Positions 1 to 38,894 of a stretch of DNA of 38,894 nt are shown piece by piece (positions within the stretch are counted from its first letter, which is position 1; each line of letters opens with the position of its first letter). The position numbers and the translations under genes are program-made. The stretch spans positions 1 through 38,894 of the forward strand of contig QHZB01000192.1 of assembly GCA_003224525.1 (NCBI GenBank). The letters are read 5' to 3'. The stretch is from Acidobacteriota bacterium. Lineage in GTDB: Bacteria > Acidobacteriota > Terriglobia > Acidiferrales > UBA7541. The notes below the pieces were generated by a model. That model did no database searches. It was not told the origin of the DNA and saw only the letters and a program-made list of their open reading frames with translations.

Positions 1-39
1 CCGAAGTCGTCGAATCGCTTCGGCAAGAAGTCGATTCCC

Positions 40-741
40 GTGCCACGAGTTAGATCGTCATCGCGAATCTCGATTCATCGTGCCGTGCAGATCTCGCAAA
101 TCATCTTGAATGAAAACGTCTTCGCTCAGGGCGTGCGTCTCCTGGCCGATCGCGACGCCCATTTGGCTGAAGTCGTGCAAGAGTACGGCCCGCCGCCTTT
201 GTGGGTGCGCGATCCCGGTTTCCCCACGCTCGTCTACATCATCCTCGAACAGCAAGTTTCTCTAGCCTCCGCGAAAGCGGCCTTCGACCGTCTGAATGCC
301 GCCGTCCGCCCGCTCACGCCAAGCCGCTTCCTGAAGCTCACGGACGCAGAGTTGCTGCGCATCGGCTTCAGCCGCCAGAAAACGCTGTACACGCGGCTGC
401 TCGCCGAATCTCTTTCGCGTCGCTATTTCGATTTGGGGGATCTTCACGATCTGCAGGACGATGCCGCGCGCAAAATGCTCACAACATTCAAAGGCATCGG
501 TAAATGGACTGCCGATATCTATCTATTGAGCGCCTTGCGCCGCCCGGACATCTGGCCGACCGGCGATCTGGCATTGGCCACGGCGGTACAAGAAGTAAAG
601 CACCTTCGCCAGCGTCCTTCGTCGGAACGCCTCGAAAAAATGTCCGCGCCTTGGCGCCCCTGGCGCGCCGTCGCCGCCCGCCTGTTCTGGCACGCCTACC
701 TAGCCAAGCGCGGCAAGAACACAACTTCAATTAGCCTCTGA
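40..741 (+). CDS. DNA-3-methyladenine glycosylase-like (HhH-GPD, AlkA type)
   Basis: Probable base-excision repair glycosylase that removes alkylated purines from DNA in the cytoplasm. A helix-hairpin-helix is visible around residues 148-160 (FKGIGKWTADIYLL), followed by a Gly/Pro-rich turn and the expected catalytic aspartate in WPTGDLAL near residue 177. At about 230 residues it is shorter than E. coli AlkA (282) and lacks the N-terminal TBP-like domain, as in many compact AlkA homologues. The frame stays open to the left edge of the window, so the GTG at 40 is only one candidate start; in-frame GTG at 85 and TTG at 106 are alternatives, the conserved part beginning near residue 25. It stands alone, with 161 bp before the next gene. 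Family is confident; exact substrate is not. Confidence 0.82.
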   Translation: MPRVRSSSRISIHRAVQISQIILNENVFAQGVRLLADRDAHLAEVVQEYGPPPLWVRDPGFPTLVYIILEQQVSLASAKAAFDRLNAAVRPLTPSRFLKLTDAELLRIGFSRQKTLYTRLLAESLSRRYFDLGDLHDLQDDAARKMLTTFKGIGKWTADIYLLSALRRPDIWPTGDLALATAVQEVKHLRQRPSSERLEKMSAPWRPWRAVAARLFWHAYLAKRGKNTTSISL

Positions 742-902
742 GCAACACCAACGGCATCCCCTGCCGCGCAAGGAGCACTAACGGCAAACTCCTTCCGCTC
801 GCGAACGTCCGATCCCTGTATTCCAGTTAGATACTGACTCTCACGCCTGCGATTGAATAAATTCCTCTCTTGAGACTATAAAGCGTGTGATAACTTCCGC
901 CC

Positions 903-1709
903 ATGGCAGAAATCCTTCCAGGCAGCTCGACGCCACAATTCGGCACCGCCGAATACAAATCGTCGTCCGGCCCCGAGCGCTGCAAGTCCTGCGACACGAC
1001 TCTCACGAGCCGCTACTTCCGCATTAATGGCGCGCTGGCATGCGAAAACTGCGCCGAACGCCTGAAGCAGCAGGTTCCCAAGGACTCCCATCAAGCTTTT
1101 GTACGCGGAATTGTCTTTGGTCTGGGCGGAGCCTTCCTGGGGCTCATTCTGTACGCCGCTTTCGGAATCCTCACGGGATTGGTGATCGGCTACGTCTCCC
1201 TAGCGGTCGGCTACATCGTAGGCAAGGCCATCAAGATGGGCTCCGGCGGAATGGGTGGGCGCCGATATCAGATTGCCGCCGCACTTCTGACCTATTCAGC
1301 GGTCTCCATCGCCGCGATTCCCATCTTTGTTTCACAGATTGTGAAAGACAAAAAGGCGGAAAAACACACTCAGCTACAGCACGCCCTTCCACAATCGTCT
1401 GCGCCGGCGCAGCCGCAGGCGCCCGCAGCCAACGGCAGCACTATCTCCCAACAACCCCAAACGCAAACGCCCGCGGAGCCAAAGAAACCGTCGATGGGTC
1501 TCGGCGCGGCTTTGGGATTGGCAGTTCTTATAGGCCTGGCTTCTCCGTTCCTCGAGCTGCAGGATCCTTTCCACGGGATCATCGGTCTGATCATTCTTTT
1601 CGTGGGCATCCGCATTGCCTGGCGGCTGACGGCCGGCGTGAAACTGGATATCCTTGGTCCGTTCGATAAGAACACTCCCGCACCTGCGCCGCCACCGATT
1701 GCGGGTTGA
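903..1709 (+). CDS. Zinc-ribbon membrane protein of unknown function
   Basis: Not a family I can name. An N-terminal zinc-ribbon-like knuckle is clear: CxxC at residues 27-30 and CxxC at 47-50, 16 residues apart. Then come hydrophobic segments at about 68-110 (probably two helices, Gly-rich), about 122-143, a Pro/Gln/Ala-rich linker (about 155-195), and further helices at about 200-245. It is predicted to be an inner-membrane protein with a cytoplasmic metal-binding head. Its TGA stop at 1707-1709 overlaps the first possible start of the next gene, a membrane protease that also carries a two-CxxC head, so the two are probably translated together and may act as partners. The ATG at 903 is chosen because the Cys pairs follow it; no strong ribosome binding site is seen. 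Confidence 0.75.
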   Translation: MAEILPGSSTPQFGTAEYKSSSGPERCKSCDTTLTSRYFRINGALACENCAERLKQQVPKDSHQAFVRGIVFGLGGAFLGLILYAAFGILTGLVIGYVSLAVGYIVGKAIKMGSGGMGGRRYQIAAALLTYSAVSIAAIPIFVSQIVKDKKAEKHTQLQHALPQSSAPAQPQAPAANGSTISQQPQTQTPAEPKKPSMGLGAALGLAVLIGLASPFLELQDPFHGIIGLIILFVGIRIAWRLTAGVKLDILGPFDKNTPAPAPPPIAG

Positions 1710-2728
1710 AAAACAAAGCTGAATTCGTGTCCACCAACACGCCGGAATTAATTGAAAATTGCAAAAACTGCAGGTGTGCACTCACGCCCGGCACCTTGGT
1801 GTGCCCGCAATGCCACTCGCTCGTGCACGCCCAGGAATTGCAGCGCCTCGCCGCCGCCGCAAAAATGATGGAAGAACACGGCGACTTGATCCAAGCCCGG
1901 GCTCAATGGTTGAAAGCACTCGAGCTCTTGCCGAGCGAATCCACCCAAACCGAATGGGTGCGCGATAAAGCACGCAAACTCGAACTGGCCGCGCCCACTG
2001 CCCCTCCACCGAAGGCCCCGCCCCATTGGGTCCGCAAGCTCGGCCCGCTCGCGCCCATCGCCCTCCTGCTCGCCAAAGGCAAATCGCTTCTCGTTCTCTT
2101 CAAAATCAATTTCCTCTTGAGTATTTTTACCTTCGTGGGCGTTTACTGGGCCTTTTACGGAGCAAAATTCGGCAGCGGCTTTGCCGTCCTCATCCTGATT
2201 CACGAGATGGGTCACTTCATCGACATCAAGCGCAGAGGATTACCCGCGGACATGCCCGTTTTCTTGCCAGGGTTCGGCGCATACGTGCGTTGGCAAGCGC
2301 TTGGTGTTTCGCAGGAGACCCGCGCGGCAGTTAGTCTGGCGGGCCCGCTCGCAGGATGGCTGGGAGCCGCGGGCTGTGGTCTGCTCTGGTGGAAGACTGG
2401 CAACAATCTCTGGGGTGGACTCGCGCATTTCACCGCCTTGATCAACGTCTTGAACCTGATTCCCATTTGGGTGCTTGATGGCGGCCAAGCGATTCCGGCG
2501 TTGAGCAAAACCGAACGCATCGTGCTTCTCTGCTCTTGCCTCCTCCTCTCGATTTTCCTGAAAGAACCCATCTTTCTCTTAGTGGCCGGCGGTGCGGCTT
2601 ATCGCCTCTTTGACAAGGTCATGCCCACCGCGCCTAGTCGTGTCATAACGGGATATTTTGTCGCCGTACTTACTGCCTTGGGTCTGGTCCTCTGGCTGCT
2701 GCCAATGCAAATTCCGGGCAAGCCCTAG
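1706..2728 (+). CDS. Site-2 protease family (M50) intramembrane metalloprotease with zinc-ribbon head
   Basis: Membrane zinc protease homologue of the S2P/M50 class, which cleaves substrates within the membrane. The zinc-binding HEMGH motif is at residues 166-170 and the third ligand region (NLIPIWVLDGGQ) at about 250-260, both inside hydrophobic segments. The N-terminus has a CxxC pair (CKNC) and a second pair (CPQC) forming a zinc ribbon, then a helical region of about 60 residues resembling a TPR-like unit, then the membrane core. The TTG at 1706 overlaps the previous stop; an in-frame GTG at 1727 is an equally good start and loses only seven residues. Coupling to the upstream zinc-ribbon membrane gene suggests a shared job. 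The substrate is unknown; no sigma or anti-sigma gene lies next to it. Confidence 0.85.
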   Translation: MKNKAEFVSTNTPELIENCKNCRCALTPGTLVCPQCHSLVHAQELQRLAAAAKMMEEHGDLIQARAQWLKALELLPSESTQTEWVRDKARKLELAAPTAPPPKAPPHWVRKLGPLAPIALLLAKGKSLLVLFKINFLLSIFTFVGVYWAFYGAKFGSGFAVLILIHEMGHFIDIKRRGLPADMPVFLPGFGAYVRWQALGVSQETRAAVSLAGPLAGWLGAAGCGLLWWKTGNNLWGGLAHFTALINVLNLIPIWVLDGGQAIPALSKTERIVLLCSCLLLSIFLKEPIFLLVAGGAAYRLFDKVMPTAPSRVITGYFVAVLTALGLVLWLLPMQIPGKP

Positions 2729-2779
2729 AAGAGGCACGTTGCGCGACAATTCTGCATCTAAGATGACGAGGTGCCATGG

Positions 2780-3496
2780 ATGATTTCCCGCCGTCTTTTT
2801 CTCGCCTTGACCGGCGGCACGCTTGCCGCGCCGTCCGCATCTTGGGCGGCAGACTCGGATGAAGAAGATCAGGTACCCGCTTTGCTCGATCACATCATTC
2901 TCGGCTGCCACGATCTTGATCGCGGCATCGATTTGGTCGAAGAGAACACCGGCGTCCGCCCTGCGATTGGCGGCGTCCATCCCGGCCGCGGCACGCGCAA
3001 CGCGCTCCTATCGCTGGGAGAACGCCGCTACCTGGAAATCATCGCCCCGGACCCTGCTCAACAGAAGGTCGTTCACTTCCCTCAAATCCGCGAAATGCGC
3101 GAGCCACGCCTCATCGGCTGGGCCGTCCATCCTCCGAACATCGTTGCCATCGCCAAGCAACTCGGCGAAAACAAAATCGCCTTCCAAGGCCCCGACGACG
3201 GCTCGAGAAAGCGCCCCGATGGCGGCGTACTCACTTGGAAAACGGTCAACCTCGCCGACGATCGCCAGGGTCTCCTCCCCTTCTTCATCGAATGGAGCGC
3301 CGACTCTGTCCACCCTTCCAAGGACGCTCCAAAACGTTGCAGCCTGGCGTATTTCGAAATCATGAGCGTGGATCCGGACGAACTCACCCTGACCTTCAAA
3401 CGCATGGGCCTCGACCTCCCCGTCCAGCGCAGCGACAAAGCCCGGCTCCGCGCGCTCATTAGCGGACCAAAGGGCGACCTCGGCCTGACCACCTGA
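2780..3496 (+). CDS. Exported glyoxalase/VOC-fold protein (Glyoxalase_3-like)
   Basis: Protein of the vicinal-oxygen-chelate superfamily, nearest in look to the Glyoxalase_3-like group. The fold starts with LLDHIILGCHDLDRGI, where the His is a typical first metal ligand, and continues with GTRNALLSLG and YLEIIAPDP. The N-terminus is SRRLFLALTGG followed by a hydrophobic stretch and an Ala-x-Ala site (SWAAD), a likely Tat signal, so the protein is probably exported folded. ATG at 2780 is preferred to the upstream GTG at 2771 because a GAGG sequence lies about 8 bases before it and the RR motif then sits at the very start. Substrate unknown. It is separated from infC by a promoter-containing gap and is unlikely to share its transcript. 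Confidence 0.72.
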   Translation: MISRRLFLALTGGTLAAPSASWAADSDEEDQVPALLDHIILGCHDLDRGIDLVEENTGVRPAIGGVHPGRGTRNALLSLGERRYLEIIAPDPAQQKVVHFPQIREMREPRLIGWAVHPPNIVAIAKQLGENKIAFQGPDDGSRKRPDGGVLTWKTVNLADDRQGLLPFFIEWSADSVHPSKDAPKRCSLAYFEIMSVDPDELTLTFKRMGLDLPVQRSDKARLRALISGPKGDLGLTT

Positions 3497-3583
3497 GGCT
3501 CTCGCTTCGATTCTTGCGGATCTCCTCCAATCCATAATCCCCAGCTAACCCGCCGCCGCGCCCTCGCCGCGCCCTTTTGCCTC

Positions 3584-3614
3584 TTGCCGTGCAGCCGCTG
3601 GCACGTGCTATACT
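3584..3614 (+). promoter_or_regulatory. Predicted infC promoter
   Basis: An extended -10 element (TGC followed by TATACT at 3609-3614) is preceded by TTGCCG at 3584-3589 with a 19-base spacer. Transcription would start near 3621, giving a leader of about 155 bases before the infC start. Read by eye only. Confidence 0.5.
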
Positions 3615-3620
3615 TTGAAG

Positions 3621-3777
3621 CCCGTCCCCAGTCGTTTTTCGACTGTGTGGGTTGGGTTCATCGCTTCGCGGTGAGGAATTGGTTCTCGAGTCGGGGCCAG
3701 CCCCTGGATGCGCCGGGGAAAGCAGGTTCTTGTCGACCGCTTCGTGCCCACGAATGCTGAGTGCTTGAGGGGGACTT
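3621..3777 (+). promoter_or_regulatory. Structured infC leader
   Basis: The predicted untranslated leader holds a perfect 6-bp hairpin (CAGTCG, five T, CGACTG at 3629-3645) and a GGGGC/GCCCC stem near 3695. Leaders of infC-rpmI-rplT operons are known control sites in other phyla (L20 or IF3 feedback), but I see no sequence match to a known leader, so regulation here is inference. Confidence 0.35.
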
Positions 3778-4365
3778 ATCGCAGAACGCAGCTTCCGGCA
3801 GAGCGATCGTATTCGCGTTAACGAACGAATACGGGCGCGCGAGATCCGGGTGATTGATGAAGAGGGCGGCCAGCTCGGCGTCATGCAGCCGTTTGAAGCC
3901 ATAAAGCTGGCCAAGGAAAAGGGGCTCGACCTGGTGGAGATTTCGCCCACGGCCGATCCGCCCGTTTGTAAGATCACCGACTACGGCAAATATCTCTATC
4001 AGGCCAACAAGAAGGCCCACGAGCAGCGCAAAAGCAGCCGCGGCTCGCAATTGAAGGAAGTAAAGTTTCGGCCCGCCACTGCGGAACACGACTATCAGGT
4101 TCGCAAGAGCCAGATCATCCGGTTCCTCGGCGAAGGCCACAAAGTGCGCGCGATGATTTTTCATCGCGGGCGCGAAATGGCGCACCAGGAAGTCGGCCGC
4201 GCCAAGATGAACCGCTTGCTCGTGGAAATTGGCGACCAGGGCCAGATCGAAACCATGCCGCGCATGGAAGGCAACGTCCTGGTAGCGTTGCTCGCGCCGA
4301 AAAAAGGCGTGAGCGTCGCCAAGCCCGCAGGACAAACGTCATCGAGCGCCCAGCAGTCGCAGTAA
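3778..4365 (+). CDS. infC: Translation initiation factor IF-3
   Basis: IF-3 binds the 30S subunit, prevents premature 50S joining and proofreads the start codon and initiator tRNA. The N-domain is seen in RVNERIRAREIRVIDEEG and EAIKLAKEKGLDLVEISP, the linker in YGKYLYQANKK, and the C-domain in KEVKFRPAT, DYQVR and IRFLGEGHKVR. The conserved reading frame extends upstream of the first GTG (3850) to a TGA at 3766-3768 without any ATG, GTG or TTG, although residues in that stretch are strongly IF-3-like. The best start is AUC at 3778, seven bases after a GAGG Shine-Dalgarno core, giving 195 residues. A rare AUU/AUC start is a known infC hallmark that lets IF-3 repress its own synthesis. rpmI, rplT, pheS and pheT follow in the usual order. 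Confidence 0.95.
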   Translation: MAERSFRQSDRIRVNERIRAREIRVIDEEGGQLGVMQPFEAIKLAKEKGLDLVEISPTADPPVCKITDYGKYLYQANKKAHEQRKSSRGSQLKEVKFRPATAEHDYQVRKSQIIRFLGEGHKVRAMIFHRGREMAHQEVGRAKMNRLLVEIGDQGQIETMPRMEGNVLVALLAPKKGVSVAKPAGQTSSSAQQSQ

Positions 4366-4403
4366 CCGGCAGAAAAGAAGACACCAGCAAGTTTATATAG
4401 GGA

Positions 4404-4430
4404 TCATGTAGGGGCGGACTTCAGTCCGGC
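4404..4430 (+). repeat. REP-like palindrome between infC and rpmI
   Basis: GTAGGGG followed by CGGACT-TC-AGTCCG (4415-4428) forms a short hairpin. The same layout, tag GTAG(G/T)GGC plus a 6-bp palindrome with a TC/GA turn, recurs inverted at 13465-13490 and, with different arms, at 5440-5462, suggesting one dispersed repeat family. Confidence 0.6.
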
Positions 4431-4474
4431 CTCTTCGGTGTCACCATCGAATCTCAGTCAGAGGGAATCAAGCA

Positions 4475-4696
4475 ATGCCCAGGAACGCATCGAAACCAAA
4501 ATTGAAACTGAAGACCCACCGTGGCGCCAGGAAGCGCTTCAAGTTCACCGCGAACGGCAAGATCAAGCGCGGGCACTCCGGCAAGCGCCACTTGATGGGT
4601 ACAAAAAGGCCCGGCCGCATGCGCAAGCTGAAGAAGTTGACGCTGGTAAGTAAAGCGGACGTAGCCAGCATCAAGCAGATGCTTCCCTACGGCTAA
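4475..4696 (+). CDS. rpmI: Large-subunit ribosomal protein bL35
   Basis: Small, very basic ribosomal protein of the 50S subunit, 73 residues. The family pattern KLKTHRGARKRFK near the start, then GKIKRGHSGKRH and a basic centre, is present. The ATG at 4475 has GAGGGA eight bases upstream. It follows infC by 109 bp and precedes rplT by an unusually long 342-bp gap filled with hairpins; in most genomes rpmI and rplT are only tens of bases apart. Confidence 0.96.
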   Translation: MPRNASKPKLKLKTHRGARKRFKFTANGKIKRGHSGKRHLMGTKRPGRMRKLKKLTLVSKADVASIKQMLPYG

Positions 4697-5038
4697 ACCT
4701 GTAAGGATTTTCTGTGCGTGGCATAGATTTTTGCACGCTTACCGTTTTTCTTCGAAGGGGCATCCGCCACGGCGGGCGCCCCGTCGTTTGAATCGCGGGA
4801 CGTAAGTCCCGCAAATCGTGCCAGGCAGCGCTTCACGGGTGCCTGCCGGCCGATAAGCCCCGATTCCGTCGGGGTAATGTAGCGGTGGCTTTATGCCGCC
4901 AACTTTCCGTTCACCTAAAGGTGCTCGCCGCAAGGCGAACGCTGCAAACGCGTCACCCCGGAAACAAACCCGTTGCGCAACGCGTGCTTTTCGCGTTGAC
5001 GCAGCCTGTCTTGTTTCCCGCAAAAAAAGGAGAAACCC
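4697..5038 (+). repeat. Hairpin-rich rpmI-rplT gap
   Basis: No gene is seen in this 342-bp gap. It contains at least five successive inverted repeats: CCGCC/GGCGG (4764-4775) nested in GGGGC/GCCCC, GCGGGAC/GTCCCGC (4795-4812), CAGGCA/TGCCTG (4822-4845), CCCCGA/TCGGGG (4858-4874) and GGTGGC/GCCGCC (4884-4900). A weak terminator-like GCGTG/CACGC stem followed by T-rich sequence lies near 4716-4750. The series looks like clustered REP-type elements inserted in a ribosomal operon; a regulatory role for rplT cannot be excluded. The rplT Shine-Dalgarno AAGGAG is at about 5027-5032. Confidence 0.6.
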
Positions 5039-5419
5039 ATGGCACGCGTAAAACGCGGCACCAAGCGCCGTGCACGGCGCAAGAAGTACCTCAAGAGGAC
5101 AAAGGGCTTTTTCCTCACCAAGAGCAAGCTCTACCAATCCGCACAGGAGGCCGCGAATCGCGCCGATCGTTACGCCAAGCGCGACCGCCGCGTCAAAAAA
5201 CGCGAGTATCGCAAGCTTTGGATTCAGCGAGTCGGCGCAGCCGCACGAAACAACGGCCTCACCTATGGCCAGTTGATTCACGGCCTCAAGGCTGCCGGCG
5301 TCAGTCTCGACCGCAAAATCCTAGCGGATATCGCGGTGAAAGACGCCGCGGCATTCACGTCCCTGGTGGCAACTGCGAGAGCCGCCGCGCCGCCGCAAGC
5401 CAAGGCAAAAAAGTCCTAG
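5039..5419 (+). CDS. rplT: Large-subunit ribosomal protein bL20
   Basis: 50S subunit protein needed for early assembly and, in several bacteria, a translational repressor of its own operon. It starts [16 protein letters not shown] and continues with AKGFF-like [14 protein letters not shown], the [15 protein letters not shown] helix and [17 protein letters not shown], all family hallmarks. At 126 residues it is slightly longer than usual because of an Ala/Lys-rich tail. The ATG has a strong AAGGAG ribosome binding site. It is followed by a strong GC-rich palindrome (5443-5462) and a separate promoter for pheS. Confidence 0.97.
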
Positions 5420-5439
5420 GCGCTCGACCCTCGCTCTGG

Positions 5440-5462
5440 TAGGGGCGGGGCTTGCCCCGCCC
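5440..5462 (+). repeat. REP-like GC palindrome after rplT
   Basis: GGGCGGGGC-TT-GCCCCGCCC is a perfect 9-bp inverted repeat at 5443-5462, preceded by the tag GTAGG. No T-run follows, so it is more likely a dispersed palindrome than a classical terminator, though it may still slow transcription. Confidence 0.6.
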
Positions 5463-5490
5463 GGTCGTTGCGTCTTGGCCGCTGACGCGC

Positions 5491-5500
5491 GTGCTATTTT
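5491..5500 (+). promoter_or_regulatory. Possible pheS promoter (extended -10)
   Basis: GTGCTATTTT gives an extended -10 (TGC then TATTTT at 5495-5500). It resembles the infC element GTGCTATACT. No -35 with good spacing is clear; TTGGCC at 5475 is only 14 bases away. Transcription would begin near 5507. Confidence 0.35.
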
Positions 5501-5501
5501 C

Positions 5502-5537
5502 CCTTGAAGGGGCGCGGCATGCTGAGCCCCTTCAAGG
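5502..5537 (+). repeat. 11-bp palindrome before pheS
   Basis: CCTTGAAGGGG (5502-5512) and CCCCTTCAAGG (5527-5537) are perfect arms around a 14-base loop containing GCATGC. The loop holds an in-frame ATG (5519) and the left arm its possible ribosome binding sequence. A related palindrome with a GCAGCATGCTGC centre lies before gyrA at 37161-37186. Confidence 0.6.
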
Positions 5538-5554
5538 CAACGGGTACTGATGCG

Positions 5555-6688
5555 ATGAGCTCTTCGGATAACAAACCAGAGCGAACATTGGCTGACCTCG
5601 GTGTCACTCAGCCGGACCAGGTTGTGTCTTTGTTCGCCGAAGTTCGCGCACGTTTCGACAGTCAGGCTTCCCGACCTTTGGATCATCCTAGCTGGGAAAT
5701 CCTTCGTCAGTCGTGGCTAGGGCGAAAATCTGGTGCCCTGACACTCATCACTGAGAATTGGCTAAAAGCTGCCTCACCGGATTTGAAGCGCTCCGTGGGT
5801 CAGGAACTCAACAAACTCAAAGCCCACCTAGAAACGACTCTCGACGAGCGAAAGCTCGATGCCCAGTCGCTAGCGGATCACAGCGTTTCGATCCGCGAGC
5901 GCGTCGACCTTTCCCTCCCCGGCGTCATCCGCCCCATCGGCTCCCATCACCTGATCCGCCAGGTCTTCCAGGAAATCGAAGATATTTTTTTCTCTATCGG
6001 CTTCTCCGTCGTCGAAGGCCCGGAAATCGAAACGCCTTACTACAATTTCGAAGCGCTGAACATTCCCGAATTCCACCCCGTGCGCGACGATATGGATACC
6101 TTTTATCTGGATTTGCCGAAAGGCGCGAAGACGCCGCTTCTTCTCCGCACGCACACCTCGCCCATGCAGATTCGCACCATGGAAAAGCAGAAGCCGCCCG
6201 TGCGCGTCATCGTTCCCGGCAAGGTCTATCGCCGCGACAATCCCGACGCCACCCATTCCTTCGCCTTCCATCAAATCGAAGGCCTGGCCGTCGACACGGA
6301 CATCACCTTCTGCGATTTCACTGGCACTATCGAATATTTCGTAAAACAGTTTTTCGGCCCCAGCGTGAAAACTCGTTTCCGGCCCAGCTATTTTCCATTC
6401 ACCGAGCCGAGCGTCGAATTCGACGTCTCCTGCCCGTTTTGCGGCGGAACAGGAACTGCCTCTGGTGGCGGAACCTGTTCGAAGTGCAAAGGCGCAGCCT
6501 GGATCGAACTCTTCGGCGCAGGCATGGTCGACCCCGCCGTCTACGGCTTCGTGAACTACGACGCCAAAAAAACCAGCGGCTTCGCCTTCGGCATCGGCAT
6601 TGACCGCCTGGCCATGCTCAAATATGGCATCGACGACATCCAAGTCTTTTTCCAGAACGACGTGCGCTTCCTCCGCCAGTTCCCATGA
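5555..6688 (+). CDS. pheS: Phenylalanyl-tRNA synthetase alpha subunit
   Basis: Catalytic subunit of the (alpha-beta)2 class II enzyme that charges tRNA-Phe. Motif 2 is seen in VYRRDNPDATHSFAFHQIEG, motif 3 in FAFGIGIDRLAMLKYGIDDI, and the phenylalanine-binding region in SFAFHQIEGL and FRPSYFPFTEPSVE. A four-cysteine cluster (CPFCGG, CSKCKG) sits where other PheS proteins have a short Cys-rich loop. The N-terminal coiled-coil that contacts tRNA is present. The open frame begins with TTG at 5504 and has ATG at 5519 and at 5555. I prefer 5555 (377 residues), because the earlier starts fall in a palindrome lying on the presumed transcription start; 5519 does have an AAGGGG before it and cannot be excluded. 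pheT follows after an intervening methyltransferase gene. Confidence 0.95.
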   Translation: MSSSDNKPERTLADLGVTQPDQVVSLFAEVRARFDSQASRPLDHPSWEILRQSWLGRKSGALTLITENWLKAASPDLKRSVGQELNKLKAHLETTLDERKLDAQSLADHSVSIRERVDLSLPGVIRPIGSHHLIRQVFQEIEDIFFSIGFSVVEGPEIETPYYNFEALNIPEFHPVRDDMDTFYLDLPKGAKTPLLLRTHTSPMQIRTMEKQKPPVRVIVPGKVYRRDNPDATHSFAFHQIEGLAVDTDITFCDFTGTIEYFVKQFFGPSVKTRFRPSYFPFTEPSVEFDVSCPFCGGTGTASGGGTCSKCKGAAWIELFGAGMVDPAVYGFVNYDAKKTSGFAFGIGIDRLAMLKYGIDDIQVFFQNDVRFLRQFP

Positions 6689-6720
6689 TGTGAGGATCTC
6701 AATGTGGGCCGTCGCCAAGG

Positions 6721-6755
6721 TTTCACTGATAACTGAAAACTCTTGAGTGATAACT
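6721..6755 (+). repeat. Dispersed 'ACTGATAACTGAAAACT'-type repeat
   Basis: The stretch TTTCACTGATAACTGAAAAC, followed by TGAGTGATAACT, resembles sequences at 28312-28343 (inverted) and 28480-28513. It ends just before the methyltransferase start, which has no visible Shine-Dalgarno sequence. Confidence 0.4.
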
Positions 6756-6762
6756 TTCTACT

Positions 6763-7539
6763 ATGACTTTCGCCGACGCCAAACAACGCTTCTCCAATCG
6801 CGCGGCCGATTACGTGCGCTACCGGCCGGGCTACCCCTCCGAACTGCTGGACGTGCTGCGCAAGGAATGTGACCTTCGCCCCGGCCACGTCATCGCCGAC
6901 ATCGGCTCCGGCACGGGCTTTCTGAGCGAGCTCTTTCTGAAGAACGGCAACGCCGTCTTCGGCGTGGAGCCGAATCGCGAGATGCGCGAAGCGGGCGAGC
7001 TGCATCTGCAATCTTATCGCGGCTTCGTCAGCGTGGAGGGCTCCGCGGAAGCCACCACGCTTCCCGAAGCGTGCGCCGATTTTGTGGCCGCCGGCCAAGC
7101 TTTCCACTGGTTCGAGCCGGAAAAAACGCGGGCGGAGTTTCGGCGGATTCTGCGGCCGCAAGGCTGGGTCGTCGCCATTTGGAACTTCCGTGAAATGGAG
7201 ACGCCTTTCGCCAGGGCCTACGAGGACATTCTCGTGAAATACGGGACGGACTATACGCGCGTGCGCGATTCCTACCCCAAGGGCCACGAGGTGCAAAGTT
7301 TTTTTCTCGGCGGGGAATTCCTGCATCACACCGTGCCGAATGTACAGTTCCTGGATTGGGACGGGCTCGCCGGGCGGCTGCGGAGTGGCTCGTACGTTCC
7401 GCAGGAAGGCCATGCCAATTTCGCGCCGATGATGGACGCGCTGCGCGAACCCTTTCGCAGGTATCAGGAAGATGGCCGCGTGCGAGTGGCGCACGCCACG
7501 CACCTCTATGCCGGGCGGCTGCCAACGGAGCGGAAATAG
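6763..7539 (+). CDS. Class I SAM-dependent methyltransferase
   Basis: Cytoplasmic Rossmann-fold methyltransferase. Motif I is VIADIGSGTG at residues 43-52, the acidic end of strand 2 is GVEPN (about 67), and AGQAFHWF plus LRPQGWVVAIWN supply motifs IV-VI, like the UbiE/COQ5-type Methyltransf_11 group. The opening KQRFSNRAADYVRYRPGYP is typical of a widespread group whose substrates are unknown. It sits between pheS (74 bp upstream) and pheT (3 bp downstream), so pheT is probably translated from the same message. Nothing shows a role in tRNA charging; the position may be accidental. The ATG at 6763 fits the family start, although no ribosome binding site is clear. Confidence 0.85.
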   Translation: MTFADAKQRFSNRAADYVRYRPGYPSELLDVLRKECDLRPGHVIADIGSGTGFLSELFLKNGNAVFGVEPNREMREAGELHLQSYRGFVSVEGSAEATTLPEACADFVAAGQAFHWFEPEKTRAEFRRILRPQGWVVAIWNFREMETPFARAYEDILVKYGTDYTRVRDSYPKGHEVQSFFLGGEFLHHTVPNVQFLDWDGLAGRLRSGSYVPQEGHANFAPMMDALREPFRRYQEDGRVRVAHATHLYAGRLPTERK

Positions 7540-7542
7540 CCG

Positions 7543-9654
7543 ATGAAAGTCGTCTACAACTGGCTGAAAGATTTCGTCGACGTTGCCGCGTCGCCGCAGG
7601 AGCTCGCCTCGCGCCTCGCGCTCTCCGGTACAAACATCGGCGGCGTGGAAAACGGCGCACATGGCGCGGTGATCGAAGCGGAAGTAAGCTCGAATCGCCC
7701 GGATTGTCTCGGCCACCACGGAATCGCCCGCGAAGCCGCCGCGATCTACAAGCTGCCGCTGAAGCACGTTTCGCCCAAGCCGGTGGAAGGCCAGGCCAAA
7801 GCCGGCGACGCCGTAAAAGTCGAGATTCAGTCCCCGGAACTCTGTGGCCGCTTCACCGCTCGCGTCATGCGAAACGTGAAGATCCAGCCCTCTCCGAAAT
7901 GGCTGAAAGACCGCCTCGAAGCTTCCGGCGTCGCCAGCATCAGCAACGTCGTCGACGTTTCGAATTACGTGATGCTCGAGCTCGGCCACCCGCTGCACAC
8001 TTTTGATTACGACAAAGTTCGCGACCACAAAATTGTTGTTCGCCGCGCCAAGCCCGGCGAAAAAATGCGGACCCTTGACGGAATCGAGCGCCAGCTCGAT
8101 TCGAATATCTGCATGATCAGCGATGGCGACGGCTCGCGAGCCGTCGGCATCGGCGGAATCATGGGCGGCGGCGAAACGGAAATTTCCTTCTCCACCAAGA
8201 ATGTGCTGATCGAGTGCGCCTGGTTCGAACCGGTCGCCATTCGCCGCGCCGCGCGTTTTCTGAAATTGCACACCGAAGCTTCCACGCGCTTTGGCCGCGG
8301 CGCCGATCCGGAAATGGCCGAGATCGCTTCTCGCCGCGCTGCGGAATTGATTCTGCAGCTTGCCGGGGGCGAATTACTCGCCGGCGTTGTCGATATTTAT
8401 CCCGGCAAACGCGCTGCGAAAACCATGCGCGTGACGCGCGCCGAAATTCTTCGCGTCATGGGCGCAGAGGTTCCCGACAAAGAAGTGGAAGCCAGTCTCG
8501 GTGCGCTCGGTTTCGCGCCCGTTCGAATCGATCAAAACCGCGGCGCGGAAGGGTCGCTACTCGCCGCGTGGGAATGCACGCAACCCTCCTGGCGCGCCGA
8601 CGTCGAACGTGAAATCGATCTGATCGAAGAAATTGCGCGCATTTACGGTCTCCATAAATTCCCGCCGCGTTTACCCGCCGCGCGGCAGGGCGCGGCGCGC
8701 CTTCCGCACTACGAAGCGGAAACGCGTTTGCGCGAACGGCTCATCGGCCTCGGTTACCGCGAGATTCTGACGATTCCCCACGTCGCGGAAGAACGTGACG
8801 CGCTATTCCGTCCGGAAGGTATCACGCCGGCTCGTCTTTCGAATCCGCTCTCGGAAGAAGCGAACGTGCTGCGCTCCACTGGCACGGTGACCATGGCAGC
8901 GGCGCTCGAATGGAATTTGAATCACGGCCAGCGCAATGCCCGGCTTTTCGAAATCGGCCGCCACTATCGTCTGAATGGAAGCGAGTCATTCGAAACGCGC
9001 GTGCTTACGATCGGCGCGACCGGCGAAGCGCGCGAAAAAGGCCTGTACGACTCGGCCCGCGATTTTTCTCTTGCCGACCTCAAGGGTGACCTCGATTCGA
9101 TCGGCGAACTCTGCGGTGGTTTCCGCTGGGCAGATGGCGGCGCGGAGTGGCTGCACGCGGCGCGGCGCGGCGCGGTCCGCCTCAACACCATCATTTCGAG
9201 CGAAGCGAGAAATCTCTCTTCGCTCGGAGTTGCGGGCCAACTCGCGCGCCGAGTGGCGGAGCGATTAAAATTGCGACAGGATGTCTTCCTCGCTGAACTC
9301 GAAATCGATGCTTTTTATGACACCGTAAGGATCGCGAAAAACCCTCGCCGGTATGAGCCGTTGCCAAGATTTCCCAGTGTCGAACGCGATTTCTCAGTGC
9401 TGCTCGCCGACGGCACGAAGTTCTCCGATGTGACGAAAACGATTCAATCGCTGGGCATCGGCGAAATCCATTCCATCGAAGCAACAGATCTTTTCCGCGG
9501 GAAAAGTGTCCCTGCCGGAAAATATTCGCTGCTCGTTCGCGTGACGTTTCAGAGCCGCGAAGCAACGCTGACCGAGGCGCAGATCAACGACTTCAGCGGC
9601 AGGATTGTTGGCGCTCTCGGAAAGCAGCTCGGCGCGCAGCTCCGCGCGCAATAA
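7543..9654 (+). CDS. pheT: Phenylalanyl-tRNA synthetase beta subunit, short form
   Basis: Beta subunit of phenylalanyl-tRNA synthetase: editing of mischarged tyrosine, tRNA binding and structural support of PheS. The start MKVVYNWLKDFVD, the NRPDCLG motif at residues 51-57, the B3/B4 editing region, the B5 region, a degenerate catalytic-like core and a C-terminal ferredoxin-fold anticodon-binding domain (from about 600, RFPSVERDFSVLL) are present. It is 703 residues against about 790-800 in E. coli or Thermus. The shortfall is near the N-terminus: residue 38 leads almost directly into the NRPDCLG segment, so the OB-fold EMAP-type tRNA-binding domain (about 100 residues in E. coli) is missing. 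ATG at 7543 follows the methyltransferase stop by 3 bp. Confidence 0.95.
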   Translation: MKVVYNWLKDFVDVAASPQELASRLALSGTNIGGVENGAHGAVIEAEVSSNRPDCLGHHGIAREAAAIYKLPLKHVSPKPVEGQAKAGDAVKVEIQSPELCGRFTARVMRNVKIQPSPKWLKDRLEASGVASISNVVDVSNYVMLELGHPLHTFDYDKVRDHKIVVRRAKPGEKMRTLDGIERQLDSNICMISDGDGSRAVGIGGIMGGGETEISFSTKNVLIECAWFEPVAIRRAARFLKLHTEASTRFGRGADPEMAEIASRRAAELILQLAGGELLAGVVDIYPGKRAAKTMRVTRAEILRVMGAEVPDKEVEASLGALGFAPVRIDQNRGAEGSLLAAWECTQPSWRADVEREIDLIEEIARIYGLHKFPPRLPAARQGAARLPHYEAETRLRERLIGLGYREILTIPHVAEERDALFRPEGITPARLSNPLSEEANVLRSTGTVTMAAALEWNLNHGQRNARLFEIGRHYRLNGSESFETRVLTIGATGEAREKGLYDSARDFSLADLKGDLDSIGELCGGFRWADGGAEWLHAARRGAVRLNTIISSEARNLSSLGVAGQLARRVAERLKLRQDVFLAELEIDAFYDTVRIAKNPRRYEPLPRFPSVERDFSVLLADGTKFSDVTKTIQSLGIGEIHSIEATDLFRGKSVPAGKYSLLVRVTFQSREATLTEAQINDFSGRIVGALGKQLGAQLRAQ

Positions 9655-9668
9655 AAACGATTCGCAAC

Positions 9669-10445
9669 TCAGACGCACCCTCCGGCTTTGTTCGACCACT
9701 CCAGTTGAATCGTGTAACCGCCGAGGGTGCGTGTTTTCCACGCGCAAATGTCTCCTATCTCGCCGTTGTTGTCGTCGTACCATCCCTGGCCGGGCAGGGG
9801 ATCGGTGACTGCTTCCGAAAGTTCGTGCGAGGTGGTGGAAGTGAGCGCGTCGGCGGCGGTAAGGCCGCCGGTGCACCCGGAACATCCGGGATAAGGCATG
9901 ACCGCGTAGAAAATGTTGCCGCTGGTGGAGTCGTGATAGCCGCAGAAATCCTGGCAGGAAGCGCTGCCGCCCTGCACAACCTGCACGCCGGGCGGAAGAA
10001 AAAAGAAATAAAGTGAATTGGGGCCAGGCGCAGGAAGATTCTTGGAGGCGATTTCCTGCTGCAACAGTTGTTGAATCGCACTGTCCTCGACGGACGTATT
10101 TGGAGCGGGTGAAGTGAGCGTCGCAGTGCCCGTGCGTCTGCCATGGCCGATATTTTTCCCGGGGACGCTGTATTCACCGAGCTGATCCATCAGCGCGCTC
10201 GTGAGAATGAAATCGAAGAACAAATTCAGGTTCGTGGCCAGCGCGCTCCGCGGCGCTTGTTGCCATTCGGCGCCCCAAAAAACGGTGAAAACTTCAACGG
10301 CAGTGAGCAGCGGTCCACCGCGATAAGTAAGCCGGGGGGCGACTGCCGCTCGAACGCGTTGCGCCTCCGGGCGATGGAGTGGCACGACCCGGATGGGGTG
10401 TTGCACCGCGGCGGCGGATTTCGTGGGACGAGGCTTGATGGCCAT
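9669..10445 (-). CDS. Orphan protein with HELSE motif, possible metal-dependent hydrolase
   Basis: I do not recognise the family with certainty. The 258-residue protein has an Arg/Pro-rich start with no signal peptide, a hydrophobic/aromatic stretch (FTVFWGAEW, LFFDFILTS), a segment CQDFCGYH then IFYAVMPYPGC, and near residues 205-216 TSHELSEAVTDP followed by GWYDDNNGEIGDICAW. The His-Glu and later Glu/Asp residues could bind zinc in an HExxE-like way, though it is not a canonical HExxH protease; there is also a faint likeness to plant EXORDIUM-type proteins. Six cysteines in the C-terminal half hint at an extracytoplasmic life despite the missing signal. A strong AAGGAG lies seven bases before the ATG at 10445. 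It is inserted against the direction of the pheT-zapA operon. Confidence 0.6.
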   Translation of the reverse strand: MAIKPRPTKSAAAVQHPIRVVPLHRPEAQRVRAAVAPRLTYRGGPLLTAVEVFTVFWGAEWQQAPRSALATNLNLFFDFILTSALMDQLGEYSVPGKNIGHGRRTGTATLTSPAPNTSVEDSAIQQLLQQEIASKNLPAPGPNSLYFFFLPPGVQVVQGGSASCQDFCGYHDSTSGNIFYAVMPYPGCSGCTGGLTAADALTSTTSHELSEAVTDPLPGQGWYDDNNGEIGDICAWKTRTLGGYTIQLEWSNKAGGCV

Positions 10446-10637
10446 GAGGCGCTCCTTCCTGCGAGCAGATGAATTCGCATTACGGCGGCTGGGGAAACAA
10501 ACAGGCTAGAACCCACACGGTACCGAACGGCGCGAAAAATGTAAATGGGACTTCGTATAAGTGGCGCAAGCAGCGGGGGCGGGATTTATTCCGGGAGCGG
10601 ATGTGGTATTGTGCCGATAAGGACGCGCGGAGACTCC

Positions 10638-10928
10638 ATGAGCGGGCCGGTGAAAGTGCAGATTTTCGGGCAAACGTACTCCCTCCAGGGGGAACTGGAT
10701 GGGAAGTACGTGCAGAAGCTCGCGAAGTACGTGGACGAGAAGATGCACGAGATCGCTGATGTGACCAAGACGGTGGACACGCAGAAAGTCGCGGTGCTGG
10801 CGGCGCTGGCGATTGCGGACGAACTCCACAGCATGCAGCGGGACCTCGGCGATCACGATGAGTTGATGCGCGAGCAGGCTGAGCGTTGCCTGACGCTCGT
10901 CGAACGCGCGTTGAAGCAGACCGCGTAA
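10638..10928 (+). CDS. zapA: Cell division protein ZapA
   Basis: Small FtsZ-associated protein that bundles FtsZ filaments at midcell. The 96-residue product starts MSGPVKVQIFGQTYSL, the N-terminal beta-hairpin common to ZapA, followed by the YVDEKMHEIADV segment, TQKVAVLAALAIADEL and a C-terminal coiled coil. The ATG at 10638 is chosen because the family begins there; the frame is open further upstream without conservation. A possible -10 TATTGT lies at 10607-10612. In many bacteria zapA follows pheT; here an inverted gene separates them. Confidence 0.92.
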   Translation: MSGPVKVQIFGQTYSLQGELDGKYVQKLAKYVDEKMHEIADVTKTVDTQKVAVLAALAIADELHSMQRDLGDHDELMREQAERCLTLVERALKQTA

Positions 10929-10963
10929 TCTTTTTTCCTCCTAAAACCTAAAACATAACAATT

Positions 10964-11935
10964 CTATTGGCTCCAGCTGGTGGGGTTGCGGTCCCAGCGC
11001 TGGGCGCGGAGCTGTTTGTGGAGCGCGGCGGGGAGGGGGCCCTGGGTGCTGGCGGCGATGTTGGCTTCGACGTTGCGGCGCTTGCGCATGCCGGGAATGA
11101 TGGTGCTGACGTCGGGATTGCTGAGGATAAAGCGCAGAGCCATCTGCGCCATGGAGTTGCCCAGGGGAATGAACGGCCGGAGCGCTTCGGCGTGGGCCAC
11201 GCTGTTTTTCAGATTTTCCGGGACGAAATAAGTGTTGCGCCAATCGCCTTTTGGCCACGTGGTATCGACGGTGAGCGTGCCGGTGAGTGTGCCTTCATCG
11301 AACGGCACGCGGGCGATCACGGCGACATCTTTCATGCGGCAGATGGGGAAGAGCGCGTCTTCGGGATTCTGGTCGAAAATGTTGTAGATGACCTGGACGG
11401 CGTCGGCGACGCCTTCGAGCACGGCGCGAATGCCGTTAGAAGGCTCCCAACGATTGACACTGACGCCTATGGCTTCCGCTTTGCCGGTGGCGCGCAGCTT
11501 TTCCACGGCGTGCGGGAGACGTTCGTCGTTGAGCCAGCGATCTTCCCAAGTGTGAAACTGGATGAGGTCGAGTTTTTCGACGCCGAGATTGGCGAGGCTT
11601 TTGTTGACGTACGCTTCGACGTGGTCCGGCGGATAACAATCGTCGAGGGTGAAATCGCGGCGGCTGGGCCATTTGAGATTTTTGGGCGGAATTTTTGTGG
11701 CGACGTAAAGTTTTTTGGAGGCGTTGGCGCGGAGAACTTTTCCAAGGATTTGTTCGCTGCGGCCTTCGCCGTAGGCCCATGCGGTGTCAAAGAAATTGCA
11801 GCCGAGATCGACGGCGCGTTGCAGGGCGTCGAGCGATTCAGTGTCATCGGAGCCGGTCCAGCCGGCGAGTCCCCACATGCCGTAACCAATTTCGCTGACA
11901 TTCCATCCGGTGCGGCCAAACTTGCGATAATGCAT
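10964..11935 (-). CDS. Aldo/keto reductase
   Basis: NADPH-dependent oxidoreductase of the aldo/keto reductase superfamily, a TIM-barrel protein reducing carbonyls. The catalytic tetrad is complete: Asp50 and Tyr55 in FFDTAWAYG, Lys81 in VATKIPP and His128 in IQFHTWED. The cofactor end shows MALRFILSNPDVSTIIPGMR. It is 323 residues from the ATG at 11935, which has GGGGAG eight bases before it; the frame is open upstream to 12094 without support. A single gene, convergent with zapA (35 bp between stops) and divergent from the DUF899 gene. The physiological substrate cannot be read from the sequence. Confidence 0.92.
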   Translation of the reverse strand: MHYRKFGRTGWNVSEIGYGMWGLAGWTGSDDTESLDALQRAVDLGCNFFDTAWAYGEGRSEQILGKVLRANASKKLYVATKIPPKNLKWPSRRDFTLDDCYPPDHVEAYVNKSLANLGVEKLDLIQFHTWEDRWLNDERLPHAVEKLRATGKAEAIGVSVNRWEPSNGIRAVLEGVADAVQVIYNIFDQNPEDALFPICRMKDVAVIARVPFDEGTLTGTLTVDTTWPKGDWRNTYFVPENLKNSVAHAEALRPFIPLGNSMAQMALRFILSNPDVSTIIPGMRKRRNVEANIAASTQGPLPAALHKQLRAQRWDRNPTSWSQ

Positions 11936-12065
11936 GGTGTGCTCCCCTGAAGTTGAGGGCCCATTATACGCGGGGTGGATTGGGAGTGCTTCGCCGCGGG
12001 TCGGTTTTGACATCCTCCACTCCGTGAACGGTGGTGTGGTTCGCATTTCGGGAAGAGGTGAGCGC

Positions 12066-12791
12066 ATGAAAAACGACAGCGGCGGCGTTATCAAGAATCA
12101 CGCTGTGGTATCGCACGAGGAGTGGCTTGCGGCGCGCACGGCGTTTCTGGCGAAGGAAAAGGAGTTCACGCGGCTGCAGGACCAGCTCAATCAGGAGCGG
12201 CGCGAGTTGCCGTGGGAGGCGGTCCGGAAAGAGTATGTCTTCGAGGGGCCGGATGGAAAACAAACCCTGGCGGAGCTTTTTGAGGGAAGAAGCCAGTTGA
12301 TTGTCTATCACTTCATGTTTGAGCCGAGCGCTACGGCAGGCTGCCCGCACTGCTCGTTGCGGGCCGACGGATTCAACGGCATCGGCTTGCACCTGAAGCA
12401 ACGCGACGTGACGATGATCGCGGTGTCCGGTGCGCCATACACCAAGCTGGCAGCCTACCAGAAGCGGATGGGCTGGAATTTCAAGTGGGTCTCCTCGAGC
12501 GATACGGATTTCAATTTCGACTACCACGTGTCGTTCACGCCGGAAGAGTTTGCAAAGAAAAACGCTTTTTACAACTTCAAGATACAAGATCCGCAAGCTC
12601 CCGAGCGCGAAGGGCACAGCGTGTTCTACCAGGATGAGAGCGGCGCCGTTTTTCACTGCTATTCGTGCTACGACCGGGGAAACGACAAACTGAACATCCA
12701 CTATCACTACCTGGATTTGGCGCCCAAGGGCCGGGATGAAGGCGGGCGCGGACCCTTCTGGGTGCGCCGACATGATGAATACGGCCGGTAG
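12066..12791 (+). CDS. DUF899 family thioredoxin-like protein
   Basis: Protein of the DUF899 family, thioredoxin-fold proteins of unknown role often annotated as dithiol-disulfide isomerases. Visible hallmarks are SHEEWLAAR near the start, an LPWEAVRKEYVFEGPDG segment, LIVYHFMF and the redox-like AGCPHCS with Cys93 and Cys96, then GWNFKWVSS and a Cys-containing HCYSCYDRG near the end. About 241 residues, normal for the family. ATG at 12066 has AGAGG at a workable distance. It is divergent from the aldo/keto reductase and is followed within 32 bp by the exported methyltransferase-like gene. Confidence 0.88.
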   Translation: MKNDSGGVIKNHAVVSHEEWLAARTAFLAKEKEFTRLQDQLNQERRELPWEAVRKEYVFEGPDGKQTLAELFEGRSQLIVYHFMFEPSATAGCPHCSLRADGFNGIGLHLKQRDVTMIAVSGAPYTKLAAYQKRMGWNFKWVSSSDTDFNFDYHVSFTPEEFAKKNAFYNFKIQDPQAPEREGHSVFYQDESGAVFHCYSCYDRGNDKLNIHYHYLDLAPKGRDEGGRGPFWVRRHDEYGR

Positions 12792-12823
12792 CTGCCAGAC
12801 CGGAGAACGGGACGAATGCTGCG

Positions 12824-13441
12824 ATGAATAAGAAAAAACTACTGCTGGTGGGGCTGGTGTGCGCGGCGGCCGTGGTGTTTGGCGCGCAGGTTCGCGGGGA
12901 CGCGACGGAGGAGATTAAGAGGCTGGCGGAGTTGATGGCGTGGAAGGCGGGGACGGTGGCGGCGGATATTGGGGCGGGCGACGGGAAGTACACGTTTGCG
13001 GCGGTGGAACTCCTGGGGGCCTCGGGAAAAGTGTTTGCGACGGAGATTGATGCTAAAAAGCTGGCGGAGTTGAGGGAAGAGGTCGCGAAACGCAAGTTGG
13101 GGAACGTGATGGCGGTGGAGAGCAAGGAGGCGGAGACGAATTTGCCTGCAGGCTGCTGCGACGCGATTTTCCTGAGGCGCGTGTACCATCACCTGACCAA
13201 GCCGGCGGAGTTCGATGCCAGCCTGGTGCGGTCCTTGAAGCTCGGAGGGCGGCTGGCGATCATCGATTTCGCGCCGCGGGCGGGGTTGGAACCGGTGGAA
13301 GGAGTTCCGAGCAACCGGGGCGGGCATGGCATCCCGCAGACGATTGCGATCGAGGAGCTGAGTGCCGCGGGGTTGCAGGTCGAAAAAATAGTGAATGACT
13401 GGCCGGAGGATAGTTACTGCGTTTTGTTTGTGAGGAGGTGA
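12824..13441 (+). CDS. Exported methyltransferase-like protein
   Basis: Rossmann-type SAM-binding protein with a signal peptide. Residues 1-22 are a basic start and hydrophobic core ending in VFGAQ, a plausible signal peptidase site. Motif I follows at AADIGAGDG (46-54), then ATEID for the ribose-binding acid, LRRVYHHL and LKLGGRLAIIDF. SAM is not known to occur in the periplasm, so this is either a membrane-anchored enzyme facing the cytoplasm or a fold reused for something else. 205 residues; it probably shares a transcript with the DUF899 gene. Followed by a cluster of palindromes. Confidence 0.78.
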   Translation: MNKKKLLLVGLVCAAAVVFGAQVRGDATEEIKRLAELMAWKAGTVAADIGAGDGKYTFAAVELLGASGKVFATEIDAKKLAELREEVAKRKLGNVMAVESKEAETNLPAGCCDAIFLRRVYHHLTKPAEFDASLVRSLKLGGRLAIIDFAPRAGLEPVEGVPSNRGGHGIPQTIAIEELSAAGLQVEKIVNDWPEDSYCVLFVRR

Positions 13442-13462
13442 GGGTCGGAAAGGGTAAAAATA

Positions 13463-13605
13463 AACGGTCTGAAGACCGGCCACTACAACAGACAAAACCA
13501 AGATGCCGGGCTTCCCGACAAATCGTCGGGACCCCCACGAATCGGGGGAAAGCCCGGCGCTACAAGAGCACGAGCGGCTGTACCACGCGGCCGGCGCTAC
13601 GAGGT
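13463..13605 (+). repeat. Cluster of REP-like palindromes
   Basis: Several palindromes lie here between convergent genes. CGGTCT-GA-AGACCG is at 13465-13478. A compound element at 13505-13558 has outer arms GCCGGGCTT and AAGCCCGGC enclosing two smaller stems, CCCGAC/GTCGGG (13514-13530) and CCCCC/GGGGG (13532-13548), a three-way-junction shape. A further GCCGGCGCTAC tag follows near 13590. On the minus strand each starts with a GTAG tag, as in the copies at 4408 and 5440. It may also serve as a two-way transcription stop. Confidence 0.65.
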
Positions 13606-14373
13606 GATGGCGAGGACGCGGAGGGGGCTGCCGGAGCCGTTGACGATTTTGAGGGGGGCGGCGATGACCACGGCGCCGGTGGGGGGCAACTGATCGAGGT
13701 TGCAAAGGCTGGCGAGGCCAAACTTTCCGCTTCCGTGCATGACGTAATGGTTTGAGAACGGGGGGTCAAACTTGGCGGCCTGGCCGGCGTCGGTTCCTAC
13801 TGTTTCGACTCCCACGCCTAGAACATCGCGCTCCGCGGCCAAAAATTCCGAGCACTCCTTGGCCCAGCCCGGGGTGTGCGGCCCGTCGTCCTTGAGGTTG
13901 ATGTATTGCGCGGGATCGCTGCGCTTCGACCAGCCGGTGCGAAGGAGCACCCACGCGCCGGGCGGGATGCGTCCGTGCCCTGCTTCCCATTGCCGGATAT
14001 GCCCGGAGGTCAGCAGAAAATCCGAATTTCTCTCCACGTCTTTCGTTACGTCAATAACGCATGCCGGGCCGATGAATTTCTTCGGCGCGATATGATCCAC
14101 CGTTGAGTCCGGCAAGTCCTTGCCACTGACCCAATGCACGGGGGCATCGAAATGTGTTCCGGTGTGCTCACCGGTCTCGAAGGCGTTCCAATACCAGGCG
14201 GGACCGCGTTCATCGTAACGGGACAATTCGCGGAGGGAGAAGGGCGGCGTGTTGTTCCACTGCGGAGGGAGCGGCAGCAGGGGCGTGGCAGGACTTAGCG
14301 GCAGGGTGAGGTCCACCACGCGGAGGCGGCCGGCATTTAGTTCTTCGACGAGTTGGAGCAGGACTCCGGGCAT
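13597..14373 (-). CDS. Cyclase family protein (kynurenine formamidase-like fold)
   Basis: Metal-dependent hydrolase of the cyclase/kynurenine formamidase family. The signature HTGTHFDAPVH at residues 70-80 gives the ligands His70, His74, Asp76 and His80. The product is about 258 residues, the usual family size. The ATG at 14373 is preferred to the TTG at 14394, since AGGGGG lies six bases upstream of it. It is the last gene of a minus-strand run behind the two subunits of a thiamine-diphosphate decarboxylase (66 bp gap), so it may open or form a ring or amide in the same pathway. Substrate unknown; no other tryptophan-degradation gene is nearby, so formamidase activity is doubtful. Confidence 0.86.
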   Translation of the reverse strand: MPGVLLQLVEELNAGRLRVVDLTLPLSPATPLLPLPPQWNNTPPFSLRELSRYDERGPAWYWNAFETGEHTGTHFDAPVHWVSGKDLPDSTVDHIAPKKFIGPACVIDVTKDVERNSDFLLTSGHIRQWEAGHGRIPPGAWVLLRTGWSKRSDPAQYINLKDDGPHTPGWAKECSEFLAAERDVLGVGVETVGTDAGQAAKFDPPFSNHYVMHGSGKFGLASLCNLDQLPPTGAVVIAAPLKIVNGSGSPLRVLAITS

Positions 14374-14439
14374 GAAGACCCCCTGAACAAGCAAGGGAGA
14401 GTATGCCCAGAATAGGTGAAGAAGAACAACACGGACGCT

Positions 14440-15018
14440 TCAGTGAGATTTTGCGGCGAGCGATTGGATGTAGCGGCGAAACTGGAAACGGTTTTCGAGC
14501 AGGCCCAGGTCGGTGAGGAAAGCTTTCGGGCCGACCGGCTCGACCTTGGCAACGATCGTCTGCAATCCATCGCCCAGGATGGCCTGGCGGGTTGCAGCTT
14601 TGAATTCCTCGACAGTGCGCACCGTCGAAGCCCGTGGGATGCCCGCGGCGCGCGCGATGCCTTCCAAGTCCGTCCCGGTGCTCGTGGCCGTGGGGAATCC
14701 ACCGACGGAAAGCAAGCTCGCATTGTCAAAAACGACGTGGACCAAATTTTTAGGCTTGTAACGCGCAAGTGTGCTCAAGGTGCCGAGGTTCATCAGCAGC
14801 GAGCCATCGCCATCGAAGACCACGACCTTCTGATGGGGCAGGCAGAGAGCGAGGCCCAAGCCGGTGGAGGAGGCAAGTCCCATGGCGTGCTGCAGGTAGA
14901 AAAAATTAGGACTATGGCCGAGCGACTGCAGCTCCGCGGCCACGGCACCCATGATGGTGACTACCAGACATTTTTCAAGCTCGGAGTAAATGGAGCGCAG
15001 ACAGTCGGTGCGGAGCAT
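14440..15018 (-). CDS. Thiamine-diphosphate decarboxylase, C-terminal-type subunit (ComE-like)
   Basis: Carries the cofactor-binding half of a two-subunit decarboxylase like sulfopyruvate or phosphonopyruvate decarboxylase. The thiamine-diphosphate motif is GDGS followed by N (VVFDGDGSLLMNLGTLS, about residues 66-82), binding diphosphate through Mg2+. The N-terminal LQHAMGLASSTGLGLAL fits the same domain. Size (192 residues) matches archaeal ComE (about 188). A GTG at 15030 and ATGs at 15021 and 15018 are all possible starts; the ATG at 15018 is best spaced from GGGAG. It begins only a few bases after the stop of the partner gene, consistent with a complex made in equal amounts. Confidence 0.85.
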   Translation of the reverse strand: MLRTDCLRSIYSELEKCLVVTIMGAVAAELQSLGHSPNFFYLQHAMGLASSTGLGLALCLPHQKVVVFDGDGSLLMNLGTLSTLARYKPKNLVHVVFDNASLLSVGGFPTATSTGTDLEGIARAAGIPRASTVRTVEEFKAATRQAILGDGLQTIVAKVEPVGPKAFLTDLGLLENRFQFRRYIQSLAAKSH

Positions 15019-15031
15019 CATTTCTCCCACA

Positions 15032-15544
15032 TCATTCCACCCACATCAGGTCGCGCGTCAGGAGCAGAGCAACGGGCTGAAGACTGCTCTCGGCGAGAGC
15101 GTGGGCTTGCCGGATGCGCTTTTCCACGGATGCGGGCGCGTCGAGAAAAGAATAGGGAATGTTCATCGCGCGCAGCAAGGCCTCGGTGACGTTCCCGCCC
15201 TGCGTCTGCCAGGGGTCACGTTCGCCAAACGAACCGCGATAGGTGATGAGCATCAGCAACGGGATCTTGTAAAGATGCGCGAAGGAGACGATGCCGTTGA
15301 TGGAGGCAAGATAGCCGTGGTTCTGCATCAGCATCGCGGACTTCACGCCGGCAAAGTGCGCACCCGCGGACAGGCCGACGCCCTCCTCTTCCTTGGCCAG
15401 GCGCACAAGAGTCATTTCCGGATCGCCCTCGGCAATTTGAATCAGGTGGACCAGCCAGGTTTCCGGGAGCGCGGAAAGCAGCCGGATGCCGCAGGCTTTC
15501 AGCGCGGTGTAGATGATCTTCGAATTCTCAAGCGAGACGGGCAC
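15032..15544 (-). CDS. Thiamine-diphosphate decarboxylase, N-terminal-type subunit (ComD-like)
   Basis: Pyrimidine-binding half of the two-subunit decarboxylase. The acidic cluster KEEEGVGLSAGAHFAG (about residues 51-66) carries the glutamate that activates the cofactor. SAMLMQNHGYLASINGI and PLLMLITYRG follow the ComD pattern. 170 residues, close to archaeal ComD (169). Sulfopyruvate decarboxylase makes sulfoacetaldehyde; phosphonopyruvate decarboxylase is the close alternative, and no gene for either pathway is adjacent, so the substrate is open. First gene of the three-gene minus-strand run; 136 bp separate it from the permease gene upstream. Confidence 0.85.
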   Translation of the reverse strand: MPVSLENSKIIYTALKACGIRLLSALPETWLVHLIQIAEGDPEMTLVRLAKEEEGVGLSAGAHFAGVKSAMLMQNHGYLASINGIVSFAHLYKIPLLMLITYRGSFGERDPWQTQGGNVTEALLRAMNIPYSFLDAPASVEKRIRQAHALAESSLQPVALLLTRDLMWVE

Positions 15545-15680
15545 GGTTTAGTTGTTCGATGGAAGTTTGCGAGCTGCACCTTCGCACCAGTGAAGATTCT
15601 ACGTCAGCGGGACTGTCGACTCAATTTCAGATCACGTGCGTGGCAATTCCGCAGCAGAGAAAGCCCTGGAAGGGAGAACC

Positions 15681-18347
15681 TCATTCGTAGCGCAACGCGA
15701 CGATGGGATCCACGCGAGTGGCGCGGCGGGCAGGGATGTAGCAAGCGGCGAGCCCTACAAGCCCCAGTAAGGCGGCGACGCACGCGAAGGTGAGCGGGTC
15801 GGTGGCGCTAACACCGAAAAGCAGAGTGGATAAGAGCCGCGCGAAGCCGAGGCCGGCGAGAACCCCGACGGTGACGCCCAGAAGCGTGAGACGCGTTCCC
15901 TGACCCAGGACGAGGCGCAGGACATCGCGGCGCTGGGCGCCGAGGGCGATGCGAATGCCGAGTTCTTGCGTGCGCTGGGTGACGCTGTAAGCAATCAAGC
16001 CATAGATGCCGACGGCGGCGAGCACCAAAGCGACGGCGGCAAAGATGCCGAGAAGGAGCATAGTGAAGCGCGAGCGGGAAAGGGAATCCGCGAGAAGTTG
16101 GTCCATGGGGGCGACGGCAGCCATGGGGAGTTCCGGATCGATCTGCTGAAGTTCGTTGCGCACTGCAGATACCATCGCGAGAGGATCGTTCGAGGTGCGC
16201 ACGAGAATGGTCATTCCTGACATGACGAGCTCGGGGTGCGGCCAATAAACGGTGGGTTCGGGTGAGGTGTCGAGTCCGATCTGGTGGACGTCGCCAACCA
16301 CGCCGATGATCTCCGACGGCTGGATCTCATTCTCCGCGAAACTCTTCATGTAGATGGCGGCTTTCTGGCCGAGGGGATTGACGCCGTGGAGATATTTGTC
16401 CGCGAAGGCCTGGTTGATGATCGTCACGTGCTTTTCTTCCGCCAGCTCTTGCGCGTTGAAGAGGCGGCCGACGCGTAGGGGAATACTCATGGTGGCGAAA
16501 TAGTCCGGCCCGACAACGCCGACGTTGGCCACCGGAAGATCGGAGAGCGCGAGCGACGGCTGGCTTAGAACATGGACGCCGGTGGCAGCGCCCAGGCCGG
16601 TGAGCGGAGGAAAGCTTTCCATGCTGGCGGAGCGGACGCCGGGGACCGCGGAGATTCTGGCGAGAAGCTGCTGGAAGAAAGCCATGCGCAATGGGTCGGT
16701 ACCGTACTTGGAACGGGGAAGCGCGATCTTGAAGGTCAAGAGATGGCCGGTATCAAATCCCGGATCGACGCCAATTAGCCGGACGAAGCTGCGAATGAGC
16801 AAGCCGGAGCCGGTGAGCAAGACGAGGGCCAAGCCCAACTGTGCTACCACGAAGGCGTTGCGCGCGAAGGCGCGGCGGTTTGCGGAGGAGGAGCCGCGGC
16901 CTCCCTCCTTGAGCGTCTCCGAGATTCGCGAATGTGCCGAGATGTAGGAAGGCAGAAAGCCAAAGAGCAAACCGGCGAGAAGCGTTGCGGCGAGGGCAAA
17001 GGTAAGAACGTGGAGATCCATCGAAACGAAACGCAGGTCGAGGAGATTCCGGGGGCTAGCTGCCAGAAGAGCGTTGGTGCCCCAAACGGCGAGCGCGACG
17101 CCGATCCCGCCGCCGATCAAAGCGAGGAGCAAGCTTTCCATCAGCAACTGGCGTGCGATTCGCCAACGACTCGCGCCGATGGCAGTGCGAATGGCCATCT
17201 CGCGTTCGCGACTCGCGGCGCGGGCGAGAAGCAGGCTGGAAACGTTTGCGCAGGCAATCAGCAAGACGAAAGCGACCGCGCCGAACAGAACCAGCAAAGC
17301 GGGACGCAGATCGCCGGAAATCTGCTGGCGCAAAGGCACGACGTTGACGCCCCAGTGCCCGTTGAAATCCGAATATTCCTGCTCCAGCCGGGCGGCGATG
17401 GCGTTCATCTGGGTCTTTGCCTGCGAATGGGTGGCACCCGGATGGAGCCGCGCGACCACGGTCATGAAGCGGCCGATCTGCTTGTGATCGTGAAACGACT
17501 GCGGAAACACAAAGGGAGACCACATTTGCGGCTTTGCGCCGGTGAGTGAGCCGTCCTTAATGAACCAATTGAAATTCTGAGGCGCAACACCAACCACGGT
17601 TTCGGGATGCCCGTTCAGCAGAATAGATTTGCCGACGACGGCGGGATCGCCGGCGAAACGTTCTTTCCAAAGGCCGTAGCTGAGAATGACGACGTTGGCG
17701 TGACCGGGCTGGCCGTTTTCGGGAGTGAAGCCAGGGCCGATGATGGGATCGACTCCGAGCAGGGAGAAGAAACTCGCGGAGACGTCCTGAACGACGACTT
17801 CTTGGGGCTCGCCATTACCGGTGAGATTGTCGCGTTCGTCGAAAACAAAAGCCATGCTGGAGAAAACGGTATTGCGACTTTGCCAATCGAGAAAGTTGGG
17901 CGGAGAAACGGTGTTATGAGGGTTGCGATGCTGGGAGTTGCTTTCCCAGACCATGACCAAGTTGTCCGGATCGTGATAGGGGAGAGGGTGAAGGAGGACG
18001 GAATTGATGACGGAGAAAATCGCGGTGTTGGCGCCGATGCCAAGGGCGAGAGTGAGGACAGCGACGACGGTGAAGCCGGGGTTGCGAAGCAGCATGCGGA
18101 GTGCGTGACGAAAATCGCGTGCGGCTTCCTCCAGCCAGCCGACGATGTCTACTTCGCGAGTGTCTTCCTTGAGGAGGGCGGTATTGCCGAAGCGTTTTTG
18201 CGCTTCCTGGCGCGCTTGCTCGGGGGACATTCCGGCGGCGAGGTTGTCTGCGGCGCGCATTTCTAGGTGCGCGCGCAACTCTTCATCGAGATCCTGATCT
18301 AAGCGTTCTCTTCGAAACATGCCTCGCAGGCGAGTGATCCAGGACAC
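15681..18347 (-). CDS. ADOP-type permease (MacB/FtsX domains, no ATPase)
   Basis: Inner-membrane protein of the acidobacterial duplicated orphan permease type: two MacB-like periplasmic domains, each with FtsX membrane segments, but no cognate ATP-binding gene. The cytoplasmic N-terminus has the ADOP signature DEELRAHLEMRA and EARQEAQKRFGN-like helices, a first membrane segment at about 92-113, a periplasmic domain, and three helices around 370-455 with LLARAASREREMAIR. A second copy follows, ending with GIRIALGAQRRDVLRLV and ARRATRVDP. The 888-residue length is usual for the family. The GTG at 18347 is chosen from the good AAGGAAGG before it. The PadR regulator gene lies 23 bp upstream, a pairing repeated many times in acidobacterial genomes. 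Export of an unknown compound is guessed from MacB. Confidence 0.92.
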   Translation of the reverse strand: MSWITRLRGMFRRERLDQDLDEELRAHLEMRAADNLAAGMSPEQARQEAQKRFGNTALLKEDTREVDIVGWLEEAARDFRHALRMLLRNPGFTVVAVLTLALGIGANTAIFSVINSVLLHPLPYHDPDNLVMVWESNSQHRNPHNTVSPPNFLDWQSRNTVFSSMAFVFDERDNLTGNGEPQEVVVQDVSASFFSLLGVDPIIGPGFTPENGQPGHANVVILSYGLWKERFAGDPAVVGKSILLNGHPETVVGVAPQNFNWFIKDGSLTGAKPQMWSPFVFPQSFHDHKQIGRFMTVVARLHPGATHSQAKTQMNAIAARLEQEYSDFNGHWGVNVVPLRQQISGDLRPALLVLFGAVAFVLLIACANVSSLLLARAASREREMAIRTAIGASRWRIARQLLMESLLLALIGGGIGVALAVWGTNALLAASPRNLLDLRFVSMDLHVLTFALAATLLAGLLFGFLPSYISAHSRISETLKEGGRGSSSANRRAFARNAFVVAQLGLALVLLTGSGLLIRSFVRLIGVDPGFDTGHLLTFKIALPRSKYGTDPLRMAFFQQLLARISAVPGVRSASMESFPPLTGLGAATGVHVLSQPSLALSDLPVANVGVVGPDYFATMSIPLRVGRLFNAQELAEEKHVTIINQAFADKYLHGVNPLGQKAAIYMKSFAENEIQPSEIIGVVGDVHQIGLDTSPEPTVYWPHPELVMSGMTILVRTSNDPLAMVSAVRNELQQIDPELPMAAVAPMDQLLADSLSRSRFTMLLLGIFAAVALVLAAVGIYGLIAYSVTQRTQELGIRIALGAQRRDVLRLVLGQGTRLTLLGVTVGVLAGLGFARLLSTLLFGVSATDPLTFACVAALLGLVGLAACYIPARRATRVDPIVALRYE

Positions 18348-18370
18348 GGTGCACCTTCCTTTCGGGTCTT

Positions 18371-18703
18371 TCAGGCGAACTGGAGAACGTGGGCGACGGC
18401 TTGCGTGAGGCGTTCCCAGTTCTTTTCTTCTTCGGCAAGTTGTTTCCGGCCTTTGGCGCTCAACCGATAGTAGCGAGCGCGGCGATTGTTCTCGGAGATG
18501 CCCCATTCCGCGCTGACCCAGCCGTCCTGTTCCATGCGGTGGAGCGCGGGATAGAGAGAGCCTTCCTCGACGCGCAGGATATCCTTTGAAACCATCTGGA
18601 TGTGAAGAGTAATGCCGTAGCCGTGCAAGGGGCCGCGAGCAAGGGTCTTGAGGACCAGAAGGGCCAGGGTGCCCTGGAGAAGGTCATTTTTGGGCTTGAG
18701 CAG
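18371..18703 (-). CDS. PadR family transcriptional regulator, likely CUG start
   Basis: Winged-helix repressor that probably controls its own operon with the downstream permease. The conserved block [18 protein letters not shown], then [23 protein letters not shown] and [15 protein letters not shown] is complete. The usual start-codon set is absent: between the upstream stop and the conserved block there is no ATG, GTG or TTG, and starting at TTG 18628 would delete the first helices. A CTG at 18701-18703 lies five bases after AGGAG and gives 110 residues, the normal length. A perfect palindrome (18711-18728) overlaps this ribosome binding site. A non-AUG start is inferred; a sequencing change removing an ATG is the alternative. 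Confidence 0.85.
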
Positions 18704-18710
18704 CGGCGCT

Positions 18711-18728
18711 CCTATAGATAGCTATAGG
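18711..18728 (-). promoter_or_regulatory. Probable PadR operator palindrome
   Basis: CCTATAG-ATAG-CTATAGG is a perfect 7-bp inverted repeat with a 4-base centre. Its edge is part of the padR AGGAG ribosome binding site, so binding there would block expression. Location and symmetry suggest self-repression. Confidence 0.6.
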
Positions 18729-18792
18729 TAGAGACGGGGCGGAGAAGAAAATGTTTCTGAAAAAAAAGAGAAAATGGTGGCTGGAGGATTGG

Positions 18793-18840
18793 TGGCCCTG
18801 AGTGGCGCCCTGAGTGGCCCGGAGTGGCCCTGAGTGGCGC
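18793..18840 (+). repeat. Short tandem repeat (TGGCCCTGAG)
   Basis: About four head-to-tail copies of a 10-base unit TGGCCCTGAG, one with two extra bases and one with a C-to-G-type change, then a partial TGGCGC. It lies between the padR operator and the promoter of the DinB-like gene. Slippage-prone. Confidence 0.7.
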
Positions 18841-18869
18841 TTGTTGAGGAAGCGGGACGGGGGTATGCT
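18841..18869 (+). promoter_or_regulatory. Possible promoter of the DinB-like gene
   Basis: TTGTTG (18841-18846) and TATGCT (18864-18869) are 17 bases apart, 36 bases before the ATG at 18905. Read by eye. Confidence 0.4.
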
Positions 18870-18904
18870 TCACTGCGGATTTTGTTGTGGGCAAGGAGAC
18901 GGCA

Positions 18905-19498
18905 ATGAACATACGTGGGGGTTTGTTTGTGGCAGTGGCGATGTTGACGGCCGTGGGAGTTGCGGGGGCTCAGCAAGCTGCACCAGCGGCAAGTGCCCCG
19001 CCCAGCGGAGCGGCACCGCCAGACCTGACGCCGGTGGCGAATCCGGTGAGCGGGTTCGTGAAAGCTGGGGTGGCGCGGTACGGGAAGAACATGATCTCAG
19101 CGGCCGAAGCGATGCCCGCGGAGAAATACAGCTTCAAGCCTTCGCCGGAGATGAACTCGTTCGGGCACCTGGTGATACACATCGCGCAAACGAACAATAC
19201 CTTCTGCGCCAAGATCTCCGGGCAGACGGCACCGGACGTGAAGATGGCGGAGTCGGACCCGAAGGACAAGCTGGTGGCGGCGATTAAGGACTCGTTTGCA
19301 TTTTGCGCGTCGGCGCTGGCGAACCTGGACGATTCGAAACTGGGGGAGCAATTCGTGCTGTTCGGCAACCGGCCGATCTCGCGGGGAGGAGCGCTGGTGG
19401 CGCTGGGGGGCAGTTGGACGGATCACTATGCGACGCAGGCGATTTATCTGCGATTGAACGGGATTTTGCCGCCCACGGCACAGCCGGAGAAGAAATAG
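18905..19498 (+). CDS. Exported DinB-superfamily protein
   Basis: Four-helix-bundle protein of the DinB/YfiT-like superfamily, whose members often bind a metal through three histidines. Here the histidines in FGHLVIHIAQ (about 90-97) and WTDHYATQAIYLR near the end fit that arrangement. The first 25 residues form a signal peptide ending AGAQQ, then a Pro/Ala-rich linker, so the protein is predicted to be exported. 197 residues. ATG at 18905 is taken since GGAG lies close before it. Function unknown; DinB-like proteins may be thiol transferases or simple stress-related bundles. Confidence 0.82.
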   Translation: MNIRGGLFVAVAMLTAVGVAGAQQAAPAASAPPSGAAPPDLTPVANPVSGFVKAGVARYGKNMISAAEAMPAEKYSFKPSPEMNSFGHLVIHIAQTNNTFCAKISGQTAPDVKMAESDPKDKLVAAIKDSFAFCASALANLDDSKLGEQFVLFGNRPISRGGALVALGGSWTDHYATQAIYLRLNGILPPTAQPEKK

Positions 19499-19521
19499 AG
19501 CTTCAACTTCACTTCTGAAAG

Positions 19522-20418
19522 CTACGCTTCCCGAGACGAAGGGGTGGCCGCTTGGAGCTCGCGGTGAGTGGAAGCGCCGCCTTTCAATTCGCGGGCGGAG
19601 CGGCCGTGGTGCAGGACGAGATGCAATAGAAACATCATGATGAGGACGCCGCCAAAAGTGACGACGATGGTGGCGCCCGTGGGGGTATCAAGCTTCACGC
19701 TTAGATAAACTCCCAACGCAGAGACTAGTGTTCCCATGGTCCAACCGATGGCGAGACGCGGGCCGATGCGGTCGGCAAAGAGCATGGCGCCAACGCTGGG
19801 GACGATCAGATAGCAGAAAACGAGCAAGACGCCGGCGATGGCCACCGACGAGGTGACCACAAATCCAAAAGAGGCGTAGAAGAGAAAATCCCAGAAACGA
19901 ACGTTGAGGCCGGTCTGCTCGGCCTTGTCGTGATTCATGGAGATGAGCAGGAATTTCTTGCGAAAGAGGAAGTGAAAGAGGCCGATCCCGCTGTAGAGCA
20001 ACGCGGTTTTGATCACCTCGGGCTTGGAGACGGCAAGAATATTGCCGACGAGCATGTGCGTGAGATGCTCGGTCTCCCCGGTAGCCTTGCTCATCAGGAG
20101 GATGGCCATAGCGGAGGCAACCGCATAAGCGATGCCGATAAAAGCTTCCTGGGGGATATGGCCGCGGCGCGTGCGCGCAAATGCGAAAATGGCAGCGCCG
20201 AGAAACGTGAAGCCGAGGCTGATCCAGTAGGAGCCGTGGCCATGCGGGTCCATCCCGGCGATAATGGCAACCGTGGCGCCCAGCGCGGCGATCTGCGCGA
20301 GAGCGAGGTCCACGAAAATGACGCCGCGCTCGACAACATGCACGCCAAGATAGGAATGGATGCCGGTCAGGATGAGGCTCGCCAAGAATGGCAAAATCAG
20401 AAACGGAAGAATCTCCAT
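19522..20418 (-). CDS. Metal ABC transporter permease (ZnuB/MntB family)
   Basis: Inner-membrane permease of the zinc/manganese ABC-3 family. Eight or so hydrophobic segments; hallmarks include HSYLGVHVVERGVIFVDLAL at the start (others have a GLH...R-x-x-FxG...AL pattern), LVGNILAVS, and a final DTPTGATIVV. A short polar tail follows. 298 residues, close to ZnuB plus a tail. It is the last gene of the minus-strand metal operon, 21 bp after the binding-protein gene. No ATP-binding (ZnuC) gene occurs in the window, so this permease must use an ATPase encoded elsewhere or be decaying. Confidence 0.9.
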   Translation of the reverse strand: MEILPFLILPFLASLILTGIHSYLGVHVVERGVIFVDLALAQIAALGATVAIIAGMDPHGHGSYWISLGFTFLGAAIFAFARTRRGHIPQEAFIGIAYAVASAMAILLMSKATGETEHLTHMLVGNILAVSKPEVIKTALLYSGIGLFHFLFRKKFLLISMNHDKAEQTGLNVRFWDFLFYASFGFVVTSSVAIAGVLLVFCYLIVPSVGAMLFADRIGPRLAIGWTMGTLVSALGVYLSVKLDTPTGATIVVTFGGVLIMMFLLHLVLHHGRSARELKGGASTHRELQAATPSSREA

Positions 20419-20439
20419 CGAATACTCTCCTAGTCTAGC

Positions 20440-21390
20440 CTAGTGGGTCTCGTCAAAAGCCTTCTTGAGCTTGGCGATGTCGTAGTCGAACAGCTTGAAG
20501 TAGTCGGTAATTTCCTTTTCGCCGCCGACCGAGGGCATCAGAACGACGACTTGCCCGCCCGTCTCGCGGGCGATGGAGTTGGGCGTCTTCAAGTCAAAGT
20601 ACGGCTCGACCATGATGCTCTTCACACCCTCGCGCTTCATCTGCCCGATTAGTTCCACAGTGTGCTGGGGGCTCGGGGGAATGCCGGGACGCGGCTCGAC
20701 ATAGCCGACGACATTGAGGCCGAAATGTTCGGCGAAATTCGGCCAGGAGCGGTGATAGGTAACGACCTTGCGGCCGGCGTAGGGCTTCATCTGTGCCAGC
20801 CATTGCTCGTCGGACTGCTTGAGGCGCTGCTCAAAGGCATCGTAGCGCTGGGCAAAATAAGCTGCATCGTTGGGGCGCATTTCGCTGAGTTTGTTCTGGA
20901 TGCCCTTGGCGATGCGCAAGGCGTTGTCCGGGTCCAGCCAGTAGTGCGGGTTCCCGAGAGGATGGACGTCGCCTTCGGCGCGGGTGACCTGGCCGGTGGG
21001 AATTTCCAGGATTTTCGCGAACCGGGAGGCGTCGAGATAACCCGGCGCGCCGACCTGAATCCTCGGATTGCTGGACTGAGTGATGAGCGGCGGCAGCCAG
21101 CCGATCTCGAGTTCGAGGCCGACAACGATGAGCAGCTCAGCCTTGGAGAGCTTCAGAAGAAAACTCGGCTTGGGATCGACAAAGTGCGGGTCTTGATAGC
21201 CGCGAGCGACGGATTCAACGTCCACTTTGTCGCCGCCGACTTCCTGCGCGAGGGACGCCAGGTCGGTGGTGGCAGTCATGATGCGAATCTTGCTGTCCGC
21301 GCGCCCAGTGAGCGGAAAGAGCAAAGCGAAGACGAGCGCAAAGGACAAGGCGAACGCGGTGAAACGAGTCTTTGTCAATAAGCGTGGCAT
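20440..21390 (-). CDS. Metal-binding periplasmic protein (TroA/ZnuA family)
   Basis: Periplasmic receptor for a divalent metal, delivering it to the permease. Signal peptide from 1 to about 31 (ending GRADS). Likely ligands are the His in YQDPHFVDPKPS, the His in NPHYWLDPDNA, the His in TYHRSWPNF and an acid in MVEPYFDLK. The His-rich loop typical of many ZnuA proteins is absent, so zinc is not certain; manganese or another metal is possible. 316 residues, standard. It is flanked by an outer-membrane barrel gene 19 bp upstream and the permease gene 21 bp downstream in one operon. Confidence 0.9.
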   Translation of the reverse strand: MPRLLTKTRFTAFALSFALVFALLFPLTGRADSKIRIMTATTDLASLAQEVGGDKVDVESVARGYQDPHFVDPKPSFLLKLSKAELLIVVGLELEIGWLPPLITQSSNPRIQVGAPGYLDASRFAKILEIPTGQVTRAEGDVHPLGNPHYWLDPDNALRIAKGIQNKLSEMRPNDAAYFAQRYDAFEQRLKQSDEQWLAQMKPYAGRKVVTYHRSWPNFAEHFGLNVVGYVEPRPGIPPSPQHTVELIGQMKREGVKSIMVEPYFDLKTPNSIARETGGQVVVLMPSVGGEKEITDYFKLFDYDIAKLKKAFDETH

Positions 21391-21409
21391 CGAAATCTCC
21401 TCGAACGGC

Positions 21410-22753
21410 TTAAAACGGGTGAGCGCCGTGCGCGCCCATCACAAAAAGAAACTGGAAAAGAATTTCATTGGCATTCGAGAAATCGGATGGACCGGTCGCC
21501 AGATGACCGAAGCGGTACTGCCCACGGATCTGGCTAAATTCGCTGGGCCAATAAGTGAGGATACCGGAAAAGCCGGTATCCGTCAGACGGGCATCGGTGG
21601 CGTGGCCGCTGCGGTCGAAGCGTCCACCGACGGTCCAACGGCGGTTTACGCGGTATTCCGCGGAGGAGTACATGCCAAAAGCATGTTGCGTTTGAAAAAG
21701 ATTCGGGACCGCAGCAGAGAGCTGGTCACGCGCGCTCCAGAACAGCTCGGTGCGGAACAAGAAGGAATTGTAGATAGCGCGGCGCAGAGGCTTCCAGCGG
21801 AGTGTAGCGTCTCCGCTATACAGATTGGTCAGGAAGTTCGAGCCGAGGTTGTTGTGGCCGCGCGCGTAGGAGAGGCCGAGATCCAGGTTGGTGGATTCGG
21901 ACAGGTCGCGATAAGCGCGCAGGTGGCCGACGACGCCGACATCCTGGCGACGGCTGGCCTGGAACACATCCGCGGAATCACCGCGTAATACCTCCGCGCT
22001 TCCTTCGAGGAACCAGTTCTTGGGCGCGGGCAGAAAACGCGAGAGGAACAAGCCGGCGTCATCGATGCCGTCTTCGCCGCCGACTAAATTGTTGGTGACG
22101 AGGGGCCGGTCAATGAACGGCAGGGCGTGATTGTGAATGGTGTTGACCTTGCCAAAGTCGGCGCGCTTCTTACCGACCTTGAGCAACAGACCTCCCGGGA
22201 GCGATGTAAAGGTGACATAAGCCTCTTCGACGTTTACGCCCGTCTCGCCGAAGGAGATGAAGGCATCGGCGCGCGCATATGGATCGATGATGGCCTGCAT
22301 ACCTACTTCGGACTCGTGCATCTCCAGCGAACGTTCTGGCGAGACTTTATTGTGGCCCGCGGTGCCAATGAAATCGCCGATCAGGCTGATGTCCGGATTG
22401 AGAAGTTTTGCGTTGCCCGACGCACCTCCGAAAGTCTGTGTTTGCGCGACCTGCGCAGCGGCCGGGGCAGGAGACGAGGGCAGCATACCCGGCTCGGGGT
22501 GCGCGGAGGCTAGCAGAACTTGCGGTCCGGAAGATGGTTGCGGTGATTTCGTTTCGCGAAGTTCTTTTAGCTCGCTGCGCAAGAGTGTTACTTCGCCAGC
22601 GAGAGTGCGGACTTGTGCTTCGAGCGCTTTCATGCGCGCGTCTTCGGTGTTTGCCGGGGAAACGTCGCGCTTAATTGCTACAGAAGTCGCGTCCTGAGCG
22701 TGCGCGCTGGAGGAGAAAAGAAGCAGGACGGGCAGAACAGCAAATCGTTTCAT
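21410..22753 (-). CDS. Outer-membrane beta-barrel protein with N-terminal coiled coil
   Basis: Predicted outer-membrane protein. Signal peptide (residues 1-19, ending AHAQ), a short coiled coil (ARMKALEAQVRTLAGEV), a Pro/Ser/Gln-rich linker, then a long run of alternating beta strands (for example FISFGETGVNVEEAYVTF, YRVNRRWTVGGRFDR) ending GAHGAHPF with a C-terminal Phe, typical of barrels. 447 residues. The ATG at 22753 has CAGGAG eight bases upstream; a longer frame to 23029 has no support. Its position directly before the metal-binding protein suggests a channel for metal or metal complexes; the family is not one I can name. Confidence 0.8.
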   Translation of the reverse strand: MKRFAVLPVLLLFSSSAHAQDATSVAIKRDVSPANTEDARMKALEAQVRTLAGEVTLLRSELKELRETKSPQPSSGPQVLLASAHPEPGMLPSSPAPAAAQVAQTQTFGGASGNAKLLNPDISLIGDFIGTAGHNKVSPERSLEMHESEVGMQAIIDPYARADAFISFGETGVNVEEAYVTFTSLPGGLLLKVGKKRADFGKVNTIHNHALPFIDRPLVTNNLVGGEDGIDDAGLFLSRFLPAPKNWFLEGSAEVLRGDSADVFQASRRQDVGVVGHLRAYRDLSESTNLDLGLSYARGHNNLGSNFLTNLYSGDATLRWKPLRRAIYNSFLFRTELFWSARDQLSAAVPNLFQTQHAFGMYSSAEYRVNRRWTVGGRFDRSGHATDARLTDTGFSGILTYWPSEFSQIRGQYRFGHLATGPSDFSNANEILFQFLFVMGAHGAHPF

Positions 22754-22830
22754 GACATTACTCCTGAGTCTATGGAATCGAGCCTTTGTTGCAGTGAACG
22801 TGGAGGCTGCTATGGGAAAAACGGAGAAAG

Positions 22831-23106
22831 CTATAGGGCGGGAGGCGCGCGGGGAGAGATGGCGCGCGGAACTGCCGAGGATACCCAAACAACCAAAGGA
22901 GCGATTTCGAGCCGGTTCATGACCGGCACAATAGCAATGTTGGGCGACTGCGAGGCGATCACGGAGGCCGCTGTCGAGCAAACCGGGCAAATGTGCGAGG
23001 CGGACGGCGTGGTCGTCAAGTCCGTGCAAAAGTGGAACTGCGCCCCAAGGAAGAAGACCCCGAGGAGCAACGCCAAAATGCGGATGCCGTGAGACTTGGC
23101 CTGCAT
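22831..23106 (-). CDS. Small membrane-anchored Cys/His protein A
   Basis: Unrecognised 91-residue protein. One hydrophobic helix (residues 9-22) is followed by FHFCTDL and SHICPVCSTA with a CxxC, then a hydrophobic C-terminal half. It would sit in the periplasm or inner membrane and could bind a metal. It looks like a relative of the protein encoded divergently at 23236 (same order: helix, Cys/His segment with the shared tripeptide His-Ile-Cys, Leu/Pro-rich tail); DUF2946-type proteins have this shape. First gene of the minus-strand metal operon, 77 bp before the barrel gene. ATG at 23106 taken over an upstream start at 23160. Confidence 0.55.
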   Translation of the reverse strand: MQAKSHGIRILALLLGVFFLGAQFHFCTDLTTTPSASHICPVCSTAASVIASQSPNIAIVPVMNRLEIAPLVVWVSSAVPRAISPRAPPAL

Positions 23107-23125
23107 GTGCTTACTAAGACGAAGC

Positions 23126-23161
23126 TTAAGCAAGAATGGTTGCGGGGTCAAGAAAACCATT
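23126..23161 (-). promoter_or_regulatory. Promoter/operator of the minus-strand metal operon
   Basis: On the minus strand TTGACC and TAAGCT are 17 bases apart, a plausible sigma-70 promoter ending about 20 bases before the ATG at 23106. The -35 region is enclosed by a 7-bp inverted repeat (AATGGTT at 23135-23141, AACCATT at 23155-23161), a candidate metal-regulator site. It does not clearly match a Zur or Fur box. Confidence 0.4.
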
Positions 23162-23235
23162 TCCTTCCTGGGGTGCCTGTTTGCAACTAATCGGGATTTT
23201 CAGTCATCCAAAGTGCTAAGGTAAAGTGTAGATAG

Positions 23236-23535
23236 ATGTATCTGCGGGAAGCTATTTTCGGACGAACGGTTGTGCGCCGCGCGCTGGCACTGCTGGCTTC
23301 GGTCGCGCTGCTTTATTTTGCTGCCGGCGGCTCTCTGTTCCACCAACATACGGGTGGGCCCGATACCGCCTGCCATATCTGCCAAGTGCTGCACATGCCG
23401 GCGCTGGCGGCTGCCCGGCTGGACCTCGTCAGCACGCCACAGATCATCACTCGGTATTCTTCGCTGCCGCAGCACGCAGCGCCCAGCGATTCCTTCTCTC
23501 TCGATCGCGCCGGGCGCGCACCTCCCGCTGGCTAG
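23236..23535 (+). CDS. Small membrane-anchored Cys/His protein B
   Basis: Unrecognised 99-residue protein with a hydrophobic helix at about 15-31, then a metal-binding-looking segment FHQHTGG...CHICQVLHM (His/Cys-rich), then a Leu/Pro-rich tail. It has the same layout as the divergent protein A at 22831-23106, and HIC is shared. It is followed by the TonB-dependent receptor gene, 129 bp downstream, and is probably co-transcribed with it. The ATG at 23236 has only a weak AAGG upstream. A role in periplasmic metal handling is inferred from content and place. Confidence 0.55.
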   Translation: MYLREAIFGRTVVRRALALLASVALLYFAAGGSLFHQHTGGPDTACHICQVLHMPALAAARLDLVSTPQIITRYSSLPQHAAPSDSFSLDRAGRAPPAG

Positions 23536-23664
23536 TTCCACACCCCTTAGCTTGAAGTGTATTTCCGAGCGCTGACCGTTCTAAAAGTCGGCGTCACCGC
23601 CATTTTTCAGGCGGCTCCTATCCACACAAAACAGAAAATAACTCTCGAAAGGGATGGAGAAAAA

Positions 23665-26292
23665 ATGTTGAAGCGTTTGAGTATCAGCGTGGTGTTTGCT
23701 CTAGGGCTGGTGTTGTCTGTTGCGGTCGCTCCCGCGAACGCGCAGTTGGGAAACGCAGGCTCGATTGAGGGAGTGGTAAAAGATTCCTCTGGCGGAGTGA
23801 TTCCCGGCGCGAAGGTCGAAATCTCCTACTCCGTAAGCGGATATCAACGTGAGACCACCACTGGCAGCGATGGAAGCTTTCGTTTCACAAACGTACCTTT
23901 CAACACGTATCACCTCGTGGTGACAACGTCCGGATTCGCGCCCTATACACAGGACGTGGATGTACGCTCCAGCGTACCGACGGGCATACAGATCGCGCTC
24001 AAACTCGGCACGGCGGCAACCAGCATTACGGTCGAGGCGAATGGAGGCGACCTGCTCGAGAAGGACCCCAGTTTCCATACAGATGTTGACACCGGCTTGA
24101 CCGATCGGATGCCGCTGGAGAGCCAGTCTTCTTCGGTGAGTTCACTGGTGACGCTGGCGACGCCGGGCGTGGTGGCGGACTCGAACGGGCTGTTTCACGG
24201 ACTCGGCGACCACGCCGAGAATTCGTTCTCCGTGGATGGCCAGCCCATCACGGATCAGCAAAGCAAGGTCTTCTCGAACCAGATTCCGCTGGATTCCATT
24301 CAGTCGCTGGAAGCGGTCTCGGGAGGCCCGCCCGCCGAGTACGGCGGCAAGACGAGCCTGGTGATTAAGGTGACTACGCAATCGGGCCTCGGGGTGACCA
24401 AGCCGAAAGGAACGATATACAGCTCTTATGGCAGCTTCGGCTCAATCACCGGCGGCTTCCGGCTGGCCTTTGGCGGCCAGAAGTGGGGAAACTTCATCGC
24501 TGCGAGCGGGTTGAACAGCAGCCAGTTTCTCGACCCACCGGAACTCCACGCCATCCACGACAAGGGCAATGAGGAGAATCTGTTTGACCGAGTCGATTAC
24601 AACGTCACCGGCGCAGATTCGATTCACACGAACTTTCAATACACACGTTCGTGGTTCCAGACGCCCAACACGATTGATAACTTGAATACGGATCCCATGG
24701 CAACCGACCCCCTCACCGGCGCTCAATTACCGGCGCAAGATCAGCGTGCTCAAATCAAGACGTTCAACATCGCGCCGGTGTGGACCCGCCTGATCAGCAC
24801 TACGACGCTGTTCACCTTCGGCGGTTTCGTCCGTCAGGATCGCTTTAACTACTACCCGAGCGGAAACGTGTTTGCGGACGGCACCGGACTCATTCCCGGC
24901 GGTTCCTCGGCGACGCTCAATCAGCAGCGAAAATTGACCAACGCGGGCCTTCGCTCGGACGTGTCCTACGTGAAGGGCAAGCACAACCTCAAGGCCGGCG
25001 TGACGTTTCAACATACGTTCCTGACGGAGGATTTCAACTTCGGGATTACGGATCCAGCCTTCAACGATCCGGCGAGCCCCTCCTTCAACCCGCTGTTGGC
25101 TTGCTATGATCTGACCCGCCCGACACCGAATCCAGCCGACGGCTGCGCCGGTCCCGCGAGCACGCTGTTCCATTTTCAGGGGCATACGGACGTTAAGGAG
25201 CTCGGGCTGTACCTGCAAGACACCATCAACGTGGGCAACTGGGCTTTTAATGTGGGACTACGCGGTGATGTGTACCGCGGAATCGTTCACGATTGGCAGC
25301 CGGAGCCGCGCGTGGGCTTTGCCTATAACGTCAAGAAAACGAACTCCGTTCTACGCACCTCTTATTCTCGTGTCCTAGAGACGCCGTTCAATGAAAACCT
25401 GATTCTGGCAAGCCTGGGGGCCAGTAACCCGGTCGTCGTGGACGTAATCGGTGGCGCGAGCTTACAGGCGCCCATTCGCTCCGGCCAGCGCAATCAGTTC
25501 AACGCCGGCTTTCAGCAAGCTTTCGGAAAGTACGCAGTGGTGGATGCGGACTATTTATGGAAATACACGCACAACGCGTACGATTTCTCCACCTTCGGCA
25601 ACACCCCGATCTTTTTCCCGATCGCCTGGAAGAGCTCGAAGATTGATGGGCCTTCCGTGCGCGTGAGCATGCCGAATTTTCATGGCTTCACGGCACTGGC
25701 GGTGCTTGCTCACGTCCGTGCGCGCTATTTCCCACCGCAGATCGGCGGACTGGGCTCCAGCATCACGGGCGGCGAAGTATTTCGCATCGACCACGACCAG
25801 GCCTTCAATCAGACCACACATTTCCAGTACCAGCCCTGGAAAGCCCTTCCGTGGGTCGGTTTCAACTGGCGCTATGACAGCGGTCTGGTAGCCAGCAACC
25901 CCAATCTTGATAATTTCCAGGATGCGGCGAGTTTTCTCGATGCCGCTCAGCAGGCGGCTATTGGGCTCTTCTGCGGCAAGAACGTAGCGACCCGTACCAA
26001 CCGGATTACCAGTTGCCCGGCCGGTACACCCGAAGGCGCAAAGCTGCTTAATGTCGCAGGCGCGACATTCGACCTGGACCACAACCCCTCGCGCGTCAAA
26101 CCGCGCAACCTGTTTGATATGAGCGTGGGGGACGACAATTTGCTTCACGGCGACCGCTACAAGTGGAGCGTGCGTCTCACGGCCATCAACTTGACGAACA
26201 AGACGGCGCTCTACAACTTCCTTTCCACATTCAGCGGAACGCACTTCGTCACGCCGCGAGCGTACACGGCGGAGCTGGGCTTCCACTTCTAA
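23665..26292 (+). CDS. TonB-dependent receptor with carboxypeptidase-regulatory-like domain
   Basis: Outer-membrane active transporter. Signal peptide 1-27 (ending ANAQ), then a carboxypeptidase-regulatory-like domain (GSIEGVVKDSSGGVIPGAKV onward, residues 32-115), a plug domain (HAENSFSVDGQPITDQQSK), and a long barrel ending TAELGFHF with terminal Phe. 875 residues. Common in acidobacteria, which use hundreds of such receptors; the ligand cannot be read here. The divergent metal operon suggests a metal chelate. ATG at 23665 has GGAG six bases before it, while the longer frame to 23557 has no support. No TonB, ExbB or ExbD gene is in the window. Confidence 0.93.
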   Translation: MLKRLSISVVFALGLVLSVAVAPANAQLGNAGSIEGVVKDSSGGVIPGAKVEISYSVSGYQRETTTGSDGSFRFTNVPFNTYHLVVTTSGFAPYTQDVDVRSSVPTGIQIALKLGTAATSITVEANGGDLLEKDPSFHTDVDTGLTDRMPLESQSSSVSSLVTLATPGVVADSNGLFHGLGDHAENSFSVDGQPITDQQSKVFSNQIPLDSIQSLEAVSGGPPAEYGGKTSLVIKVTTQSGLGVTKPKGTIYSSYGSFGSITGGFRLAFGGQKWGNFIAASGLNSSQFLDPPELHAIHDKGNEENLFDRVDYNVTGADSIHTNFQYTRSWFQTPNTIDNLNTDPMATDPLTGAQLPAQDQRAQIKTFNIAPVWTRLISTTTLFTFGGFVRQDRFNYYPSGNVFADGTGLIPGGSSATLNQQRKLTNAGLRSDVSYVKGKHNLKAGVTFQHTFLTEDFNFGITDPAFNDPASPSFNPLLACYDLTRPTPNPADGCAGPASTLFHFQGHTDVKELGLYLQDTINVGNWAFNVGLRGDVYRGIVHDWQPEPRVGFAYNVKKTNSVLRTSYSRVLETPFNENLILASLGASNPVVVDVIGGASLQAPIRSGQRNQFNAGFQQAFGKYAVVDADYLWKYTHNAYDFSTFGNTPIFFPIAWKSSKIDGPSVRVSMPNFHGFTALAVLAHVRARYFPPQIGGLGSSITGGEVFRIDHDQAFNQTTHFQYQPWKALPWVGFNWRYDSGLVASNPNLDNFQDAASFLDAAQQAAIGLFCGKNVATRTNRITSCPAGTPEGAKLLNVAGATFDLDHNPSRVKPRNLFDMSVGDDNLLHGDRYKWSVRLTAINLTNKTALYNFLSTFSGTHFVTPRAYTAELGFHF

Positions 26293-26339
26293 ACAAATGC
26301 CAGAAACGTCCAGGTAGTTTCCCCTACCGGAAAGATGAG

Positions 26340-27947
26340 CTACTTCTGCGCGAGGTAGGTTTTCGCTTCGGCGAGCTCTGGCCGATCGGCGCCTGCGCCG
26401 CAGATTTCGGCTAGCTTTGCGTAAAACGACTGCGCTCCACCGGTGTCGCCGGATGCTTGTAGAGAGCGTGCGGCACCCAGAAGACCGTCAAAGCGGTTTG
26501 GCGAGTTCTTCAGGACCGTCTTGTATTCGGCGATGGCTTCGGAAGGACGCTTGAGTTCCAGGAGCATATCCGCGAGCATTTCGCGGGCGGGGATGCCGAC
26601 GGATTCGCCGCCATCTTTGTCCTGACGGTCGGCCCCGGCGCGCAGCTCCCCGAGAGCTTCGTTCGATTTTCCCTTGGCGAAGGCCAGCCAGGCTTCGGCT
26701 TCGCGGAGATCCGTGGCCTTTTCTGCGGAGACTGTGTAGCCGTTCTTTTTAGAGCGTTTCTCGCGGTCAGCGACGAGCTGGGCAAGTTCCTGGACGTCGG
26801 ATTCCGCGCCGGCCACGTCGCCACTGCGCGCTTTGCCGATAGCGCGCGCCCAAAACGTGGTGTCCTGCCAATTCTTGCGAGTCGCTGGAACCGGCAAATC
26901 GGCCGCTTCTTTCCAGCGGTGTAATTCGAGCGTAGTCCGCGCGGCGAGATAGGCGCGGTGGTCGGCTTTATCTTCATCACTCGCCCCGACGACGTGATTG
27001 GTGTGCTCGATGAGTTCGCGTGCCTTAGCTTCCTGGCCGCTCTGAAGATAGGAGTAGCTCAGGAAGTCGATGGCATGGGTCTGGTAATGAAATTCCGCTT
27101 GGTGCATTTCCGCGGCATGAGCAGCGGAAGCCGTCGCGGCAATATTCGAAGTGATGGAATCCTGCCAGAGACCGAGGCGCACGAAGATGTGGGAAGGCAT
27201 GTGCAAGGCGTGCGCAGAGTCCGGTGCGATGGCCGCGTAGCGGCGGGCGGCTTCGAGGCCCTGCGCTGCGAATTCGGGACGATCGGTGGCGTGTATCAAA
27301 TAATGAGCCACGCCCGGATGATCGGGATGCTGCTGAAGGAGAGGATCAAGAATGGAAATAGCTTTCTGGAGATTTGCAGTGGTATCCACGTCTTCGTCTG
27401 CCAGCGAAACGAGGGAGAGCGCATAGAATGCGCTGAATTCCACATCACCGGGAGATTGCGCGTGAAATTTCTCAAGTGCCGAGGAGTAGGCCTGTGTTCG
27501 CTCGGCATGCGTCATCTTGGATTTTTTCTGAAAGAAAGCGGCGGCGGAGTTGATAAGACCTTGTTCCCGCGGATCGTTCAAATGGAGTTTTTGCGCCTTC
27601 TCGATGTCGCTGCGGCCCTCTTTCAGAGTTTTGTCGTCCGGAAAATCCCACAGTTGATGGAACAGCGCCATCGCTTTGCCCCAGTACGCGATGGCGCACT
27701 TCGGTTCGCGGGTGGCCGCGTCGGCAAAGGTCTGCTCGGATTCCGTGTATTGGAAGGAGTGGAGGAGCGCGACGCCTTTTTCGATCGTGGCTTGCACTTC
27801 CGCGGCGCAACTCGTCGGGAAATTCACTTTGCCGAGCTGATCGGGCGGCGCGGCGGACAAGCTATCCGCCCGAAGCGCTGCGGGTTGCAGAGCAAGAATA
27901 AAGAAGAGCAGCCCGAAAGTAGAGCTGCACCGTAATTGATTTCGCAT
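26340..27947 (-). CDS. Secreted tetratricopeptide-repeat protein
   Basis: 535-residue exported protein with signal peptide (1 to about 28, ending LRADS) and TPR-like helical pairs along its length, for example YTESEQTFADAATREPKCA, RRYAAIAPDSAHALHMPSHI and FYAKLAEICG. The HALHMPSHIF sequence is a recurrent signature of a family of bacterial TPR proteins of unknown role. The ATG at 27947 has AGGAGG at the best distance; an upstream start at 27971 has no support. It sits alone, convergent with the TonB receptor gene. It could be a scaffold in the cell envelope; no enzyme motif is seen. Confidence 0.85.
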   Translation of the reverse strand: MRNQLRCSSTFGLLFFILALQPAALRADSLSAAPPDQLGKVNFPTSCAAEVQATIEKGVALLHSFQYTESEQTFADAATREPKCAIAYWGKAMALFHQLWDFPDDKTLKEGRSDIEKAQKLHLNDPREQGLINSAAAFFQKKSKMTHAERTQAYSSALEKFHAQSPGDVEFSAFYALSLVSLADEDVDTTANLQKAISILDPLLQQHPDHPGVAHYLIHATDRPEFAAQGLEAARRYAAIAPDSAHALHMPSHIFVRLGLWQDSITSNIAATASAAHAAEMHQAEFHYQTHAIDFLSYSYLQSGQEAKARELIEHTNHVVGASDEDKADHRAYLAARTTLELHRWKEAADLPVPATRKNWQDTTFWARAIGKARSGDVAGAESDVQELAQLVADREKRSKKNGYTVSAEKATDLREAEAWLAFAKGKSNEALGELRAGADRQDKDGGESVGIPAREMLADMLLELKRPSEAIAEYKTVLKNSPNRFDGLLGAARSLQASGDTGGAQSFYAKLAEICGAGADRPELAEAKTYLAQK

Positions 27948-28036
27948 GCCGCTTCCTCCTATTGCCGTCAATGATTCTAACTCCGGTCGTCGTGTTTGGC
28001 GGAGTTAAACCTTTTGGCGGCGGGGGGCCACGACGG

Positions 28037-28067
28037 TTGGACGCGGCTTTGGCGCGGAGGCTACAAT
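28037..28067 (+). promoter_or_regulatory. Promoter of the putative structured RNA
   Basis: TACAAT at 28062-28067 is a good -10 and TTGGAC at 28037-28042 a fair -35, 19 bases apart. Transcription would start near 28074, almost exactly at the left arm of the outer stem of the RNA described next. Confidence 0.45.
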
Positions 28068-28071
28068 GGGG

Positions 28072-28307
28072 ATGGAGCGGTTCTTCGAAGCAGGTGCGGG
28101 AGTGAAAGCTGTTTGAACCAATGACGAATCTCTGAGGTGCTGCGGATAGACAGCCTGTGAGCACGGCCTGTCCCGCTGGCGGGTCCCATCCGGTGGCCAG
28201 GATGAAGACGCGCGAGCGGGGCAGGAAAGCCTAACGGCTGGCTCGTGGCGCCCTACTATTTCAGAGGTTCACGGCCTAGCTCTCCACGGCCAAGCGGTCC
28301 GCTCCAT
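28072..28307 (+). ncRNA. Structured noncoding RNA, 6S-like candidate
   Basis: A 236-base region with no supported gene folds, by hand, into one long rod. Stems in order: 9 bp (28072-28080/28299-28307), 8 bp with one bulge (28094-28102/28280-28287), 5 bp (28108-28112/28271-28275), 10 bp (28126-28135/28261-28270), 5 bp (28136-28140/28248-28252), 5 bp (28151-28155/28236-28240), 10 bp (28167-28176/28216-28225) and an apical hairpin (28187-28191/28200-28204). Two internal loops are large; one (28156-28166 against 28226-28235) holds AGCC-TAAC-GGCT on its 3' side. 6S RNA, which imitates a promoter and binds RNA polymerase, is a rod of this kind, and its gene often follows zapA; ymdB comes next here. 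Position and shape support 6S; conserved sequence was not matched. Confidence 0.5.
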
Positions 28308-28311
28308 GATA

Positions 28312-28343
28312 GTTTTCAGTCGTCAGTATTCAGTCGCCAGTTC
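28312..28343 (-). repeat. Dispersed 'CAGT' repeat, inverted copy
   Basis: GTTTTCAGTCGTCAGTATTC and following CAGTCGCCAG resemble, in reverse, the repeat before ymdB (28480-28513) and at 6721. The two copies here face each other about 140 bp apart. Confidence 0.4.
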
Positions 28344-28479
28344 AAGATGAAACTTTCTAAACGGCGATTTATGGCCGAAAACGAAGAAACATTATTTGAA
28401 GCTGAGAAGATTCTTGGTGGGAGAGATTGTGACCGTTCTCCGGCACAGGCAATATTGCGAGCGAGGGCTCTGCCTTTCC
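28344..28479. other. A-rich spacer between inverted repeats, no supported gene
   Basis: This segment looks lower in GC than its surroundings and lies between two facing copies of the CAGT-type repeat. An open frame of about 50 codons starting MKLSKRRFMAENEE is present but ends inside the right-hand repeat and has no ribosome binding site, so I do not call it a gene. It could be a small non-autonomous element or a gene remnant. Confidence 0.35.
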
Positions 28480-28513
28480 CACTGAACACTCTGAACTGAT
28501 TACTGACAACTGC
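28480..28513 (+). repeat. Dispersed 'CAGT' repeat, direct copy
   Basis: CCACTGAACACTCTGAACTG followed by ATTACTGACAACTG. It ends about five bases before the ymdB start codon and takes the place of a Shine-Dalgarno sequence. Confidence 0.4.
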
Positions 28514-28517
28514 CTTC

Positions 28518-29321
28518 ATGCGCGTACTTTTCCTAGGGGACATCGTCGGCTCGCCGGGACGGCAGATCGTTCACGATCGCCTCGCGGACATCGTTGCCGA
28601 GCGGCAGATCGATCTGCTCATCGCCAACGGCGAGAATTCGGCGTCGGGATTCGGGATCACCCCGAGGCTGGCGGAAGAGCTTCTAAAAATGGGAATCGAT
28701 GTGCTCACCGGCGGAAATCACAGCTGGGACCGCAAAGAGATTCTGGAATACCTGCCGCACGAGCCGCGGCTGCTGCGTCCGGCAAATTTTCCCGAAGGCA
28801 ATCCTGGCAGCGGGCTCTATGCCGGGACGGCCAAGAATGGCGTGAAATACGCCGTGCTGAACCTGCAGGGGCGCGTGTTCATGGCTCCGATTGACGATCC
28901 TTTCCGGAAAGCCGACAGCGAGCTGGCGAAAATTCCAGAAGATGTCGCTTTCGTGTTCGTGGACATGCACGCGGAAACGACTAGTGAGAAGATCGCCATG
29001 GGCTGGTATCTGGACGGACGCGTGACCGCGGTCGTCGGCACGCACACGCATGTGGCCACCGCCGATGAACACGTTCTTCCACAAGGCACGGCTTATATCA
29101 CGGACGCGGGAATGACCGGGCCGCATGGCGGGGTGATCGGAATGGACCGCAACGGCATCATCACGAAATTTCTCAATGGCCTGCCAGCGCGGTTCGAGGT
29201 GGCTTCCGGCAACGTGCAGATGAACTGCGTCTTGATCGAAACCGACGACGAAGGTCCGCGCAATGCCGCCGGCCGTCTCCGTGCCCGCTCCATCGAACGC
29301 CTCCGCTTCGGTATTGACTAA
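28518..29321 (+). CDS. ymdB: YmdB-type metallophosphoesterase (TIGR00282 family)
   Basis: Cytoplasmic two-metal phosphodiesterase; the Bacillus protein acts on 2',3'-cyclic nucleotides and affects biofilm and sporulation choices. Metal ligands appear in LFLGDIVGSPG (Asp8), NGENSASG, GGNHSWDRKE, VDMHAETTSEK and GTHTHVATAD. 267 residues, the family size. ATG at 28518 fits the family start exactly, but a dispersed repeat abuts it and no Shine-Dalgarno is visible. In many bacteria this gene follows rny and lies near zapA; here it follows the putative RNA and rny is not seen. Confidence 0.94.
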   Translation: MRVLFLGDIVGSPGRQIVHDRLADIVAERQIDLLIANGENSASGFGITPRLAEELLKMGIDVLTGGNHSWDRKEILEYLPHEPRLLRPANFPEGNPGSGLYAGTAKNGVKYAVLNLQGRVFMAPIDDPFRKADSELAKIPEDVAFVFVDMHAETTSEKIAMGWYLDGRVTAVVGTHTHVATADEHVLPQGTAYITDAGMTGPHGGVIGMDRNGIITKFLNGLPARFEVASGNVQMNCVLIETDDEGPRNAAGRLRARSIERLRFGID

Positions 29322-29384
29322 TCGTTACGGCACGCGGCTGCAACGCGGGGCAACCTGGGCGCGTCCGTAGTAATCTGAAGATTC

Positions 29385-30404
29385 ATGCGACAGAGGGTGG
29401 GTCCAATCTTGAGAGTTCTTGCGGTGCCGTGTCTGCTGGTGTGCGCGGCTGGAAATGCGGCTGCTCAGGACGAGGGCGACCTCACCGCCAAGCAGCGGGT
29501 TTTTCCGGGCGTGGGTCCCGGGCTGCGCTCGGTGAAGCGGGGCGCGGATGGGCGGCTGTATATTCTGGCTTCGCCGTCGCCCGGCTTGCTGGTGTTCGAC
29601 GCACAGGGCAAGCAGGTTCTCTCCATCGGCGAACTTCCCGGGGCCGATGCCAGCGCCAAGGCCGGCCGCGCTTTGATCACTTTCGGCGAAGACTGTGACG
29701 GCGCCGCCGACGGAAAGATTTACGTGGCGGACCGCGGCGCCAACCTCATACAGGTTTTCTCCACTGACGGCACGTTGCTTCGTTCGATTTCCATAAAGGC
29801 CCCCATTTCCGTTGCGGCGCTGCCTGAAAGCGAAATTGCCGTTGGGACGCTTGGGGAGCCACATTTAGTTACCGTTTTCGACAAAAACGGCCGGGACGTG
29901 CGAGAGTTCGGCGATCCGGAGCCGCTTGCCGAGCGCGAGGAGTTGAATCGTTATCTGAGCATCGGGCAGCTTGCCACGGACGCTCAGGGGCATCTCTACT
30001 ATGCTTTTGCTTACCTGCCGGAGCCGACAGTGCGGCAATATGACCGCTTGGGCTATGCGGGACAGGATATTCAGTACACTGCTCTCGAGGCCATGCCCGC
30101 GGCGCAGGCCGCGCGCAAGGAGATCGTGCGCCAGGAGCGCCGCGGCGGTCAGCCGTCGTTCAGGCGCATTCTTACAGCTGTAGGCGTCGATTCGACGAAT
30201 GGGGAAGTCTGGATCGCGTTGTACAACACACTGCTGCATTTTGATAAGGAAGGAAACCGGCGCGCCAGTTATAAACTCTACACCCCACAAGGCGCCCGGC
30301 TCGAAGCCAACACCATTCTCGCGGAGAAGGACCGCCTGATCATCGGGAACGATCCGCTGGGCATCTACGAATTCGCCCGGCCCGACAAAAAAAATCCCCA
30401 ATAA
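29385..30404 (+). CDS. Secreted beta-propeller (NHL-like) protein
   Basis: Exported protein of 339 residues with a signal peptide (ending NAAAQ at about 28). Repeated blade-like units are seen: GADGRLYILASPSPGLLVFDAQGK, DGKIYVADRGANLIQVFSTDG, ATDAQGHLYYAFAYLP and NGEVWIALYNTLLHFDKEG, each with a G/D-x-x-Y/W-hydrophobic pattern of NHL or six-bladed propellers. Such proteins bind ligands or other proteins in the periplasm or outside the cell. Alone between ymdB and the dnaA region, 63 bp after ymdB. No catalytic motif seen; partner unknown. Confidence 0.8.
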   Translation: MRQRVGPILRVLAVPCLLVCAAGNAAAQDEGDLTAKQRVFPGVGPGLRSVKRGADGRLYILASPSPGLLVFDAQGKQVLSIGELPGADASAKAGRALITFGEDCDGAADGKIYVADRGANLIQVFSTDGTLLRSISIKAPISVAALPESEIAVGTLGEPHLVTVFDKNGRDVREFGDPEPLAEREELNRYLSIGQLATDAQGHLYYAFAYLPEPTVRQYDRLGYAGQDIQYTALEAMPAAQAARKEIVRQERRGGQPSFRRILTAVGVDSTNGEVWIALYNTLLHFDKEGNRRASYKLYTPQGARLEANTILAEKDRLIIGNDPLGIYEFARPDKKNPQ

Positions 30405-30526
30405 GCCGAGTTTTCCTCAGGCCAACTTACGGGTGTTCTGTGCAAGGTTCGTGCGCAGCGTGAAAATATATTCACAAATGCCGCAAAAATCAGCGCCCAA
30501 CAACGAAGTTGCACGAGCGCAGTGCT

Positions 30527-30535
30527 TGTGGAAAA
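30527..30535 (-). promoter_or_regulatory. DnaA-box-like site upstream of dnaA
   Basis: Reads TTTTCCACA on the minus strand, one mismatch from the TTATCCACA consensus. One of several TTTCCACA-core sites around dnaA. Confidence 0.5.
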
Positions 30536-30584
30536 ACTGTGCATGGAGTGTGAACGCCGGTGAATGCCTTCTCCTATTTTTCTC

Positions 30585-30613
30585 TTGCCCCCTACGCGCC
30601 AATCAGGGACAAT
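30585..30613 (+). promoter_or_regulatory. Predicted dnaA promoter
   Basis: TTGCCC (30585-30590) and GACAAT (30608-30613) are exactly 17 bases apart. Transcription would start near 30620, leaving a leader of about 185 bases that contains the DnaA-box palindrome. The whole 400-bp gap before dnaA otherwise shows only an AT-rich GTGAA/TTCAC hairpin at 30460-30475. Confidence 0.5.
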
Positions 30614-30748
30614 CCCGCGCTGACTCATAGCAGCGGCACGTGGGCCGACAATTCCAGACGGGCAGCGCGCGGAGCGACAGGGGCGAAGTAGAGCGTTCCA
30701 GTGCGGGCAGGAATCCCGAAGCCTGAAGAAAGACGCAAACAAACCTGC

Positions 30749-30777
30749 TTTCCACAGCTTTTTCACATCTGTGGAAA
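30749..30777. promoter_or_regulatory. Inverted DnaA-box pair before dnaA
   Basis: TTTCCACAG and CTGTGGAAA form a perfect 9-bp inverted repeat with an 11-base spacer, 27 bases before the dnaA start. Each arm is a DnaA-box-like site, so it is a probable site of DnaA self-regulation or part of the origin. Confidence 0.65.
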
Positions 30778-30804
30778 TAGCACGGGGTTTTCTTTTCTCT
30801 TCCG

Positions 30805-32163
30805 ATGACAACTGCACCTCAAATTGGGCGTGAGCGCGAAACTACGAGTTCCTGGGACAAATTTCTCGATCGGGTGAAGTCCCGGGTCAGCATCAATACC
30901 TACACGACTTGGTTCCAGCCGACCAGGCTGAACCGGGCCGAGGGCGACACCCTCTATGTGCAGATCCCCAGCACCGTCTTCCGGCAGGTTTTGACGCGCA
31001 CTTACGGGGACATCGTCAAGGCCGTCTTTCATGAAGTCGGCACGCCGAACATGAAGGTGCAATACGTGTGCACCGAAGAGGAGCCGGTTCAGCCGGCACC
31101 GGTGGTCTCCGGCGTGAAACAAGCCAAGTTGGATTTTGAGAGCAGCGACCACCAGCTCAACATGCGCTACACGTTTGATTCGTTTGTCGTCGGGAAGTCC
31201 AACGAATTCGCGCATGCCGCTTCGCGCGCGGTGGCCGAGCAGCCTTCGAAAGCCTACAACCCGCTGTTCCTCTACGGCGGCGTGGGCATGGGCAAGACGC
31301 ACTTGATGCACGCCATCGGTCACACCATCAAGAAGCGCAATCCCGCGATGCGGCTGAGCTACGTCAGCGCGGAAAAATTCACTATCGAAGTGATCAATTC
31401 GCTGCGTTTTGACCGCATGATCAGTTTCCGCGACCGTTTTCATACCGTGGATGTCCTGCTGGTCGACGATATCCAGTTCATCGCTGGAAAAGAGCGGACG
31501 CAGGAGGAGTTTTTTCATACCTTCAACGCGCTCTATGAGCAGCAGAAACAGATTGTCATTTCCTCGGACTGCCTGCCGAAGGAAATCAACTCCATCGAAG
31601 AGCGCCTGCGCTCGCGGTTCGAATGGGGATTGATTGCGGATATTCAGCCGCCGGACCTCGAGACCAAGATCGCCATTCTGCAGAAAAAGGCGGAGAACGA
31701 CCGCTTTAGCCTGCCGGACGACGTGGCGGAATACATCGCGCGGGCCATCAAGTCCAACGTGCGCGAGCTCGAAGGTGCGTTGACGCGGCTGATGGCCTAC
31801 GCCTCGCTGACGGGCGCAACGGTTTCGCTGGCGACAGCGCAGCAGGTGCTGCGCAACATCATTGCCTCCCAGGAAAAGCGGGTCACCATCGACCTGATCC
31901 AAAAACGCGTCAGCGAGCACTTCAATCTGCGGGAGCAGGACCTGAAGGTCCGCAGTAACACGCGTGCGATCGCCTTTCCGCGCCAGGTGGCGATGTATAT
32001 CGTCAAGCAACTCACCACCGCTTCGCTTCCGGAGATCGGCCGGCAATTCGGCGGCAAGCACCATACCACGGTGCTGCATTCGATCAACAAAATCGAAGAG
32101 TTGCGGCGGTCGGACAAAGACCTGAACCGCACCATCACGCGCCTGATGGACGCGTTACAGTAA
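30805..32163 (+). CDS. dnaA: Chromosomal replication initiator DnaA
   Basis: AAA+ ATPase that binds DnaA boxes and opens the origin. Domain I is seen in SWDKFLDRVKSRVSINTYTTW; Walker A is GGVGMGKTHLM (about 157-167), Walker B LLVDDIQFIAG (about 217), the sensor region SRFEWGL, and the C-terminal DNA-binding signature GGKHHTTVLHSINKI (about 414-428). 452 residues, a normal length. The ATG at 30805 is fixed by homology; a short N-terminal extension precedes domain I. dnaN, gyrB and gyrA follow in the same direction, the usual arrangement at a chromosomal origin. Confidence 0.98.
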   Translation: MTTAPQIGRERETTSSWDKFLDRVKSRVSINTYTTWFQPTRLNRAEGDTLYVQIPSTVFRQVLTRTYGDIVKAVFHEVGTPNMKVQYVCTEEEPVQPAPVVSGVKQAKLDFESSDHQLNMRYTFDSFVVGKSNEFAHAASRAVAEQPSKAYNPLFLYGGVGMGKTHLMHAIGHTIKKRNPAMRLSYVSAEKFTIEVINSLRFDRMISFRDRFHTVDVLLVDDIQFIAGKERTQEEFFHTFNALYEQQKQIVISSDCLPKEINSIEERLRSRFEWGLIADIQPPDLETKIAILQKKAENDRFSLPDDVAEYIARAIKSNVRELEGALTRLMAYASLTGATVSLATAQQVLRNIIASQEKRVTIDLIQKRVSEHFNLREQDLKVRSNTRAIAFPRQVAMYIVKQLTTASLPEIGRQFGGKHHTTVLHSINKIEELRRSDKDLNRTITRLMDALQ

Positions 32164-32746
32164 CCCGCAACGGTTCTCTCGCACCTTACTCCGAAACGCG
32201 GGCCGCTCCCCCCGCAACTGTTTTGCGCTTTCCTTCTGCAATTGTTGCGCACTGTGCTTTCTGATCCTTCGAAAAAGATTTCCTGGTAATCCTGTATTCG
32301 TGTTCTGTGGAGAAGGTTTGAGAAAGGTGCGGAAAATATGTTGATGGAAGTAGACCAAAATTCTGAAATTCGCGGCGGACCGGCTGGTAGGGCTCTGTTT
32401 TCAAAGATTCTCACAAAGCGCCACTTGCCATTCAAATCCGTAAACTGCCTACGCCATTGGAGCTTACGGAGGTTTCCACAGATTCACAGCGCTCATCACA
32501 ACAACAAGCTTTATAGCTTTCTAATATTCAAGAATATCTTGCGGTGATAATTGTGGTTGAGCGTCGTTGCGTTTGGGTTTTTGGCGGCGAGCGTAGGGAG
32601 ATAGCAGTGTTTCCCACCTATTTCCACAGCGCCGGAGCATGCAGCGGACTTTATACTTTAGGAAAAAGCGAGTACAGTACCGCAGCGGTAGAAATTAAGG
32701 CTACGGAAGGCGTTAACGCCGTCCTAGTCGAGGGTAAACTTCCATA
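32164..32746. other. Probable oriC region
   Basis: The dnaA-dnaN gap contains no supported gene. DnaA-box-like sites are TGTGGAGAA (32306-32314), GTTTCCACA (32472-32480) and ATTTCCACA (32620-32628). Between them lies a clear AT-rich tract (about 32505-32560) with a perfect ATATTC/GAATAT inverted repeat at 32524-32537, a likely unwinding element. The boxes deviate from the strict consensus and are few, so the origin may also use the upstream cluster before dnaA. A weak promoter for dnaN (TTTATA at 32650, TACAGT at 32673-32678, 17 apart) lies at its end. Confidence 0.6.
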
Positions 32747-32785
32747 ATGACCTCACCCGGAACGGCACGCGAGGAACATCAAGCG

Positions 32786-33898
32786 ATGGAATTCAGCGTC
32801 ACAAAGTCCGCGCTGTTGAACGAACTCTCAACGACGCAGGGAGTCGTCGAGCGCAAGACCACGATTCCCATTCTGTCGAACCTATTGGTTGAGGCCCAGG
32901 GGAGCCAGTTGACGATCACGGCGACCGACCTTGAACTGAGCATTCGTACGTCGTGCGAAGCCACCATCAAGAAGGAAGGCGCCGGAACTATCTCCGCCAA
33001 GAAACTTCTGGAACTCGTGCGCCTGCTTCCCGAAGGCGAGATCAAGGTTAAGCTTCTCGAGAATCACTGGGTGGAGGTCGTCAGCGATAAGAAGAAATAT
33101 AAGCTGGTAGGCATGGCCAAGGAGAACTTCCCTGCGCTGCCGGTGATGCCCCACACGCTGGTAAAAATTCCCGCCGCGATCGTCGAGAACCTCATCAGGA
33201 AAACGAAATTCGCGATCTCCATGGAAGAGTCGCGGTACACGTTGAACGGCGGACTGCTGATCCTGAAGCCGGACACGCTGGCGATGGTGGCGACCGATGG
33301 CCACCGCCTGGCGCTCGCGGAGACCGATCACAAACTGGCGGGACTGAATGGCGAAGTAAAAGTGCTTATTCCGAAGAAGGCCATGGACGAAGTCGAAAAG
33401 CTTTCCAGCGCCGCCGGTTCCGACGCACACCTCGAATTTGCAAAAGACGAAAGCCACCTTTTTTTCCAGGTCGGCCACCGGCTGCTGATTTCGCGCATTC
33501 TCACCGGCCAATTCCCGAACTACGAGGCGGTGCTCCCTCGGGACAACAACAAGAGTGTAGTCATCGAACGAGCGGAATTGAGCGATGCGGTGCGCCGCGT
33601 CTCGCAGCTCGCCGATCAGCGCTCCCACGCCGTGAAGCTGGCCGTTTCGAAAGAAGGCATCGAAATCTCCGCCGCGAGCCCGGAATACGGCGAAGCCAAA
33701 GAAACCATCGAGAAAGAATTCAAAGGCGATCCCATCGCCATCGGCTTTAATTCCAGTTACATGCTGGATTTTCTTGGCGCCGCGGCCGATGGCCCGATCA
33801 GCATCGAACTGAAGGACGAGCAATCCGCCGGGCAGATGCGGCCGCTCGCCGACGAGTCCTACCGCTACCGCTATATCATCATGCCCATGCGCATCTGA
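32786..33898 (+). CDS. dnaN: DNA polymerase III beta subunit (sliding clamp)
   Basis: Ring-shaped clamp that holds DNA polymerase III and many repair proteins on DNA. Three similar domains are seen: MEFSVTKSALLNEL onward with ERKTTIPILSNLLVEA, the middle domain with KTKFAISMEESRYTLNGGLL, and the last with LADQRSHAVKLAVSKEGIEI; the end is YRYIIMPMRI, the clamp hallmark. 370 residues, typical. The ATG at 32786 gives the conserved start; an in-frame ATG at 32747 would add 13 residues with no conservation, though GAGGG lies before it. recF, often next, is not present. Confidence 0.97.
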   Translation: MEFSVTKSALLNELSTTQGVVERKTTIPILSNLLVEAQGSQLTITATDLELSIRTSCEATIKKEGAGTISAKKLLELVRLLPEGEIKVKLLENHWVEVVSDKKKYKLVGMAKENFPALPVMPHTLVKIPAAIVENLIRKTKFAISMEESRYTLNGGLLILKPDTLAMVATDGHRLALAETDHKLAGLNGEVKVLIPKKAMDEVEKLSSAAGSDAHLEFAKDESHLFFQVGHRLLISRILTGQFPNYEAVLPRDNNKSVVIERAELSDAVRRVSQLADQRSHAVKLAVSKEGIEISAASPEYGEAKETIEKEFKGDPIAIGFNSSYMLDFLGAAADGPISIELKDEQSAGQMRPLADESYRYRYIIMPMRI

Positions 33899-36890
<2,992 letters not shown>

Positions 36891-36900
36891 CAAGATTCTG

Positions 36901-37149
36901 ATGCTTTATCAACTGGGATGGGCGACATTGCCGGGGCTGCGGGGACTGAGTTGCAGCGGGTTTCGAGCGACGCCCACAACTTCGCCTGACCATGAACGCG
37001 GCGTGGCGCTTGATTTTGCCAGCGACACTGAGCGCGATGAGTTTTTGAAGAAATTAGAAGAGCATTTTGCGGTGCGGCGGTTTACGAATTCGGCTGATGC
37101 CTTCGATACGGTCAAGGCGTACGCGATTGAGCGCGCCGCGAAGGGTTAA
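36901..37149 (+). CDS. Small hypothetical protein between gyrB and gyrA
   Basis: Eighty-two codons starting ATG at 36901, 10 bp after gyrB. The first 35 residues look like untranslated sequence (Gly/Leu/Ser-rich), while the second half ([17 protein letters not shown] and [19 protein letters not shown]) looks like a real acidic helical protein. A GTG near 37000 would be a later start. No Shine-Dalgarno is visible before the ATG, so both the start and the gene itself are uncertain. It may be co-transcribed with gyrB and gyrA. Confidence 0.35.
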
Positions 37150-37160
37150 AGCGTTGCTTC

Positions 37161-37186
37161 GAGGGGTGCAGCATGCTGCGCTCCTC
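37161..37186 (+). repeat. Palindrome before gyrA
   Basis: GAGGGGTGCAGCATGCTGCG followed by CTCCTC forms a long near-perfect stem centred on GCATGC. It resembles the pheS leader palindrome at 5502-5537, and may be the same dispersed repeat type. Confidence 0.5.
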
Positions 37187-37217
37187 GACCGGAGAATTTC
37201 AGCAACAGCGAGGGGAA

Positions 37218-38894
37218 ATGGCGGACGAAACGAATACATCAGTACTGCTTCCGATCGATATCGAAGCAGAAATGAGGAAGTCGTATCTCGACTACGCGAT
37301 GAGCGTGATCATCGCGCGTGCGCTGCCCGACGTGCGCGACGGGTTGAAGCCGGTGCAGCGGCGCATCCTCGTGGCCATGAACGACCTCGGCTTGGCGTCC
37401 AACCGCGGCTACCGCAAATGTGCCAAGATTTGCGGCGACACTTCCGGCAATTATCACCCGCACGGTGAAGCGGTCATTTACCCCGCAATGGTGCGTCTCG
37501 CCCAAGACTTCAACCTGCGCTACATGCTGGTCGACGGGCAGGGAAACTTCGGCTCGGTTGACGGCGATCCCCCGGCGGCCATGCGGTACACCGAAGCGCG
37601 GCTGGCGAAGATCTCCGAAGACATTCTCGCCGACCTGGAAAAAGAAACCGTCGATTTCATTCCGAACTTTGATCAGACGCGCGAAGAGCCCGTGGTTCTG
37701 CCGTCGCGCATTCCGAATCTGCTCGTCAATGGGGCGAGTGGCATTGCCGTCGGTATGGCCACGAACATCCCGCCGCACAATCTGCGCGAAATCGTGGATG
37801 CTGCGATTCTGCTGATCGAAAAGCCCGATGCGACGCTGAAAGAGGTCATGAAGATTGTTCCAGGGCCTGACTTTCCGACCGGGGCGTACATCGCGGGCCG
37901 CGAAGGCATCGAAGCCGCTTACAAAACGGGCCGCGGCAGCTTTACCATGCGCGCCAAAGCCGCCATCGAAGAGACCACCAAAGACCGCGAAAGCATCATC
38001 ATCACCGAGATTCCGTACCAGGTGAACAAAGCGCGCCTGATCGAGCGCATCGCCGAACTCGTGCAAACCAAGAAGCTCGAAGGCATTTCCGACGTGCGCG
38101 ATGAATCCTCGCGCGAAGGCATGCGCATCGTCATCGAGCTGAAGCGCGGTGAAGAATCGCAGCTCATCCTCAATAATCTTTTCAAGTTCACGCAGATGCA
38201 GGAATCGTTCGGCATGATCCTGCTCTCCATCGTTGGCGGGCAGCCGCGCGAACTGGGCTTGATCGCCATGATCAAGCTGTTCATCGAGCACCGCATCGAT
38301 GTAATCCGGCGCCGCACGATTTTCGAATTGAAGAAAGCCGAACAGCGCGAGCACATATTGCTCGGCTATCAGATTGCGCTGGACCACCTCGACAACGTGA
38401 TTCGCGTTATTCGTGGATCGTCCAGTCGCGTGGACGCCAAGGAAAACCTGTTCAAGTATTTCAGCGAACAGGACGTCAACATCACGGAAAACGGAAAGTC
38501 CAAGAAAATCGAAGGCGTGAAGCTGGACGGCCGGAAGTACCGCGCACAGGGAGCGCTGGAAATCGAAGCGGCCGGCCGTGGAAACGCGCTCGGGCTCAGT
38601 TATGCGCAGATCGACGCCATCCTCGAATTACAACTGCACCGGCTGACGCAGCTCTCCATCGACGAAATCCTCAAGGAATTGAAGTCCATTCGCGAATTGA
38701 TCGCCGAGTTGCGCGAGATTCTGGCAAGCGACAAGAAACTCAAGCAGGTCATCGTCGGCGAGCTGCGCGAAGTGCATAAAGCGTACGGAGACGATCGCCG
38801 CACGCAGATCGTCGACAAGGTCGACGAGATCAAGCTCGAAGACTTGATCGCCGACACGGAGATGCTGATTACCGTCAGCCACGCGGGGTATATC
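37218..38894 (+). CDS. gyrA: DNA gyrase subunit A (N-terminal part, cut by window edge)
   Basis: Breakage-reunion subunit of gyrase. 559 codons are open with no stop to the right edge, so the C-terminal beta-pinwheel is outside the window. The start [20 protein letters not shown] is preceded by GAGGGG. The winged-helix and tower domains are present; the catalytic tyrosine is Tyr124 in AAMRYTEAR (E. coli Tyr122), and [20 protein letters not shown] is the DNA-gate helix. Residues matching E. coli Ser83 and Asp87 are Ala85 and Pro89. It follows gyrB in the same direction. Confidence 0.97.

Follow-up and report, generated by a model that had tools for sequence, protein, structure and literature searches.

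The 38,894-nt stretch of DNA analysed here (the window) carries a divergent acidobacterial 6S RNA gene, which belongs to a known family and is longer than usual. 6S RNA is a small RNA that sequesters bacterial RNA polymerase when nutrients become scarce. The central bubble of the RNA can form two mutually exclusive helices, P2 and an alternative referred to here as the collapse helix; both covary across the class, and the two states have near-equal computed energies. The locus is almost certainly what it appears to be, namely the only 6S RNA detected in the genome, with its own sigma-70-type promoter and a two-state release scheme, of which the polymerase steps are the part that we infer. A broader reading is favoured with less confidence: the 6S RNA of Acidobacteriota would have evolved a two-state bubble, in which one 3' strand has two rival 5' partners and compensatory change keeps both across ten sampled families, and in one sub-clade an apical loop that tolerates 7-base-periodic, repeat-like inserts, giving RNAs of up to 434 nt. 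A 6S RNA that falls under the annotation cut-off is ordinary in kind; the two-state bubble and the very long apical forms are more notable.

An earlier note on this DNA, made from the letters alone, had proposed a 236-base rod-like structured RNA, possibly 6S RNA, at 28072-28307. The folding energy of this interval agrees with a structured RNA: the plus strand folds at -117.4 kcal/mol, whereas 200 dinucleotide shuffles average -94.4 (sd 4.8), which gives z -4.82 with none of the 200 as good. The minus strand reaches only z -1.94, with 7 of 200 shuffles equally good. The site itself stood, and the conserved outer stem narrows its extent to about 28074-28305 (232 nt). A permissive search of all 4227 Rfam families, including the 6S, RNase P, SRP and tmRNA models that the note had recommended, aligned RF00013 to 28077-28303 from end to end (model positions 1-187 of 187) with 32.2 bits and an E-value of 8.2e-5. 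This is the sole significant match at the site; the runner-up family has an E-value of 1.4, and RNase P, SRP and tmRNA are absent among the five matches up to E 10. Similar to the E. coli ssrS type described by RF00013, the RNA is a rod with a central bubble, a UGAACC/GGUUCA helix and a GGAA-GCCUAA element. The note had been unable to match conserved 6S sequence; UGAACC/GGUUCA and GGAAAGCCUAA, both aligned to the model, are that sequence here.

In contrast to the E. coli type, the window copy has an apical arm with 46 nt outside the RF00013 model, a sub-cut-off score, and ymdB as the next gene. It is in this apical arm that the excess length of the RNA sits. The score is 14 bits short of the RF00013 cut-off of 46.4 bits, and Rfam at gathering thresholds returns no match across the whole window; annotation at that cut-off therefore misses this copy of the gene. 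Seven same-genus orthologues do exceed the cut-off (G034 54.6, G005 53.2, G003 53.1, G032 53.1, G008 51.4, G035 51.0 and G019 49.2 bits), and these matches sit at the coordinates of the DNA homologues, that is, at the same locus. Arm length alone was rejected as the cause of the low score, since G003, G008 and G032 pass the cut-off at 231, 230 and 229 nt. No second RF00013 match at E <= 0.001 is present in the 6.47-Mb genome.

The features of the locus are collected in the table below. The TACAAT promoter, from which a start at the first base pairs had been predicted, is conserved: a TANNNT element 5-7 nt before the start is found in 28 of 31 same-genus orthologues, compared with 1.1% of shuffled upstream sequences. 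A -35-like hexamer (at least four of six positions of TTGACA, at a spacing of 15-20 nt) accompanies it in 26 of the 31, and 24 of the 31 have a run of at least four T within 15 nt past the outer stem, both being raw counts for which no chance level was computed.

Table. Features of the 6S RNA locus in window coordinates.
Feature	Position	Strand	Basis or remark
-35-like element TGGACG	28038..28043	+	18 nt before -10
-10 element TACAAT	28062..28067	+	6 nt before GGAGCGG at 28074
6S RNA (ssrS), 232 nt	28074..28305	+	RF00013 full-length match, 31-member genus set
Predicted template of 14-nt product RNA 5'-AUUGGUUCAAACAG	28109..28122	+	Position at bubble/P2 border, by analogy with known 6S RNAs
P2 5' strand UGAACC, ground state	28114..28119	+	Aligned to 6S helix; covaries over 133 bubbles
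Distal 5' bubble strand GAAUCUCUGA, 5' side of collapse helix	28126..28135	+	10 bp with 28261-28270; covaries over the class
Tip of hypervariable apical arm, 26 nt	28186..28211	+	Genus alignment; 98-229 nt in five relatives
Shared 3' strand UCAGAGGUUCA, pairs with either 5' partner	28261..28271	+	
ymdB (TIGR00282 metallophosphoesterase)	28518..29321	+	TIGR00282 and Pfam YmdB over cut-off

The gene neighbourhood is that of other 6S genes in the class. In the window, zapA, pheT and ymdB were named by profile and then used as tblastn queries for the class and genus loci. Because zapA (Pfam ZapA) ends at 10928 and ymdB (Pfam YmdB) begins at 28518, the earlier description of the two genes as 17 kb apart, with the RNA on the ymdB side, is correct. 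The accompanying argument that 6S RNA is often encoded after zapA is also borne out. Among 28 untruncated class loci, drawn from the best 30 RF00013 scores and thus an uneven sample, 18 have zapA and 18 have pheT upstream on the same strand, 22 have ymdB downstream, and 15 have both zapA and ymdB. Within the genus, 29 of 31 loci have ymdB 7-421 nt downstream of the 6S RNA and on its strand, and zapA was not seen in the short flanks of these loci. Two relatives (L042 and L043) have zapA approximately 4 and 6 kb from 6S, on the opposite strand. The 6S gene of Aquifex aeolicus adjoins pheT, according to the accessible part of PMC4227106; together with the 18 of 28 class loci that have pheT upstream, this raises the possibility that the neighbourhood is old.

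Two other identities for the RNA have to be weighed against this evidence. The earlier note had allowed for a new RNA class, and a score under the gathering cut-off, a length of 232 nt against 187 model positions and a long apical arm are what a rod-shaped structured RNA with no relation to 6S might show. However, RF00013 aligns over its full length, orthologues at the same locus exceed the cut-off, the neighbourhood is the same as that of clear 6S genes of the class, and the genome offers no other RF00013 match at E <= 0.001; a new class is thus scarcely credible. It is also improbable, although slightly less so, that the RNA acts in cis as a leader of ymdB, or was processed out of such a leader, instead of being a free small RNA. 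The close, same-strand position of ymdB in almost all genus loci would suit a leader, whereas the T runs just past the outer stem, for which no chance level is available, and the match to 6S do not. Co-transcription of the 6S RNA with ymdB is possible.

DNA similarity to the 6S RNA is found in 31 of 36 same-genus genomes (the Candidatus Acidiferrum group, Acidobacteriota), the genome of the window included, and in none of 25 more distant genomes. Three of the five genomes that lack it (G014, G020 and G029) have no visible ymdB; in G021, ymdB is cut by the contig start, and G026 has 97 nt before ymdB. With completeness at 63-84% in all five, gaps in the assemblies can account for these absences. 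The conserved 3' part of the RNA also occurs in 28 named stretches, in a scan that may leave out the window's own record. Most are from Acidobacteria ('gp2' and others), and two are from Candidatus Acidiferrum typicum, which NCBI places in the class Terriglobia. Across the class, RF00013 is matched in 192 of 299 genomes at E <= 0.001, 139 of them over the cut-off; at this E-value the scan misses genus members that DNA similarity finds, for example G006, G011, G016 and G024.

Some loci met in these scans stand apart. A contig labelled Betaproteobacteria (CAJCHZ010000102.1, L085) bears an acidobacterial 6S locus and is probably a mislabelled bin. In genus g27, a ZapA-like reading frame stands next to ymdB at three loci (L219, L220 and L222, from G091, G210 and G170), without a recognised 6S in the gap. 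RF00013 matched none of the five listed g27 genomes in the class scan, possibly reflecting a clade-wide loss of 6S RNA. Sub-cut-off matches to AsdA (RF02674, the antisense of dnaA mRNA; 32.9-36.7 bits against 52) at L219, L220 and L221 are perhaps merely conserved dnaA coding sequence.

The outer stem delimits all 31 orthologues; lengths are 216-259 nt in 26 of them and 303-434 nt in the other five. In an alignment of the 26 that lack long inserts, 98.8% of the cells are paired in a 6S-type fold. Compensatory changes, which the earlier note had proposed as a check, are present: both sides have changed in 13 of 66 pairs, compared with 5.5 in shuffles (0 of 500 as many) and four at most in slid versions of the structure. 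Seven of the 13 pairs are in the apical arm, and two of the four pairs in the helix just below P2 (28108-28111 with 28272-28275) have changed on both sides. Covariation therefore backs a rod with closing stem, central bubble and apical arm, and a conserved helix lies at the predicted product-RNA template beside the bubble, as expected of 6S RNA. Within the genus, the collapse helix and the P2 core are nearly invariant, and the genus alone is thus no test of either.

The two helices differ in which 5' partner they give to the same 3' bases. In the minimum-energy fold, as in the hand fold of the earlier note, GAAUCUCUGA (28126-28135) pairs with UCAGAGGUUC (28261-28270). In the 6S family structure, UGAACC (28114-28119) pairs with GGUUCA (28266-28271). 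The 9-bp outer, 10-bp central and long upper stems of the hand fold all recur in the minimum-energy fold, but the central stem is not fixed and represents one of two conformers. Among the 31 orthologues the computed energies of the two states are 0.2-3.1 kcal/mol apart; the collapse state is lower in 25, by 0.2-2.8 kcal/mol, and P2 in six. With the 14 template bases masked to mimic a bound product RNA, the collapse helix is part of the best fold in 31 of 31 orthologues, a result that shows only that no other fold beats it, since the mask excludes P2 by construction. The extended 3' bubble hairpin of the E. coli type, which is absent from the computed folds of the window copy, does not form in the computation with the template masked either, where the full-length RNA adopts the collapse helix; on its own, the 24-nt stretch of 3' bubble reaches -1.8 kcal/mol.

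Both helices were compared across the class. The set comprised 159 6S RNAs, namely 128 class matches and the 31 orthologues; these contain 133 distinct bubbles and represent 51 genera and 10 families. The class scan had given 192 matches, 20 of them in the window's genus. The remaining 172 supplied the 128 used here; two more were discarded as truncated, and 42, mostly the weakest, were left out. Bubble anchors could be set in 159 of 159 RNAs, with L069 flagged as odd. The duplex energy of each RNA's own 5' and 3' strands was compared with that of strands swapped between RNAs, a test that uses no tree. Over the 133 bubbles, P2 gave -14.02 for matched and -9.80 for permuted strands (0 of 5000 permutations as good), and the collapse helix gave -13.20 and -10.30 (0 of 5000). 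Permutation inside families only (0 of 5000), one sequence per genus (0 of 20000) and removal of the window's genus (111 bubbles, 0 of 2000) left both results in place. One sequence per family gave a weaker signal, with 6 of 20000 for P2 and 137 of 20000 for the collapse helix. Because the 23-nt 5' segment reaches the next helix in some families, the collapse helix was retested with a 15-nt segment that stops short of most of that helix; the matched and permuted energies were -9.72 and -6.87, with 0 of 3000 permutations as good both overall and within families, and 231 of 15000 with one sequence per family.

Four control pairings of neighbouring segments do not clearly covary, unlike P2 and the collapse helix. 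Swapped strands did as well in 2649, 1048, 1999 and 204 of 3000 permutations, and in 2544, 138, 1352 and 1447 of 3000 within families; two of these values are borderline (204 for control d, and 138 for control b within families). Because the class sequences were found with a model that includes P2, part of the P2 energy advantage was selected for, whereas the collapse helix is absent from the RF00013 model used in picking them. The strength of the collapse helix varies among families. Counted without a computed chance level, 76 of 133 bubbles and 28 of 51 genera have an unbroken helix of at least 7 bp, in 38 distinct strand pairs. Collapse helices are weak in families f3, f5, f6 and f8 (-9.0 to -9.5), and in f6 strands from other families do at least as well as the matched ones. 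At genus level the strengths of P2 and the collapse helix are inversely related (rho -0.38, p 0.006, uncorrected for phylogeny).

A trade-off between the 3' bubble hairpin and the collapse helix was also considered and is unsupported by genus means (rho -0.06, p 0.67), although pooled distinct bubbles (119 sequences) give rho -0.27 and p 0.003; both values include at least three misplaced anchors (L166, L069 and L123). The halves of this hairpin show no clear covariation (554 of 5000, with at least the same three anchors misplaced).

Had the strands drifted without constraint since a paired ancestor, matched ones would not be expected to beat swapped ones, and the covariation of both alternatives supports a selected switch. 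It is unlikely, if less so than the alternatives weighed above, that the collapse helix is simply the resting structure of a 6S RNA whose bubble is closed and does not switch. The lower computed energy of the collapse state in most genus sequences is in keeping with such a static bubble. However, P2 is the lower state in the remaining six, the 6S family model employs it, and it competes for the 3' strand, at least two of whose five bases are taken by the best collapse duplex in 129 of 133 bubbles. P2 also covaries no less strongly than the collapse helix, a comparison tempered by the use of a P2-containing model to find the sequences. If the two-state reading of the bubble is true, the collapse helix would be a functional state under selection.

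In the proposed scheme, P2 would be closed and the bubble above it open in the ground state. This structure would mimic an open promoter and hold the housekeeping RNA polymerase. Once nucleotides are available again, this enzyme would copy about 14 nt of the bubble and P2, from 28122 back to 28109, into the product RNA. Its synthesis would free the 3' strand of P2, which could then re-pair with the distal 5' bubble strand as the collapse helix, thereby aiding release. Polymerase binding, product-RNA synthesis and release are steps that we infer for the window RNA.

A comparable rearrangement has been described for other bacteria. In Bacillus subtilis 6S-1 and A. aeolicus 6S RNA, the collapse helix was inferred, with the product RNA opening P2 and the 3' strand re-pairing with the distal 5' bubble (PMC8876501, in its available text). 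Rearrangements induced by product RNA have likewise been proposed for nine 6S RNAs of Aquificales in the accessible part of PMC4227106. The window RNA resembles the B. subtilis and A. aeolicus type as portrayed in that text of PMC8876501, in that its P2 3' strand is complementary to the distal 5' bubble over 10 bp. It differs from that type in that the alternative helix, 10 bp here, is extendable to 14, in that this helix rivals P2 in computed energy even without product RNA, and in that its support comes from covariation instead of probing. The wider set thus adds comparative evidence for a refolding helix that so far, to judge from the available portions of these papers, rested on probing in Bacillus and proposals for Aquificales. 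The two-state model is now testable with strand-swap mutants.

Among candidate structured RNAs, Weinberg et al. 2010 included 6S-flavo (RF01685) and Acido-1 (RF01686), the latter from Acidobacteria, in the accessible part of PMC2864571, which places further 6S representatives in its supplement. Both are structured RNAs as well, but the five site matches up to E 10 include neither. The literature searched, mostly non-subscription and covered by titles and the beginnings of abstracts, contained no paper on 6S RNA in Acidobacteria, on a covarying collapse helix or on long inserts in 6S RNA, which is not proof of absence.

The five long forms of the genus keep the 6S core and the -10 element and differ in the tip of the apical arm. 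Taking as insert everything between two fixed motifs (26 nt in the window), the tip measures 229 nt in G011, 226 in G030, 178 in G017, 119 in G018 and 98 in G024, and the whole RNAs (loci L032, L036, L033, L034 and L035, respectively) are 434, 431, 383, 324 and 303 nt long. In computed folds the inserts lengthen the rod. All five are 7-base periodic compared with letter shuffles (p from <0.0005 to 0.044). An origin as near-identical mobile elements is unsupported by the two inserts searched: that of G024 finds only itself in its own genome and, in G030 and G011, stretches of this 6S locus (three of six genomes matched), and that of G017 finds only itself among three genomes. An arm-like motif occurs outside 6S in three of seven genomes, while a reversed control finds none in all seven. 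This pattern of repeats suggests that the inserts are degenerate repeat arms, with a mobile element unproven. The very long forms probe how much apical arm the polymerase tolerates.

Repeats are also present near the RNA in the window. A repeat search around the 6S site returned short repeats only. CAGTNNT-like repeats with a period of seven bases lie at 28308-28345 and 28480-28517, at both ends of the spacer between 6S and ymdB, and this period is common to the apical inserts.
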